The notes under the pieces: model-generated
The model's database searches: none
Seen by the model: only the letters and a program-made list of their open reading frames with translations
Told to the model about the DNA's origin: nothing
Shown: in pieces, positions 1 through 64,000 of the stretch
Position numbering within the stretch: the first letter of the stretch is position 1
How the letters are laid out: each line of letters starts with the position of its first letter
Source of the DNA: Ruminococcus sp.
GTDB lineage: Bacteria > Bacillota > Clostridia > Oscillospirales > Acutalibacteraceae
Assembly: GCA_017404665.1 (NCBI GenBank)
Contig: JAFRBX010000011.1
Location: 36,853-100,852, forward strand
Direction: 5' to 3'
DNA: 64,000 nt
Translations under genes and position numbers: made by a program

Positions 1-2943
1 CGGTATCGTGATGTCCGCCAGCGCGCGCTGGATATATGTCGCGTCGATGATCGTGACCTCGCCGTCGCCGTCCGCGTCGCCGAGAACATAGGAGGATGTC
101 TCGCTCTTTACCGTTGTGACCGTGACCGTCACCGCGCCGGTGACTTTAGTGACACGATAGGTGTTATCAGCGCCCAAATCCTTGAGATTCTTATAAGCGC
201 CGGAAGCGGTCACGGAATCGAGAGTATAGCCATCCTTGAGAACGATAGCGAAGTTGACCTGACCGTCGCCGGTGATCACCGGGTATCCCGAATCACTGTC
301 GCGCGCTACGGCGATGGATACGCCTGTTTCGTCAGCAGAAGTATAATCCTGCGTATAGTAAACGTCGATTGACTTGACGCCCTCGCCGCAGGAGAAGGTC
401 GCCGTGAAGGGAGCCGCCGTCTTTGTATCGGTGTATTCTGTCGAACCGATCGAAGCCTTTGCGGTAAAGGTAATCAAAGAGGGAGAAGTCAGCACGCTCG
501 TTACCGTACCGTCAACGCTGACGGTATTGCCGCAGTCGGCGCAGGTATAGGTAAGGGTCGCGGTGTCATAATCATCACTCCACGCCCATGCGGGAGCGGT
601 ACCTGAGGCGATCGTTCCGTGCTCGCACGCGACTGTCGTGATCGTGACGGTGGTATCTGAGGTGATCTTTGTAATACGGTAAGTATTTGCAAGTCCGGTA
701 TCCGTCGGTCCCTTGATATTCTTATAGGTTCCGGCGGTCGCCGCAACGCTGTCGAGTGCATAACCGTCGTTGAGGACGACGGTAAAATTGACCTGACCGC
801 TGCCGGTGGAATCGGGCTCTCCGGTATCGCTGCTGCGCGATACTGTCGACCCGGTCGCGGAAACAGATTCACCCACGCCGGTATAATCCTGTGTATCGTA
901 AACTGTAATTGAGCTGACGCCGCTGTCGCCCGCAAAGGTTACTGTATAGCCCTCGTCAACGATCTCGGTCTGCTCGACAGAATGATCGCATGCGTCAACA
1001 GAAACTGCCGCATCGATCGTCTGCCTCTCTGTCGCGCCGCACTTAGAACAGGTGTAGGTCGTCACGCCCGAGGACGCCGCGCCGGAATCCCAGCTGTGGC
1101 TCCATGAACCGCCCTTACATGCCGTTACGCTCGTAGCTGTGACGATCGAGGGAGCGTTGGTTGATACGGTAGTCGGCCACGACGCCATGATATAAGTGAC
1201 ATTTTTGGGGAGCGTGTAGCTGAATTTTACGCTGCCGCCGGTGCCCATCTTGGTGTTGATGATCTTGCCTGCGGAATAGCTGGTGGAACTGGTTGTATAC
1301 TTCTGATTGCTGCCGAACCAGCTTGACTGAGCAGAGCCGTCCATACCGGTGCCGCCGGCAGTGAACACCGTTGCTCCCTGAATGGATACGGTACCGTCAG
1401 CATCCAGCGCTGAATTATCGCCGCCGCCTCTCATGCTGAAAACCGCCTGTGTACCGCCGTACAGATACAACCCGCCGTTGGAGTCGAGACCGTCGCCGTC
1501 GCAGTTGACGTACAGATCGCCGCCGTAGATATAAATGTTATAATCGCCTGAGGTAGTGGAACCGCCGCCGGGGTTGAAGCCGCCGCCGGGACCTCCCTGA
1601 CCGCCGGGTCTGCCGCCGCCGGGATTAAAGGTATTGCCGCCGCCCGCGCCGGGATCGGAACCGTTGCTGCTGCCGCCTGCCGCGTTAACGCCGTCGTCAC
1701 TCGCGACCACATAATAACGTCCGGAATAGATATAGACCGTACCGCCTTCAAGACCTTCATAAGAGCTGTTGATAGTAACGTCGGGATCACGCTCGTATCC
1801 GCCCTCGGTCCCGAGAATCAGCGAGGTGTCGCCGTGCATGCCGTCGTCACCTGTCCGGATCGTGAAGGTGCCGCCGGTCACGGTCGCGTATGCGTCGGAG
1901 TGGACAGCGTCGTCACCCGTATTCAGGTTGAAGGTACCGCCCGTGATCGTGAGCGCGGGATCGATCCCCGCCTCTTCGGCACGGTCGCCGGAGGCCTTCA
2001 GGCCCTTGCAGCTGTAAGAATTCGCCAGCGTATCGTTCCACACGCTGTAGCCCTTCCATGTCTGGATATCAAAGGCGCCGCCGTTGATGTTCAGCGCGGT
2101 ATCCGCCTGGATACCGTCGCCGTCAACGTCGATATCGAAGGTGCCGCCGTTGATCGTGATCGTACCTGCGGAGTCTGTATCGATGGTTGTTCCTTCGGTT
2201 TCGTCTGTGGCGTCGGGAGCGCTCTTGATGCCGTCGTTCGCGGCTTTGATGACATAGGTTCCCTGATTGATGACGATACTGCCGTCACAGCCGATGCCGT
2301 TGTTGACAGCCGCGCCTGAGGTCGTTGCGCCGTAGTATTTTCCGCTGCCGCCGACAGTAATCGTACCGGACTGATTGAAGATCAATGACGCAGTGGAGCC
2401 GCCCTTGATGCCGTTCTTCGTGTTCGCGGCGACATTCAGATTACCGTCGCCGCAGAAGGTCACGGAGGATCCGCTCTTCACCTTGATCGCCGCGCCCTCA
2501 AAGGCGTCCGCAATTGTCGTATCTGTTGAGGTCTCATTCGCGGGATCCTCATTATCGGTCAAGGCAGATGTACCCACCAGATGGATATTGACCGTTGATG
2601 TCTTTTTGACAACGATCGGCGCCGTCGTTGAAGACGCAAGCGTCAGGTTATCCAGAATGAGTGTGACGCCCGTCAAACCTTTGCTGACGATGATTGCGCC
2701 CTCGGAGCAGCTGCCGCCGATGCGGTAGGTGCCTGCCGCTGTTATCGTCAGCGCAGTGCCGTCGATGGTATAGCCGCTGCCCGCGGAGGTCTCAGTGACA
2801 GAACCGTCCGAGAAGGTCAGTATCGCGCTTTGATCGACCGCCGCAGAGCTTGAAGCCGTGTCAGCCGACGCCGCCGTGATACCCGTGATGCTGCATGATA
2901 CCATCAGCAGCGCCAAAAGCAGGGTTAGCAGTTTTTTTGTCAT
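1..2943 (-). CDS. Secreted Cthe_2159-like carbohydrate-binding beta-helix protein with C-terminal dockerin (3' end outside window)
   Basis: The open frame covers 981 codons and runs off the left edge. It starts with a signal peptide (MTKKLLTLLLALLMVS, cut near ASA). Residues about 35-590 are rich in short Gly/Asn/Asp beta-helix turns of the kind seen in the Cthe_2159 carbohydrate/pectin-binding family, with a Gly/Pro-rich stretch (GGGRPGGQGGPGGG) inside. Two homologous modules of about 100 residues follow, each with a QDYT motif and a GQVNF motif and preceded by a CxxC knuckle (TCSKCG, TCADCG). The last residues visible, GDADGDGEVTIIDAT, are the first calcium loop of a type I dockerin, so the protein probably docks on a cohesin scaffold or the cell surface. 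The start at 2943 has GGAG nine bases upstream; an in-frame ATG at 2949 is the alternative. Family assignment is from pattern recognition; the dockerin call is firm. Confidence 0.85.
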   Translation of the reverse strand, partial: MTKKLLTLLLALLMVSCSITGITAASADTASSSAAVDQSAILTFSDGSVTETSAGSGYTIDGTALTITAAGTYRIGGSCSEGAIIVSKGLTGVTLILDNLTLASSTTAPIVVKKTSTVNIHLVGTSALTDNEDPANETSTDTTIADAFEGAAIKVKSGSSVTFCGDGNLNVAANTKNGIKGGSTASLIFNQSGTITVGGSGKYYGATTSGAAVNNGIGCDGSIVINQGTYVIKAANDGIKSAPDATDETEGTTIDTDSAGTITINGGTFDIDVDGDGIQADTALNINGGAFDIQTWKGYSVWNDTLANSYSCKGLKASGDRAEEAGIDPALTITGGTFNLNTGDDAVHSDAYATVTGGTFTIRTGDDGMHGDTSLILGTEGGYERDPDVTINSSYEGLEGGTVYIYSGRYYVVASDDGVNAAGGSSNGSDPGAGGGNTFNPGGGRPGGQGGPGGGFNPGGGSTTSGDYNIYIYGGDLYVNCDGDGLDSNGGLYLYGGTQAVFSMRGGGDNSALDADGTVSIQGATVFTAGGTGMDGSAQSSWFGSNQKYTTSSTSYSAGKIINTKMGTGGSVKFSYTLPKNVTYIMASWPTTVSTNAPSIVTATSVTACKGGSWSHSWDSGAASSGVTTYTCSKCGATERQTIDAAVSVDACDHSVEQTEIVDEGYTVTFAGDSGVSSITVYDTQDYTGVGESVSATGSTVSRSSDTGEPDSTGSGQVNFTVVLNDGYALDSVAATAGTYKNIKGPTDTGLANTYRITKITSDTTVTITTVACEHGTIASGTAPAWAWSDDYDTATLTYTCADCGNTVSVDGTVTSVLTSPSLITFTAKASIGSTEYTDTKTAAPFTATFSCGEGVKSIDVYYTQDYTSADETGVSIAVARDSDSGYPVITGDGQVNFAIVLKDGYTLDSVTASGAYKNLKDLGADNTYRVTKVTGAVTVTVTTVKSETSSYVLGDADGDGEVTIIDATYIQRALADITIP

Positions 2944-2971
2944 AGTCATACGCTCCTTCATTTTTGATCGG

Positions 2972-3000
2972 ATATCCTTGAAGCAATATTTCAAGGATAT
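2972..3000 (-). promoter_or_regulatory. Perfect inverted repeat in the leader of the dockerin gene
   Basis: ATATCCTTGAA and TTCAAGGATAT form perfect 11-bp arms around a 7-base spacer, 29 bases upstream of the start codon. It could be an operator or an mRNA 5' hairpin. There is no T-run, so a terminator is unlikely. The rest of the 364-bp divergent gap holds the promoter of the next gene and no coding frame that I can support. Confidence 0.5.
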
Positions 3001-3237
3001 GCTGTTACCATATCCTACACTAATATAAAAGTCGTGATAATGCAATAGATATCACAGAAAACTCAGTCAATTTTCACAAAACCGTCACATAATCCGACAC
3101 GATGACCTATTGAGCCGCGTCTGTGATCCGCCGCATATAAGGGCGTGTGCGGAGCATATCTTGGAGCCCGCTTTTGACGTGCAGGCGAAGCGATGGCAAA
3201 AAAATGCATGTTCATCAAAATTTTTTTGATTTTCCCA

Positions 3238-3266
3238 GTGACAAACACAAAAATGTATTGTATAAT
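3238..3266 (+). promoter_or_regulatory. Sigma-A type promoter for the 156-aa hypothetical gene
   Basis: GTGACA, 17-base spacer, perfect TATAAT, about 40 bases before the start codon at 3308. Confidence 0.65.
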
Positions 3267-3307
3267 GTTCTTGGACTATATGCTGACGACAGAACGGAGG
3301 AACGAGT

Positions 3308-3778
3308 ATGAGTAATGTAATGATCAACAACGAGATCGGCATAACCTTTGCCGACAGCTTCAGCGAAATGAGCGAGCAGGAGCTGACGCGGTATTTCGGC
3401 TCGCCCGCCGACCGCTGGGGCGCCTACGACGCCGAACGGCACATCATCCTTTCTGTCGGCTGGAAAAAAGCGGGATTTCTTCAATCCGATCCTGAGATGC
3501 ACCTGTTCGAGCTGCAGTCCCGTCTGCGCCGCAGTCTGCTTAATTTCCAGCAGATCACCACCTACAAGACTAAGATCGCATCCGCAAAAAAGGATAACGC
3601 CAGCGGCGTGCGCTTTGAATACAGGGTCAAGGATTCGGTGAGAGTGCATGTCGTCGATCTGATTGTGTTCAAGCACAAGAAGAATTTCTATGCCGTCTAT
3701 TTTGTTTCCCGCAAAGCGAACGCAGCAGCTGTCCGCACCGACCTGCAGCAGATCCTGCAGTCTGTCACCCTAAACTGA
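3308..3778 (+). CDS. Hypothetical 156-aa cytosolic protein
   Basis: I do not recognise a named family with confidence. The protein has no signal peptide or membrane segment. It starts NNEIGITFADSFSEMSEQEL, contains DAERHIILSVGWKK, then alternating beta strands (VRVHVVDLIVFKHKKNFYAVYFV) and an amphipathic C-terminal helix. This layout resembles small PsbP/Mog1-like alpha-beta proteins that open with a 'simple fish-hook' strand and end in a helix, but that is only an impression. GGAGG lies seven bases before the ATG, a good promoter lies upstream and a terminator follows, so it is a real single-gene unit. Confidence 0.75.
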   Translation: MSNVMINNEIGITFADSFSEMSEQELTRYFGSPADRWGAYDAERHIILSVGWKKAGFLQSDPEMHLFELQSRLRRSLLNFQQITTYKTKIASAKKDNASGVRFEYRVKDSVRVHVVDLIVFKHKKNFYAVYFVSRKANAAAVRTDLQQILQSVTLN

Positions 3779-3780
3779 CG

Positions 3781-3809
3781 GCAAGCTGAGCTGCTCAGCT
3801 TGCATTTTC
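3781..3809 (+). terminator. Rho-independent terminator
   Basis: GCAAGCTGAG pairs with CTCAGCTTGC around a 3-base loop, followed by ATTTTC, directly after the stop codon at 3778. The next 210 bases hold no gene that I can support. Confidence 0.65.
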
Positions 3810-4022
3810 ACCGAAAAACAAGACCCTGCCGATCGGGCAGCGTCCTGTTCGCCGTTTGATCGCGTCAATCTGAAATCTACCCACCGCTCGACCGACCGCT
3901 ATGGTCTGCCGCGCGGTTTTTTCTTTGCTGTAGCCATGCCTCACGATCCCTGCTCGTTGGGGCTTTTCTTTTTGCGCGTTTTGTAATATAATGGTGTCGA
4001 AAGAATAAAGAAGGGTGATCAC

Positions 4023-4772
4023 ATGTATAAACCAATCGTTATCTTGGGACCGATGGAAAGCGAATCGGCGCTGCTGATACAGCGTCTTGAAAATCGCATC
4101 GAGCATCCCGAGGGTGCCTTTACCTTTCACGAGGGCATGATCGACGGCTGGCCCGCCGTTATCTGCCGCACCTATATCGGCGTGGTCAACTCCGCCGCCG
4201 CTGCGGCTCTGGCTATCCAAAAGTATGATCCGCTGTGCGTGATCATAGAGGGAACCTCGGGCGCACATAACCCCGCCCTGCATCAGGGCGACATCGTGCT
4301 GGGTGAAAGGCTGGTGCACATCGGGCGCTTCTTCACTCCGCATCGTGACGCGGGAGAGGGCTCAAACGCTTTCAAGTGGGAGCCGCACGGCAGTGAGATC
4401 GCCACCGTCGATCCCGATCGGGAAACCGACGTTCTGCACAGCGACAGCCGTATTCTTACCGCTGCCGAAACCGTCCCCTATACGGGCGGCAGGGTGCTGC
4501 GCGGCTGCATCGGCGCGGCGGATATCTGGAACCGCGAGCTGGATATGATCGCTCACCTGCACCAGACACTCGGCACCGACTGCGAGGAGATGGAGGGCTT
4601 CGGCGTAGCGCAGGTATGCGCAATGTTCCGAGTGCCGTGCGCGGATATCCGTGTGATCAGCAACAGCGAATGGTATCCAAAGGAAGAATTTAACGAAAAG
4701 TACGGCGAACAATGCCAGATGTTTGTGCTGGAAGTCATCAAGAGAATGATTGCGGAAAAGACGCTTTTGTGA
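4023..4772 (+). CDS. MTA/SAH nucleosidase-fold (PNP_UDP family) protein with Asn at the catalytic Asp position
   Basis: A 249-aa protein of the purine nucleoside phosphorylase/nucleosidase superfamily. Visible landmarks against E. coli MTAN are GPMESES (Glu12 region), EGTSGAHNPALHQGDIVLG (ribose/phosphate-side loop), EEMEGFGVAQVC (Glu174 site) and IRVISNSEW, where MTAN has the catalytic Asp197 (ISD). Asp to Asn here fits 6-oxopurine recognition, as in purine nucleoside phosphorylases and futalosine hydrolase, more than adenine. I infer a purine nucleosidase or phosphorylase of uncertain substrate rather than a standard MTAN. A TATAAT box at 3987-3992 lies upstream, with a weak -35 region. Confidence 0.8.
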   Translation: MYKPIVILGPMESESALLIQRLENRIEHPEGAFTFHEGMIDGWPAVICRTYIGVVNSAAAAALAIQKYDPLCVIIEGTSGAHNPALHQGDIVLGERLVHIGRFFTPHRDAGEGSNAFKWEPHGSEIATVDPDRETDVLHSDSRILTAAETVPYTGGRVLRGCIGAADIWNRELDMIAHLHQTLGTDCEEMEGFGVAQVCAMFRVPCADIRVISNSEWYPKEEFNEKYGEQCQMFVLEVIKRMIAEKTLL

Positions 4773-4783
4773 TAGAATAAGAT

Positions 4784-4932
4784 AGCCTTCCCCTTGAGGG
4801 GAAGGTGCTGAACGCAGTGAAGCGGATGAGGTGGAAGCGTTTCTGCCATATTCCGTTTATTGATATATCGGATAGGTTTCCACCTCATCCGACTCGGCTT
4901 TGCCGAGCCACCTTCCCCTCAAGGGGAAGGCT
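4784..4932. repeat. Family 1 palindromic element, full-length copy
   Basis: Both ends are AGCCTTCCCCTYRAGGGGAAGG-type palindromes (4784-4805 and 4911-4932), each a hairpin in itself. The interior has GGATGAGGTGGAA and its inverse TTCCACCTCATCC around an AT-rich centre. A second full copy is at 20691-20849 and short copies at 19711, 22806 and 31408. It ends six bases before the fumC ribosome site. Confidence 0.85.
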
Positions 4933-4947
4933 CATACGGAGGACTAT

Positions 4948-6321
4948 ATGGAAAAATACAGGATCGAGCGCGACTCGATGGGCGAAATGAAGGTGCCGGC
5001 AGAGCGGTACTGGGGCGCCCAGACACAGCGCAGTTATCAGAACTTTCCCATCGGATGGGAAAAGATGCCTGCGGAGATCATCCGTGCCTTCGCCCTGCTC
5101 AAAAAAGCGGCTGCACAGGCAAATCACGAGCTCAAGCCCGAAAAAATGACCGAGGAAAAGTGCGCGGCAATAGCTAAAGCGTGCGATGAGATCATTCAAG
5201 GAGAACTCCCGCGGGAGTTCCCGCTGGTCGTCTGGCAGACGGGCTCCGGCACCCAGAGCAACATGAACGTCAACGAGGTCGTCGCGAACCGCGGGAACGC
5301 GATCGCCGGCGAAAAGCTCCTGCATCCCAACGACGACGTCAACATGTCCCAGAGCTCCAACGACACCTTCCCCACCGCCATGCACATCGCTTGTGCAATA
5401 GCGGTACATGACGAGCTGATTCCGGCGATCGATGTCCTCATCAGCACCCTGAAACGGCTGGAAAAAGAAAATGCGGGCATTGTCAAGAGCGGACGCACCC
5501 ATCTGCAGGACGCGGTGCCGATCGCGTTCTCACAGGAGATCAGCGGATGGCGCGGGATGCTGGAGGCTGACCGCGAACAGCTCATAAAAGCGCTCGACGG
5601 ACTGTATATGCTCGCGATCGGCGGCACGGCGGTCGGCACGGGTCTCAACGCGCCCGAGGGCTTCGGCGATCCGGTCGCCGCAAAGCTCAGGGAAGCAACA
5701 GGGCTCCCCTTCGTCAGCAATCCGAACAAGTTCCACGCACTGACCTCTCTGGATAGAGTGATATTCGCGCACGGCGCGATGAAGGCGCTGGCGGCGGATC
5801 TGATGAAGATTGCCAACGATATCCGCTGGCTCGCCTCGGGTCCCCGCTGCGGCATCGGCGAGATCACTATTCCCGAGAACGAACCCGGCTCATCCATCAT
5901 GCCGGGTAAGGTCAACCCCACCCAGTGCGAGTCGATCACGATGATCGCGGTACAGGTGATGGGCAACGATACGACCATAGGCATGGCGGCGTCGCAGGGC
6001 AACTTCCAGCTCAACGTTTTTCTGCCCGTGACGGCATATAACTTCCTGCAGTCCGCGAGACTGCTGACCGACGGCATCCTCTCTTTCAACGAACGATGCG
6101 TCAGCGGTATCCGCGCCAACAAAGAGAAGATGAGTGAAAACCTGCACCGCTCGCTGATGCTGGTGACCTCGCTCAACCCCTACATCGGCTATGACAACTC
6201 AGCCAAGGTCGCGAAAAAAGCCTATAAAGAAAACCTCTCGCTCAAAGAAGCGTGCTTACAGCTGGGCTTCATGAGCGAGGAGGAATTTGACAGGGTATTT
6301 CATCCCGAAGAATTGGTATAA
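4948..6321 (+). CDS. fumC: Class II fumarate hydratase
   Basis: A 457-aa protein that interconverts fumarate and malate. It carries the superfamily signature GSSIMPGKVNP, the SGRTHLQDAVP active-site segment and SGPRCGIGE. Length fits FumC (about 460-467 aa), the iron-independent tetrameric class. The start at 4948 follows GGAGG by five bases; a longer frame reaching back to 4900 lies within the family 1 repeat and is not used. A malic enzyme gene follows 27 bases downstream, so the two probably form an operon that makes malate from fumarate and decarboxylates it to pyruvate. Confidence 0.96.
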   Translation: MEKYRIERDSMGEMKVPAERYWGAQTQRSYQNFPIGWEKMPAEIIRAFALLKKAAAQANHELKPEKMTEEKCAAIAKACDEIIQGELPREFPLVVWQTGSGTQSNMNVNEVVANRGNAIAGEKLLHPNDDVNMSQSSNDTFPTAMHIACAIAVHDELIPAIDVLISTLKRLEKENAGIVKSGRTHLQDAVPIAFSQEISGWRGMLEADREQLIKALDGLYMLAIGGTAVGTGLNAPEGFGDPVAAKLREATGLPFVSNPNKFHALTSLDRVIFAHGAMKALAADLMKIANDIRWLASGPRCGIGEITIPENEPGSSIMPGKVNPTQCESITMIAVQVMGNDTTIGMAASQGNFQLNVFLPVTAYNFLQSARLLTDGILSFNERCVSGIRANKEKMSENLHRSLMLVTSLNPYIGYDNSAKVAKKAYKENLSLKEACLQLGFMSEEEFDRVFHPEELV

Positions 6322-6348
6322 AGGGAAATATGGTATAAGGAGAAACTT

Positions 6349-7521
6349 ATGGATATCAGAAAAGAATCACTGCAAAAGCACTATCAATGGCAGGGTAAGA
6401 TCGAGGTCACGACGCGCTGTGACATCAACACCCGCGAGGAGCTTTCCCTCGCCTACACGCCCGGCGTCGCGGAGCCGTGTCTGGAGATACAAAAGGACGT
6501 CAATAAAAGCTATGATCTGACCCGCCGTCACAATCTGGTAGCTGTCGTTACCGACGGAACGGCAGTATTGGGCTTAGGCGATATCGGTCCCGAGGCAGGT
6601 ATGCCGGTCATGGAAGGCAAATGCGCGCTGTTCAAGGAATTTGCCGACGTGGACGCGTTCCCGCTGTGCGTCCGCTCTAAGGATGTGGTCGAGATCGTGC
6701 GCACCATCTATCTGATTTCCGGCTCGTTCGGCGGTATCAACCTCGAGGACATCAGCGCCCCGCGCTGTTTTGAGATCGAAGAAAAGCTCAAGGAGATCTG
6801 CGACATCCCGATCTTCCACGACGACCAGCACGGAACGGCGATCGTCGTCGCTGCGGCGCTGATCAACGCGCTCAAGGTCGTGGACAAGAAGATCGATGAG
6901 GTCAAAGCCGTTATCAACGGCGCGGGCTCGGCAGGTATCGCCATCTGCAAGCACCTGATGAAGATGGGGCTCAAGAACGTCATCATGGTCGACCGCGCGG
7001 GTATCATCCGCGAGGGTGACGAAAGGCTGAATCCCGCAAAGGCGGAGATCGCGAAGGTCACCAACCGCGAGAAGCTCAGCGGCACGCTTGCCGACGCGAT
7101 GGCAGGCGCGGACGTCTTTATCGGCGTTTCCGCACCCGGTACGGTAACGCAGGACATGATCCGCTCGATGGCGGACAAACCCATCGTGTTCCCTATGGCG
7201 AATCCGACGCCCGAGATCATGCCCGACGAGGCGATCGCCACAGGCGCGGCGGTAGTCGGAACGGGTCGCTCAGACTTTGCGAACCAGATCAACAACGTGC
7301 TCGCGTTCCCGGGCATCTTCCGCGGCGCGCTGGACTGCCGCGCGAGGTGCATCAACGAGGAGATGAAAGTCGCGACTTCCTTTGCGCTCGCTTCGCTGAT
7401 CCCCGACGAGGAGCTGAGAGCGGATAACATCATCATTTCCGCTTTGGACAAGAGCGTTGCACCGGTGGTCGCCGAAGCGGTCATCAAAGCAGCCCGGGAG
7501 ACCGGCGTTGCAAGGATATAA
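6349..7521 (+). CDS. NAD(P)-dependent malic enzyme (short bacterial type)
   Basis: A 390-aa protein without the C-terminal phosphotransacetylase-like domain of MaeB, so a short malic enzyme. It converts malate to pyruvate and CO2 with NAD(P) reduction. AYTPGVAEPC, the metal-site segment IFHDDQHGTAIV and the Rossmann motif NGAGSAGIA are visible, as is FPMANPTPEI near the C terminus. AAGGAG lies six bases before the ATG. It follows fumC by 27 bases on the same strand. Confidence 0.93.
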   Translation: MDIRKESLQKHYQWQGKIEVTTRCDINTREELSLAYTPGVAEPCLEIQKDVNKSYDLTRRHNLVAVVTDGTAVLGLGDIGPEAGMPVMEGKCALFKEFADVDAFPLCVRSKDVVEIVRTIYLISGSFGGINLEDISAPRCFEIEEKLKEICDIPIFHDDQHGTAIVVAAALINALKVVDKKIDEVKAVINGAGSAGIAICKHLMKMGLKNVIMVDRAGIIREGDERLNPAKAEIAKVTNREKLSGTLADAMAGADVFIGVSAPGTVTQDMIRSMADKPIVFPMANPTPEIMPDEAIATGAAVVGTGRSDFANQINNVLAFPGIFRGALDCRARCINEEMKVATSFALASLIPDEELRADNIIISALDKSVAPVVAEAVIKAARETGVARI

Positions 7522-7635
7522 GCAGCGTGACGCCGCATCCTTTCCCGGCAGCGTGATATGCACCCTTCCCGCCTTTTGCAGCCAATGATAGTAACCGAAC
7601 ATCATCAACGGCGGTATCAGAACATAGATTTGCTT

Positions 7636-8430
7636 ATGAAATTGAAAAGAATAGACAATAACAACGCGTTCGACTTCGGCAGAACCGCCGAGAACTACGC
7701 GAAATTCCGCGATATATATCCCGGGAGCATGTATGACAGGCTGATCGGGTACGGGATCGGGAAAGAGGGTCAGCACATTCTTGACCTAGGCAGCGGTACC
7801 GCTGTATTACCGATAAACCTATACCGCACGGGAGCAGATTTCACCGCAACGGATATCGCGGAGAATCAGGTCGCTTACGGCAAAAAGCTCGCCGCAGAGA
7901 AGGACATGGATCGTATCGCGTTCAAGGTCTGCCGTGCGGAGGACACGGGCTTTGCCGACGACAGCTTTGACGCGGTGACGGCGGTGCAGTGCTTTCCGTA
8001 TTTTGATGCTGAGAAAGCCGCCGCGGAGATATACCGCGTCTTAAGACCGCATGGGCTGTTTGGCAAGCTCCTCATGGACTGGCTGCCGAAGGAGGATACG
8101 GTGATCGCCGAAATGATCGAGACCGTCCGGCGTTACAATCCCGCGTGGAGCGAAAAGGGCTTCTCGGAAAACGAATACCGCTTTCCCGACTGGGCGAAGG
8201 ACAGATTCACATCACAGGCGGTGCTCTCCTATGATGAAACGCTCACCTTCACCAAAGAAGCGTGGCTTGGCAGGGTGCTGACCTGCCGCGGGGTCAGCGC
8301 GAGCCTGCCGCCCGACAAGGTCGCGCGGTTCGAGGAAGAATACCGCGGGATCCTCCAAAAGTATGACGAACCCCTGCTGCTGAAGCATAGAATCCACATA
8401 GAGCTGTATCGCTCGATCAAGGAGAAATAG
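7636..8430 (+). CDS. Class I SAM-dependent methyltransferase
   Basis: A 264-aa methyltransferase, UbiE/Methyltransf_11 type. Motif I is ILDLGSGTAVLPINL, followed by the acidic end of strand 2 (TATDIAENQV), and motif IV DDSFDAVTAVQCFPYF. The substrate is unknown. I chose the ATG at 7636 because MKLKRIDNNNAFDFG is where conserved sequence begins; the ribosome site is weak, and an upstream ATG at 7558 would add 26 unlikely residues. It ends one base before the cytidine deaminase gene, suggesting coupled translation. Confidence 0.8.
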   Translation: MKLKRIDNNNAFDFGRTAENYAKFRDIYPGSMYDRLIGYGIGKEGQHILDLGSGTAVLPINLYRTGADFTATDIAENQVAYGKKLAAEKDMDRIAFKVCRAEDTGFADDSFDAVTAVQCFPYFDAEKAAAEIYRVLRPHGLFGKLLMDWLPKEDTVIAEMIETVRRYNPAWSEKGFSENEYRFPDWAKDRFTSQAVLSYDETLTFTKEAWLGRVLTCRGVSASLPPDKVARFEEEYRGILQKYDEPLLLKHRIHIELYRSIKEK

Positions 8431-8431
8431 A

Positions 8432-8863
8432 ATGGATATCTGGGAAACATTATACGAAAAAGCGAAGGCGGAATACCACCCCGAGGAGGTATCGCCCTTT
8501 ATCACCGCGCACCATGTGGTATGCGCAATCGAAGCCGAAAACGGTGAGATCTTCACAGGCTTCTGCATCGAAGGCTGCAGCGGCGTGATCAATCTATGCG
8601 CTGAGCGCGTCGCCGCGCTGGACATGTACATGCACAGCGGACAGACTGTCGTCAAGCGGCTGATCGCGTTCAGAGATCAGCCGCCCACGGAAGGCAGCGG
8701 CGGCATACCCTGCGGCGCGTGCCGCGAATTCTTTATGCAGCTGAGCGAGCGCAACAAAAACATGAAGATCATGATCGATTACGCGAACCGCAAAACCGTG
8801 ACGCTGAATGAGCTTCTCCCCATATGGTGGGGTAAAGAACGATACGAGCAAAACAAATCATAA
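8432..8863 (+). CDS. Cytidine deaminase-like protein
   Basis: A 143-aa zinc deaminase. The catalytic CAE (residues 56-58) and PCGAC (93-97) give the three Cys zinc ligands of free-nucleoside cytidine deaminases, with Glu58 as proton shuttle. The C-terminal WWGKERYEQ differs from standard Cdd, so a blasticidin-S-deaminase-like or other nucleoside substrate is possible. AAGGAG lies just upstream, inside the end of the methyltransferase gene. A strong terminator follows. Confidence 0.85.
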   Translation: MDIWETLYEKAKAEYHPEEVSPFITAHHVVCAIEAENGEIFTGFCIEGCSGVINLCAERVAALDMYMHSGQTVVKRLIAFRDQPPTEGSGGIPCGACREFFMQLSERNKNMKIMIDYANRKTVTLNELLPIWWGKERYEQNKS

Positions 8864-8872
8864 AAGCAGAAC

Positions 8873-8907
8873 AGCACCGCAGATCGCTCCATCTGCGGTG
8901 CTTTCTT
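8873..8907 (+). terminator. Rho-independent terminator
   Basis: A perfect 12-bp stem, AGCACCGCAGAT with ATCTGCGGTGCT, six-base loop, then TTCTTA. It closes the 4948-8863 run. Confidence 0.85.
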
Positions 8908-8936
8908 ATGTCGGGTCTTGAATACAAGAATCCGTA

Positions 8937-9122
8937 TCATGCTGCAAGCGAATCCTGTTTTTCGATCAGATACACGTCGGCGTTCTCCATCGCGTCGAGC
9001 AGGTCGTCCTCAAAATCCAGCTGACTGATCGCGATAAACATTGCGGAGTCGGAGCAATCGGCTTTGCCGTAGCTTTTGGAATCCTCCGCCAATCTCCCGT
9101 AAAATTTTGCGTCATCAAACAT
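8937..9122 (-). CDS. Hypothetical 61-aa protein
   Basis: A small acidic soluble protein that I do not recognise. It begins MFDDAKFYGRLAEDSKSYG and has no membrane segment. GAGGTGA four bases before the ATG is a strong ribosome site, which is the main reason to accept it. The 225 bases between it and the next gene (9123-9347) are AT-rich and show no other gene. Confidence 0.55.
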   Translation of the reverse strand: MFDDAKFYGRLAEDSKSYGKADCSDSAMFIAISQLDFEDDLLDAMENADVYLIEKQDSLAA

Positions 9123-9347
9123 AAAATCACCTCAAAAACAATTTTTCAATACAGTTTTATTGCTGTGATTCTATTGTATACCATGACGTTGCCCATAAAC
9201 GGGACTTTGGGGGCATGCACGCCCTTTTTTCTGCATCCAAAAACGAAAAACTTGATGTGCAATCCGAAAGAGTGATAATTGCTGATTAGCTGTTTTCGGT
9301 GATTTTGGCAGTATTATTCTATCGATAAACATATGTGCATTACAGCG

Positions 9348-10400
9348 CTATATCAGACCGACGAGCCTTCTTTGGATCACGGTCGCGTCGGTGATATCCA
9401 GACCGCCGCCGTCAACGTCGCCGAGCACCGGGATCAGCGGCTGATAAATATCCTCGACAGGTGTGCGCATACCGGCTTTGAAACGCTGGATGATCGTCGC
9501 GTCGACAATACCCACCTCGCCGTCGGCGTCAGCATCGCCGAGCTCGTAACCGAGACCGAGCGATGCGACAGCGGTACTCAGCCCCGGAAAGCGCTCTTCC
9601 GTCACAGTCTCGCTGTATGAGTTAATATCGTAAAATGAATCCGACGCAGTTTCATAGATGGCAAGCTCAAAGGGCATCGCCGCAGCGCCCGGCGTCCATG
9701 AGATCAGGACACGGCTGCCCAGCTGCTTGTATTCGATCTTCTCCCAAGGGTCGTACATCTCTACATGCGCCCCGACCAGCACCCAGTCGGGCGCGGCGCC
9801 CTGAACGGAGGTATGATAATACAGCGCTTTAAAGCCGTCATAGGTGCCGTAGGCGTCCGTCATATATAGGGGATCGTATTTGGGCAGCTTGATCCACGAG
9901 GAGAACTTTGCCTCATACGGGTCAGCAACCTCCGTCGGTTCGGGCAGCGGCGCTGACGGGGTATCGTTCCAATCGATACCCGCAACCTGTTCCAACGCGA
10001 CCAGCTTCGGCGTCTCGGACGCTTTTGCCCTGATCAGGATCATCGGGCTGAATTTGGAGATGTAGACGATTTCAAAATCTACTGTTTGCGCGATCTCCTC
10101 CAGATATTGCCCGTTCATTCCGGTATGGAACAGCTTGGCAGCCTGTGTTATAGCCGCCTTGTATTCTTCAACGTTCGCATAATCCGACTCGCTGACGCCG
10201 TAATGCTCGTCAGCGTCATAGCTCAGCCAGATGATCAGGTTCATCTCATCGTCGACCTGCATCGTAAGCAGCTTGTTTTCCAGCTTTTCGGTATATTTAT
10301 ACCGGAAGCTGTCCGGCAATTTCACCTCTGCGCTCGCGGTCGCGGCAAGCGCGGTAACCAGCATACAGAAAACGATGAAAAAACTAATGATTTTTTTCAT
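9348..10400 (-). CDS. Secreted dockerin type I protein of unknown function
   Basis: A 350-aa exported protein: signal peptide 1-24 (ending ATASA), then about 265 residues that match no domain I can name, then a complete type I dockerin. Its two calcium-loop repeats are GDADADGEVGIVDAT with IIQRFKAGM, and GDVDGGGLDITDAT with VIQRRLVGL. The protein should be attached to a cohesin partner outside the cell. GGAGG precedes the ATG. It lies 18 bases downstream of the anti-sigma-like gene on the same strand, so the three genes 11859-9348 appear to be one operon. Confidence 0.9.
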   Translation of the reverse strand: MKKIISFFIVFCMLVTALAATASAEVKLPDSFRYKYTEKLENKLLTMQVDDEMNLIIWLSYDADEHYGVSESDYANVEEYKAAITQAAKLFHTGMNGQYLEEIAQTVDFEIVYISKFSPMILIRAKASETPKLVALEQVAGIDWNDTPSAPLPEPTEVADPYEAKFSSWIKLPKYDPLYMTDAYGTYDGFKALYYHTSVQGAAPDWVLVGAHVEMYDPWEKIEYKQLGSRVLISWTPGAAAMPFELAIYETASDSFYDINSYSETVTEERFPGLSTAVASLGLGYELGDADADGEVGIVDATIIQRFKAGMRTPVEDIYQPLIPVLGDVDGGGLDITDATVIQRRLVGLI

Positions 10401-10418
10401 GATGATTCCTCCTTATTA

Positions 10419-11375
10419 TCACTGTCCGAATGAACTGTTATACTCGCTGCCGCTCGCCAGAATATTGCCCGACGCGTCATAAAAGTAATAGCAGAATAAT
10501 GCATTCTTTTTGAGCATCAGCCCATGATCCCCCGGTCTGTACCGATAGGTGACCAGATTTTTGAAGGTCCCCGACTCAACGGCAAGATGTTCGTCGGAAT
10601 ATAGGTCGGGATCGCCGTAGGCGACAGACCCGTCACTGTTGGTGATCCTGCAGTATACAACCGTACCCTGTAACACACGCAGATTGCGCGAGATCGTGAC
10701 CCTGCACAGCGTCAGCTCCACCGGCTCGGTCGACGCCGGAGCGGTCGGAGTCTGCCCCGCGGACTGCGTCGGTTCTTCGGGGAGCTCCCACGGCGGGTCG
10801 AACGGCAGCTCCCACGGCGGGTCGGGCGGTTCCGTCGGCGTCGACTGTGTCGGTGCATCGGGAACCTCAACGGTCGGAGCCTGTGTCTCAGCGGCAGCGG
10901 AGGATTCGGAAGCAATCTGTGCGGGGCTCCGGGTCGGCTCTTGCATCATCTGAGTTTCAGTCAAATGCTCAGAAGATGACGAAATCGGCGTATGATGCGT
11001 ATCGGTCGGCGCCGTCAACACGGCGGAGCTGTCGGTCGGTACATCGGCGATATCCGTCGAACCTGCTTCTGTTGTTGAAGATATGTTATCGCCGCCGTCT
11101 CCTGTTCCTTGCTCCGTGGGGGCGACGGAGCTTTGCAGGATCGGCGCGATCACCAACGAATCATCCGGCTCATTACGGAACAGAAGATAAGCGGTCAAGC
11201 TCAGCGCGCATACCAAAACCGCAGCCGCAGCCGCGGCCATTCTGTAGCGAAAGAGAGGAACGGGGGGCTTCCTCTTCACTTTTTCCGGGTCAAACACGTA
11301 GATGCGATCCGGCTCGGCTTTATCATAGTAATCCGAAAGCATCCGATCGAGCCGATCGTCGGTAACGTTACTCAA
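10419..11375 (-). CDS. Membrane anti-sigma-like protein with Ser/Thr/Pro-rich external linker
   Basis: A 318-aa single-pass protein. Residues 1-45 are cytoplasmic (SNVTDDRLDRMLSDYY), 46-66 span the membrane, and about 70-215 form a low-complexity Ser/Thr/Pro linker with a repeated DPPWELP motif. The C-terminal 100 residues form a beta-rich domain (TLCRVTISRNLRVLQG ... GDHGLMLKKNALFCYYF). The start is TTG at 11375, seven bases after AGGAGG, and overlaps the sigma gene by 8 bp. Position and topology suggest it restrains the ECF sigma factor and senses something outside the cell; no known anti-sigma domain is evident by eye. Confidence 0.75.
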   Translation of the reverse strand: MSNVTDDRLDRMLSDYYDKAEPDRIYVFDPEKVKRKPPVPLFRYRMAAAAAAVLVCALSLTAYLLFRNEPDDSLVIAPILQSSVAPTEQGTGDGGDNISSTTEAGSTDIADVPTDSSAVLTAPTDTHHTPISSSSEHLTETQMMQEPTRSPAQIASESSAAAETQAPTVEVPDAPTQSTPTEPPDPPWELPFDPPWELPEEPTQSAGQTPTAPASTEPVELTLCRVTISRNLRVLQGTVVYCRITNSDGSVAYGDPDLYSDEHLAVESGTFKNLVTYRYRPGDHGLMLKKNALFCYYFYDASGNILASGSEYNSSFGQ

Positions 11376-11859
11376 GGTAAAGCCTCCTTTTGAGCAGTTT
11401 TTTCGCAGCGGCAAGGCGAGAGCTGACCGTTCCCTCGGGGATATCCAAAATCTGCGCTGTCTCGCCGCGGCTGAACTCTCGAAAATAATACAGAGTGATG
11501 ACGATACGATGCTTTTTCGGCAGAGAAGCGATCGCGGCACACAGATCAAGGCGGCTGTCGACATCCGGCTGCGTATCGGGAAGAGAGCTCAGAAAACGCT
11601 CGTTCTCCTCGGCAGTCGGAAAATCGATCCGCGCGGAGTTGTATTTCAGCTTTCCTGCGTTTTTGTAGGTGTTGACACAGATAGCGAAAAGCCAGCTTTT
11701 GAAGCTTTTGGAGCTATCGAATTTTCCGTATTTGTCCAAAGCCTTTGTCCATGTATCCTGAAACAGATCCTCCGCGTCATGCGGATTGCCGCACAGCTTA
11801 TAACAAAACCGTGACAGATCGCGCGCGTAACGTTCCACATAATCCCTGAAATCGTCCAA
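11368..11859 (-). CDS. ECF-type RNA polymerase sigma factor
   Basis: A 163-aa sigma-70 family protein with only regions 2 and 4. Region 2 has CGNPHDAEDLFQDTW and the promoter-melting segment FKSWLFAICVNTYKN; region 4 has LPKKHRIVITLYYFREFSRGETAQIL and the recognition helix PEGTVSSRLAAAKK. The start is taken as TTG at 11859, which follows a G-rich ribosome site. A GTG at 11889 is in frame, but it lies within an 18-bp sequence that is also found upstream of the other ECF gene (43338), where it cannot be coding. The gene heads the operon with the anti-sigma-like and dockerin genes. Confidence 0.88.
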   Translation of the reverse strand: MDDFRDYVERYARDLSRFCYKLCGNPHDAEDLFQDTWTKALDKYGKFDSSKSFKSWLFAICVNTYKNAGKLKYNSARIDFPTAEENERFLSSLPDTQPDVDSRLDLCAAIASLPKKHRIVITLYYFREFSRGETAQILDIPEGTVSSRLAAAKKLLKRRLYLE

Positions 11860-11880
11860 GCTCTCACCCCCCTCTTGAAA

Positions 11881-11898
11881 CGCTTTCACTATATATAC
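11881..11898 (-). promoter_or_regulatory. 18-bp motif shared by both ECF sigma gene promoters
   Basis: GTATATATAGTGAAAGCG on the minus strand is identical to 43292-43309 on the plus strand. Each copy lies 22-30 bases before an ECF sigma start codon. It contains a TATATA -10-like core and a half of a TGAAAGCG-type palindrome, so it may be an autoregulated promoter, an operator, or both. Confidence 0.6.
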
Positions 11899-11963
11899 AA
11901 CTCAGTATGCCGAAAGCGTCGTTTATCTTGTAAAAAAAACAAATAACCTGTCATGCAAAGAAA

Positions 11964-11990
11964 TACCCGCTCAGAAAAACAGAGCGGGAT
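11964..11990 (-). terminator. Terminator-like hairpin after the EEP gene
   Basis: CCCGCTC pairs with GAGCGGG across a 9-base loop, flanked by AAAT and ATTT. It lies between the end of the 12077-15317 operon and the start of the ECF operon. Confidence 0.5.
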
Positions 11991-12076
11991 TTGCTATTCT
12001 GTCAAATCAATATATGCCCTAGAGCCGAGCATCGCCGGCAGGATCGGCGCAGCAGCCTTGACTCTGCCGATCTCCG

Positions 12077-13189
12077 TCACTTCAGCTTGAAACGCATTTC
12101 GACCGGATTATGATCGGAGTACAAAAAGCCCGTATCGATCACGTCGACGTAGGTCGACTCGATGTTATCGGAGATGATAAAGCCGTCGAGAGTGACGACG
12201 AAGCTGTCCTCGCTGTAGGGGATATCGGTGTTGCGGGTGGAGGGGCGCAGACCGCTCGCGTAATCCGTCACGCGGGCGAAGCCCTCGGGAATCATATCCG
12301 CGGGGAACTCGGCGCACCAAGAGAGCGCCTCCAGATCCTCGGGGGTCGCGTCGTTGAGCTGAAATTTGCTGTCGCCGGTGAAATCATGGTTCCAGTCGCC
12401 GCCCGCGATCACATAGTTGCCCTTGTCATACTCTGCCTTCATATCGTCGAACAGCATCTGCATCTGCTGTGTCTGCAAATCGCCGTCGGTGCCGTAGGCG
12501 GAGGTGTGCAGGTTGATGATGATCAGCTCCTTGCCGTTTTCGACCGGGATGCGGCTGATGCTGTAGCAGCGGTCGAGGTCGAGGAGCTTTTTGACGCCCG
12601 TCGAGATCGGCAGACTGCGTCTGAGCGACGAGGTGATCGTACTCTCGGAAAGCGTCAGCAGGCCGCTGTTGGAGGCGCCGTGGGGCTGGGTAAACGGATA
12701 GAACAGGAAGGGCGAATGGTAGTTGATCGCGAAGGCGGAGCTGCAGTCGGGGAACTGCGTCTCCAGCTGCTCGCGCTCGTCCACATGATAGCTGCGGGTG
12801 GAGTTGAAGTCGACCTCCTGAATCAGCGCAAAGTCGGCGTTATGCTCCTTGATGACGCCCGCCGCGCCGTCGATGCAGGCGATGACGCTCTCCTTCGACT
12901 CAGCCCATGAGCTTTTGCCGCCGTCCATAAAGAAGGTGAAGTCAGGCGTGTACGCGCCGAAGCCGACGTTGTAGGTCAGGGCGGTATACTCTTCTCCCGT
13001 TTTGACCGCGGCGCTCTTTGCCGCGCCCTCGGGGATGATCTCAGTGTTGTCATCGATGCGGCTGTAGGAGATAAAGACATAGGCGACATAGACGATCGCG
13101 ACTACCAATATCAAAGCGATCAGCACGAGCGGTATCTTCCACCAGCGGAATCTCTTTTTTGCTCTCTTCACGGGTTTGTTGACATGCAT
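12077..13189 (-). CDS. Membrane-anchored endonuclease/exonuclease/phosphatase (EEP) family protein
   Basis: A 370-aa protein with a basic N terminus, one membrane helix (about 19-41) and an external EEP domain. The metal-dependent phosphodiesterase signature is complete: LTYNVGFG (Asn), IQEVD (Glu), INLHTS, GGDWNHD (Asp/Asn), LDGFIIS and SDHNP (Asp/His). The family includes DNases, sphingomyelinases and phosphoinositide phosphatases; the substrate cannot be told here. It is the last gene of a three-gene unit, 11 bases after the FkbM gene. Confidence 0.85.
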   Translation of the reverse strand: MHVNKPVKRAKKRFRWWKIPLVLIALILVVAIVYVAYVFISYSRIDDNTEIIPEGAAKSAAVKTGEEYTALTYNVGFGAYTPDFTFFMDGGKSSWAESKESVIACIDGAAGVIKEHNADFALIQEVDFNSTRSYHVDEREQLETQFPDCSSAFAINYHSPFLFYPFTQPHGASNSGLLTLSESTITSSLRRSLPISTGVKKLLDLDRCYSISRIPVENGKELIIINLHTSAYGTDGDLQTQQMQMLFDDMKAEYDKGNYVIAGGDWNHDFTGDSKFQLNDATPEDLEALSWCAEFPADMIPEGFARVTDYASGLRPSTRNTDIPYSEDSFVVTLDGFIISDNIESTYVDVIDTGFLYSDHNPVEMRFKLK

Positions 13190-13200
13190 AATGTTCCTCC

Positions 13201-14253
13201 TTATATTGCGTAAATATTCAGATCCCAGCAGGGAATATACGGGTGCTTTCTGAGAAAGATGCGATAAGCGGGATCGATCGCGTGCAGCTGCAGGATCAGT
13301 GCAAAAAAATCCTCGGTACGGTGATAGGCGGCAATGTTGAGCTTAGGCTTGCAGGCTTTCAGCGTACGCGCCGCTCCGCGGAGCATGGCGCCTTCCATCC
13401 CCTCGATATCCGCCTTGAGATAGGTCGGGGCGCATTCGAGTGTATCGACAGTCGTGACCTTGACCCGAACGCCCTTTTCGGGATCGAGCGCCGCCATCCT
13501 GCCGCCGCCCTTGCTGACGTACATCACGCCCTCGCGGTCGGCGATACCGGCGTTGACGGCAGCGGCGTTTTCGATACCCGCCAGATGCTCGCTGAGCTTC
13601 TGAAAATTTTTCGGGTTCGGCTCGACGGCGGCGATGCTCTCGTAACCGTCCGTATAATGCAGGAATTCATCTACCGTATCGCCGCGGTAAGCGCCGAGGT
13701 CGAGGTACCGCTCATCCTTCAGGCGCAGGATATCGCGGAACACATCATCCTTGCCGCTTTCGATCGCTTTGAGGTATGACAGTCGTCCGGTGTAGAAAAA
13801 GTCCAGCGCTCCCTTGAGGACCCGTTTCGATTCCTCGTCCGCGAGCAGATCACAGGCGCTTTGTATCTCGGCACGATGCTGTACGACAAATTTGTCATCC
13901 ATCAGCGTGCTGCCGACAACGGGAACGTTCGGCACCAGCAGGGTATGCCGCTTTGCGACCTCTTCGATATGCGCCATGACGTCCGGCAGATCACTGCCGA
14001 AGCACAGCGCGACCGTGAAATCACCGAGCTCGCGCTCAAAATCGCTTTCCTTTTTGACGGTAAAGCCGCGGAATTCCTGATAGCGGCAAAAGCCGTCGCT
14101 TGCCATCACGCCCGCGGCGCGGATATTCCTTTTTTCCAATTCATCCAGCACCTTATCGGCGCCGTTGCCCATACCGTACAGGACGATGGGCTCGCCGCAC
14201 AAGGCAAGCGCCGTCCAGACGTTGGGATATTCAAATGAAAATAACGACTTCAT
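13201..14253 (-). CDS. FkbM family methyltransferase
   Basis: A 350-aa protein. Residues 1-130 look like a nucleotide-binding fold (IVLYGMGNGADKVLDEL) and the C-terminal 180 residues are an FkbM SAM-methyltransferase: YLDLGAYRGDTVDEFL (motif I), AAVEPNPKNF, VTTVDTL and YLKADIEGMEGAML. Such proteins O-methylate sugars or other small molecules; the acceptor is unknown. It begins two bases after the MBL gene and ends 11 bases before the EEP gene, so the three are cotranscribed. Confidence 0.85.
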   Translation of the reverse strand: MKSLFSFEYPNVWTALALCGEPIVLYGMGNGADKVLDELEKRNIRAAGVMASDGFCRYQEFRGFTVKKESDFERELGDFTVALCFGSDLPDVMAHIEEVAKRHTLLVPNVPVVGSTLMDDKFVVQHRAEIQSACDLLADEESKRVLKGALDFFYTGRLSYLKAIESGKDDVFRDILRLKDERYLDLGAYRGDTVDEFLHYTDGYESIAAVEPNPKNFQKLSEHLAGIENAAAVNAGIADREGVMYVSKGGGRMAALDPEKGVRVKVTTVDTLECAPTYLKADIEGMEGAMLRGAARTLKACKPKLNIAAYHRTEDFFALILQLHAIDPAYRIFLRKHPYIPCWDLNIYAI

Positions 14254-14255
14254 CT

Positions 14256-15317
14256 CTACGGCTGACAGTTGGGACAGGGCGTGTAGCCCGCATCGACAGC
14301 GTCCTCGCGATTATCAAAGAACACCTTGTTCTTCTCTTTCATACTCTGTGCGCCGTCGCAGTCGGAATAGTGGAAATAGCCGCTGTTTTTGTTGCCGATA
14401 TACCCGAGCGCAGAGGTATCGTTTTTTGTGTCGCCGACGGTGTAGGTATAGACGGATAAGTCCGCGTTCTCAGCAGAAAAGCGCAGGTGCGTGCCGTCCG
14501 TATACGCGGTAATCGTCCCCGTCTCGTCCGTGCGGAGCAACGGACAGCCCAGCGTTTTGAGCTTTTGGACGGTCTCGCGGTGAGGATGACCGTAGTCGTT
14601 GTCAGCGCCGCAGGAAACAACGGCAAAGGAAGGATTGACCGCCTTCAAAAACCGATCGCTCGTGCTGTCAGATGAGCCGTGATGACCGCATTTGAGCACG
14701 TCGGCGGAGAGCTCCTCTCCCCTGTCGAGCATCTCGTATTCGCTTTCGCGTCCCGCGTCGCCGGTCAGCAGAAAGCGGATGCTCCCGCAGGTCACCATCA
14801 CGACAATAGAAGCGTTATTGTAGTCCTCCGGGTAGACGGACAGCGGCGCCAGAACGGTCAATTCGGCGCTGCCGAAGCTGTAGGTATCATCGGCCTGAGC
14901 CTCGATCGTATTGACATGGTTATTCTCAACTGCCCGGAGCAGCTTTGTCCACGAGTAGGTGTCGCAGTCGGCGCTTTTCGTGATGAAGTTTTCGACCTCG
15001 ATGCCGTTCACCACAGGTCTCAGACCGCCGATATGATCGGCGTGAGGATGCGTCGCGATCATATATTTGAGCTCGTCCGCGCCGCGGTCCTCGATATAGC
15101 GCAGCACCTGATCGCCGCAGTCGCGCTCGCCGCCGTCGATCAGCACAAATTCGTCGTCCGACTCAAGCAGGATGCTGTCGCCCTGTCCGACGTCGAGAAA
15201 GTGGACCAGGAGCTTCGCACTGCCCTCGTCCGCTGCAACCGGCGTCGAAGCCTGTGAACAGGAGGATGCAAAAATCGCTGTGACCAGCGCAAGGAGCGCG
15301 CAGAAAATTCGTTTCAT
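14256..15317 (-). CDS. ComEC-like MBL-fold hydrolase lipoprotein with C-terminal Ada-type metal-binding motif
   Basis: A 353-aa exported protein. The N terminus (ALLALVTAIFASSCS) looks like a lipoprotein signal. The metallo-beta-lactamase domain resembles the external domain of ComEC: HFLDVGQGDS, LIDGG, THPHADHIGG (HxHxDH metal site), LTGDAG and KCGHHGSSDS. The last 55 residues are the extra module often found in such proteins, YIGNKNSGYFHYSDC ending CPNC, resembling an Ada zinc-binding domain. It may be a surface nuclease or phosphodiesterase. It is first in the operon with FkbM and EEP genes and has its own promoter. Confidence 0.88.
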   Translation of the reverse strand: MKRIFCALLALVTAIFASSCSQASTPVAADEGSAKLLVHFLDVGQGDSILLESDDEFVLIDGGERDCGDQVLRYIEDRGADELKYMIATHPHADHIGGLRPVVNGIEVENFITKSADCDTYSWTKLLRAVENNHVNTIEAQADDTYSFGSAELTVLAPLSVYPEDYNNASIVVMVTCGSIRFLLTGDAGRESEYEMLDRGEELSADVLKCGHHGSSDSTSDRFLKAVNPSFAVVSCGADNDYGHPHRETVQKLKTLGCPLLRTDETGTITAYTDGTHLRFSAENADLSVYTYTVGDTKNDTSALGYIGNKNSGYFHYSDCDGAQSMKEKNKVFFDNREDAVDAGYTPCPNCQP

Positions 15318-15334
15318 TGTATCACCTATCCTAT

Positions 15335-15363
15335 ACTATACATCATATCATCAGGTGAATCAA
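15335..15363 (-). promoter_or_regulatory. Promoter for the MBL-FkbM-EEP operon
   Basis: On the minus strand TTGATT, 17-base spacer, TATAGT, about 17 bases before the MBL start codon. Confidence 0.6.
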
Positions 15364-15371
15364 GATAAAAT

Positions 15372-15400
15372 TTGACTATTCGGATAAAATATGGTAATAT
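15372..15400 (+). promoter_or_regulatory. Promoter for the AraC-type regulator
   Basis: TTGACT, 17-base spacer, TAATAT, divergent from the MBL promoter and nine bases from it, so a protein bound here could control both. A run of GTGGATAG-like heptads (about 15403-15440) follows in the leader. Confidence 0.55.
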
Positions 15401-15484
15401 AATAGTGGCTAGTGGATAGTGATCAGAGGATAGCGAAGAATCCGGAAATAACTATTTTATCATCCGATGAACGGAGGTAGGAGT

Positions 15485-16375
15485 ATGGCTGCGAATTACA
15501 AAGGAAAATATGAGATCGTGACGGCGGACGACAACCTGCCCGGCAAGGTACTGTTGTATGAAAAGCCCGGCAGGGAGTGCTTCACCAACAAGCACTGGCA
15601 CAAGAACCTCGAGATCGACTACATCGTCCGCGGCTGCATGTGGACGAACCTCGGCGGTGAGGACAGGGACCTGTACGGCGGCGATTACATCCTGATCAAC
15701 AGCGAGGCAGTGCACCAAACCTGCGGCAAGGAGCCCGACGAAACCGTCAAATACCTTGTGGTGCTGTTCTCGTACAACTACATCAAGTCATATTTTCCCG
15801 ATTTTGACAAATACACCTTTGACGTCAATAAAAATGAGCAGACCCGCGCCCGCGTGCGCGATCTGCTCAAGGCGATTGTCTTTGAAGCGGAGAATCCCTC
15901 GGAATTTTCCAAGCTGAAGATGTCCTGCGCGATGGCGCAGATCCTGATGAACCTGTTCACCAAATGCCGCGTCCCGCGTGAGATCGACCCCGACGCCGCA
16001 CCAAACGACAGCGGCTCCGACTACATCGCCAAGGCGATCGCTTATATCAAGGAAAATTACCGCGAGCGCGTCACGCTGGAGGAGATCAGCTCCTTTGTCG
16101 GTCTGACGCCCACCTACTTCTCGCGCCATTTTTCCGCATCCACCGGCAAATCCTTCAAGACCTATCTGAATCTGGTGCGGCTGGAAAACACGCTGATCGA
16201 TATCCGGCAGAACGGCATGAGCGAAACCCGCGCCGCGCTGGAGAACGGCTTCCCGAGCGTCAAGTCCTTCATCACGGTCTTCAAGAGCGTCTACGGCTGC
16301 GCTCCCAGCGAGTATGTGAAGAAGTATCAGGAGGAAGCGCCGATCTCACAGATCCATCAGAATAAGTCGATATAA
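15485..16375 (+). CDS. AraC family transcriptional regulator
   Basis: A 296-aa protein with an N-terminal cupin-like sensor domain (HWHKNLEIDYIVRG ... GDYILINSEAVHQT) and a C-terminal pair of helix-turn-helix motifs: IKENYRERVTLEEISSFVGL with YFSRHFSASTGKSF, and ALENGFPSVKSFITVFKSVYG. The ligand is probably a small sugar-like molecule, by family. The start at 15485 is seven bases after GGAGG. No catabolic partner gene lies next to it; the divergent MBL operon is the nearest candidate target. Confidence 0.92.
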   Translation: MAANYKGKYEIVTADDNLPGKVLLYEKPGRECFTNKHWHKNLEIDYIVRGCMWTNLGGEDRDLYGGDYILINSEAVHQTCGKEPDETVKYLVVLFSYNYIKSYFPDFDKYTFDVNKNEQTRARVRDLLKAIVFEAENPSEFSKLKMSCAMAQILMNLFTKCRVPREIDPDAAPNDSGSDYIAKAIAYIKENYRERVTLEEISSFVGLTPTYFSRHFSASTGKSFKTYLNLVRLENTLIDIRQNGMSETRAALENGFPSVKSFITVFKSVYGCAPSEYVKKYQEEAPISQIHQNKSI

Positions 16376-16776
16376 AATCAGAGAACAGAGAAAAGATAAT
16401 GGATAATGGATAATAGATAACAGATAATAGTGAAGGGCGGGACACTCGCACCCGATAATAATAGTGTCCTTGCGAAGCCCAAAGCCCCGACAGAGGCGCC
16501 TTGTGACACACGTGTCACGAGGCAGACTGCGGCAATCCCCCTGTCGGTAATACCGGTTGCAGTAACAGACAGGAACAGTCTCTCTTTGTGGGATTGCCAC
16601 AGTCGCGAGCTCCCTCGCAATGTCATCTCAAACAAAAACGTGCACAGCTCACACAAAGAGTCGTGCACGTTTATTATTTATGCTGTTATACAAATCCAAA
16701 AGCCGTCAGGCTTTCCCGCAACTGTTATCTGTTATCTGTTATCTATTATCCATTATCTATTATCTGTTATCTTCAT

Positions 16777-16780
<4 letters not shown>
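16370..16780. repeat. Family 2 composite element A, with a nested family 5 element
   Basis: The left arm is a run of 7-bp units (TAATGGA, TAATAGA, TAACAGA), then GTGAAGGGCGGG and CGCACCCG. A family 5 segment follows (TTGCGAAGCCC to CTCGCAATG, about 16470-16622), then a terminator hairpin, then AAAAGCCGTCAGGCTTTCCCGC, and the right arm of TGTTATC heptads. It lies between two convergent genes. No protein-coding frame is credible here. Confidence 0.8.
16636..16676. terminator. Bidirectional terminator inside element A
   Basis: AAACGTGCAC pairs with GTGCACGTTT across 17 bases, with an A-rich 5' flank and T-rich 3' flank. It serves the convergent AraC and ABC-F genes. Confidence 0.65.
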
Positions 16781-18684
<1,904 letters not shown>

Positions 18685-18717
18685 GGGACCACTCCTTTCT
18701 CATTTGATATATCAACT

Positions 18718-19662
18718 CTATTTTTTGCCGTCTGTCTCTTTCTTCTTCGGCAGCCTGATATTGATCAGCACAACAGACAGGAACACCAGTATCACGCCCA
18801 GATAGCCGAACGGGACAGAAAGCGGCTCCGCGAAGATGACCGCGCCGATGACAGTCGCCACCACGGGCTCGACGGTCGCGATGATCGAGGCGGTGCTCGA
18901 TTTGATATACTTCAGCCCCAGCGTATAGAACACATACGGCAGGACGCACGACACCAACGCGAACAGCAGTGCGTACAGCGCGCTGCCTGCATCCGCAAAT
19001 ACAGCGCTCACCACCGGGCGGACGTCCGTCACGCACAGGCAGAACACCGCCGAAAACAGGAAGGTGTACAGCGTGATCGTGAACGGCTCATAGCCCCGGT
19101 CGAGCGCGAAGCGCGAAAAGATCGAATACAGCGCGTAGCATACGCCCGAGCCCAGCCCGAACAGAAAGCCCGCGAGAGTCACGTTCAGCGTCCCGCCGAT
19201 CACGCCCGTCGTCATCGCGCAGCCCAGCACCGCCAGCACCAGCGAGACCGCCTTCATCACCGTCATCCGTTCCTTGAAGAAGATCAGTGAGAACAGCATG
19301 ACGAAGGCAGGCGCGGTATAGAGCAGCACCGCCGCCACGGACAGGGAGCTTAATTCTATGGAAGAAAAATAGCAGTAGGTGAACAGCCCGACGCTGATCA
19401 CACCCGAGCCGAGAAAAATCCATATATCCTTCAAATGAATGATAAACAGACTTCGTTTGTAAATCAGGACAAACAGCGCGAACAGCGCCGCCGCGAGCAC
19501 CATGCGCACCGTGACCGTCTGCATGGAGGTCAGCCCCAGCGCGCTGTACCGCCGCACAAAGACGCCGATGCTGCCCCACAGCGTACCCGCGAGCAGTACA
19601 AAGAATACCGCAAGCTTTTTCAGACCCGAGGGGTCGTTTTTTTGCGTTTTGTTCCGTTTCAT
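18718..19662 (-). CDS. EamA/DMT family transporter
   Basis: A 314-aa membrane protein with about ten hydrophobic helices in two homologous halves. The N-terminal half begins GTLWGSIGVFVRRYS and the second SGVCYALYSIFSRFAL; the PVVATVIGAVIFAEPL segment is characteristic of EamA repeats. It likely exports or imports a small metabolite. It sits 33 bases upstream of the ABC-F gene on the same strand and may be cotranscribed with it. Confidence 0.88.
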   Translation of the reverse strand: MKRNKTQKNDPSGLKKLAVFFVLLAGTLWGSIGVFVRRYSALGLTSMQTVTVRMVLAAALFALFVLIYKRSLFIIHLKDIWIFLGSGVISVGLFTYCYFSSIELSSLSVAAVLLYTAPAFVMLFSLIFFKERMTVMKAVSLVLAVLGCAMTTGVIGGTLNVTLAGFLFGLGSGVCYALYSIFSRFALDRGYEPFTITLYTFLFSAVFCLCVTDVRPVVSAVFADAGSALYALLFALVSCVLPYVFYTLGLKYIKSSTASIIATVEPVVATVIGAVIFAEPLSVPFGYLGVILVFLSVVLINIRLPKKKETDGKK

Positions 19663-19710
19663 ATGACGCCGCCTTTCATCAACGGTACACGGATGATAAG
19701 TATAAGATTA

Positions 19711-19729
19711 CCCTCTCAAGGGGAAGGCT
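19711..19729. repeat. Family 1 half-copy
   Basis: CTCAAGGGGAAGGCT end only. On the minus strand it provides the last codons and the TGA stop of the asparaginase gene. Confidence 0.7.
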
Positions 19730-20678
19730 GATTATCCTCCATAAACTCCCGGATACTCAGCTCATCCTGCGCGCAGGCGAGCAGCAGCTTCATATACGCG
19801 CACTCGGGAGAAATATCATACAGCGGCACAGCGCCCGCTTCGATGATCTCTTTGGTGGTCGCGTAGGGCTTCTGTCCCGCGCGGATCGACGCGATAAAAA
19901 ACGGAACATCCCCGAGCGATCGGATAAAGTCAGCCGCGGCGCCGCTGTCGAGCGTCGCGCTGTGGTACAGCGTATGCAGTACCGCCCTCACGCCGTGCGC
20001 GCTGATCCTCGCATAATCCTGCATAGGATACGGATGCAGCAGCAGAACGCTGTCGCTGATACGCGGCAGACGCTCTTTGCCGAACACCGCGGGGATATGC
20101 TGCGCGATATAGGGGCGCTGTTCACGCAAAACGCCGTTTTCAAACACACCGTAAGCGCCGTGCAGACTGAAAAAGTCCTCGGAAAGCTCCGCCTGACGGA
20201 GCTCGGTCGCGCTGTGCACGTACATTGTGCCGCCGCTGTTGCGGTAAGGGACGTATACGCCCCCTACCCCCTGCCGTATCAGCTCAGCGGCACAGCAGAA
20301 ATTCTCATACCCGTTGCTGTCGGGAGCGGTCAGGATCTTGTTCGCCGCGACGATCATCACGGGGATCGGACAGCCGCCGAGCAGCAGACCGACAAAGCCC
20401 GCAAGATAGGCGAGCGTGTCGCTGCCCGCCGTAACGATCACGCCGTCATAACGGGAAAGCTCCGCTTCCAGCAGCGCCTGCGCCAAAATATTGAGATCGC
20501 CGCACGAGACGCGCTCGCTGAGGATGTTCAGCGGGCATTTGATATCCAATTGTACATCGCCGTGCTCTGCCTGATAGCGGTCGACCACGGCGCTTTTGCC
20601 GTCGGCGCGGACATTGATGCGGTCGCCGTCAAAGGAGGAGCCGATCGTCCCGCCCGTTGTAAATAATAAGATTTTCAT
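19716..20678 (-). CDS. L-asparaginase family protein
   Basis: A 320-aa protein of the asparaginase/glutaminase superfamily. The first catalytic Thr lies in FTTGGTIGSS (residues 6-15) and the second active-site segment is VTAGSDTLAYLAG, which has GSDT where canonical enzymes have GTDT. No signal peptide, so a cytoplasmic enzyme that hydrolyses Asn or a related amide. The final residues QPSP and the stop come from a family 1 repeat end, so the native C terminus may have been altered by an insertion. Confidence 0.85.
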   Translation of the reverse strand: MKILLFTTGGTIGSSFDGDRINVRADGKSAVVDRYQAEHGDVQLDIKCPLNILSERVSCGDLNILAQALLEAELSRYDGVIVTAGSDTLAYLAGFVGLLLGGCPIPVMIVAANKILTAPDSNGYENFCCAAELIRQGVGGVYVPYRNSGGTMYVHSATELRQAELSEDFFSLHGAYGVFENGVLREQRPYIAQHIPAVFGKERLPRISDSVLLLHPYPMQDYARISAHGVRAVLHTLYHSATLDSGAAADFIRSLGDVPFFIASIRAGQKPYATTKEIIEAGAVPLYDISPECAYMKLLLACAQDELSIREFMEDNQPSP

Positions 20679-20690
20679 AATGAATCTAAA

Positions 20691-20849
20691 AGCCTTCCCC
20701 TTGAGGGGAAGGTGGGCTTTCCGGCTCCAAAAGCCGAAAAGGTCGGATGAGGTGGAAACGTTTCCGCTCCATCTCGCTTATTGATCAATCGGAAAGGCTT
20801 CCACCTCATCCGTCAACTTCGTTGACACCTTCCCCTCAAGGGGAAGGCT
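20691..20849. repeat. Family 1 palindromic element, second full copy
   Basis: Same ends and same GGTCGGATGAGGTGGAAACG interior as 4784-4932, with a diverged inner hairpin (GGCTTTCCGGCTCCAAAAGCC). An extra right end, TTCAAGGGGAAGGCT, follows at 20872-20886. It separates the transketolase genes from the asparaginase gene. Confidence 0.85.
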
Positions 20850-20923
20850 CCAATGCTCTCTGCAAAAGCACTTCAAGGGGAAGGCTCAAAGAAGCCCGCC
20901 GACCGGCGGGCATACTCCATCAA

Positions 20924-21871
20924 TTATTTCTTTTCTAACTCTTCGAGGATGACCTTCTTGATGTTGGGCGCGGTCAGACCGAAGATGTCCAGCAGCTCCT
21001 TCGCGGGACCGGAATAGCCGAACTGGTCATAGACGCCGATGCGTCTGACGGGTACCGGACACTCAGCACTGGTGACCTCGCAGACAGCGTCGCCCAAGCC
21101 CCCGATAACGTTATGTTCCTCGACGGTGATGATCCTGCCGGTCTCTTTTGCCGCCTTGATGATGAGCTCGCGGTCGATGGGCTTGATGGTGTGGATGTTG
21201 ATCAGGCGCACGCTCTTGCCCCCTTTTTTCAGCTCGTCCACCGCCTTGAGGCTTTCGAGCACGCACAGACCCGTCGCGATGACGGTGATATCCGCGCCGT
21301 CGCGCAGGGTGATGCCCTTACCCAGCTCGAACTCATAGGTTTCGGGGTCGTTGAAGCTGTCGACAGCCAGTCTGCCTAAGCGGATGTAGACGGGACCCTG
21401 ATACTCGATCGCCGCCTTGGTCGCCGCCTTCATCTCCCAGTGATCGGCGGGATTGAGCACGACCATGCCGGGAATGGTGCGCATGATGCCGATATCCTCG
21501 AGACACTGGTGGGTCGCGCCGTCCTCGCCGGTGGAAATGCCGGCATGAGAACCCGCGATCTTGACGTTGAGGTTCGGATACGCGACGGAGTTGCGGATCT
21601 GTTCAAAGGCTCTGCCTGTCGCGAACATGGCAAAGGAAGCCGCTACGGGAGTTTTGCCGCAAGCCGCCAGACCTGCCGCTACGCCGACCATGTTCGCCTC
21701 GGCGATGCCGCAGTCGAAGAAGCGGTCGGGATGGGCTTTCTTGAAGATCGCGGTATTGGTCGCCGCCGCGAGGTCGGCGTCCAGCACGATGATGTCGGAA
21801 CGGGTCTGAGCCATTTCGCTCAGCGCCTCGCCGAAGCTCACGCGCGTTGCTTTTGTAATGATCTCAGCCAT
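20924..21871 (-). CDS. Transketolase, C-terminal subunit
   Basis: A 315-aa protein with the pyrimidine-binding domain (SFGEALSEM ... DADLAAATNTAIF, FDCGIAEANMVGVAAGLA with the catalytic Glu) and the C-terminal domain (VRLINIHTIKPIDRE). It pairs with the product of the gene two bases upstream to form one split transketolase, a layout common in Firmicutes. Together they transfer two-carbon units between sugar phosphates with thiamine diphosphate. Confidence 0.95.
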   Translation of the reverse strand: MAEIITKATRVSFGEALSEMAQTRSDIIVLDADLAAATNTAIFKKAHPDRFFDCGIAEANMVGVAAGLAACGKTPVAASFAMFATGRAFEQIRNSVAYPNLNVKIAGSHAGISTGEDGATHQCLEDIGIMRTIPGMVVLNPADHWEMKAATKAAIEYQGPVYIRLGRLAVDSFNDPETYEFELGKGITLRDGADITVIATGLCVLESLKAVDELKKGGKSVRLINIHTIKPIDRELIIKAAKETGRIITVEEHNVIGGLGDAVCEVTSAECPVPVRRIGVYDQFGYSGPAKELLDIFGLTAPNIKKVILEELEKK

Positions 21872-21873
21872 GA

Positions 21874-22713
21874 TTAACCCTCCAATTCCTTAAGCTGCGC
21901 TTCCAGCTCAGCCATCGCTGCTTTATATTCATCGGCGTTGCAGGCTTTGCCGTGCCAGCCGACCTGATTTTCCATGAAGGATACGCCCTTGCCCTTGACC
22001 GTCTTCATGATGATCGCGAAGGGCTTGTCGGACGCCTTTGCCTGCTTCAATGCGTCCTCGATCTGATCAAAATCGTGACCGTCGATGATAACGGTGTCAA
22101 AGCCGAAGGACTCGAACTTGGTATCGAGCGGCTCTACGCCGCCGACCTCGGCGGTAGTGCCGTCGATCTGCAGACCGTTGCAGTCAACGATGACGGTCAG
22201 ATTATCGAGCCCGTGATGGCCGGCGAACATCGCCGCCTCCCAGACCTCGCCTTCCTCGCACTCGCCGTCGCCGAGCACGGTGTAGACGCGGTAGTCTTTG
22301 TGATCGATCTTCGCTGCGAGCGCCATGCCGCACGCAGCGGAAACGCCCTGACCCAGCGAGCCGGAGCTCATATCGATTCCGGGCGTGCCCTTCATATCGG
22401 GATGACCCTGCAGCATCGCGCCCACATGGCGAAGCACCTCGATCTCCTTCCAGTCAAAATAGCCCTTGAGCGCCAGTGTGGCGTACAGGCTCGGGCAGCA
22501 ATGACCCTTAGATAATACAAAACGGTCACGGTCAGCCCACTGCGGATTCTGCGGATCGACGTTCATCTCTTTAAAGTAGAGATAGGTGAACATATCCGCC
22601 GCCGACAGCGAGCCACCCGGATGGCCGGATTTCGCGTGAAATGTACCGATGATCGCGCCCATGCGCGCTTTACAAGCGAGAATCTCCAATTCTCTTTTCT
22701 CAGGCTGATTCAT
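21874..22713 (-). CDS. Transketolase, N-terminal subunit
   Basis: A 279-aa protein with the thiamine-diphosphate pyrophosphate-binding domain: GHPGGSLSAADM, SKGHCCPSLYATL and the metal motif GDGECEEGEVWEAAMFAG ending in DCNGLQ. It needs the partner subunit downstream for activity. The ribosome site GGGAGGAAG precedes the ATG. Confidence 0.95.
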   Translation of the reverse strand: MNQPEKRELEILACKARMGAIIGTFHAKSGHPGGSLSAADMFTYLYFKEMNVDPQNPQWADRDRFVLSKGHCCPSLYATLALKGYFDWKEIEVLRHVGAMLQGHPDMKGTPGIDMSSGSLGQGVSAACGMALAAKIDHKDYRVYTVLGDGECEEGEVWEAAMFAGHHGLDNLTVIVDCNGLQIDGTTAEVGGVEPLDTKFESFGFDTVIIDGHDFDQIEDALKQAKASDKPFAIIMKTVKGKGVSFMENQVGWHGKACNADEYKAAMAELEAQLKELEG

Positions 22714-22805
22714 CCTTACTTCCTCCCCTGAATAGCACAGATACAGTAATCGAAAACAGCATGTATTATCTTCAATAAACGCAGACGCGTTTCAAGATAG
22801 CCATA

Positions 22806-22829
22806 AGCCTTCCCCTTGAGGGGAAGGCT
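22806..22829. repeat. Family 1 short copy
   Basis: A lone AGCCTTCCCCT/AGGGGAAGGCT palindrome in the 268-bp divergent gap between the transketolase and coaX genes. Confidence 0.75.
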
Positions 22830-22933
22830 ATTGAATCCATACCCACACTGCTTACTCATACATGAATACTCTACCACATTTTCGGGATAATATTTTTCAT
22901 TATGTGAAAAAAGCCGAAAATCGGTCATTTATA

Positions 22934-22962
22934 TTGAAACTACCTAAAAATTGTGATACAAT
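22934..22962 (+). promoter_or_regulatory. Promoter for coaX
   Basis: TTGAAA, 17-base spacer, TACAAT, 19 bases before the coaX start codon. Confidence 0.7.
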
Positions 22963-22981
22963 CCCATCGGAAAGGAGCGAA

Positions 22982-23758
22982 ATGTATATGCTGCTGACAG
23001 CCGACATCGGGAATACCAACATCAAATTCGGGATTTTTAACGGCAGGGAGCTCATGCGCACCCTGACGATATCCTGCAATAAAGCCAAAACAGCCGACGA
23101 ATACGGCGTGGAGCTCTACTCGCTGATCCGCGTGATGGGCATCCACCGCGACGATTTTGACGGCTGCATCATCAGCTCCGTCGTTCCGCTCGTGACCACC
23201 CGCATCGAGGACGCTGTGCGCGATATCCTCGGCGTGGAGCCGATGATCGTCGGACCCGGCGTCAAAACGGGACTGAACATCCGCATCGAAGACCCGTCCA
23301 CTCTGGGCGCAGACCTTGTTGTCGCGTGCGTCGCGGCAAACGCGCTCAAAAAAGGCCCGAAGATCGTCATCAGCATGGGCACCGCCACCGCGTGGTGCGT
23401 CATCGACGGCTCCAACAGCATGATCGGCGTGCCGATCGCGCCGGGCGTAGCCGTTTCGCTGGAGGCGCTGACCAAAAACACCGCACTATTGCAGAGCGTC
23501 GCCTTCAAGGCTCCCTCCTCCGTCATCGGCAAGAACACCGATAAAAGCATCCGCGCGGGCGTCGTGTGGGGCACCGTATGCATGATCGACGGCATGATCG
23601 ACAGGATCGAAAAGGAGCTGGGAACGGAATGTACCGTCTTCGCCACAGGCGGTCTTGCTCAAAAAATCATCCGCTACTGCGAGCATGATATTGAAATCAG
23701 GGAAAACCTGATTTTGGAAGGGCTGCGGCTGATTTATGAGAGGAATGTGAAGAGATAA
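22982..23758 (+). CDS. coaX: Type III pantothenate kinase
   Basis: A 258-aa protein that phosphorylates pantothenate, the first step of CoA synthesis. ASKHA-fold landmarks are ADIGNTNIKFGIF, GVKTGLNIRIEDPSTLGADL (family signature with the catalytic Asp) and SMGTATAWCVID. Length fits CoaX. The ATG at 22982 follows AGGAG by four bases; ATG 22988 is an alternative. The stop codon TAA lies in the first GATAACA unit of repeat element B. The next gene is a probable pantothenate importer subunit. Confidence 0.95.
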   Translation: MYMLLTADIGNTNIKFGIFNGRELMRTLTISCNKAKTADEYGVELYSLIRVMGIHRDDFDGCIISSVVPLVTTRIEDAVRDILGVEPMIVGPGVKTGLNIRIEDPSTLGADLVVACVAANALKKGPKIVISMGTATAWCVIDGSNSMIGVPIAPGVAVSLEALTKNTALLQSVAFKAPSSVIGKNTDKSIRAGVVWGTVCMIDGMIDRIEKELGTECTVFATGGLAQKIIRYCEHDIEIRENLILEGLRLIYERNVKR

Positions 23759-23925
23759 CAGATAACAGATATTAGATAACAGTGAAGGGCGGGCGCTGCC
23801 CGCACCCGATTTGTATAGAAATAAACCAACGTTTGGTTCTCTGACTATAAAAATCCAAAAATCCGGAGGATTTTCCCTTCACTATTCTCTTTTCTCTATT
23901 CTCTGTTCTCTAATAAATTTGCGCT
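23752..23925. repeat. Family 2 composite element B
   Basis: GATAACA heptads, GTGAAGGGCGGGCGCTGCCCGC, a variable middle with CCAAAAATCCGG, then CCCTTCACTATTCTC and a right arm of TTCTCT/TATTCTC heptads. It lies between two co-directional genes and has no U-tailed hairpin. Confidence 0.8.
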
Positions 23926-23964
23926 TCATCCAAAGTATTTGGAGAGGCAGCAGGAGGTTATTTT

Positions 23965-24567
23965 ATGTCAAACACAAAGAAAGCAAACACCTACCGTCTG
24001 ACGGGCTTGGGAATTCTGACAGCCATCATCATCGTGCTGCAGATATTCACCACCTTTGTCAGATTCGGTCCGTTCTCCATCACCCTCGCGCTGATACCGA
24101 TCGTGGTCGGCGCGGCGATGTACGGCAAGGGCGCGGGCGCGTACTTAGGCGCTGTGTTCAGCGCGGTCGTCGTAATCATGTGCATCACGGGCGGCGATCT
24201 GGGCGGCGCTATGGTATGGGCGGCGAACCCCGCTATGTGCGTCGTGCTGTGCATGTTCAAGGGCACCGCGGCGGGTTTTCTGGCAGGGCTGCTGTATCAG
24301 CTGGTCGCTCCTAAGAACAAGCTCGTCGGCGTGATCTTAGCGGCGCTGATCTCCCCCATCGCCAACACCGGCATCTTCATCATCGGCATGCTGCTGTTCT
24401 TCAAGGATACGCTGGCGGCATGGGCAGGCGGCTCCGATCTGCTGACCTATATCATCTTAGGTCTCACCGGCGTGAACTTCCTCGTCGAGCTGGGCGTTAA
24501 CATGATCTTAAGCCCCGTGGTCGTCAAGATCATCGACGCGGTGAAGAAAACCAACAAAGCAGAGTAA
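23965..24567 (+). CDS. ECF transporter S component, probably for pantothenate
   Basis: A 200-aa membrane protein with about six hydrophobic helices. The start LGILTAIIIVLQIFTTFV, the loop RFGPFSITLALIPIVVGA and MYGKGAGAYLGAVFS are typical of ECF S components. It would capture a vitamin and work with a shared energizing module (A, A' and T subunits) encoded elsewhere. The neighbouring coaX suggests the substrate is pantothenate (PanT); that is inferred from context only. GGAGG precedes the ATG by seven bases. Confidence 0.85.
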   Translation: MSNTKKANTYRLTGLGILTAIIIVLQIFTTFVRFGPFSITLALIPIVVGAAMYGKGAGAYLGAVFSAVVVIMCITGGDLGGAMVWAANPAMCVVLCMFKGTAAGFLAGLLYQLVAPKNKLVGVILAALISPIANTGIFIIGMLLFFKDTLAAWAGGSDLLTYIILGLTGVNFLVELGVNMILSPVVVKIIDAVKKTNKAE

Positions 24568-24785
24568 AACAGCGAAGAGAGTTATACAGCGAAGAACAAA
24601 ACCGGAAGTTACGGATTTCATTACTTTATCAGTTTCTTAGTTCCGCTTGTCGGTTATATCCTTGGCGCTATTATGTTATCAAAGGACGCCGATGATAAAA
24701 AAAGGTCGGGAAAACCTGCTTGATTTTAGCGGTAACATCTTCCGTATTTGCCGCATTGATTACCATTTTAGCAATTGTATTATAA
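24568..24785 (+). pseudogene. Remnant of a small membrane protein gene
   Basis: Directly after the S component stop codon, frame 24568 reads YGFHYFISFLVPLVGYILGA and then KDADDKKRSGK, typical of the tail of small two-helix membrane proteins. It then breaks at a TGA (24721). Shifting the frame by one after the A-run near 24700 restores a second membrane helix, CLILAVTSSVFAALITILAI, ending in TAA at 24783. No start codon is present before the first helix. I read this as a decayed, frameshifted gene end; the original function is unknown. Confidence 0.55.
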
Positions 24786-24798
24786 ATCACAAAATAAC

Positions 24799-24832
24799 AG
24801 GGGCAGCCGCACTAACAGGTGTGACTGCCCCT
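24799..24832 (+). terminator. Hairpin after the pseudogene
   Basis: AGGGGCAG pairs with CTGCCCCT around an 18-base loop; the T-run that follows is weak, so termination is uncertain. Confidence 0.4.
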
Positions 24833-24877
24833 TGTAAATCAGAAGCACTTTAATAGAGACGCAGAACGTTTCCAAGG

Positions 24878-25112
24878 CTCCCTCTGACGAGGGAGCTGTC
24901 ATCGGCAACGCTTTGCCGATGACTGAGGGAGAGATAACGCTACAGTATAACAACATTAAAACGCCTGACTCAATTCTGAATAAATGATAATGATAATACG
25001 GCTTGAGTCAAAAAACACTTCGTTACTGTACTGCTGCGTTATCTCTCCCCCGCCGATTTAACCGTTATTCTCTGTCAAACGCCTCATTCGGCAACCCCCT
25101 CTGACGAGGGGG
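24878..25112. repeat. Family 3 palindromic element, copy a
   Basis: Left end CTCCCTCTGACGAGGGAG, then GGGAGAGATAACG, an AT-rich middle with TGAATAAATGATAATGATAA, then CGTTATCTCTCCC and right end CCCCCTCTGACGAGGGGG. A matching copy lies at 53902-54135. With the pseudogene this fills the 647-bp gap before purC. Confidence 0.8.
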
Positions 25113-25214
25113 TTGAAAGAGTTTTTTGCGACAGACTCTTGTCCGAAAAAACAAGCGTTAAACTACATTTATATTATGAGATTATCCTTTTTTTAGCTAT
25201 ATCCTGAGTCAACA

Positions 25215-25925
25215 TCAGGACAGTCTGCCCATGATCTCGGCATAAGCGTCCTCTACGCCGCCGAGGTCGCGGCGGAAGCGGTCCTTGTCGAGCTTTTCCT
25301 TAGTTTCAGCGTCCCAGAAGCGGCAGGTGTCGGGGCTGATCTCGTCGGCGAGCACGATGGCGCCGTCACTGAGTCTGCCGAACTCGAGCTTGAAATCGAC
25401 GAGGATGACGCCGCGCTCCTTCCAGTATGCCTTGAGATAATCGTTGACGGCGAAGGCGTATTTCTTGATCGTCTCGATTTCTTCCTTTGTCGCGAGCTTC
25501 AGGGCAAGCGCGTGATACTCGTTGATCAGCGGGTCGCCGAGATCGTCGTTCTTATAGGAGAATTCGATAGTGGGAGCGTCAAAGACCACGCCCTCCTCGA
25601 CGCCGTAGTTCTTCGAGAAGGAGCCCGCGGCGATGTTGCGGATGATAACCTCGAGGGGCACGATGGAAACCTTTTTGACCACGGTCTCGCGGTCGGAAAG
25701 CTCCTCCACAAAGTGGGTCGGAACGCCCGCTTCTTTTTCGAGCTTCTGCATGAGCAGGTTGCTCATTTTGTTGTTGATAACGCCCTTGCCGACGATGGTG
25801 CCCTTCTTCAACCCGTTGAACGCGGTCGCATCGTCCTTGTAGGACACGATCAGCTTTTCGGGATCGTCGGTCATAAAGACCTTTTTAGCCTTGCCTTCAT
25901 AGAGCTGTTCACGTTTTTCCATCAT
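25215..25925 (-). CDS. purC: Phosphoribosylaminoimidazole-succinocarboxamide (SAICAR) synthase
   Basis: A 236-aa protein for the eighth step of purine synthesis, joining CAIR and aspartate with [19 protein letters not shown] at the N terminus, [14 protein letters not shown] (signature), LVDFKLEFG and [13 protein letters not shown] are all present. The start at 25925 follows GGGAGG by five bases; ATG 25922 is equally possible. It stands alone without other pur genes. Its stop lies in a small TCCTGA/TCAGGA hairpin. Confidence 0.95.
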
Positions 25926-25989
25926 GATAACCTCCCGGATAGTAACCGGTCGTCTGACCGGATGATTGTATACGATTTCCGACATATGC

Positions 25990-26019
25990 TTTATACACCA
26001 GAAGCGGCATTGATGTCAA
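25990..26019 (-). promoter_or_regulatory. Promoter for purC
   Basis: Minus strand TTGACA, 18-base spacer, TATAAA, about 65 bases before the purC start. Confidence 0.65.
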
Positions 26020-26103
26020 TAACCGCGGCGGGATTTCGGATAATTGTACATAAGGCGGCGACTTACGGGGACAATTTTTTGAGAAAATACCGCATCGTCT
26101 TGT

Positions 26104-26132
26104 TGACATCACCGCCGAAAAGTAGCATAATT
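26104..26132 (+). promoter_or_regulatory. Promoter for the C_GCAxxG_C_C gene
   Basis: TTGACA, 17-base spacer, CATAAT, about 38 bases before the start at 26171. Confidence 0.7.
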
Positions 26133-26170
26133 ATCAGCGTAGAAAAAATAATAGTATAAGGATGATGATC

Positions 26171-26554
26171 ATGGATCGCAAAGAACTGGGCGCTCAGCTA
26201 AAGCGCTCGCACAACTGCTGTCAGGCGGTTTTACTTGCTTTTGAAGACCTTTTGCCCTATGATAAAGAATCCCTGCTGACGCTGGGCTCGACCTTCGGCT
26301 CGGGCATGGGCGGCATGATGGGCACCTGCGGCGCGCTGGTCGGCGCTGAGATGGTGCTGGGGATGCTGTCGCGGAAAACCGCGGGCATGAACGGCAGCAG
26401 CCGCAGATTATTCGCGGCTTTTGAAGAGAAATGCGGGAACTCGCGCTGTATCGACCTCAAGGGCGTGCTGACCGGGCGCATGCTGTGCTCGTGCGAGGAC
26501 TGCGTCAGGAACGCGATCGCATGCGTTGAAGAGCAAATCCAACCTTTAGCGTAG
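26171..26554 (+). CDS. C_GCAxxG_C_C family putative redox protein
   Basis: A 127-aa cysteine-rich protein. It has the family pattern: NCCQAVL, then GTCGALVGAEMVLG (GxCGAxxG), then CGNSRC, and LCSCEDCVRNA. Members are thought to bind metal or act in redox, sometimes near electron-transfer genes; no partner is seen here. The start at 26171 is eight bases after AAGGA. The TAG stop is the second to fourth base of a family 4 repeat, so the original end may have lain further on. Confidence 0.88.
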   Translation: MDRKELGAQLKRSHNCCQAVLLAFEDLLPYDKESLLTLGSTFGSGMGGMMGTCGALVGAEMVLGMLSRKTAGMNGSSRRLFAAFEEKCGNSRCIDLKGVLTGRMLCSCEDCVRNAIACVEEQIQPLA

Positions 26555-26658
26555 GGACGACCACTGGTCGTCCGCAGAATGACGGGCGCTGCTATGATCG
26601 AAAACGTTAAATTGAATAGAAGTGTTTTGCCATGCGGACGAGCAATGCTCGTCCCTAC
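26551..26658. repeat. Family 4 palindromic element, copy a
   Basis: Ends GTAGGGACGACCACTGGTCG and GAGCAATGCTCGTCCCTAC, each with an internal hairpin, around GCAGAATGACGGGCG. The second copy at 30595-30704 is in the opposite orientation. It supplies the stop codon of the preceding gene. Confidence 0.85.
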
Positions 26659-26692
26659 AATTGACGCTTCATCACACAGAAAGGATATTCTT

Positions 26693-29542
26693 ATGAAATA
26701 TACCATCGGACAAACCATCCACGGCTTTATCGTGGAACAAAGCCGCCGGATCCGCGAACTCGGCGGCGATCTGTATATCCTGCGCCACCTGCACAGCGGC
26801 GCCATGCTGTGCTACATCGACTGTGACGACCGCAACATGACCTACTCCATTACCTTCGCGACCCCGTCGCATGACTCTACCGGCGTGTTCCATATTCTTG
26901 AGCACAGCGTCCTGTGCGGATCGGAAAAATATCCCGTTGACGATCCCTTTGTCGAGCTGATGAAAAGCTCGCTGTACACCTTCCTCAACGCGATGACCTT
27001 CCCCGACAAGACGATGTATCCCGTGTCGAGCATGAACGAAAAGGACCTGATGAACCTGATGTCTGTGTACACCGACGCGGTGTTCCGCCCGCTGATCTAC
27101 CGCGACGAGAAGGCGTTCCGTCAGGAGGGCTGGCACATCGAGCGCGATCAAGACGGCAAGCCGTACTATCAGGGCGTCGTGTATAACGAGATGAAGGGCG
27201 CGTTGGGCGACCCGGAGGAAAATCTGTATCAGGCAGTCTTTCAGGAGAGCTACGAGCCGTGCCAGTACACCACCGTCTCGGGCGGTCACCCCGACCATAT
27301 CGTCAAGCTGACCTACGAGGAATTTATCGCGAACCACAAAAAGTATTATCATCCCTCGAACGCCCGCTTTTACCTCTACGGTAAAATGGACGTCGAAGAG
27401 AAGCTCCGCTTCCTTGATGAAGAATATCTATGCAAGGTCGAGCCGCAGAAGGCGGTCAAAGAGCCGAAAATCGCGGTAAAGAAGCAGGACAAGCCGTATT
27501 ACTGCACCTATACGTCAAACGGCGAAAAAGCCGGCGAGGACTATGTCGCCTTCACCTATCCCGTCGGCGAAATGCCCGACTTCACCACCTACCTCGGGCT
27601 GTCCGTGCTGACCGACATCCTTGCGGACACCAACTATGACCCGCTGAAAAAGCGCATCCTCGACAAGGGGCTGGCGGTCGAGTGCGAATGCGAGATGATC
27701 GAGGATATCGCCTATCCGCTGTTCACGATCAAGCTGCGGCACTGTGACGCCTCCCGTCTCGACGAGATCGAGCGCGAGGTCACCGCCTGCCTGAACGAAT
27801 GCGCCGCGGGACTTGACAGGGAAGCGGTCAAAGCGAAGTTGAATACCGTGGAATTCAGCCTGCGCGAGGGCAGCGCCGCGGGGCTGACCAAGGGGCTGTA
27901 CTATAACATCCAGATCGCCGATACATGGCTGTACGGCTATGAGCCGTGGCGCTATCTCGAGTATGAAGCGCCTTTAGAGACGCTCAAAAGCGGCGCGGAG
28001 AACGGTTATTTCGAGCAGCTGATACAGAACGTATTGCTCCATAACGAATACCGCAATATCGTCGTGATGACCCCCACCGCGGCCGAGAAGAAATATAATG
28101 AACCCGACGACAATTCCTCTGAGAACGATCAGAAAGATATCTTTGAAATAGAGAAAGAAAACGGCACGCGTACCGATGCGCGCATCCCGAATCTGATTCT
28201 GTCGGATATCGACAAAAAAGCTATACCCTTCCTCACCGAAGTAAAGAAAAATCCCGACGCGTCGGGCAAGCCTTGTCTGTATCATCCGCTGAAGACCGAC
28301 GGAATCGTCTATGCCGACCTGTTTTTTGATATCAGCGGCGCAAACGAAGCCGAGCTGTTCCATCTGAGCATCCTCACGAGTCTGCTGACCAACATCGGCA
28401 CCGCCAAAACCGACGGCGGCGCCCTGCAGACCAAGCTGGGGCTGTACACCGGCTCGATGGGCATGTCGTGCACCGTATCAAGCTACGGCGAGAGGGTGAT
28501 CTCCTGCGCGACCCTGCGCTTCAAGGCGCTCGCCGAATACTATACTCAGGCGGCAGCCCTCGCCGAGGAAATTCTCACACAGACCGTCTTTGACGATCAA
28601 AAGGCAGTATGCGACCTGATCGACCAGATGCTGACCGAGCTGCAGCTGGGCTTTATCAACAATTCGAGCCAAATTGCCGCCTCCCGCGCCGCCGCCTCTC
28701 ACAACGTGCGCGACGCGATCGCAGACCGCACCGGCGGCATAGAATTCTATCTCAATCTCAAAGGTCTGAAAGAAGATCTGGATAAACACCCCGCATCCTA
28801 CGACGAGCTCAAAACAGCGCTGACGCGTGTCTATGAGAAATTCATCCGCGGCGGCAGCGCGGTCTGCTCGCTCGCCTGCGATGAGGAAAGCTATGAGCAG
28901 ATCAAGACCGTGCCCCTGCCCATGCAGGCCTGTCTGACCGATCGGCTGAACAACGCCGACACGCCCTTGCTCAGCGGCAATATCGCGCTCACGGCTCCCT
29001 GTGACATCGTGTTCAACGGCTATAGCTTCAACGCCGATAAAGGATTGAGCGGCGGCGCACTTCTGCTCGCGAAAAAGATCCTCTCCCTCGAGTACCTGTG
29101 GCAGAAGATCCGCGTCGAGAACGGCGCCTACGGCTGCGGCACGGTCCAGAGCTCCGCGAGGAGGCTCGACATGTGGAGCTACCGCGACCCGCAGATCAGC
29201 AGTACGCTTCATACCTTCCGTTATGCGGCGGATTTCCTTGCCGGGCTGAAGCTCAGCGGCCGCGCTCTCGAGGATTATATCATCAGCGTGGTGCGCAATC
29301 TCGACAACCCCCAGCTGCCGCGCGCGACCGCCTATCTGAGCTCTGTTTACCACCTGCTCGGTCGGGACAACAACGCGGTACAGAAGGAGCGCGACGAGCT
29401 GCTCTCGGCGACGCTCGCGGACCTCAACGAGATCGGCGAAAGGCTGAAGGCGGACGCGCAGAACGCCGCCTACTGCACCGTCGGCAGCAAGGATAACATC
29501 ATGGCAAACAAGGAGCTGTACGACAGTATTATTGAACTGTAG
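26693..29542 (+). CDS. M16C family zinc metallopeptidase (presequence-protease type)
   Basis: A 949-aa protein, the full length for a two-half M16C peptidase (PreP/Cym1-like). The inverted zinc motif HILEH is at residues 67-71, followed by SVLCGSEKYPVDDPF and, further on, YNEMKGA with the downstream Glu. No signal peptide, so it likely degrades short peptides in the cytoplasm. The start at 26693 is seven bases after AAAGGA; an upstream frame reaching 26579 is inside the family 4 repeat. It is a single gene that runs into element I. Confidence 0.93.
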   Translation: MKYTIGQTIHGFIVEQSRRIRELGGDLYILRHLHSGAMLCYIDCDDRNMTYSITFATPSHDSTGVFHILEHSVLCGSEKYPVDDPFVELMKSSLYTFLNAMTFPDKTMYPVSSMNEKDLMNLMSVYTDAVFRPLIYRDEKAFRQEGWHIERDQDGKPYYQGVVYNEMKGALGDPEENLYQAVFQESYEPCQYTTVSGGHPDHIVKLTYEEFIANHKKYYHPSNARFYLYGKMDVEEKLRFLDEEYLCKVEPQKAVKEPKIAVKKQDKPYYCTYTSNGEKAGEDYVAFTYPVGEMPDFTTYLGLSVLTDILADTNYDPLKKRILDKGLAVECECEMIEDIAYPLFTIKLRHCDASRLDEIEREVTACLNECAAGLDREAVKAKLNTVEFSLREGSAAGLTKGLYYNIQIADTWLYGYEPWRYLEYEAPLETLKSGAENGYFEQLIQNVLLHNEYRNIVVMTPTAAEKKYNEPDDNSSENDQKDIFEIEKENGTRTDARIPNLILSDIDKKAIPFLTEVKKNPDASGKPCLYHPLKTDGIVYADLFFDISGANEAELFHLSILTSLLTNIGTAKTDGGALQTKLGLYTGSMGMSCTVSSYGERVISCATLRFKALAEYYTQAAALAEEILTQTVFDDQKAVCDLIDQMLTELQLGFINNSSQIAASRAAASHNVRDAIADRTGGIEFYLNLKGLKEDLDKHPASYDELKTALTRVYEKFIRGGSAVCSLACDEESYEQIKTVPLPMQACLTDRLNNADTPLLSGNIALTAPCDIVFNGYSFNADKGLSGGALLLAKKILSLEYLWQKIRVENGAYGCGTVQSSARRLDMWSYRDPQISSTLHTFRYAADFLAGLKLSGRALEDYIISVVRNLDNPQLPRATAYLSSVYHLLGRDNNAVQKERDELLSATLADLNEIGERLKADAQNAAYCTVGSKDNIMANKELYDSIIEL

Positions 29543-29778
29543 TTTAAGCAGGAAGCAGGAGTTAGGAAGTAAGAAATAGATAATAGGAAATAGAAAACAG
29601 GAAATAGGAAATAGAAACGCTGACGCGTATGGAATTGAAGAAATGACTGCAAAAGGACACGCTCGCGACTCTGTGTGCAAAGGGTCGCGAGCGTTATTGT
29701 TGTATCGTATATTAATCGGGTGAGGACGGATTCCTCCATTATTTCCTACTTCCTAACTCCTACTTCCTACTTCCTCTT
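29535..29778. repeat. Family 2-like element I with GGAAGTA heptads
   Basis: Same plan as family 2 but with different 7-bp units: GGAAGCA, GGAGTTA, GGAAGTA and GGAAATA on the left, TACTTCC/TAACTCC on the right. A terminator hairpin sits in the middle. It lies between two convergent genes and gives the vWA gene its TAG stop. Confidence 0.75.
29659..29694. terminator. Terminator hairpin inside element I
   Basis: ACGCTCGCGAC pairs with GTCGCGAGCGT across 14 bases, then TATTGTTG. Similar in sequence to the hairpin in element H (60546). Confidence 0.6.
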
Positions 29779-30462
29779 TTGATAATCCTCTTCGATCTCC
29801 GCACACCAATCCGCTTCCACGGGAGCGCAGGCGCGTGCCGCGGAGACCGCCTTGCTCACGCAGTTGTACAATACGGCGGTGCCTTTGTGATCGGCGTGGT
29901 AATTCACCGCGCGATCGGCGCCGATGCCGAAGTGCTTGGCGGTCTGCACCGCGTCGATGTTCGCGCCGATGAAGAGGAACTCCCAGCCGTCCTTTTTCTT
30001 CGCTTCGATCATCTTGCGCACCTGATCGGCGGAATACTCCCTGCTGGCGTTCTCGAGCCCGTCGGTGGTGATGACGAACATCGTATGGGCGGGGACGTCC
30101 TCTTTGCGGATATAGCGGTGCACCTCCTCGATGTGCCTCACGGTCATGCCGATCGCGTCGATCAGCGCGGTACAGCCGCGGACATAGTAGTCTTCATCCG
30201 TCAGCGGCGCTATATCCGTCAGCGGCACGCGGTCGTGCAGCGTCTGCACCTCGTGGTCAAACAGAACAGTGCTCACGTAACACGCGCCCTCCTCCTGCTT
30301 CTGCTTGTCGATCATCGCGTTGAAGCCGCCGATGGTGTCCTGCTCCAGCCCGCCCATCGAGCCGGAACGGTCGAGGATGAATACGAGCTCTGTCGCGCCG
30401 TTTTTTGCGGCGGGGGGTTCTGCGGCGGTTTTCTTTAATCTTGCGTTGATTTTCTTTAACAT
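29767..30462 (-). CDS. von Willebrand factor A domain protein
   Basis: A 231-aa cytosolic protein that is almost entirely a vWA domain. The metal-ion-dependent adhesion site is complete: DRSGSMGG (DxSxS), the Thr in GCTALIDAIG, and TTDGLENAS. ATELVFIL before the first motif is the central strand. Its role is unknown. Upstream on the same strand is the helix-turn-helix-like gene 30701-31342; I recall this pairing from related Firmicutes but cannot confirm it here. Confidence 0.9.
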   Translation of the reverse strand: MLKKINARLKKTAAEPPAAKNGATELVFILDRSGSMGGLEQDTIGGFNAMIDKQKQEEGACYVSTVLFDHEVQTLHDRVPLTDIAPLTDEDYYVRGCTALIDAIGMTVRHIEEVHRYIRKEDVPAHTMFVITTDGLENASREYSADQVRKMIEAKKKDGWEFLFIGANIDAVQTAKHFGIGADRAVNYHADHKGTAVLYNCVSKAVSAARACAPVEADWCAEIEEDYQKRK

Positions 30463-30594
30463 AATAGTACCTCCTGAAATAGTAATGCGGTTGTTTGGTT
30501 TCTTGCCCTACAACCGCATGATAGCATATATTCAAAAGGTTTTGGTCGCCTGCCGGGCGACATTTTTATACTGACTTCGGAATCCAATCCATCC

Positions 30595-30704
30595 GTAGGG
30601 ACGAGCATTTCTCGTCCGCACGGTAGAAAACGCTGAATATCTATCCGGCTATTTCGATATCGGAAACGCCCGTCATTCTGCGGACGACCACTGGTCGTCC
30701 CTAC
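30595..30704. repeat. Family 4 palindromic element, copy b
   Basis: GTAGGGACGAGC end at 30595, CGTCATTCTGCGGACGACC and GGTCGTCCCTAC at the other end: the inverted counterpart of 26551-26658. It gives the adjacent minus-strand gene its TAG stop. Confidence 0.85.
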
Positions 30705-31342
30705 ATAATCAGCGGCTGGTCGAACTCGTACAGCGCCTCGTTGAGCCGGCGCAGGTCATACCGTCCGTTGACGATAAAATACTCCACGATCACGTCGAAC
30801 TTCGAGCTGTGCGAAAGCGCGTAGCCCGCCTTGCGCAGCAGGTCGGCGGTCTCTTCAAGCGTCAGCTCCAGCGCGAACGCGAAGGCGATCACGGTAGGCT
30901 TGGAGGGGCGGTAGAGCGGGTTGGAGCGGATCTTAGAGAACAGCTTGCGGTCCACGCCCGCGCGCTTGTAGACGGCGCTGTCCTTGAGCCCGCGCTCGTC
31001 GATCAGGCGCAGCAATGCCTGCTGAAAGCTCTCGTCAAGCTGTCTGAGCCTGTCGCTCAGGTCGCCGAACGGCTCACGCGGCGCAGTATAACACGGCTCG
31101 GGCTGCGGCTGTGACGGCTCCTGACGGCGGGCAGGAGCCGCCCCGAGGGGAACAGCGGCATCTTCCGACTCCGATTCCGTCGGCACGGCGCGTTTTTCAG
31201 CATCCGCGGGAAGACTGTCAAGCCCCGCGCGGCGCTTTGCGGACGTCTTTTGAACAGGCAGCTCGTATAGGGACGTCTCGCCCGTATAGTGCAGGCGCAG
31301 ATAGGCGAGAATTTCGGCAAACAGCTGTTTTTTCAAGCGCAT
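30701..31342 (-). CDS. Protein with helix-turn-helix-like C-terminal domain
   Basis: A 213-aa protein. Residues 1-40 are helical ([19 protein letters not shown]), about 45-110 form a low-complexity Pro/Glu/Ala linker, and the last 105 form a conserved helical domain: [51 protein letters not shown] and [12 protein letters not shown]. The [18 protein letters not shown] part looks like a DNA-binding helix-turn-helix. This domain is familiar from Firmicute proteins, sometimes fused to macro domains. AGAGG lies seven bases before the ATG. The stop comes from a family 4 repeat. Confidence 0.75.
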
Positions 31343-31407
31343 CGGATCACCTCTTTCCGCCAGTATAACACAGAAAGGAAGAAATATCAAACATATGATA
31401 ACACAAC

Positions 31408-31431
31408 AGCCTTCCCCTCAAGGGGAAGGCT
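31408..31431. repeat. Family 1 short copy
   Basis: AGCCTTCCCCT/AGGGGAAGGCT palindrome 26 bases after the end of the cobalamin operon; followed by TTTATT on the plus strand. Confidence 0.7.
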
Positions 31432-31456
31432 TTATTACCGCGCATCAAAGGAGTAG

Positions 31457-32143
31457 CTAAACCCCGTACTTGATCTTGATCCTTTGCAGCTTATTGCCCA
31501 CGGGCTTCTTCAGAAGCAGCAGGAACACGACGTTCGATACAGCATACAGCGCCGTGAACGGCACAGCCGAAAGGATCGCCGAGAGATACAGCTTCCATTC
31601 AAAGCCGCCCGCATACCACAGCACCGTCCACACGTCCATGATCAGCGAGTACGCGGCGCCCGACAAAACGCCGTACAATATGAGTAACAGGCTGTGTTTC
31701 AGCAAAAAGCGCGACAGATAGCCAGCAAACAGCCCGATCAGCCCGAAAGCGAGCATCTGGAACGGCGTCCACGGTCCCTGCCCGAACCAGATGTTGGAGA
31801 TCAGCACAGAGAGCGCTCCGCACAGAAAGCCCGCCTGTGCGCCGAGATAAACGGCGGTCATCACACAGATCGCCGTGATCGGCTTGAACAGCGGGATGAA
31901 CCGCCCGAACACCGCGAGCGCCGTCATGATCGCTGTGATCACCATGCGCCGCGAGCCGATATTTTTCCGCTCAAAGCCCGTCATGAACAGCAGCAGCGCC
32001 AGCGCCGCGATCCCGAGCGACACGATCAGATACCGCTGACCCTCAAAGACGACCGCTGAGAGTATCACCGCGGCGGGGATCAGCACAAAGGGGATGATAT
32101 ACCGTAAAACCGTGCGCAGCCGCGCGTTTTGTATCACGATCAT
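31457..32143 (-). CDS. ECF transporter S component (inferred cobalamin or corrinoid)
   Basis: A 228-aa membrane protein. After a first helix pair, the S-component core runs from RRMVITAIMTALAVFGRFIP through KPITAICVMTAVYLGAQAGF to FGQGPWTPFQMLAFGLIGLF, a segment I associate with vitamin S components. It would bind the vitamin and dock to the T and A subunits encoded just upstream. The start codon overlaps the ATPase stop by four bases (ATGA). The riboswitch at the operon head makes cobalamin or a precursor the likely substrate. Confidence 0.85.
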   Translation of the reverse strand: MIVIQNARLRTVLRYIIPFVLIPAAVILSAVVFEGQRYLIVSLGIAALALLLFMTGFERKNIGSRRMVITAIMTALAVFGRFIPLFKPITAICVMTAVYLGAQAGFLCGALSVLISNIWFGQGPWTPFQMLAFGLIGLFAGYLSRFLLKHSLLLILYGVLSGAAYSLIMDVWTVLWYAGGFEWKLYLSAILSAVPFTALYAVSNVVFLLLLKKPVGNKLQRIKIKYGV

Positions 32144-33768
32144 AAGGCGCCCCCGTTGCGCCGTATCAGCGCGGCGGCACGCTCTGCCGTATACGCGCCG
32201 TCATAGCGGCAGCGGGTGATGCGCGAAGCGGCGGTGGTATAAAAACGGTTGCCGCTCATAAAACGCTGTGTCGTGTCGACAGCCGCGATCCTGCCCTGCG
32301 AGAACAGGGCACAGCGGTCGGCGCACAGGGCGGCAAACTCCACATCGTGGGTGATCAGCAGGACGGTCACGCCGTCCCCTTTCAGTTTTAATATGATATC
32401 GCGCAGCAGCGCTTTGGCGTTCGCGTCCAGCCCCTTTGACGGCTCGTCCATGATGAGCACGCCGGGCTTTGAGGACAATGCCTTACATAAAGCAACCAGC
32501 TGCCTTTCGCCGCCCGAGATATCGTAGGGATGGCGGCTGTAAAGGGGGCGCAGATCATAGGGGAAGCTGTCGATGACCGCTTCACAGTACTTGAGCTCCT
32601 CCCCGACCGTTTCATGGATGAAAACGCTCTCGACGTCCTGCGGCATCAGGCTGATATTGCCGCGGTAGAGCGAGCCGTTTGTGTAGCTTTTCAGGGGCTT
32701 TTTGAACAGCTTCATCGTGCCGCTGTACGGCTTTCTCAGCCCTGCCGCGACCGCCGCCGCGGTGCTTTTGCCCGCGCCGTTCGCGCCCAAAAGGGCGAAC
32801 ACCTCGCCGCGGTACACGGTCATGTCCAGATCCCGCAGGATATCCGCGCCGTTCCTCTCATAGCAAAAGCAGATGTTTTTCAGCGATAAGGCTTCTTCCC
32901 GATTTTCAATGACAGCTTCGTCGTTCAAGGAGCGGACGGTATTGTCAAAATTTTCCACAAAACGCTGTCCTTCGCGGATGGTCAGCGGGAGCTCTCCCCT
33001 GCCGTTCACCGCGTGAAAAATTCGCGCCGCCGTCGGCAAGAAGCCCATGAACGGGCTGTCCGGTGCGTCGACTGCGGTCGCGGCCGAGGTCGCGACCTCA
33101 CGCGGCGTGCCGTCATACACGAGCCTTCCCCGATCCAGCACCACGACGCGGTCCGAGAGCGCAAACAGCTCCTCCGAGCGGTGCTCACAGATCAGCACCG
33201 TCACCCCCGTCTCGCGGTTGAGGCGGTACACGGTCGAGAGAAAGCGCGACGCGGCGATCGGGTCGAGCTGCGCCGTCGGCTCGTCGAGCAGTAACAGCTC
33301 CGGGTCGGCGGTCATCACGGCGGCGAGGTTCAACAGCTGTTTTTCGCCGCCGGAGAGGGTCGCCGTATCGCGTTCAAGCCACGCGTCCATGTCAAAATAC
33401 GCGGCGATCTCGGCGACGCGGCGGGCGATGTCCCGCTGTTTCGCGCCGAGGTTCTCGAGCGTGAAGGCAAGCTCATGCCACACCTTATCAGTAACGATCT
33501 GCTCCTCGGGATTCTGCGCCACATACCCGACGGTACGTGTACCGTTGTTTTCTATATCCATACCGTCATATTTGATTTTTCCCGCGAGCGTGCCGTTCTG
33601 CCGCAGCTCAGGCTTGAGCAGTCTTAACAGGGTGCTTTTGCCCGAGCCGGTCGCGCCCATCAGTGTGACGAACGCGCCGTGTCCGATCGAAAGGCAGATA
33701 TCCGACAGCGCCTTTTCATCCGCGTTCGGATAAGTAAAGCTCAGATTTTGGATATCGATATGCGCCAT
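32140..33768 (-). CDS. ECF transporter energizing ATPase with two fused ABC domains
   Basis: A 542-aa fusion of the two ECF ATPases (A and A'). Domain 1: GATGSGKSTLLRLL, LSGGEKQLLNLA, LLLLDEPTAQLD. Domain 2: GANGAGKSTAAAVA, ISGGERQLVALC, VLIMDEPSKGLD. No membrane segments. The start at 33768 follows GGAGG by seven bases and lies inside the end of the T component gene (28-bp overlap). A dedicated A-A fusion within the operon shows that this transporter does not rely on the shared module. Confidence 0.93.
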   Translation of the reverse strand: MAHIDIQNLSFTYPNADEKALSDICLSIGHGAFVTLMGATGSGKSTLLRLLKPELRQNGTLAGKIKYDGMDIENNGTRTVGYVAQNPEEQIVTDKVWHELAFTLENLGAKQRDIARRVAEIAAYFDMDAWLERDTATLSGGEKQLLNLAAVMTADPELLLLDEPTAQLDPIAASRFLSTVYRLNRETGVTVLICEHRSEELFALSDRVVVLDRGRLVYDGTPREVATSAATAVDAPDSPFMGFLPTAARIFHAVNGRGELPLTIREGQRFVENFDNTVRSLNDEAVIENREEALSLKNICFCYERNGADILRDLDMTVYRGEVFALLGANGAGKSTAAAVAAGLRKPYSGTMKLFKKPLKSYTNGSLYRGNISLMPQDVESVFIHETVGEELKYCEAVIDSFPYDLRPLYSRHPYDISGGERQLVALCKALSSKPGVLIMDEPSKGLDANAKALLRDIILKLKGDGVTVLLITHDVEFAALCADRCALFSQGRIAAVDTTQRFMSGNRFYTTAASRITRCRYDGAYTAERAAALIRRNGGAL

Positions 33769-34610
33769 CGGATCGCCTCCGTTCCATTTATTGTCAGCGG
33801 CAGAACGCTCAGCAGAGTGAACGCCCCCGCACCCGCGATCCCCCACGGGGATAGTAAATCCATGTCGAGCACGGGGTAAAAGACTACCTCGCTGTGATAA
33901 ACCCCGACTGCCGTCAGCGCTGTCAGCGCGGCACAAACGAACATGAATAACGCATCATACGCATGCACGCGATAGACGGCATACGAGGTGCGCCGCGCCG
34001 TGCCCCAGCCGCGTGATTCCATGCTCTCGGCGGTGACGATGCCGTTCTCCAGCGTCCACGTGATCAGAATCGACAGCACCCGTGCCCTGCCGCGCACGGC
34101 GTCGATCAGGTTGCCGTCATCGTACAGCCCGAGGGCTTTCTGGCTGTCCTGTATTTTTCTATAGCGCACCCTGAGCAGATGCACATAGCGTATCGTCATC
34201 GACAGCAGCAGGGCGAGCTTCGGCGAGAAGCGCCCGAAGAGATACAGCACCTTGTCGCTTGACAGCACGCGGCTGAGCTCCCGCAGGCGATACAAGGCGG
34301 CGGTCAGCATACACGCGGCTGAGAGTCCGTACACAGCCGCTTCCAGCGTGAAGGGGCGGTCGTTGAGGTAGAACAGCACGGTCACGCCCTTGTGCACGAA
34401 CAGCGGATTCAGCACCGCAGCGACAAGGAATACGATCGCCGAAAAGAGATGCGCTCTGCCGTTTGCCGTACCCGTCAGAACGGCGCTGAGCACGCTCGTC
34501 AGCAGCGCGATCGCAAGCAGCAGCGGGTTCATCGAGAACATGATGAGCCCCAGCACGCACAGGTAGTACACCGCGACCGCAAAGGGATTCAGTTGTTCAA
34601 AACACTTCAT
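33741..34610 (-). CDS. ECF transporter T component (CbiQ-like)
   Basis: A 289-aa membrane protein with hydrophobic helices at about 12-60, 90-115 and 225-285 and a long charged cytoplasmic stretch between them. That stretch contains the coupling motifs of T components: FSPKLALLLSMTIRYVHLL and TAESMESRGWG. It couples the ATPase to the S component. GGAG lies six bases before the ATG. It is separated from the upstream binding-protein gene by 138 bases of repeat. Confidence 0.92.
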   Translation of the reverse strand: MKCFEQLNPFAVAVYYLCVLGLIMFSMNPLLLAIALLTSVLSAVLTGTANGRAHLFSAIVFLVAAVLNPLFVHKGVTVLFYLNDRPFTLEAAVYGLSAACMLTAALYRLRELSRVLSSDKVLYLFGRFSPKLALLLSMTIRYVHLLRVRYRKIQDSQKALGLYDDGNLIDAVRGRARVLSILITWTLENGIVTAESMESRGWGTARRTSYAVYRVHAYDALFMFVCAALTALTAVGVYHSEVVFYPVLDMDLLSPWGIAGAGAFTLLSVLPLTINGTEAIRWRISISKI

Positions 34611-34616
34611 AAAAAA

Positions 34617-34748
34617 CTCCGTTTTTCAGATAACAGATAACAGATAACAGATAATAGAGAACAGTGAAGGACGGGCTCTGCCCGCACCCAATGCTATTCG
34701 GAGCGAAGCAACCCTATTAACTAACTGCCAGCCACTAACCACTAACCA
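34617..34748. repeat. Family 2 composite element C inside the cobalamin operon
   Basis: Left arm of ATAACAG heptads, GTGAAGGACGGGCTCTGCCCGC, a short middle, then a right arm of a different heptad, CCACTAA. The right arm provides the TAG stop of the transcobalamin-like gene (34749). No U-tailed hairpin, so read-through to the transporter genes is plausible. Confidence 0.8.
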
Positions 34749-36653
34749 CTATTCTAAGTCTTTCCCGATATTCGTCGTATAGAGCCATTCGATCACGTCG
34801 CCCTCGCTGACGGCATAGCTCTGGCAGCCGACGTCGGGGAATTCGCCGTTGACGCGGTACATCCAGCCCGACAGCTCGCCGTAATCGTACTCGTACAGAC
34901 AGTTGACGCCCGCGATGTACGCCGCGCCCCGCGCGCCGCGGTTGTCGAGCGGGATCCCGTTCTCAGCCGCCGCCCGCGTCAAAACGTCATAGACCGTGTC
35001 GCCCTCGTCGGCTTTGCATACCGTTGTATCCAGTATCACCCCGTCGTCGGGGATGAAGTCGTTGACCTTCTCAAGCCCCGTGACCGTATCACAGCGGACG
35101 CTCACGGTGACCGTCAGCGCGCCGTCCGATTTCGCGGGCTGACGGTAGCTGTCGGCGCTCTTAAAATCAGTCAGCAGGATGAATAATATGCCTGCCGCCG
35201 TGAGGATGCCGACGGCGATATAGTGCTTTTTGCCGCGTTTTTTCAGCAGGAACAGCACGCCGCACACAATGCCCGATACACCGATCACCGCGAATATCGC
35301 CCACAGCTTATAGCCCCCGCCGCTGGGGTTATCGCTTTTGATCCGCGTGTCGGCAGTCGCGTTGGGCTGCAGCCCGCCGTAAGTCGGCTTGACGGTCACA
35401 TCCGCCGACGCGTCGGCGGACGCCGCCTGCGGCGCTTCGGTCTCGCTGATATTCACCGTCACCGGCTCTCCCGACGCGTCGGTCGCCTCGATGAACCGCT
35501 GACCGTTGATGACGATGATGCGGCTGCCGGAGCTGTCCGTCTGCGGCGTGTCGCTTGCAGTAGCATGATCTGCGGCGCTTGAGCCCGCATTCTTCGTCCC
35601 GCCGCCGCTGTTATTTCCGTTATTCTGTGTATTTCTTCCGCTGCCGTCATTGCCGCCCTGTCGGGGTGAGCCCTGAGGGTCATCCGTATCATTTCCCGGC
35701 GGCGTATCATGCACCGCGTGGTCGAGCAGGTACAGCGGACCCTGACCGTAACAGTACCTCTCGTAAGCCGTCAGGGCGCAGAACACCTGCATGGTCGCGT
35801 TGGAGTTGGAAACGTCGATGTGCGCAAAGCTGCCGTCGCCGACGGAATAGCGCAGCATGGCGTTCATCACGGAGCCGCCGTCTTTGATAAATCTGCCGTC
35901 GGTCTGCGCGTCTACGCCCAGCGCCGAAAGCGCGATGATGACCTGCGCGGCGCTCTCACAGTTCTCGGCGCCCATCGTCTTGAAGCCGCCGCTGTCGAGC
36001 TGTCTGTCGGACAGGAGCATGAGCGCTCTGTCGACAGCGTCCGTCACGTCGCCGCGCCGCCCGTAATAGGGCGCCAGCGCCTGCAGGGTCATGGCGGTCA
36101 CATCCACGTCGCCGTAGGAGCCCATCACCGCCCAGCCGCCGTCGCTTTTCTGCCATGATAACAGCTCCGTCACCAGACCGTCGGCGCTGTACAGGGCGCT
36201 GTCATAGCCGTTGTTGAGCAGGTGCAGACCGAACACAAGGCTCATGACGCCCAGCCCGCCGATCGCCTCGTCCGCGGTATCGGCGATATAGCTGTCGGTA
36301 CTGCCCGCGGCTGCCAGCGCCAGCGCGTATTTCTCACGGCTTGTCGCGGAGTTGACCGCGTGAGTATCGATATAGGATAAGAGGGCGCTTTCATAGCGCG
36401 AAAAATCGTAGTTTCCCGACTGGGAGAGGGCGATCGCGTAGAACTCGGCGGACTCGCCCGCGCCGGCGCACAGAGAGCCGTCGATAAAGTCCTGCGCGCC
36501 GTAAGCTCCGTTATATGCGACGATACCGTCGCGCAGGCTCTGCACCTGAGCGACGGTATAGGTTTCCTGTGTGCCTTCGGCGCGCGCAGACACTGCCGTC
36601 AGCCATAGCAGCGGCAGGATCAGCAATACGGCGAAGATCTTATTTTTTCGCAT
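34749..36653 (-). CDS. Membrane-anchored transcobalamin-like protein (alpha/alpha barrel plus DUF4430 domain)
   Basis: A 634-aa protein with a signal peptide (1-25). Residues about 30-315 form alpha-helical repeats with QKSDGGWAVMGSYGDVDVTA and LDSGGFKTMGAENCES, like squalene cyclase/prenyltransferase and transcobalamin alpha6/alpha6 barrels. A Gly/Asn/Ser linker runs to about 445, two membrane helices follow (449-470 and 478-495) with KKRGKKH between them, and the C-terminal domain (512-630) is a DUF4430 domain ending GWMYRVNGEFPDVG ... EGDVIEWLYTTNIG. DUF4430 matches the small beta domain of transcobalamin and intrinsic factor. Both halves would face outside, joined by a membrane hairpin. 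The start at 36653 overlaps the previous gene by 14 bp. I infer corrinoid capture for the ECF transporter. Confidence 0.85.
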   Translation of the reverse strand: MRKNKIFAVLLILPLLWLTAVSARAEGTQETYTVAQVQSLRDGIVAYNGAYGAQDFIDGSLCAGAGESAEFYAIALSQSGNYDFSRYESALLSYIDTHAVNSATSREKYALALAAAGSTDSYIADTADEAIGGLGVMSLVFGLHLLNNGYDSALYSADGLVTELLSWQKSDGGWAVMGSYGDVDVTAMTLQALAPYYGRRGDVTDAVDRALMLLSDRQLDSGGFKTMGAENCESAAQVIIALSALGVDAQTDGRFIKDGGSVMNAMLRYSVGDGSFAHIDVSNSNATMQVFCALTAYERYCYGQGPLYLLDHAVHDTPPGNDTDDPQGSPRQGGNDGSGRNTQNNGNNSGGGTKNAGSSAADHATASDTPQTDSSGSRIIVINGQRFIEATDASGEPVTVNISETEAPQAASADASADVTVKPTYGGLQPNATADTRIKSDNPSGGGYKLWAIFAVIGVSGIVCGVLFLLKKRGKKHYIAVGILTAAGILFILLTDFKSADSYRQPAKSDGALTVTVSVRCDTVTGLEKVNDFIPDDGVILDTTVCKADEGDTVYDVLTRAAAENGIPLDNRGARGAAYIAGVNCLYEYDYGELSGWMYRVNGEFPDVGCQSYAVSEGDVIEWLYTTNIGKDLE

Positions 36654-37635
36654 AACGCTTTTTATAAACAATGATCGCGATAACAACGCCCGCGAAGCAT
36701 ACTCCGGCGATCAGGATCCACAGCCACAGCATGGTGACGTCGCCCGTCTTGGGGTTGGTTGTAGCGGTTTTAGCCGCGGTATCCTTGGTGGCGGTGTCCT
36801 TAGTCGCTTCATCCTTGGTGGCGGGGGCGGTGGGAGCAACAGCCGCGCTTTCGGTGGCGGCAGGCTCGGTCGCGTCGCCGATCACGGCAGGCGCGTCGGT
36901 CGGATCCGCCTCGTCGGGAGTAGCGATGGGCTCTTCGCCCGCGATCTTGACGCGGTATACGGGGGACACGACGGTCTTGTCCTTGACGGCAGCGCTGACA
37001 AGATGCTCGCCGGGCGTCTCGATCGTAAGGGACGCCTTACCCTGTGCGTCGGTCATCACGCCGGTCGGCTCGCCGTCAACGGTGAGCTCAGCGCCCTCCA
37101 TCGGCAGACGGACCGTGTTGTAATACTCGTCAAAGCCGAGCTGACTCAGGGTCAGCGCGATCTCGCCCGGCTGAACCTCCTCGTCCGTGAAACGGTCGAA
37201 GAACAGGTAGATATCGGACCAGAACTTGGTATCTCTGTAAATATAAGCGGCGACATAATCGTCAGCCTTGACCGGCTGCGCGAGGTTCCACACCGGGTCG
37301 CCGTTGTTGAGCTGATAGCTGAAGTTGCCGCTTGTGTCGCCCCAGAGCTTCTGCAGCGACAGACCGTAATCCTTGTGCGTGTAGTAACCGTAGCCTGCGG
37401 CGGCGCCGCCCTCATACAGCTTTTCGTGAGCGGCATACAGCGCGTCGTTGATGGTCAGGGTGTTATCGCCGTCGATATCGGTGACGGAAACCTTTTCCGC
37501 CGCCGCGGCGAGCTTGCCGTCCTTGTCGGCGATGGTGACATACACGGTCGTGCCCTCGCCCTCAGCGGACGCGAACAGAACGCTGACGGACAGCAGGAGC
37601 GCCAAAGCCATCAGTAAAGCTAACATTTTTTTCAT
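36640..37635 (-). CDS. Cell-wall-anchored protein with transcobalamin beta-like domain and sortase signal
   Basis: A 331-aa exported protein. Signal peptide 1-25. Residues 28-148 resemble the DUF4430/transcobalamin beta domain, with an Asp-rich loop (TDIDGDNTLTINDALYAAHE), GYGYYTHKDYGLSLQKLWGD and YQLNNGDPVWNLAQPVKADD. An Ig-like segment follows (about 175-232), then a Thr/Ala/Pro linker. The C terminus is a sorting signal: NPKTG at 294-298, a hydrophobic helix and KKRYAKK. It is first in the cobalamin operon, behind the riboswitch, so it probably binds or relays corrinoids at the wall. The stop overlaps the next start. Confidence 0.85.
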   Translation of the reverse strand: MKKMLALLMALALLLSVSVLFASAEGEGTTVYVTIADKDGKLAAAAEKVSVTDIDGDNTLTINDALYAAHEKLYEGGAAAGYGYYTHKDYGLSLQKLWGDTSGNFSYQLNNGDPVWNLAQPVKADDYVAAYIYRDTKFWSDIYLFFDRFTDEEVQPGEIALTLSQLGFDEYYNTVRLPMEGAELTVDGEPTGVMTDAQGKASLTIETPGEHLVSAAVKDKTVVSPVYRVKIAGEEPIATPDEADPTDAPAVIGDATEPAATESAAVAPTAPATKDEATKDTATKDTAAKTATTNPKTGDVTMLWLWILIAGVCFAGVVIAIIVYKKRYAKK

Positions 37636-37703
37636 TTTTCATACCTCATTTCACGAAAGTGTTTTTGCTGTATTTTCATCCACCCTAGGGTGAAGAATAA
37701 ATG

Positions 37704-37735
37704 AAAAACAAAACGCTCTTTCCGAAGAAAGAGCG
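37704..37735 (-). terminator. Riboswitch-controlled terminator
   Basis: Minus strand CGCTCTTTC, loop TTCG, GAAAGAGCG, then TTTTGTTTTT: a textbook intrinsic terminator between the aptamer and the first gene. A second copy of GCTCTTTC lies upstream (37755-37762) and could pair with the same 3' arm. Confidence 0.85.
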
Positions 37736-37805
37736 CGTCAAACAAGCGTAGGGCGAAAGAGCCTTACACATTTTTCGCACTCTTCCTGCCAAAGCGGCTT
37801 ACTCG

Positions 37806-37997
37806 GATACGGCAGGTCTCCCGGCTTATGAGGAAGCGCGTCATGCGGCGCGCGCGGACGGGAACCTTCTCGGAACACTCCAATGGTATTCTCCCATCCT
37901 CTGCTCAATCACGGTAGTGGCGGCTGCTCCGGATTCGAACCGGATTCCCTTTTGATCTACTTGGTTTCGCTCAGCGTACAACGTTTCAAACCGTATC
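37806..37997 (-). promoter_or_regulatory. Cobalamin riboswitch aptamer
   Basis: Conserved blocks in order on the minus strand: GGGAATCCGG, the B12-box-like GGAGCAGCCGCCACTACCG, GAGAATACCATTGGAGTG, and AAGCCGGGAGACCTGCC near the 3' end, the hallmark of this class. The closing stem P1 is visible: GATACGG (37997-37991) pairs with CCGTATC (37812-37806). A terminator and then the transcobalamin-like genes follow, so adenosylcobalamin or a related corrinoid should switch the operon off. With the leader this explains the 514-bp gap 37636-38149. Confidence 0.92.
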
Positions 37998-38149
37998 GCT
38001 ATTCAGTTATTTTCATTATACATGAGCCTGTGACAAATTGCAATCGGGAAAAGGTTACAATTCTGTCAGAAAAAGGCTTGTTCAGCAAAATGCCGCCGTA
38101 ACGCTGAGGCGCGTCTGCGCCCCGCGTCACAGCGGCGACTCATGCTGTT

Positions 38150-38635
38150 TTATTCGTTCCTTTTAAAGTCGAGCGTAATGGAATCGCGGTGCATATGCAG
38201 CTGGGTGGTGCGCACGCCGGCAGCCTCCAGCATCTTTTTGGAGGCGATGGTCTCGGGGGTATCGGCATACTTGTCATAGAGATAGACGATCTCCGCGATG
38301 CCGCTCTGGATGATCGCCTTGGCGCATTCGTTGCAGGGGAAGAGGTCGACATAGAGCCTTGCGCCCTCCAGCGACTTGCCGTGCGCGTTGAGGATGGCGT
38401 TGAGCTCGGCATGGACGACATACCTGTACTTGGTGTCCTCGCCCTCTCGCTCCCACGAGAAGGTGTCGTCCGAGCAGCCGTAGGGAAAGCCGTTGTAGCC
38501 GGTGCTGAGTATCCGCTTGCTCTTGTTGACAATGCAGGCGCCGACCTGGGTGTTAGGATCCTTGGAGCGCTTGGCGGCTAAAATCGCCACGCCCATAAAG
38601 TATTCGTCCCACGAGATATAGTCTTCTCTTTTCAT
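38150..38635 (-). CDS. dCMP deaminase (ComEB-like)
   Basis: A 161-aa zinc deaminase that converts dCMP to dUMP for thymidylate synthesis. HAELNAI (residues 75-81) and PCNECAKAI (100-108) give the zinc ligands and catalytic Glu; RSKDPNTQVGACIV and TGYNGFP are typical of dCMP deaminases rather than cytidine deaminases. The start at 38635 is five bases after GGAGG; an ATG three bases earlier is too close to it. Confidence 0.93.
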   Translation of the reverse strand: MKREDYISWDEYFMGVAILAAKRSKDPNTQVGACIVNKSKRILSTGYNGFPYGCSDDTFSWEREGEDTKYRYVVHAELNAILNAHGKSLEGARLYVDLFPCNECAKAIIQSGIAEIVYLYDKYADTPETIASKKMLEAAGVRTTQLHMHRDSITLDFKRNE

Positions 38636-38694
38636 CATGACCTCCTGAAGGTATATTCTGCGCACGCTGCGCATATGGTGAACAGGTGAACGAT

Positions 38695-38722
38695 CGGGGT
38701 GACGTCCCTCAGACTCACCCCG
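38695..38722. terminator. Hairpin between the abrB-like and dCMP deaminase genes
   Basis: CGGGGTGA pairs with TCACCCCG around a 12-base loop, just after the AbrB stop. No U-run follows, so it may only attenuate or stabilise the transcript. Confidence 0.4.
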
Positions 38723-38738
38723 CAGCAATCCTGAGCGA

Positions 38739-38981
38739 TCAGGCTTCCCGCAGCTTGGTCAGACAATCCCTGCACACGGGCTTGCCCTTGAAGTCGATCA
38801 GATCGTCGCTGCCGGAGCAGAAGATGCAGCTCATCGCATACTTCTTGATGACGATCGCGTCGGGATCGGTGAAAAGCTCAATGGTGTCGTCGGTATGCAG
38901 ATCATATTTGGAGCGAAGGGGCTTGGGGATCACGATACGCCCCAGCTTATCGATTTTGCATAAAAATCCAGCTGGTTTCAT
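38739..38981 (-). CDS. AbrB/SpoVT-type transcriptional regulator with C-terminal zinc-knuckle-like motif
   Basis: An 80-aa protein. Residues 1-47 are a swapped-hairpin AbrB DNA-binding domain (MKPAGFLCKIDKLGRIVIPK and DTIELFTDPDAIVIKKY). The remaining 33 residues hold CIFC ... CRDC, a possible four-cysteine zinc site. Family members are transition-state or sporulation regulators; the sporulation gene spmA lies divergently. It has a strong promoter with an inverted repeat in the spacer, suggesting autoregulation. Confidence 0.9.
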   Translation of the reverse strand: MKPAGFLCKIDKLGRIVIPKPLRSKYDLHTDDTIELFTDPDAIVIKKYAMSCIFCSGSDDLIDFKGKPVCRDCLTKLREA

Positions 38982-39049
38982 GGTAAGGCTTCATCCTTTC
39001 TTTGTCAGCTTTTCCCTTGACGGTTTCTGTATTGTCGGGTTCTGTAAAA

Positions 39050-39078
39050 AGTTTACCAAAAAAAGGTAAATTTGTCAA
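39050..39078 (-). promoter_or_regulatory. Promoter for the abrB-like gene with internal inverted repeat
   Basis: TTGACA, 17-base spacer, TAAACT on the minus strand. TTTACC and GGTAAA, separated by seven bases, form an inverted repeat (39052-39070) that covers the spacer and touches the -10 box: a likely operator. Confidence 0.7.
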
Positions 39079-39162
39079 GATATCTGAAAGGATTATTCAT
39101 TTTTGTGGATTTCTGCCAAATATGACGGCTGATTTTTGATCAATAGAGCAGGTGAACAATAG

Positions 39163-39756
39163 ATGGCATATATTTTCGGCGCAATGATCGCGGGCTCGTT
39201 TCTCTACGCGCTTTGCAGCGCGGGACTCCCCGAGCTGAGCGCGGGAATACTGGATTCAGCGGGAGCGGCGGTACAGCTGCTGATCTCGATCAGCGGGATG
39301 CTGATCATGTGGTCGGGCTTTATGCGGATCGCGAAGGACAGCGGGCTGATCGAGAAGCTCTCGCGCCTGTTCGCGCCGCTGCTCAGGCGGCTGTACCCCG
39401 ACATAGCGCCCGAGTCTGACGCGTTCCGCTGTATCTCGATGAACATCAGCGCCAATCTTTTGGGACTGGGCAACGCCGCGACGCCGCTTGGGCTGAGCGC
39501 GATACGGCAGATGCGGGCGCAGAGCGGCAGCGATACCGCGACCGACAGCATGGTGACCTTCGTCATCATGAACACCGCGTCGATCCAGCTGATCCCGACG
39601 ACGGTCGCGGCGCTGCGCAAAAGCTTCGGCTCACAGCAGCCGTTCGATATTTTATTGTGCGTATGGCTCACCTCGGCTGTCGCGCTGACGGCGGGGCTGT
39701 TCTCATCCTATCTGATAAGGAGGGCTTCATGGAAGCGGTCATCCCGGTCATTGTGA
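39163..39756 (+). CDS. spmA: Spore maturation protein A (nucleoside recognition domain)
   Basis: A 197-aa membrane protein. ISGMLIMWSGFMRIAKDSGL, the MNISANLLGLGNAATPLGL segment and FVIMNTASIQLIP are hallmarks of SpmA, which with SpmB is needed for spore core dehydration in Bacillus. AGGTGA lies seven bases upstream of the start. The end overlaps spmB by 28 bp. Confidence 0.93.
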   Translation: MAYIFGAMIAGSFLYALCSAGLPELSAGILDSAGAAVQLLISISGMLIMWSGFMRIAKDSGLIEKLSRLFAPLLRRLYPDIAPESDAFRCISMNISANLLGLGNAATPLGLSAIRQMRAQSGSDTATDSMVTFVIMNTASIQLIPTTVAALRKSFGSQQPFDILLCVWLTSAVALTAGLFSSYLIRRASWKRSSRSL

Positions 39757-40241
39757 CCGCGCTGTGCGTGTACGGTCTGTGCAAGCGCGTGAATATCTTC
39801 GACAGCTTTGTCGAGGGAGCCAAGGAGGGTATCGCGACGGTGAAGTTCATCGCGCCCACGATGATCGCCCTGCTCGTAGCGGTCGGCACCCTTCGCGCCT
39901 CGGGAGCGCTCGACGCGCTCGCCGACCTGATCCGACCGATAGCCGAAAGCATCGGCTTCCCCACGGAGCTGGTGCCGATGGCGCTGCTGCGGCCGGTGTC
40001 GGGCTCGGGAGCGACCGCGCTGCTGACGGGCATCTATGAGCACAGCGGTCCCGACAGCTTTGTCGGACGCTGCGCCAGCGTGGTGGCGGGCTCTACGGAG
40101 ACGACATTTTACGCCGTGACCATGTACTACGGTGCGGCGGGGATCAAAAAAATCCGCCATACGCTCATATCGGCGCTGCTGGCGGACCTTACTGCTGTCG
40201 TGTTCAGTGTGCTGACGGTGGGGCTCTTAATGGGTAGTTAA
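39729..40241 (+). CDS. spmB: Spore maturation protein B
   Basis: A 170-aa membrane protein with about four helices. NIFDSFVEGAKEGIATV, the LLRPVSGSGATALL segment and VVAGSTETTFYAVTMYYGA are typical of SpmB. The start at 39729 follows AAGGAGG by five bases, inside spmA. The stop lies at the edge of repeat element D. Confidence 0.93.
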   Translation: MEAVIPVIVTALCVYGLCKRVNIFDSFVEGAKEGIATVKFIAPTMIALLVAVGTLRASGALDALADLIRPIAESIGFPTELVPMALLRPVSGSGATALLTGIYEHSGPDSFVGRCASVVAGSTETTFYAVTMYYGAAGIKKIRHTLISALLADLTAVVFSVLTVGLLMGS

Positions 40242-40449
40242 AAGATAACAGATAACAGATAACAGTTGCGGGAAAGCCTGACGGCTTTTGGATTTAAATC
40301 ACTGCATCAAAGAAATAACATATACGACCCTTCTTTGTGTTGTACGCGCCGCTGTTTCAATAAAATGTTTCCTGAAAATCTTACCAAACGGGTGCGGGCA
40401 GAGCCCGCCCTTCACTGTTATCTATTCTCTGTTATCTGTTCTCTGTTTT
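40236..40449. repeat. Family 2 composite element D
   Basis: Left arm ATAACAG heptads, then TTGCGGGAAAGCCTGACGGC and TTTTGGATTT, about 85 variable bases, CGGGTGCGGGCAGAGCCCGC, CCTTCACTG and a right arm of TTATCTG/TTCTCTG heptads. Co-directional neighbours, no terminator inside. Confidence 0.85.
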
Positions 40450-40504
40450 AGCAAAGTACACAATTTTATCGGACAAACCCCCGCGGGTTGGCGCAGTTTG
40501 GCAC

Positions 40505-40533
40505 TTGCAAAAGCGGCATAATAATAGTATAAT
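40505..40533 (+). promoter_or_regulatory. Promoter for proS
   Basis: TTGCAA, 17-base spacer, perfect TATAAT, 84 bases before the start. The leader is too short for a T-box. Confidence 0.7.
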
Positions 40534-40617
40534 ACGTTTAATTGGGCTTTTACAGCCAAATATCCTTATCATAAGGAAGGCTTTTGTATTCAGAACTACT
40601 AAGCAACGGAGGAAATT

Positions 40618-42057
40618 ATGGCTCAGAATAAGAAAATGGTCGAGGCGATCACCAGCCGCGACGAGGATTTTGCAAAATGGTATACCGACATCGTCAAGAA
40701 GGCGGAGCTGGTCGATTACTCTAACGTCAAGGGCTGTATGGTCATCCGTCCCTACGGCTTCGCGATCTGGGAGAACATGCGCAATGATATGGACCGCCGC
40801 TTCAAGGAAACGGGTCACGAGAACGTCTACATGCCGATGTTCATCCCCGAAAGCCTTTTGCAGAAGGAGAAGGATCACGTCGAGGGCTTCGCGCCCGAGT
40901 GCGCATGGGTCACGATCGGCGGATCAGAGAAGCTGACCGAGAGATTGTGCGTGCGCCCGACCTCTGAGACGCTCTTCTGCGAGCATTACGCGAAGGTCAT
41001 CAACACCTACCGCGACCTGCCCAAGCTCTACAACCAGTGGTGCTCCGTCGTCCGCTGGGAAAAGACCACCCGTCCGTTCCTGCGCACCTCCGAGTTCCTC
41101 TGGCAGGAGGGTCACACCATGCACGAGACCGAAGAAGAAGCGCGCGAAGAGACCCTCAGAATGCTGCAGGTCTACGCTGATTTCTATAAAGAAACGCTCG
41201 CGATCCCCGCGGTCGTCGGCGAAAAGACCGAGAAGGAGCGCTTTGCCGGCGCAAAGGCGACCTACACCATCGAGCCGATGATGCACAACGGCGTCGCGCT
41301 GCAGGGCGGCACCTCCCACTACTTCGGCGACGGCTTCGCGAAGGCGTTCGACATCACCTACACCGGCAGAGACAACAAACTGCACCATCCGCACCAGACC
41401 TCATGGGGCACGTCGACCCGCATGATCGGCGCGCTGATCATGGTGCACTCCGATGACGACGGTCTTGTCCTGCCGCCGAAGGTCGCGCCCATCCAGCTCG
41501 CCATCATCCCGATCGCCCAGCATAAAGAGGGCGTTTTGGATAAGGCAAATGAGCTGTATAACGCACTCAAGACAAAATTCAGAACCAAGTTAGATGATTC
41601 CGACCAGAGCCCGGGCTGGAAGTTCGCCCAGTATGAGATGAAGGGCGTTCCCGTCCGTCTGGAGCTCGGTCCCAAGGATATCGAGAAGAACCAGTGTGTG
41701 CTGGTGCGCCGCGATACCAGAGAGAAGCTGTTCGTGTCTCTCGACAACGTCGATGAAACCATCGAGAAGCTGCTCGTGACCATCCACGAGGATATGTACA
41801 ACCGCGCTTTGGAGAACACCAAGGCTAAGACCCACGTTGCCCGCGACTTTGACGAGTTCATCGACATCGCCAAGAACAAGCCCGGCTTCATCAAAGCGAT
41901 GTGGTGCGGCGATATGGCGTGTGAGGATAAGATCAAGGACGCCACCGGCGGCGTGAAATCCCGCTGTATCCCCTTTGAGGAGGAGCACCTCAGCGACGTG
42001 TGCGCCTGCTGCGGCAAGCCCGCCAAGCATATGGTGTACTGGGGAAAGCAATATTAA
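40618..42057 (+). CDS. proS: Prolyl-tRNA synthetase, archaeal/eukaryotic-like type
   Basis: A 479-aa class II synthetase without the large insertion (editing) domain of E. coli ProRS. Motif 2 region [26 protein letters not shown], motif 3 region [14 protein letters not shown] and a zinc-like C terminus ([26 protein letters not shown]) fit the short ProS3 form common in Firmicutes. GGAGG lies six bases before the ATG. Confidence 0.96.
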
Positions 42058-42077
42058 TGCATCGCTAGGCGATGCAG

Positions 42078-42205
42078 AGAACAGAGAATAGAGAACAGAG
42101 AACGGTTATGGTATCTCGCTTTGCTCGGTCAATCAAAATATAGGAATCCAAAACGCGAAGCGTTTCCCTTCACTGTTATCTGTTATCTTTTATCTGTTAT
42201 CTAAA
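42078..42205. repeat. Family 2 composite element E
   Basis: Left arm of AGAGAAC/AGAGAAT heptads, a short middle with AAAACGCGAAGCGTTTCCC, TTCACTG and a right arm of TTATCTG heptads. The right arm ends six bases before the metA ribosome site, so any metA promoter lies in or before the element. Confidence 0.8.
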
Positions 42206-42223
42206 TGAGAAAGGAGCGGTACT

Positions 42224-43153
42224 ATGCCGATCAAAATACCCAACGGTCTGCCTGCGACCAAGATACTCGAAAGCGAGAACATCTTCGTCATGCAGGAGGA
42301 TCGCGCGACAACACAGGATATCCGGCCGCTTCGCATCGTGATCCTCAACCTCATGCCCACAAAGATCGAGACCGAGACCCAGCTGATGCGTCTTTTGGGC
42401 AACTCTCCCCTGCAGGTGGACGTAGAGCTGCTGCAGATGGCGAGCCACCGCTCCAAGAACACCAGCGAAAAGCACCTGATGAAGTTCTACAAGACCCTCG
42501 ACGAGATCCGCGAGGAGCGCTACGACGGTATGATCGTCACCGGCGCGCCCGTGGAGCAGATAGCCTTTGAGGAGGTCGACTACTGGGACGAGCTGTGCGA
42601 GGTCTTTGAATGGGCAAAAAAGCACGTGTACTCCACGATGTTCATCTGCTGGGGAGCACAGGCAGGGCTGTACTACCGCTACGGCATCGAAAAGCGCGAC
42701 CTGCCGCGCAAGCTCTTCGGCATCTACAACCACATGATCCTCAATCCCAAGCATCCGCTGATGCGCGGCTTTGACGATTACTTTTTGATCCCCCACTCGC
42801 GCTATACCGGCATCCGCACCGCGGACGTCGAGGCGATCGACGAGCTGGAGATCCTCGCGGTCTCCAGAAAGGCGGGCGCCGCGATCATCTGCTCCAAGAA
42901 CGGCAGAGAATTCTACCTGCTGGGGCACTGCGAGTACGACTACGATACGCTCGCCAAGGAGTATTACCGCGATGTGGAGAAGGGCGTCAAGATCAGCATG
43001 CCCTATAACTACTTCCCCGAGAACAACGTCAACCGCAAGCCCGTGATGACATGGCGCTCCCACGCCTCACTCCTGTACTCAAACTGGCTGAACTACTACC
43101 TGTATCAGCAGACGCCGTACGATCTGGAGGACCTGAAGAGGATGTATGAGTGA
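42224..43153 (+). CDS. metA: Homoserine O-acetyltransferase (MetA family)
   Basis: A 309-aa acyltransferase for the first committed step of methionine synthesis. The catalytic triad positions match MetA exactly: Cys142 in CWGAQAGL, His235 and Glu237 in LGHCEYD. Residue 111 is Glu (TGAPVEQ), which in characterised enzymes selects acetyl-CoA; succinyl-transferring enzymes have Gly. So it is likely an acetyltransferase despite the succinyltransferase fold. AAAGGAG precedes the start by about eight bases, and a terminator follows. Confidence 0.94.
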   Translation: MPIKIPNGLPATKILESENIFVMQEDRATTQDIRPLRIVILNLMPTKIETETQLMRLLGNSPLQVDVELLQMASHRSKNTSEKHLMKFYKTLDEIREERYDGMIVTGAPVEQIAFEEVDYWDELCEVFEWAKKHVYSTMFICWGAQAGLYYRYGIEKRDLPRKLFGIYNHMILNPKHPLMRGFDDYFLIPHSRYTGIRTADVEAIDELEILAVSRKAGAAIICSKNGREFYLLGHCEYDYDTLAKEYYRDVEKGVKISMPYNYFPENNVNRKPVMTWRSHASLLYSNWLNYYLYQQTPYDLEDLKRMYE

Positions 43154-43232
43154 ATGAACGTACCGTTCATTCAGCTAAATTCGCCTGACGCGCGCGTCCG
43201 CGAGCGAAATGTTGACAGACCCAATCATGCAG

Positions 43233-43260
43233 CGGCACAGCGATTTGCTGTGCCGTTTTT
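43233..43260 (+). terminator. Rho-independent terminator of metA
   Basis: CGGCACAGC, loop GATTT, GCTGTGCCG, then TTTTT. A GCTAAATTCG/GCGAAAT segment related to 44565-44725 lies just before it. Confidence 0.9.
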
Positions 43261-43291
43261 CGTTTCTATGAACCAAGTTACCTTATCATCC

Positions 43292-43309
43292 GTATATATA
43301 GTGAAAGCG
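43292..43309 (+). promoter_or_regulatory. 18-bp motif shared by both ECF sigma gene promoters
   Basis: GTATATATAGTGAAAGCG, identical to the minus-strand copy at 11881-11898. Here it extends to the near-palindrome TGAAAGCGCTTTTCA. It lies 28 bases before the ECF start codon. Confidence 0.6.
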
Positions 43310-43337
43310 CTTTTCATAAACGACAAGGAGGTGGACG

Positions 43338-43832
43338 ATGAAAAAACATATTGAGACTTATATCGCCGAGCACGGTCTTGCGCTGACAAAGCTATGTCTG
43401 TCGCTGTGCGGCAACACCCATGACGCAGAGGACCTCTGCCAGAGCACATGGGAAAAGGCGATCCGCAATCTGCGAAAGTATGATACGGACAAGCCGTTTG
43501 AAAAGTGGCTGTTTGCCATTTGTATCAACACCTATCGTGACCGTGTGCGGCGCTATGACAATCGAAAGATCCTCCGCTTTTCCTCCGACGAGGAGCAAGA
43601 TCGTTTTTTATCGTCCATTCCCTCTGGGGATACCGACCGCGACGAGATGATCGCCCTGCACACGTCGGTACGGCAGCTCAAGCCCGCGCTGCGCGAGGTG
43701 ATCGTACTGTATTACTTCCGTGACTACAGTGTTGCTGAAATGAGCGAGATACTCGGTATTCCCGAGGGAACGGTGAAATCGCGCCTGAGTACGGCGCGCG
43801 AACAGCTGAGAAAGGAGCTTAAAGATGACTGA
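43338..43832 (+). CDS. ECF-type RNA polymerase sigma factor
   Basis: A 164-aa sigma-70 family protein with regions 2 and 4 only. CGNTHDAEDLCQSTWEKAI and FEKWLFAICINTYRDRV mark region 2; LREVIVLYYFRDYSVAEMSEI and PEGTVKSRLSTAREQL mark region 4. It is closely similar to the product of 11368-11859 and shares its upstream motif, so the two may overlap in control. AAGGAGG lies seven bases before the ATG. It overlaps the next gene by 8 bp, as in the first locus. Confidence 0.92.
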   Translation: MKKHIETYIAEHGLALTKLCLSLCGNTHDAEDLCQSTWEKAIRNLRKYDTDKPFEKWLFAICINTYRDRVRRYDNRKILRFSSDEEQDRFLSSIPSGDTDRDEMIALHTSVRQLKPALREVIVLYYFRDYSVAEMSEILGIPEGTVKSRLSTAREQLRKELKDD

Positions 43833-44550
43833 GAAAAAAATGGACGAGCTGATGAAGGCATACTGCGACCCCGATACGGAGCCGTTTGTCTATCAGGAGA
43901 AAAAACACAGCGGGCTGAAGGCGGCTTCGGTGATCGCCGCAGCGCTGGTGCTGGTGGTTTTGGGAACGCTGATCATTCCCTCACTGATGAAGACAAAGCA
44001 CAGCTTTGTTCTGACCGTAAACGCCGCCGGAAGAGAGGTGTCCGACGAGCAGGTCGGCACGGCATACACCAAGGTGACCGTTTACGATAAGGATCACGCT
44101 TATATCGGTGAGTATTATAAGATGGATACGCAAATACTCATGGACGGCGAGGATATCGACGCTATCAGTTTTCGGTCGCTGAACGGCTTCGGCAAGTTTA
44201 TCCTGTGGTATAATCCCGTCAAGGGCGACTGGCGCGAAGACAGCGGGATGTGGTATGACGCGGACGGTAACGAGGACAGTTCCTTCAATGGAGCACTTTA
44301 TCGGATTGAGGGAGATCATTACGAAAAGGCTGACGCTATATATACAAGCAACTGGAGTACGGAGTACCGGTACAATCTCTATTATGTCGCTCTCAATGAT
44401 GAGGGAACCTTTCTCCAGCCTGATGAAGCGACCGAGGATAGGAACGATACTATTGAGATCACCGTCACCTTTACCGACGGCGAGACACAGACACGGCGGT
44501 TGAGTGTGACCTATCCCGACGGCGTGATGACGGTGGAGGAGATCACCTGA
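43825..44550 (+). CDS. Membrane anti-sigma-like protein
   Basis: A 241-aa single-pass protein. The cytoplasmic N terminus (MTEKKMDELMKAYCDPDTEP) is short, a helix spans about 31-53, and the external part is beta-rich (FVLTVNAAGREVSDEQVG, RYNLYYVALNDEGTFLQP, TIEITVTFTDGETQTRRLSV). The architecture and 8-bp overlap with the sigma gene suggest it controls that sigma factor; the external domain is not recognised. Unlike the first locus there is no dockerin gene behind it. Confidence 0.75.
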   Translation: MTEKKMDELMKAYCDPDTEPFVYQEKKHSGLKAASVIAAALVLVVLGTLIIPSLMKTKHSFVLTVNAAGREVSDEQVGTAYTKVTVYDKDHAYIGEYYKMDTQILMDGEDIDAISFRSLNGFGKFILWYNPVKGDWREDSGMWYDADGNEDSSFNGALYRIEGDHYEKADAIYTSNWSTEYRYNLYYVALNDEGTFLQPDEATEDRNDTIEITVTFTDGETQTRRLSVTYPDGVMTVEEIT

Positions 44551-44564
44551 AAGCTAAAATCACG

Positions 44565-44725
44565 TGTCCGCGAGCTAAATGTGACTTCGTCACGCTAAAT
44601 TCCTGTCGGAGCGAAATTCGGCTTTGCCGAGCTATCGGCGAATTTAATTTCGCTTTGCATTTCATTGCAAAATTTAGCTGTTTTCGCAGAAAACTATTTC
44701 GCTGCCGCAGCGCGGCTATTTCGCA
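44565..44725. repeat. Palindrome-rich intergenic repeat (AAATT/GCGAAAT modules)
   Basis: Several short inverted motifs: GTGACTTCGTCAC, TCGGCTTTGCCGA, GGCGAATTTAATTTCGC and GCAAAATTTAGC. Related pieces (GCTAAATTCG, GAGCGAAAT) occur at 43175-43212. Probably a sixth repeat family; no coding frame is credible. Confidence 0.5.
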
Positions 44726-44726
44726 A

Positions 44727-44764
44727 AAAAGCACTTCTGATTTTGATGTCAGAAGTGCTTTTTT
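44727..44764. terminator. Bidirectional terminator
   Basis: AAAAGCACTTCTGA pairs perfectly with TCAGAAGTGCTTTT around TTTTGATG, with A-run and T-run flanks. It serves the convergent anti-sigma-like and sigF genes. Confidence 0.92.
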
Positions 44765-44782
44765 ATTGTATCGTTTTTCAAT

Positions 44783-45469
44783 TCACCCCAACATCCCCCG
44801 CATCTTCATCAGGATCTTCTTCTCCCGCCGCGACACCTGCACCTGCGTGGTGCCCAGCTCCTGTGCGGTCTGCTGCTGGGTCATGTGCTGAAAATATCTG
44901 AGGTCGATCAGGCGTCGGTCGTCATCCGGGAGCGACGCCAGCGTCTGACGCAGGGCGAGGCACTCGGTCAGATTTTCTTCCGGTGAGGGAACGGGGATCT
45001 CGACGGCATGAGCTCCGTCAGTTTCGCTGTCGTCCGCACCAGACAGGGAAATCGTCGCGCGCGACGCATTGAGCGCCTGCGCCGCCAGATACACGTCCAC
45101 CCCGAGCCGCTGAGCCAGCACGGTGACGGTGATCTCAGTGTCATGCTCCCTTTGCCACTCCTCGCCGATTTTCCTCGCGCGGGCGCTGAGCTCCTGCAGG
45201 GAGCGCGAGATCTTGATACTGCCGCCCGAGCGGAACAGCTGTCTGATCTCGCCGAGGATCACCGGCACGGCGTAGGTCGAGAAGCGGCAGCCGCGGCTCT
45301 CGTCAAAGCGGTCGACCGCCTTCACGAGTCCGATACAGCCGGCAGAGTAGAGATCGTCATAGTCGAAGCCCCTGCCCTCAAAGCGGTGGGCGCAGGCGTG
45401 GACGAGCCGCAGGTTCTGCTCGATGAACGCATTCCTGTCCACAGCGGCGCGGAATTTGTCCGCCGTCAT
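44783..45469 (-). CDS. sigF: Sporulation sigma factor sigma-F
   Basis: A 228-aa sigma factor with regions 2, 3 and 4: FDYDDLYSAGCIGLVKAVDR and RFSTYAVPVILGEIRQLFRS (region 2), ISRSLQELSARARKI (region 3), LPDDDRRLIDLRYFQHMTQQ and GTTQVQVSRREKKIL (region 4). It is third in a spoIIAA-spoIIAB-sigF operon, which fixes the identity: the first forespore-specific sigma. It overlaps spoIIAB by four bases. Confidence 0.95.
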   Translation of the reverse strand: MTADKFRAAVDRNAFIEQNLRLVHACAHRFEGRGFDYDDLYSAGCIGLVKAVDRFDESRGCRFSTYAVPVILGEIRQLFRSGGSIKISRSLQELSARARKIGEEWQREHDTEITVTVLAQRLGVDVYLAAQALNASRATISLSGADDSETDGAHAVEIPVPSPEENLTECLALRQTLASLPDDDRRLIDLRYFQHMTQQQTAQELGTTQVQVSRREKKILMKMRGMLG

Positions 45470-45912
45470 CCAACGGGCTTGATATGGGCGCGGATGATGT
45501 TCTTCTCGAGGGTCACCGTCGTGCCCCTGCCGGGAGAAGATCGCACCTTCACGCGATCCATAAAGCTCTGCATCACCGCAAAGCCCAGCCCCGCCCTTTC
45601 GTCCGAGGAGGTGGTGAACAGCGGCTCCATCGCCTTTTCAATATCGGGGATGCCTACGCCCTTGTCGCTGATCCTGATGATCGCCTTGCCCGTATCGGTG
45701 AGCTTCATGTCGATCGACACGGTGCCGAAGCGGTCGGGATAGCCGTGGACGATCGCGTTGGTGACCGCCTCACTCACGGCGGTCTTGACGTCGGCGACCT
45801 CGGCGACAGTCGGGTCGAGCGGCAGCAGGAACGCCGCCACCGCCGCGCGGGCAAAGCTCTCGTTGACGCTTTTGGAAAGGAAGCTGAGCTTCATGCTGTT
45901 GACGATATTCAT
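45466..45912 (-). CDS. spoIIAB: Anti-sigma F factor and serine kinase SpoIIAB
   Basis: A 148-aa GHKL-fold protein that holds sigma-F inactive and phosphorylates SpoIIAA. EAVTNAIVHGYPD is the N box, ISDKGVGIPDIEKAMEPLFT the G1 box and ERAGLGFAVM the G2 box. The start at 45912 follows GGGGTGA; start and stop both overlap neighbours by four bases (ATGA). Confidence 0.95.
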   Translation of the reverse strand: MNIVNSMKLSFLSKSVNESFARAAVAAFLLPLDPTVAEVADVKTAVSEAVTNAIVHGYPDRFGTVSIDMKLTDTGKAIIRISDKGVGIPDIEKAMEPLFTTSSDERAGLGFAVMQSFMDRVKVRSSPGRGTTVTLEKNIIRAHIKPVG

Positions 45913-46211
45913 CGGATCACCCCTAAGCCTTCCAGTCCCGACAGGACGAAGATTTTTTTCAGATTTTGCGGGATATTGACGACCTCGAGCTTCCCGCCGA
46001 GCAGCGAGATCATCCGGTAGCGCCCCATCACGAGTCCGATGCCGGACGAGTCCATGAACCCGACCCCCGAAAAGTCGAGGATCAGCCGCGCGGGACGGCA
46101 GCTCTCGCATTTAGAGTCGATCTCAGCGCGCATCGCGGGCGCGATATGGTGGTCGATCTCGCCGTACAGCCGCGCGGTCACAGCGCCGTTTTCATATGTC
46201 AGGTTGACCAT
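45909..46211 (-). CDS. spoIIAA: Anti-anti-sigma factor SpoIIAA
   Basis: A 100-aa STAS-domain protein. LILDFSGVGFMDSSGIGLVM holds the phospho-acceptor serine (Ser56, equivalent to B. subtilis Ser58). Unphosphorylated SpoIIAA releases sigma-F from SpoIIAB. The start at 46211 is five bases after GGAGG. First gene of the operon; repeat element F lies directly upstream. Confidence 0.95.
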   Translation of the reverse strand: MVNLTYENGAVTARLYGEIDHHIAPAMRAEIDSKCESCRPARLILDFSGVGFMDSSGIGLVMGRYRMISLLGGKLEVVNIPQNLKKIFVLSGLEGLGVIR

Positions 46212-46224
46212 AAGTACCTCCATC

Positions 46225-46348
46225 ATTTCAGATAATAGAGATCAGATAATAGATAATAGTGAAGGGAAACGCTGCGCGTTTTGTATTTTTATAATAATGG
46301 GTGAGGGCGGAGCCCTCCATCAACTATTCTCTAATCTCTATTATCTAA
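46225..46348. repeat. Family 2 composite element F
   Basis: Left arm of AGATAATAG heptads, GTGAAGGGAAACGCTGCGCG, a middle with GGGTGAGGGCGGAGCCCTCC, right arm CTATTCTCTAATCTCTATTAT. It sits in the spoIIA leader region, so the operon promoter is within or next to it. Confidence 0.75.
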
Positions 46349-46351
46349 AAC

Positions 46352-46390
46352 AAAAGCCTACCCCGATTGTATCAGGACAGGCTTGTTTTT
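46352..46390. terminator. Bidirectional terminator behind folC
   Basis: AAGCCT pairs with AGGCTT over a 19-base loop, flanked by AAAACAA and TTGTTTTTT. It separates folC from the spoIIA operon. Confidence 0.6.
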
Positions 46391-46416
46391 TATGCCGTAT
46401 TTTGTTGTCGATTCCG

Positions 46417-47679
46417 TTATTCTCCCAAAATGATCGGTCTGATCTCGCGGGCGAGGTACAGCGAGCCGCAGATAAAGACGTCGTCCCCGTAAGACAGCGC
46501 CTTTTCATAAGCCGCCCCGGGATCACCGACAGCTTCGACACTTTCGCATATCCCGCCGAGCCTTTGCGCCAGCGCCTCAGCCGACAGGGCGCGGGGGTTG
46601 TCGATATCCGCCGTGATCGCGCGGGTGAACAGACCGCGCAAATTTTCGAGCGCGGCGCTGTCCTTGTCGGCGAGCATGCCGATGATCAGCGTCTTGTCCC
46701 CCTCGGGATACAGCTCCCTGACCGTCCGCGCAAACGCCCGCATGCCGTTGGGGTTGTGCGCTCCGTCGAGGATGACGGTCGGGTCGTCCCGCAGTTTTTC
46801 GAAGCGGGCGGGCTGTCGCACCCTGCCCAATCCCCTGCGGATGACCTCGGCGCTGAGCGTCATGCCGTACTTCACTTCCAGCGCATCGAGCGCCGCGAGG
46901 GCGCACCGCAGGTTGTCGATCTGGTGCCTGCCGATCAGCGGCAAAAGCATTTCCCGACCGCGATAGAAAAACACCGTGCCGTCACGGGTCGTTTGCGTGA
47001 CCGACATGTCGACGTCGCTCGCGCGAAAGAGGATATTGTTCTTCTCCGTCGCCTTCGCCTTTATGACCGCCGCCGCTTCCTCAGGCTGAACGGCGGTAAC
47101 AGCGGCGGAATTTTCCTTGATGATGCCCGCCTTCTGGAAGGCGATCTCCCCGATCGTGCCGCCGAGGAAGGCGGTGTGGTCGAGGTCGACGCGCGTGATG
47201 ACCGCGCACAATGGATTTTTGATCACGTTGGTCGCGTCCAGCAGACCGCCCATGCCGGCTTCACAGATGACGAAATCACATTTCTGCCGCTTAAAAATCG
47301 TGAACGCCAGCACAGTGAGGAACTCGAACTCGGTGATGATGACGCCCTCGGCGCTGAGCTCCTGCACCTTCGGCGCGAGATATGATACCGCCTCGGCAAA
47401 ATCCTCCTCAAAAACGGGCTGACCGTCGATCTGGATATGCTCGCGGTAGGTCGTGATGTACGGCGAGGTGAACTGCCCGACCGTGTACCCCGCCTCGCGC
47501 AGGACGCAGGCGAGCATGGCGCACACGGAACCCTTGCCGTTGGTGCCCGCGACGTGGATGAACGGCTGATCGAGCGTATCGGGGACAAAATCAAAGAGCC
47601 GCCGGATCCGGTCAAGCCCCGGGCGGGAGCCGAATTTGTCGAGCGAACGGATAAAGCGCATGCTTTCTTCGTAGGTCAT
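46417..47679 (-). CDS. folC: Folylpolyglutamate synthase/dihydrofolate synthase
   Basis: A 420-aa Mur-ligase family protein that adds glutamate to folates. The ATP loop HVAGTNGKGSVCAMLACVL and QFTSPYITTYREHIQIDG are typical of FolC, as are CEAGMGGLLDATNVI and LDGAHNPNGM. The start at 47679 follows AAGGAG by five bases; a longer frame to 47850 runs through a family 5 repeat. Confidence 0.95.
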   Translation of the reverse strand: MTYEESMRFIRSLDKFGSRPGLDRIRRLFDFVPDTLDQPFIHVAGTNGKGSVCAMLACVLREAGYTVGQFTSPYITTYREHIQIDGQPVFEEDFAEAVSYLAPKVQELSAEGVIITEFEFLTVLAFTIFKRQKCDFVICEAGMGGLLDATNVIKNPLCAVITRVDLDHTAFLGGTIGEIAFQKAGIIKENSAAVTAVQPEEAAAVIKAKATEKNNILFRASDVDMSVTQTTRDGTVFFYRGREMLLPLIGRHQIDNLRCALAALDALEVKYGMTLSAEVIRRGLGRVRQPARFEKLRDDPTVILDGAHNPNGMRAFARTVRELYPEGDKTLIIGMLADKDSAALENLRGLFTRAITADIDNPRALSAEALAQRLGGICESVEAVGDPGAAYEKALSYGDDVFICGSLYLAREIRPIILGE

Positions 47680-47699
47680 AAAAGCTCCTTCATACAAAC

Positions 47700-47845
47700 A
47701 GTCATTGCGAAGCCATTGATCCGGGGTCCCCAAAAAACCTGCTTTTTGGGGAGAGGACGAACGGCAACACGAGGTCAAGGCATACCAACCGGATATGCCT
47801 ACCGAGTACAGCCGATGAGGACGACGTGGCAATCTCAACCGATTA
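47700..47845. repeat. Family 5 repeat, copy b
   Basis: Begins GTCATTGCGAAGCC and ends GTGGCAATCTCAACC, the TTGCGA/GGCAATC frame also seen at 16470-16622 and 50816-50982. The interior has CCCCAAAAAACCTGCTTTTTGGGG, a strong hairpin. Confidence 0.7.
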
Positions 47846-47846
47846 T

Positions 47847-48671
47847 TCACATCAGTTGCTTATAGATATCGTTCTTCTTCAGTCCAGCCATAGCGGCAGC
47901 CTCCTTGGCGGCGTCGGTGGGGCGCATGCCGCTCTCGATCAGCTTTTGCGCGTAGGCGACGGCGTCGGACAGAGAGATCACGGACGCGTCCACATCCTTC
48001 TTGCCCTCTAATATCAGCACAATCTCGCCTTTGAGGGAGCCGTCGGCGTATTTCGCGGCGGCTTCCTGCGTGGTGGTGCGGATGATCTGTTCATGCAGCT
48101 TTGTCAGCTCGCGGGCGACGGTCAGCCTTCTGTCGCCGAAGGTCTTGTACAGATCCTGCAGGGTGTGGGGCAGCTTGTGGGGCGCTTCGTAAAAGATCAT
48201 CGTGCGGCGCTCCGAAAGCAGGCTTTCCAGATGCTCCGTACGGCTCTTTTTATTGACGGACAAAAAGCCCTCGAAGGTAAAGCGTCCCGTTTCCAGTCCC
48301 GATACCGCCAGCGCGGAGATCACCGCGCTGGGGCCGGGCACCACGACGGTTCGGATGCCCGCTTCTTCGCATTGACGGATCAGATCCTCGCCCGGGTCGG
48401 AGATGCAGGGCATGCCCGCGTCGGTGACGATCGCGCAGCTCTCGCCCGACAATATCCGTTCGATGATCTTCTCGCCCTTATCGTGCTTGTTGTGTTCAAA
48501 ATAGCTGACCAGCGGCTTTTTGATGCCGAAGTGATTCAGCAGCTTGAGGGTCACGCGCGTGTCCTCGGCGGCGATGAAATCGACCGCTTCGAGCGTTTCG
48601 ACCGCGCGGGGCGTCATATCGCCCAGGTTGCCGATCGGCGTGCCGACGACGTATAGAATGTTCTTATCCAT
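47847..48671 (-). CDS. rsmI: 16S rRNA 2'-O-methyltransferase RsmI
   Basis: A 274-aa tetrapyrrole-methylase-fold enzyme that methylates C1402 of 16S rRNA. LYVVGTPIGNLGDMTPRAVE, AAEDTRVTLKLLNHFGI, VTDAGMPCISDPGEDLI and VVPGPSAVISALAVSGL are diagnostic. The start at 48671 is eight bases after AAGGA and overlaps the upstream methyltransferase gene by 8 bp. Confidence 0.95.
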   Translation of the reverse strand: MDKNILYVVGTPIGNLGDMTPRAVETLEAVDFIAAEDTRVTLKLLNHFGIKKPLVSYFEHNKHDKGEKIIERILSGESCAIVTDAGMPCISDPGEDLIRQCEEAGIRTVVVPGPSAVISALAVSGLETGRFTFEGFLSVNKKSRTEHLESLLSERRTMIFYEAPHKLPHTLQDLYKTFGDRRLTVARELTKLHEQIIRTTTQEAAAKYADGSLKGEIVLILEGKKDVDASVISLSDAVAYAQKLIESGMRPTDAAKEAAAMAGLKKNDIYKQLM

Positions 48672-49419
48672 CATGACCATCCTTATAGGTTCCGTAGATT
48701 TGCCGCATCTCAGCGGTGAAGCCGTTTTCATCCTCGACGATCAGCGACGACAGAACGTCCATGTAGCCTTGCTTCGCGCCGCGCTTTGCCTCGCACAAAA
48801 AGAGCTTCGGCGCTTTGTTCGCCCTGCCCTGCACCATCCGCAGGCGCTTTGGCTCCAAATCGTGTTCCCTGAGCGATGTCAGCACGTCCGTCAGCCGCTC
48901 GGGACGCTGACAGATCACGAACCGCCCGCCGAACCGCAGCAGGCGGCTTGCCGCTTGACAAATATCGTCTAACGTACATTCCGTCTCATGCAGAGCGATG
49001 TTCTTCGCCTGATCGGGGCTTTTGATTCCCGCGCCGCCGAGCTTATACGGCGGGTTGCAGATCACGAGATCGCTCTCCCCCGCCTGCAAGCACGCGTGCC
49101 CGCTTGCGGGTATTTCCTTGATATCTCCCAAAACGGGATAGATCAAACCGGCGCGGTCGATACCGTTTTCCAAATTATGCGCGATGCTTTTTTCGAGCAG
49201 GTCGATCGCCCCCTGCTGTATATCGACGGCGATGATGCTTTTCGGCTGACGCTCCCTGATCAAAAGAAGCGGGATCGTGCCGCAGCCCGTGCCGAGCTCG
49301 ACGACGCGCTCGCCGTCCTTCACGGCGGCAAAGTGCGCCAGCAGGATCGTATCGGTAGAAAAATGATGGGCGTCGGTGACATAGACCTCGACGCCGTTTC
49401 CCAGCGGTTCGATGCGCAT
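48664..49419 (-). CDS. tRNA1(Val) adenine-N6-methyltransferase-like protein
   Basis: A 251-aa SAM-dependent N6-adenine methyltransferase of the TrmN6/YfiC (YabB) type. VVELGTGCGTIPLLL is motif I and ICNPPYK the catalytic NPPY. HHFSTDTILLAHFA at the N terminus is characteristic. It precedes rsmI, the same order as in many Firmicutes, and overlaps it by 8 bp. Confidence 0.92.
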   Translation of the reverse strand: MRIEPLGNGVEVYVTDAHHFSTDTILLAHFAAVKDGERVVELGTGCGTIPLLLIRERQPKSIIAVDIQQGAIDLLEKSIAHNLENGIDRAGLIYPVLGDIKEIPASGHACLQAGESDLVICNPPYKLGGAGIKSPDQAKNIALHETECTLDDICQAASRLLRFGGRFVICQRPERLTDVLTSLREHDLEPKRLRMVQGRANKAPKLFLCEAKRGAKQGYMDVLSSLIVEDENGFTAEMRQIYGTYKDGHDG

Positions 49420-49448
49420 GATAAACTCCTTTGTGCTGATTCTCCGTC

Positions 49449-49658
49449 AGATAACAGATAACAGATAATAGAGAATAGTTGCGGGAAAGCCTGACGGCTT
49501 TTGGATTTATAGTACTCTGGTTGTACAATAAAACCGGGCTAGATTTTGCACAGTGCTTTTCCGCCACGGACTCACGGTCTATAAAACGGGTGCGGGTATC
49601 CCGCCCTTCACTGTTATCTGTTATCTATTATCTGTTATCTATTCTCTGTGTTCCGTTC
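49449..49658. repeat. Family 2 composite element G
   Basis: ATAACAG heptads, TTGCGGGAAAGCCTGACGGC, a variable middle of about 85 bases, CGGGTGCGGGTATCCCGCCC, TTCACTG and TTATCTG heptads. Nearly the same ends as element D. It lies between the ferredoxin and trmN6-like genes. Confidence 0.85.
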
Positions 49659-49698
49659 CCGACTATTCTACCACACATCACAAAGCTTGTAAACGGGC

Positions 49699-49727
49699 AA
49701 AAAAATAACCGAGGCAAAAGCCTCGGT
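49699..49727 (-). terminator. Terminator of the ferredoxin gene
   Basis: Minus strand ACCGAGGC, TTTT loop, GCCTCGGT, then TATTTTTTT. Confidence 0.92.
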
Positions 49728-49740
49728 CGTTTTGTGTCAA

Positions 49741-49911
49741 TTACTCTGCAGCAGGAGCGCCTACAGGGCAGGCATCCGCGCACGCACCGCACTCGATGCA
49801 GGCGTCAGCGTCGATCTCGTACTGGGTATCGCCCTCAGAAATAGCGCTTACGGGACACTCGTCAGCACAAGCACCGCAGGAAATGCAATCTTCAGAAATT
49901 TTATAAGCCAT
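49741..49911 (-). CDS. 2[4Fe-4S] ferredoxin
   Basis: A 56-aa protein with two complete cluster motifs: CISCGACADECP and CIECGACADACP. It is the typical clostridial low-potential electron carrier. The start at 49911 follows AAGGAGG by six bases. A single-gene unit closed by its own terminator. Confidence 0.97.
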   Translation of the reverse strand: MAYKISEDCISCGACADECPVSAISEGDTQYEIDADACIECGACADACPVGAPAAE

Positions 49912-50055
49912 AATGAACCTCCTTATTGTAGTTGCCTTCATTGTAACACAACGAATGAAAAAATCAAGCGTTTGCCGCAAAGATTAGCATTCGCTAACCA
50001 TAGAAAATATCGGAAATGCTGTTTCATTGTGAGGATACCTCTTTCATATCCCCGG

Positions 50056-50787
50056 TCAAATGACAAATCCGCCATTCACGGACAGGACCTGTCCCGTGAT
50101 GAACCGCGCCTGATCGGACGCCAAAAACAGCGCCGCTTCGGCGATATCCCCGGGCGTGCCGAGCGTGTTCAGGGGCGTTTCGTCCTTCAATGCGGCGATA
50201 TCGTCCTCCGAGAAGCCCGCCATCATGTCGGTCATGATCACCCCGGGCGACACCGCGTTCACGCGCACGCCGGAGGGTCCGACCTCCTTCGCGAGCGCCT
50301 TGGTCAGCCCGATCACCCCCGCCTTCGCGGCGGAATACGCCGCCTCGCACGACGCGCCGACCTCGCCCCACATCGAGGCAATGTTCACGATCACGCCGCT
50401 GTGAGCGCGGATCATATCGGGGAGCGCCTCGCGGCAGCAGTAAAACGTGCCGCTCAGATCGGCGCCGATCAGCCTGTCCCACTCGCCGTCGGTCATATCG
50501 GTCAGCAGACCCGTATGCGCGATCCCGGCGCTGTTGACAAGTATATTCACCTCGCCGAGCTGAGAGCGGACAGCTGCAAACATCCCTTTCACCTGTCCGC
50601 TGTCCGCTACATCCGCGCAGACAGCGACGGCGCGCACGCCGAACGCCGTAATTTCATCGACAAGGGCGTCCGCTTTTTCTTTGCTGTGATGATAATTCAC
50701 CGCAACGTCATAGCCCGCCCGCGCAAAAGCGCGCGCGCACGCCGCCCCGATGCCGCGGGAGGCTCCTGTGATCAAAACAACGCTCAT
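50056..50787 (-). CDS. SDR family oxidoreductase (FabG-like)
   Basis: A 243-aa short-chain dehydrogenase/reductase. TGASRGIGAACA is the NAD(P) glycine motif, LVNSAG the structural NAG-type motif, and Ser in NIASMWG with YSAAKAG the catalytic Ser-Tyr-Lys. Length and VSPGVIMTDM fit 3-oxoacyl-ACP reductases, but no fatty acid genes lie nearby, so the substrate is open. Confidence 0.92.
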   Translation of the reverse strand: MSVVLITGASRGIGAACARAFARAGYDVAVNYHHSKEKADALVDEITAFGVRAVAVCADVADSGQVKGMFAAVRSQLGEVNILVNSAGIAHTGLLTDMTDGEWDRLIGADLSGTFYCCREALPDMIRAHSGVIVNIASMWGEVGASCEAAYSAAKAGVIGLTKALAKEVGPSGVRVNAVSPGVIMTDMMAGFSEDDIAALKDETPLNTLGTPGDIAEAALFLASDQARFITGQVLSVNGGFVI

Positions 50788-50815
50788 AGGATACTGCTCC
50801 TTTTATATAATCAGT

Positions 50816-50982
50816 TGAGATTGCCGCGGGCTGACACACGTGTCGCGCCCTCGCAATGACGATCGGAATTGGGTTGAGATTGCCGCGGGCTGACACACGT
50901 GTCGCGCCCTCGCAATGACGATCGGAATTAGGTTGAGATTACCACAGCCCCGACATAATGCCGGGGCTTCGTAATGACAAAT
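50816..50982. repeat. Family 5 repeat, tandem copies c1-c3
   Basis: Three units with a 59-bp period. The first two, each with GATTGCCGCGGGCTGACACA and CTCGCAATGACGATCGGAAT, are almost identical; the third is diverged in the middle (CCCCGACATAATGCCGGGG) and ends CGTAATGAC. The central ACACGTGT is a palindrome. It fills the space between the SDR and trkH genes. Confidence 0.85.
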
Positions 50983-50986
50983 GATA

Positions 50987-52441
50987 TCAGTTCTTCTTCC
51001 ACGCCGAGGGGATGAAGATCAAGAGGAAGGGATAGAGCTCCAGCCTGCCCGCGAGCATGTTGAAGCAGAACACGATCTTCGAGAATACGGAAAAGCCCGC
51101 ATAGTTGCCCGTCGAGCCGACGATATTCATGCCGGGACCGGTGTTGTTGAGGGTCGCGAGCACGCTGGTAAAGCTGGTGGTATAGTCAAAGCCGTTGAGG
51201 GAGATCAGGATCGTCGTCACGATGATGATCGCCGTATAGATCACGAAGTACACGCTGACGGAGCGGGTCACCTCGTGGGTGATCTTCTTAGAGTCCATCT
51301 TGACGGTTTGGACGGTGCGGGGGTGCAGGATGAGGGTGAATTCCTTTCTGACGCCCTTTAACAGGATCATAAAGCGCGACACCTTGAAGCCGCCGCCCGT
51401 GGAGCCCGCGCACGCGCCGATACAGGTAACGATCAGCACCAGCGCCTTAGAGAACTCGGGCCATTTGTTGACGTCCGTGATCGCCATACCGGTTGACGAG
51501 CCGACCGAGGTGATGTAGAAGAAGCTCTGGTGGATCGCCTGATACAGGCTGCCGCCGAACGCCTTATGCAGATACAGATCGGCAGCGATCAGCGCGGTCA
51601 CGCCGAACGTGACGCCGAGATACGTCCACAGCTCCTCGTTCTTGAGCGCCTGCTTGAAGCGGCGGAAGAGGATCGCGATGTAGATGTAAAAATTGACGCC
51701 GAACAGCATCATAAAGACCGCGACGACGGTCTGCAGATAAGGCGAAAAACGCGCCAGCGAGTCGTTGTAGACCATGAAGCCGCCCGTGCCCGCCGTCGAG
51801 AACGCGGTGGTGACCGCGTCAAACAGGTTCATGCCGCCGCACAAAAGCAGGATGCATTCAAGAGCCGTCAGACCGCCGTAGATGCCGTACAGCAGCGCCG
51901 CATAGTTGCGCAGCTTAGGCATGCTTTTGCTGACGGAGGGGCCGGTGGACTCCGCCTTCATCAGGTTGATGCTCTGGGTGCCGCCGAGGCGCGGGATGAT
52001 CGCCAGCAGGAACACGACGACGCCCATGCCGCCTAAGAAATGGGAAAAGCTGCGCCAGAACAGCATGCAGCGCGGCAGATGCTCGATCTCAGTCAGGATG
52101 GTAGCGCCCGTGGTGGTGAAGCCGGAGATCATCTCAAACAGCGCGTCGATAAAATGCGGGATGGTGCGCGACCACCACAGCGGCAGACAGCCCGCCGCCG
52201 ACAGCACCAGCCATGACAGCGCGGTCGCGGCAAAGCCGTCCTTTAAATACATCACGTTGCTTTTCGGCTTTCTCAGCACGAGCAGGACGCCCGGAATGAT
52301 CAGCGCGACGCCGACATAGAAAAAATATTTCATGTGGTGCCACTCGCGGTACATCAGACCGACGACGGTAGAAAGCTGCATCGCCGCGCCTTCTACCAGC
52401 AGTACCCATCCTAAGATATAACTAATCAGCCGTTTGTTCAT
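50987..52441 (-). CDS. trkH: Potassium uptake protein TrkH
   Basis: A 484-aa membrane protein with four M1-P-M2 repeats. Filter loops are visible: SGFTTTGATIL, FSTAGTGGFMVY, SVGSSTGMAI and LNNTGPGMNIVG. It forms the ion-conducting subunit and needs TrkA. It follows trkA by three bases on the same strand. Confidence 0.95.
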   Translation of the reverse strand: MNKRLISYILGWVLLVEGAAMQLSTVVGLMYREWHHMKYFFYVGVALIIPGVLLVLRKPKSNVMYLKDGFAATALSWLVLSAAGCLPLWWSRTIPHFIDALFEMISGFTTTGATILTEIEHLPRCMLFWRSFSHFLGGMGVVVFLLAIIPRLGGTQSINLMKAESTGPSVSKSMPKLRNYAALLYGIYGGLTALECILLLCGGMNLFDAVTTAFSTAGTGGFMVYNDSLARFSPYLQTVVAVFMMLFGVNFYIYIAILFRRFKQALKNEELWTYLGVTFGVTALIAADLYLHKAFGGSLYQAIHQSFFYITSVGSSTGMAITDVNKWPEFSKALVLIVTCIGACAGSTGGGFKVSRFMILLKGVRKEFTLILHPRTVQTVKMDSKKITHEVTRSVSVYFVIYTAIIIVTTILISLNGFDYTTSFTSVLATLNNTGPGMNIVGSTGNYAGFSVFSKIVFCFNMLAGRLELYPFLLIFIPSAWKKN

Positions 52442-52444
52442 CGT

Positions 52445-53803
52445 TTACCTCAGAATATCTCTCAGGTCGGACAGACCCTTATGCTTGGTGATGACGATCA
52501 CGCGGTCGCCGCGCTCGATGGTATCGGAGCCGCCGGGTGTCATGACCTTGCCGTTTCTGCCGATACAGACGATCTGCAGGTCGTTTTTCAGGTTCAGCTT
52601 GGAGAGCGGCACGGAAGTGACTGCGCTCTCTTCCCTGACGATGAACTCCAGCGCCTCGGCTCTGTCGCCGCTGACCTTGAACATGGTCTCGACGTTGTTG
52701 CCCACGGCGTTCTGCATACCGCGCACATAGCGGATGATGTACTCGCCCGTGAGCTGCTTGGGTCGGATCACGCTGTCAAGGGGCAGGGTATCAACGACGG
52801 AGCTGAATTTCAGGTTACCCAGCTCCGTGACGATCTTCGCCTTGGGGTTGACCTGCTTGGCGTAGAGTGAAGCGAGCAGGTTCTCTTCATCGGTATTCAT
52901 CAGGCACACCACGCCGTCGGCGCTGTCGATATGCTCGGACAGAAGCAGATCCTCGTCCATCGCGTCGGCGTTGATGATCATCACCCCGTCGAGGTTCTCA
53001 GAGAGTTCCTCACAGCGGCGGGGATCCTTCTCGATGATCTTCACGCTCACGCCCGCTACGCGCAGGATCTTCGCGAGATAGAAGCCGATCTTGCTGCCGC
53101 CGAGGATAATGACAGAGCGGCTCTTGTTGCCCAGCGTCCCCATCATCTTCAGCAGCTTTGCCGCGTCGCCCGAGGGGACGACCAGCGACACGAGGTCGCC
53201 CTCATGCAGGACGAAGTCGCCGTTCGGGATATGGAACTCGCCGCCGCGCTCAACGTAGCAGATACGCATCGCGCCCTTTAAGATAGAGGCGGTATCAGCC
53301 ACGCGCCGACCGGTGATCAGGGTCTTGTCGGTGAGCTTGATCTTGATGAAGTCGATCATGCCCTTGGAGAAGGAGCTGATCTTGACCGCGCCGGGGTATT
53401 TGAGCAGGCGCGAGATCTCGCTCGCGCAGGTATACTCGGGGTTGATCGCGAGCGTCAGCTTCAGATCCTCTTTGATGATCTCGACGTCGCTGATATACTC
53501 GGGGTTGCGCACGCGTGCGATGGTGGACGGCACCCCGGCATTCTTAGCGAGCAGGCAGGTATACAGGTTCAGCTCATCGGCGGCGGTCACCGCGATCAGC
53601 AGGTCGCAGTCCTCGATCTCCGCCTCGCGCAGGACGCTGTAGGTCGCGCCGTTGCCCTGAATCGCCATGACGTTCTGGGTATCGCTGATTTTTTCCAGCG
53701 CCGCATCGTTTTCATCGATGACGGTGATGGAGTGGCCTTCCAGATTCAGCTGTTCGGCGATAGAGCGTCCGACTCTGCCGCAGCCGACAATGATGATATT
53801 CAT
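52445..53803 (-). CDS. trkA: Potassium uptake regulator TrkA (two RCK units)
   Basis: A 452-aa cytosolic protein with two RCK_N/RCK_C pairs: IIVGCGRVGRSIAEQLNLEG and VIILGGSKIGFYLAKIL are the two NAD-binding loops. It gates TrkH in response to nucleotides. First gene of the trkA-trkH pair. Confidence 0.95.
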   Translation of the reverse strand: MNIIIVGCGRVGRSIAEQLNLEGHSITVIDENDAALEKISDTQNVMAIQGNGATYSVLREAEIEDCDLLIAVTAADELNLYTCLLAKNAGVPSTIARVRNPEYISDVEIIKEDLKLTLAINPEYTCASEISRLLKYPGAVKISSFSKGMIDFIKIKLTDKTLITGRRVADTASILKGAMRICYVERGGEFHIPNGDFVLHEGDLVSLVVPSGDAAKLLKMMGTLGNKSRSVIILGGSKIGFYLAKILRVAGVSVKIIEKDPRRCEELSENLDGVMIINADAMDEDLLLSEHIDSADGVVCLMNTDEENLLASLYAKQVNPKAKIVTELGNLKFSSVVDTLPLDSVIRPKQLTGEYIIRYVRGMQNAVGNNVETMFKVSGDRAEALEFIVREESAVTSVPLSKLNLKNDLQIVCIGRNGKVMTPGGSDTIERGDRVIVITKHKGLSDLRDILR

Positions 53804-53901
53804 AGTTTACCTCGTAAAGAGTCGATGATTCAGCCTCCCTTTCATAAGGGGGCGCGGTTTGTCGAAAAAGGTGCATCAACAAGGAGCAGCACACTTCCAT
53901 G

Positions 53902-54135
53902 CCTCCCTCTGACGAGGGAGGTGGGTTCGCCAAAGGCGAACTCGGAGGGAGAGATAACGAAACATCACAGTAACAAAGCGCATTATGACTCAAACCGCAT
54001 TATCAGTATCATTTTTCACGATATTGAGTCATGCTCTTTCATGCTATTATTGAGCTGCGTTATCTCTCCCCTGCCGATTTAATCTGACAATTCCTTTCAA
54101 ACACTTCATTCGGCTTACCCCCTCGTCAGAGGGGG
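53902..54135. repeat. Family 3 palindromic element, copy b
   Basis: CCTCCCTCTGACGAGGGAGG at one end, GGAGGGAGAGATAACG, AT-rich middle, CGTTATCTCTCCCC, and CCCCCTCGTCAGAGGGGG at the other end. Homologous to 24878-25112. With the secA leader it accounts for the 576-bp divergent gap. Confidence 0.85.
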
Positions 54136-54284
54136 CTCAATAGGTTTTCTACAGTCTGAGCTGCCTGAGGATTGGGAGCCTGACAGCACCCATATTTTAC
54201 ATCAACGTATTTTCAAAATCAATATCATTATAGAAATATATCCCCGTTTGTTTACAATTTTTTCTTTATTTTTCCGCAGTACTG

Positions 54285-54293
54285 TGCTATAAT
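54285..54293 (+). promoter_or_regulatory. Extended -10 promoter for secA
   Basis: TGC followed by perfect TATAAT; the -35 region (TTTATT) is poor, typical for an extended -10 promoter. It lies 87 bases before the secA start. Confidence 0.6.
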
Positions 54294-54379
54294 GCATCTA
54301 TATAATGGGGAGTTATAGGGATTTGTACGGTCATTATGCGCTGTACGGACTTTTTGACCCCGCAGAAAGGAAGGTTATC

Positions 54380-57263
<2,884 letters not shown>

Positions 57264-57271
<8 letters not shown>

Positions 57272-58712
57272 GGTAAGAACACGATTCGCGCCCAGCCCGA
57301 CGGGCTTCATGCACGTCGGCAACCTGAGAACGGCGCTGTATGAATATCTGGTCGCCAAAAGTCAGGGCGGCACATTCGTCCTCAGGATCGAGGACACCGA
57401 TCAGGAGCGCTACGTCGAGGGCGCGGTGGACGTCATCTACCAAACGCTGAAAACCGCGGGCTTACAGCACGACGAGGGTCCCGATATCGGCGGCGATTAC
57501 GGCCCCTATGTCCAGAGCGAGCGCAAGGACATGTACCTGCCCTACGCCGAACAGCTCCTCCGCGAGGGCAAGGCGTACCGCTGCTTCTGCACCAAGGAAC
57601 GGCTCGAAAAAATCCAGAAAGAGAACGTCGGCGGCGGCTATGACCGTCACTGCAGAGATTTATCCGAGGCAGAAATTCAAGAAAAATTGGACGCGTCCAT
57701 CCCCTATGTGATTCGCCAGAAGATGCCGACAGAGGGCTCCACGACCTTTATCGATGCGGTGTTCGGCGAGATTACGGTCGAAAACAGCGAGTTACAAGAC
57801 CAGATCCTGATCAAGCAGGACGGCTACCCCACCTACAACTTCGCGAACGTCATCGACGACCACACGATGGGCATCACCCACGTCGTCAGAGGCTCGGAGT
57901 ACCTGAGCTCCACGCCGAAGTACAACCTGCTGTATGAGGCGTTCGGCTGGGAGATCCCGACCTACATTCACCTGCCGCTGATCAACGGCAAGAACGAGGA
58001 CGGCACGGTCAGCAAGCTCTCTAAGCGCCACGGCTCCACGGGCTTTGAAGATTTGATCAAAGAAGGCTACCTGCCCGAAGCGATCATCAACTACATCGCC
58101 CTGCTCGGCTGGGCGCCGAAGGACAATCAGGAGATCTTTACTCTTCAAGAGCTGTGCGATGCCTTCAGCATAGACGGCATCAGCAAATCGCCGTCGGTAT
58201 TCGACTACGACAAGCTCGAGTGGTTCAACGGCGAGTACATCAAGGCGATGACAAATGAGCAATTTGCCGAACTCTGCGCCCCGTACTTCAAGCAAGTATT
58301 GGGAGATAAAGAGCTCGACTATCACAAGCTGGCGGCGATCCTGCAGCAGCGCACGACGAAGCTCACCGATATCCCCGAGAAGATCGACTTTTTTGCCGCT
58401 CTCCCCGACTACGACAAGGAGCTGTTCTATAACAAAAAGAGCAAAACGAACGTCGAGAACGCTCCCGTGATGCTCAAAGCCGTGTACGACGAGCTCAAAG
58501 CGCTGGAAACATGGGATCACGACAGTATCCACGACGCGCTGATCGGTCTGGCTGAGAAGCTCGGCGTGAAGAACGGCACCGTCATGTGGCCCGCGCGCAT
58601 CGCCGCGGCAGGCAAGACCGTCACCCCCGGCGGCGCGATCGAGATCCTCGATATTCTCGGCAAGGAAGAGAGCCTGCGCAGAATGGAGATCGGATTAAAT
58701 AAACTTGCTTGA
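57264..58712 (+). CDS. gltX: Glutamyl-tRNA synthetase
   Basis: A 482-aa class I synthetase. FAPSPTGFMHVGNLRTAL holds the HIGH-like motif (HVGN) and VSKLSKRHGSTG the KMSKS-like motif. Length and the helical C-terminal domain fit bacterial GluRS. The start lies in the last codons of secA, so translation is probably coupled. Confidence 0.96.
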
Positions 58713-58754
58713 CGAAAGCAAATAACTATCAGCATATAAAATGAGGGAATGTAT

Positions 58755-60436
<1,682 letters not shown>

Positions 60437-60446
<10 letters not shown>

Positions 60447-60650
60447 CAGAGAAAAGATAACAGATAATAGATAATAGATAACGGTTATGGGAAAGCCGGA
60501 CACGCGTGTCCGGCTTTTGGATTATATTACAGCAACATAAAAGTTACGCTCGTGACTCTTTGAAATCACGAGCGTTTTTTTATTCATGCTAATCGGGTGC
60601 GGGTGTCCCGCCCTTCACTGTTATCTGTTATCTATTATCTGTTCTCTCAT
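60437..60650. repeat. Family 2 composite element H
   Basis: GATAACA/GATAATA heptads, GGGAAAGCCGGACACGCGTG, TCCGGCTTTTGGATTA, a terminator hairpin, CGGGTGCGGGTGTCCCGCCC, TTCACTG and TTATCTG heptads. It lies between two convergent genes and contributes the stop codons of both. Confidence 0.85.
60546..60581. terminator. Terminator inside element H
   Basis: ACGCTCGTGA pairs with TCACGAGCGT over ten bases, followed by TTTTTT. Confidence 0.88.
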
Positions 60651-62029
60651 TTATCCACCAATTCCGAAATCGCCGCCGCTACGACAGGACTCGCCGCGTC
60701 GATGCCGTAGCCGCCCTCGACCACGACCGCCGCGAACGCGTACGGGTAAGCGTCGTCGTCGATGAAGCCGACGAACCATGCGGTCGGCTCTTTGTCCTCC
60801 CCCACCTCGGCGGTGCCCGTCTTGGCGCAGAAGTCGAGCCCCGACAGGCTCACGCCGCGCCAAGCATAGCTCTCGGCGGAGCCCTTCATCAGCTCTTTGA
60901 CCTTTGACGCGGTATCGGCGGAGAGCATCTCGACGTCCCTGCTCTTGTTGACGGTGATGTTCAGCTTATTGATCAGGTTGCCGTCGTCCTCCACGATGTA
61001 GGGCGCGGCGGCGGTGCCGGAGTTGGCGACAGCGGAACTGATCATCGCCATGAGCATCGGGTTCGCCAGGTCCTCATACTGACCGATGCCCGACCACGCG
61101 AGGTAGTTGTCGCCCGCGCCTGTCGCGTCATAGTGACTGGTGACGATGGGGATCTCGCTCATGGAGAAGCTGTCGTTATTGAAGCCGAGTTGCTCGGCGG
61201 TCTCCTTCATTTTGTCCGCGCCGACCTGCAGGGCGATCTCAGCAAAGGCGCAGTTGCAGGAGTGGGCGAACGCTTCAGAAAACGTCTGTGTGCCGTGGGC
61301 GTATTCGCAGGTGATGGGGTTGCCCTCGACGTCGAGCGAGCCGTAGCAGGTGAAGGTCTGGTCGTAAATATCGGGGATGTTTTCGATCGCCGCGGCGGCG
61401 GTGATGATCTTGAAGGTGGAGCCGGGGGTGAAGGTCGACGACACAACGTTGTCGAGATACACGCCGTCGTACTCGCTCTCGTTTTCCTCAGTGATCTCGG
61501 GCGGGTCAGCGGGGTCGTAGCTCGGGGTGCTGATATCGCACAGCACCGCGCCCGTCTGATAATTATACACCACGCAGGCGCCCTTTTTGCCGTACATCGC
61601 CTCGTACGCGGCGCGGCAGGCGTCGGCGTCCACGGTGAGCTTGAGATCGTTGTTCGGTCTCAGCGAATCGGGGATCCCCGCGCCTAAGATAAAGTTATAG
61701 CCCGAGAGAGAGGTGCGGTAGCGGCTCTGGATGCCCGTGGAAATGTTCAGACTCTCGTCACCCAGCACATGGAGCAGCGCCTCGCGGGTGCTCTGACCGT
61801 CACAGTAATACCGCTCGTCGTTCTCGCTGTAGGCGAGGACAAGATCGTTACGGTCGTATATTTTTCCGGCTCTGCCGAGTCCGTTCGCAGAAGCCATATG
61901 CCCGTTAAAGGGCTGCTGTACCCACTCAGAGTGGTGCCAGACGGTCATCACGCCGAGATAGACCGTGCCCGCCAAGAAGGCGAAGGTCACGAACCACAGC
62001 ACCAGCGATCGCGTCATGATGCGTTTCAT
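60647..62029 (-). CDS. Class B penicillin-binding protein (transpeptidase)
   Basis: A 460-aa protein with one N-terminal membrane helix (about 8-30). The penicillin-binding motifs are complete: STFK (204-207), SCN (257-259) and KTG (403-405). It is short for FtsI and lacks a long PBP-dimer domain, like the PbpA proteins found next to FtsW/RodA genes in Firmicutes and Actinobacteria. It cross-links peptidoglycan with the glycosyltransferase encoded just upstream (4-bp overlap). Confidence 0.94.
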   Translation of the reverse strand: MKRIMTRSLVLWFVTFAFLAGTVYLGVMTVWHHSEWVQQPFNGHMASANGLGRAGKIYDRNDLVLAYSENDERYYCDGQSTREALLHVLGDESLNISTGIQSRYRTSLSGYNFILGAGIPDSLRPNNDLKLTVDADACRAAYEAMYGKKGACVVYNYQTGAVLCDISTPSYDPADPPEITEENESEYDGVYLDNVVSSTFTPGSTFKIITAAAAIENIPDIYDQTFTCYGSLDVEGNPITCEYAHGTQTFSEAFAHSCNCAFAEIALQVGADKMKETAEQLGFNNDSFSMSEIPIVTSHYDATGAGDNYLAWSGIGQYEDLANPMLMAMISSAVANSGTAAAPYIVEDDGNLINKLNITVNKSRDVEMLSADTASKVKELMKGSAESYAWRGVSLSGLDFCAKTGTAEVGEDKEPTAWFVGFIDDDAYPYAFAAVVVEGGYGIDAASPVVAAAISELVDK

Positions 62030-63741
62030 TGTACCGCCTCCCTTCCCTGCAGGGCGTTCGCGGGGACGCGCCGCTTGGCGGCATAGGTGCGCTCGTCAGC
62101 CGCCTTGATGAACGCTAAAAGTCCCCAGCAGGAGATCATTGACGAGCCGCCCGCCGACAGAAACGGCAGGGTGACGCCCGTCAGCGGCAGGATATCGGTG
62201 ATGCCGAAGATGTTCAGAGCGCTCTGGATCACCATCAGCCCCGCCGCGCAGCACGCGGAGATCGCGTAGAAGGATGAACGCGAGCGGGTCGTGATCGCGC
62301 GGGAATAGAACGCCAGCGCGATGGTCGCCGCCGCCAGCGCGAACGCGATGATCACGCCCATTTCCTCCGCGACCAGTCCGAATACCAGATCAGATTCGGA
62401 CGCGAATACATATTTAAGATAGCCGTTGCCGACGCCCACGCCGAACAGGCCGCCCGACGCCATGTAGGACATCACGCGCACCTGCTGGTAGCCGCCGCTG
62501 TCCTGCGTGTGCTCCCAGACGTGTCCCCACGCCGAGAAGCGCTCCGCGACATAGGGCTTGACGCTGAGCACGATGAACACGGCGAACGCCGCCGCCGCCA
62601 GCGCTAAGACGACGGTTTTCCAGTCGCCCGAGCGCATGATCGCGATCAAGAGGAAGGTCAAAAAGAAGATCAGCGCCGTGCCGAAGTCGCCCATCAGCGC
62701 CAGCGCGCCGACGCAGATCGCCGAAAAGGCGATAAACTCGATGAAGTTGCGTTTGGTCTGTAATTTATCCAGCGCCGCGGCTCCGACAAAGATGAACGCC
62801 ACCTTGACGAACTCCGAGGGCTGAACGGAGATACCGCCGATGCTGATCCAGTTGGCGGCGCCGTTCTGCACCCGACCGAACACGATATTCACCGCCAAGA
62901 ACCCCACGGCCGCGATCATGATCCACAGCCGCCACGAGTTGACGCGGTCGGGATCCTCGATGAACTTCACGATCACGGCGAACAGGATCATGCCGATCGC
63001 CGTCGCGATCAGCTGGACGATCGCCGATCGCACCTCCTGCCGCACGAGCAGGAGGACGCCCATACCCGACAGGAAGCACGCCAGCGCTTCCAATTCAAAG
63101 TTGACGCGGTTCATCGCGTAGGACGAAAGGCAGAAGAACGTCCACATCACGACCTCCATCGCGCCGAAGATATACAGCGGGACAAAATCCTGCACCTCGT
63201 TAGAAAAGCACGCCTCCACCGCCATGAACAGGTGGAAGAAGGTGATCAGGATCATCAATTTGTAAGGCTTCAAAGCGCCCTTGTCGGACGCCTTAGAGAA
63301 GAACCACGAGGGCTTGAGGCGCTCCTGATACTCCTCGCCGCGCTTTAAAACAAGAGTGGTGTGACCGATGGTGATCTCGTCGTCGATCATGACCTTGGTG
63401 CGCCCCACGGCGCGCTCGCCGTTGACAAAGGTGCCGAACTTGGAGCCGATATCCGAGATGAACCAGCCCTCCTTGCGCCTGAGAAAAACACAGTGGTCGC
63501 GCGACACGCTGATGTCCGACACGCGGATGTCAGAGCCCTTAGAGCGCCCGATGGAGTTCTCCCAGAACAGCACGGGGATCTTCTGCCCCGTCTGCAAAAT
63601 CTCCAGCGTGACCAGCGGCTTTTCGGGACGTCTGTGACGGCGCGCGGAAGCAAAGCACTGGTAAATGATCACCAGCGCGTACACAGGCAGCAGCGCCCTT
63701 AAAGCGATCGCCGCGATATCCAGCAGGACCTGCAGATTCAA
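62026..63741 (-). CDS. FHA domain-FtsW/RodA/SpoVE fusion protein
   Basis: A 571-aa membrane protein. After one N-terminal helix (about 7-28), residues about 50-125 form an FHA phosphothreonine-binding domain (NSIGRSKGSDIRV, SVSRDH, GSKFGTFVNGERA). From about 150 the SEDS glycosyltransferase follows, with GAANWISIGGISVQPSEFVK, LMGDFGTAL, FGLVAEEMG and LPLTGVTLPFLSAGGSS. SEDS proteins polymerise lipid II. The FHA domain should place it under Ser/Thr-kinase control. The start is taken as TTG at 63741, eight bases after GGAGG; a GTG at 63750 overlaps the ribosome site. Confidence 0.92.
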   Translation of the reverse strand: MNLQVLLDIAAIALRALLPVYALVIIYQCFASARRHRRPEKPLVTLEILQTGQKIPVLFWENSIGRSKGSDIRVSDISVSRDHCVFLRRKEGWFISDIGSKFGTFVNGERAVGRTKVMIDDEITIGHTTLVLKRGEEYQERLKPSWFFSKASDKGALKPYKLMILITFFHLFMAVEACFSNEVQDFVPLYIFGAMEVVMWTFFCLSSYAMNRVNFELEALACFLSGMGVLLLVRQEVRSAIVQLIATAIGMILFAVIVKFIEDPDRVNSWRLWIMIAAVGFLAVNIVFGRVQNGAANWISIGGISVQPSEFVKVAFIFVGAAALDKLQTKRNFIEFIAFSAICVGALALMGDFGTALIFFLTFLLIAIMRSGDWKTVVLALAAAAFAVFIVLSVKPYVAERFSAWGHVWEHTQDSGGYQQVRVMSYMASGGLFGVGVGNGYLKYVFASESDLVFGLVAEEMGVIIAFALAAATIALAFYSRAITTRSRSSFYAISACCAAGLMVIQSALNIFGITDILPLTGVTLPFLSAGGSSMISCWGLLAFIKAADERTYAAKRRVPANALQGREAVQ

Positions 63742-63778
63742 ACGCCTCACCTCCGAAAGAAATAGTTATATATGGTAT

Positions 63779-63807
63779 AGTTTACTATAGTGTACAGAGA
63801 ATGTCAA
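63779..63807 (-). promoter_or_regulatory. Promoter for the FHA-SEDS/PBP operon
   Basis: TTGACA, 17-base spacer, TAAACT on the minus strand, the same boxes as the abrB-like promoter. The remaining 190 bases to the window edge hold one repeat end and no gene. Confidence 0.75.
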
Positions 63808-63886
63808 ATGAACGGAGTGTAAATTTGCGGGAATCCGGTTTGCCAATCTTTATGTACCCAAAACGAGGAGCAGAGCGTCTACTCGG

Positions 63887-63905
63887 CTCCCTCTGACGAG
63901 GGAGG
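63887..63905. repeat. Family 3 end
   Basis: CTCCCTCTGACGAGGGAGG, the left end of family 3; the rest of the element, if present, lies beyond the window. Confidence 0.7.
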
Positions 63906-64000
63906 CTTGGAAGCGTGTGTGCTGATTCGATCGTTGCAAATCAGATTGACGTGTGTGTATATTTGCGTGAAAAAAATATGTGAATTGATTCAATCTTCAA

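What the first reader, a model, noticed from the sequence alone, without database searches (positions are those of the whole stretch)
31457..37997. Candidate Gram-positive vitamin B12 capture-and-import operon
A cobalamin riboswitch with its own terminator is followed on the same strand by a sortase-type wall protein with a transcobalamin-beta-like domain, a membrane-anchored protein with a transcobalamin-like helical barrel plus a DUF4430 domain, and a complete dedicated ECF transporter (T, fused A-A, S). Seen in sequence: riboswitch blocks, overlaps and gene order, sorting signal, Walker motifs. Known: DUF4430 corresponds to the C-terminal beta domain of transcobalamin/intrinsic factor, and ECF transporters import vitamins. 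Inference: the two surface proteins bind corrinoids and hand them to the S component, a bacterial parallel to intrinsic factor.
Basis: partly seen in the sequence, partly recalled or inferred. Interest (0 to 1): 0.88.

Follow-up and report, generated by a model that had tools for sequence, protein, structure and literature searches.

The report
Transcobalamin-like vitamin B12 capture operon
A gut/rumen bacterium carries, behind a vitamin B12-sensing RNA switch, genes for two surface proteins predicted to be shaped like parts of the human B12 carriers transcobalamin and intrinsic factor, plus a B12-type importer, which suggests that bacteria use the same carrier design to catch the vitamin outside the cell.

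The parts
37794..38010 (-). Cobalamin riboswitch aptamer (RF00174)
   Evidence: cmscan 85.7 bits, E 1e-19, model 1-189/189
38015..38043 (-). Promoter-like TTGCAA-17-TATAAT just upstream of the aptamer
   Evidence: consensus scan, 10 of 12; not evidence of function by itself
37713..37736 (-). Intrinsic terminator, likely expression platform of the riboswitch
   Evidence: 10-pair stem, 4-base loop, T-rich tail; fold z -2.89
36640..37635 (-). P1: signal peptide, transcobalamin beta-domain-like domain (about 26-140), Ig-like domain (about 141-233), Thr/Ala-rich linker, NPKTGD sorting-type signal, TM, basic tail
   Evidence: AF2 model mean pLDDT 86.2, ectodomain blocks 91-98; VIA ranks 1-3 = human transcobalamin beta domain; tail read from sequence; 10 sortase matches in the genome
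34749..36653 (-). P2: signal peptide/N-terminal TM, helical barrel (about 30-304), long disordered linker, two-TM hairpin (448-469, 475-494), DUF4430 beta domain (about 512-630); the ORF opens at TTG 36686, ATG at 36653 preferred
   Evidence: AF2 model mean pLDDT 83.4; Foldseek ranks 1-15 = transcobalamin/haptocorrin/intrinsic factor; DUF4430 64.6 bits; two hydrophobic segments in 60 of 60 aligned members
33741..34610 (-). T: ECF transmembrane component (EcfT/CbiQ-like)
   Evidence: PF02361 CbiQ 21.3 bits, below cut-off 25
32140..33768 (-). A-A: fused pair of ECF ATPases
   Evidence: two ABC_tran stretches; best NCBIfam ECF_ATPase_1 300.7 bits, cut-off 315
31457..32143 (-). S: substrate-specific component, CbrT-like, with about 58 extra N-terminal residues
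   Evidence: PF07155/PF12822 over cut-off; profile of 24 sequences: best solved relative 6fnp_A, E 1.1e-17, which is ECF-CbrT (PMC5997447)

Best explanation
A B12-repressed corrinoid capture-and-import system. When cellular B12 is low the riboswitch lets transcription pass the terminator (inferred from RF00174 and the terminator). P1 is secreted and probably sorted to the cell wall, holding a transcobalamin-beta-like domain outside (fold predicted, sorting inferred). P2 sits in the membrane by a two-helix hairpin, so that its helical barrel, on a long flexible linker, and its DUF4430 beta domain both face outside (topology inferred from two hydrophobic helices with a basic loop). As in transcobalamin and intrinsic factor, barrel and beta domain would close over a corrinoid (inferred from the shared two-domain make-up), with P1 adding an outlying catcher. 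The corrinoid is then passed to the CbrT-like S component, and the T/A-A module encoded with it drives ATP-dependent entry (S relationship shown by sequence; hand-off inferred). The cargo feeds the MetH-like methionine synthase of a cell that probably cannot make the corrin ring.
Confidence: 0.83

Rival explanations
1. The operon imports a corrinoid precursor or a non-B12 corrinoid (cobinamide, pseudocobalamin) rather than cobalamin itself; the surface proteins have broad or different specificity.
For: CbrT transports both cobalamin and cobinamide (PMC5997447, passages); the riboswitch says corrinoid, not which one; rumen corrinoids are diverse (general knowledge).
Against: Nothing here discriminates. 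MetH needs a complete cobamide; the genes that complete cobinamide (CobS, CobU) were not searched.
Confidence: 0.3
2. The surface proteins are not carriers of the transported cargo but receptors or thieves that dock onto or strip host or microbial B12 carriers (haptocorrin, intrinsic factor, BtuG-like proteins).
For: P1 is predicted wall-anchored and outermost; many record titles name gut or rumen.
Against: Both carry the fold of the ligand-binding carriers, not one of their receptors; many hosts are rumen or hindgut MAGs, where free microbial corrinoids abound (general knowledge).
Confidence: 0.1
3. The barrel is an enzyme (type II terpene-cyclase or prenyltransferase-like) that only shares the operon.
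Against: Signal peptide, predicted extracellular placement and fusion to a transcobalamin beta-like domain in one chain; association with S, T, A-A and a B12 riboswitch in many loci; no isoprenoid gene in the operon.
Confidence: 0.05
4. The ECF module imports something other than a corrinoid (riboflavin, cobalt) and is merely B12-repressed.
For: Pfam calls S an ECF-type riboflavin S component; cobalt transporters are among the genes under this riboswitch (PMC3766115, passages).
Against: S is far closer to CbrT than to RibU; CbiD is absent from 60 of 60 genus genomes, so cobalt for B12 synthesis is not expected to be needed; no CbiM match listed for S.
Confidence: 0.04

Closest known systems
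ECF-CbrT of Lactobacillus delbrueckii (B12 ECF transporter; PMC5997447)
   Same: S component homologous to CbrT; ECF energising module; host apparently unable to make the corrin ring (CbiD)
   Different: CbrT is one of eight predicted S components sharing one ECF module (PMC5997447); here T, fused A-A and S lie in one operon with two surface proteins (sharing with other S components not tested); S has about 58 extra N-terminal residues
'Additional lipoprotein component of putative cobalamin ECF transporter' (annotation seen in PMC9963975) and cbrS next to cbrT (named in PMC5997447)
   Same: An extracellular accessory protein tied to a cobalamin ECF transporter; G026 of the same genus has riboswitch - DUF4430 lipoprotein - CbrT-like S
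   Different: No barrel, no second beta protein, no wall anchor in G026's version. Whether the annotated lipoprotein or cbrS is DUF4430 I could not check
Human transcobalamin, intrinsic factor, haptocorrin
   Same: Helical barrel followed by a beta domain in one chain (P2); beta-domain fold also in P1
   Different: Eukaryotic proteins are soluble carriers (general knowledge); no sequence match to PF01122; P2 has a long linker and two TM helices between the domains
BtuH surface B12-binding proteins of Bacteroides (PMC8941943)
   Same: Surface B12 catchers feeding an importer in gut bacteria
   Different: BtuH's B12 domain has no known structural homologues (PMC8941943, abstract seen); here the predicted fold is transcobalamin-like and the importer is ECF
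3u7z, RUMGNA_00854 of Ruminococcus gnavus (solved structure, titled putative metal binding protein)
   Same: Foldseek match to the P2 model, TMt 0.66 over 114 columns, by size its beta domain
   Different: Chain of 97 residues, no established role in the title

Membership tests
Cobalamin riboswitch RF00174 | Covariance-model score over the gathering score, full aptamer | tested here: met
   85.7 vs 31.5 bits, 1-189/189
ECF transporter | T, two A domains and an S component together | tested here: met
   (T below its Pfam cut-off); all three parts in 65 of 80 named loci
CbrT-type B12 ECF transporter | S component homologous to CbrT more than to other solved S components | tested here: met
   6fnp_A E 1.1e-17, 4hzu_S 3.5e-5, 3p5n (RibU) 0.0074
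CbrT-type B12 ECF transporter | Group II: S shares one ECF module with other S components | tested here: inconclusive
   T, A-A and S lie in one overlapping operon, which suggests an own module; other S components of the genome were not searched
CbrT-type B12 ECF transporter | ATP-dependent uptake of cobalamin/cobinamide | not testable with these tools
   needs biochemistry
Transcobalamin/intrinsic factor architecture | Helical barrel then beta domain in one chain | tested here: met
   P2 model; Foldseek ranks 1-15, with loose overall superposition
Eukaryotic cobalamin-binding protein family PF01122 | Sequence match over the curated cut-off | tested here: not met
   none over cut-off in 60 genomes; the three weak matches lie on other contigs than P2
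Transcobalamin/intrinsic factor family | High-affinity corrinoid binding between the two domains | not testable with these tools
   no ligand modelling or assay
DUF4430 (PF14478), for P2 | Score over 23.8 bits | tested here: met
   64.6 bits; 60 of 60 aligned members match at E <= 0.01
DUF4430 (PF14478), for P1 | Score over 23.8 bits | tested here: not met
   not listed for P1; 1 of 62 aligned members matches; fold alike by VIA
Sortase substrate | Sorting motif, hydrophobic stretch, basic tail, and sortase in genome | tested here: met
   NPKTGD-TM-KKRYAKK; 10 sortase matches in the genome; tail pattern in 38 of 62 aligned members
Type II terpene cyclase | Catalytic DxDD/DxDT motif (recalled) in a barrel | tested here: inconclusive
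BtuFCD importer | BtuF-type binding protein in the operon | tested here: not met
   none in the operon; own genome has one PF01497 match of 31.9 bits elsewhere

The most novel reading that the evidence does not exclude
Clostridial bacteria carry a full, membrane-tethered version of the transcobalamin/intrinsic factor machine, coupled to an ECF importer, and the animal B12 carriers descend from, or share a common ancestor with, this bacterial capture system rather than having arisen independently from terpene-cyclase-like barrels.
Probability: 0.35. Interest if true: 0.88.

Novelty: new variant of a known kind. Interest (0 to 1): 0.74.

Why it matters
It poses a simple experiment: do these ectodomains bind corrinoids, and how tightly? 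It would also give a likely role to many DUF4430 proteins and a bacterial comparison point for the origin of transcobalamin and intrinsic factor.

Tried and rejected
Tried without result: search of P1 alone and of the DUF4430 profile against solved-structure sequences gave nothing; the P1 profile gave four chance-level matches; the barrel profiles find terpene cyclases, not transcobalamin. P1 against DUF4430 by hhalign is weak (18.5%), while the proteins in P1's position in seven split-operon loci align at 99.3%. Foldseek did not show transcobalamin among its 50 best rows for P1; it came up on VIA realignment. VIA for P2 shows no transcobalamin row among the 50 listed, which excludes nothing. 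PF01122 was negative. A nucleotide search of plasmids found 60 records, none covering 80% of the query; the best five are 2% stretches in Ensifer.

Rejected: riboflavin importer, cobalt importer, BtuFCD, chance arrangement.

Limits: the 80 named loci are the best 80 of 566. The riboswitch model R1 was built from 24 riboswitches taken from such loci, and at least three of the 80 (L123, L124, L139) are among them. Of the 64 upstream matches three have E over 0.01 (L171, L138, L159, the last only 24 positions). The 20 phylum loci were picked by me from the 53 genomes with matches; upstream sequence is cut off in L254, L264 and L267. In the 43 P2-bearing genus genomes 27 have a riboswitch over a gathering score, 8 a sub-threshold match, 4 none in what was scanned and 4 were not scanned. 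Lack of corrin synthesis was judged by CbiD only. The MetH-like protein is below the TIGR02082 cut-off (449 vs 1010.85 bits). L192 was not rescanned with Rfam. Papers: passages only (find) for PMC4350170, PMC9963975, PMC2667541, PMC6593275, PMC5997447, PMC8941943, PMC3766115 and PMC11477304; PMC10117117 was looked into and did not show the term; others were seen only in listings. That I know of no report in print rests on ten searches of an open-licence library without preprints.
Full report
OBSERVATION. A full-length cobalamin riboswitch (85.7 bits, E 1e-19) is the only one found in this 2.47-Mb, 96% complete genome. A promoter-like site abuts its 5' end and an intrinsic terminator lies between it and the first gene. 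Five genes follow: P1, P2, T, A-A, S, with overlaps at P1/P2, T/AA and AA/S. Pfam confirms DUF4430 in P2, two ABC domains in A-A and ECF S-component families for S; T is a sub-threshold CbiQ match.

TOPOLOGY. All 60 members of the P2 alignment have at least two hydrophobic segments after residue 300; in the window protein they lie between barrel and beta domain and the loop between them is basic (KKRGKKH), so both domains should face outside (inference). The barrel is on a tether of about 140 residues; the beta domain sits close to the membrane, next to where an S component would be. In other genomes of the genus P2 is split into a barrel protein and a separate DUF4430 protein, and in other families barrel, beta and Ig-like domains occur in other orders or the barrel twice in one frame. 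Such shuffling fits domains that work on one ligand together.

THE TRANSPORTER. A profile of 24 S sequences finds in the PDB first 6fnp_A at E 1.1e-17, then 4hzu_S (3.5e-5) and riboflavin RibU 3p5n (0.0074). 6FNP is ECF-CbrT, shown to import cobalamin and cobinamide (PMC5997447). This is the strongest sequence-level evidence for the substrate apart from the riboswitch.

CO-OCCURRENCE. In 60 genomes drawn from the genus P2 is found in 43 and S in 44: both in 42, neither in 15, discordant in 3 (G034, G068, G082; 230-370 contigs each). In the 36 genomes searched for both P2 and riboswitch the counts are 24 both, 2 P2 only, 2 riboswitch only, 8 neither. In 80 named loci (Ruminococcus, Oscillospiraceae, Lachnospiraceae and other Clostridia) a riboswitch match lies upstream of the barrel gene in 64 (61 at E <= 0.01); all 68 matches are on the operon's strand. 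Of the 16 without, six have under 1 kb of upstream sequence, one 1.4 kb and nine 4 kb or more, in one of which (L143) the operon itself runs off the contig; eight of the nine were also negative with Rfam. At least two of T/AA/S accompany the barrel in 70 of 80, all three in 65; eight of the ten exceptions have under 1.6 kb downstream. In a phylum-wide sample the barrel occurs in 53 of 299 genomes and 40 of 215 genera at E <= 1e-15. Of 20 loci that I chose from these, 15 have T, A-A and S, 19 have DUF4430 and 14 have a riboswitch match, 12 of them directly upstream of the barrel or ECF genes on the same strand by my reading; five lack T and S, three of which (L252, L257, L260) also lack a riboswitch match and have no such excuse as a cut-off upstream end.

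PHYSIOLOGY. The genome has one protein with the PF02310 B12-binding domain. It has the homocysteine, pterin and B12 domains of MetH without a listed activation domain and lies near a MetF-like reductase. CbiD is absent from 60 of 60 genus genomes, so import is probably needed. A CobA/BtuR-like adenosyltransferase candidate exists. 59 of 60 genus genomes have a PF02310 protein, including those without P2, so other supply routes must exist: G026 has riboswitch - DUF4430 lipoprotein - CbrT-like S (E 2.6e-5) instead, a simpler variant of the same idea; 11 of the 17 P2-lacking genomes have a small DUF4430 gene.

MECHANISM. Shown: riboswitch, gene cluster, S homology, co-inheritance; predicted: folds. 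Inferred: repression by B12, wall sorting of P1, outward topology of P2, corrinoid clamping, hand-off to S. I hold the overall function, corrinoid import, at about 0.83 and the detailed clamp-and-pass mechanism at about 0.6.

KNOWN OR NEW. In print are an 'additional lipoprotein component of putative cobalamin ECF transporter' and, in another strain, a DUF4430 protein of unknown function encoded near rtpR (PMC9963975; that rtpR is B12-dependent is recalled), and DUF4430 in the C-terminal region of transcobalamins (PMC4350170). [quoted passage not shown] In ten searches of the open library I saw no description of a bacterial barrel-plus-beta protein or of this operon. I therefore rate it a new variant of a known kind, with an evolutionary reading (common origin with the animal carriers) that the data allow but do not show.

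Noticed in passing
L161 11548-11691, L163 11566-11709, L164 11667-11801, L174 11625-11758: A second cobalamin riboswitch match lies inside the operon, between P2 and T, so surface proteins and transporter may be switched separately.
   Followed up: partly
L113 12198-13448 (genome G026): A genome lacking the operon has riboswitch - small DUF4430 lipoprotein - 170-aa protein whose best solved relative is CbrT (E 2.6e-5); 11 of 17 P2-lacking genus genomes carry a small DUF4430 gene (G067 has two).
   Followed up: partly
L101, L102, L103 (genome G043): Three cobalamin riboswitches: before a beta-barrel fusion protein, before a MetE-like gene (name recalled from sequence, no family scan), and before a DUF4430 - A-A - S cluster.
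   Followed up: partly
L099 2407-2546, L098 5391-5547, L081 2968-3108: Some operons have short riboswitches that score best, below gathering, with the AdoCbl family RF01482 (43.1, 36.6, 30.9 bits): the aptamer class seems to vary while the operon stays.
   Followed up: partly
G327:C10:390323-412234, L252: One genome has six barrel matches, one in a 3648-aa frame; the fetched locus has no T, S or riboswitch match nearby, so some barrels may do something else.
   Followed up: no
PDB 3u7z (RUMGNA_00854): A solved R. gnavus protein titled 'putative metal binding protein' matches the P2 model at the size of its beta domain and may be a corrinoid-binding domain.
   Followed up: no
window 39163-40241 +: Pair of PF07670 Gate proteins, resembling spore maturation proteins SpmA/SpmB (name recalled).
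   Followed up: partly
window 26579-29542 +: PreP-like M16C peptidase (PF08367, PF22516).
   Followed up: partly
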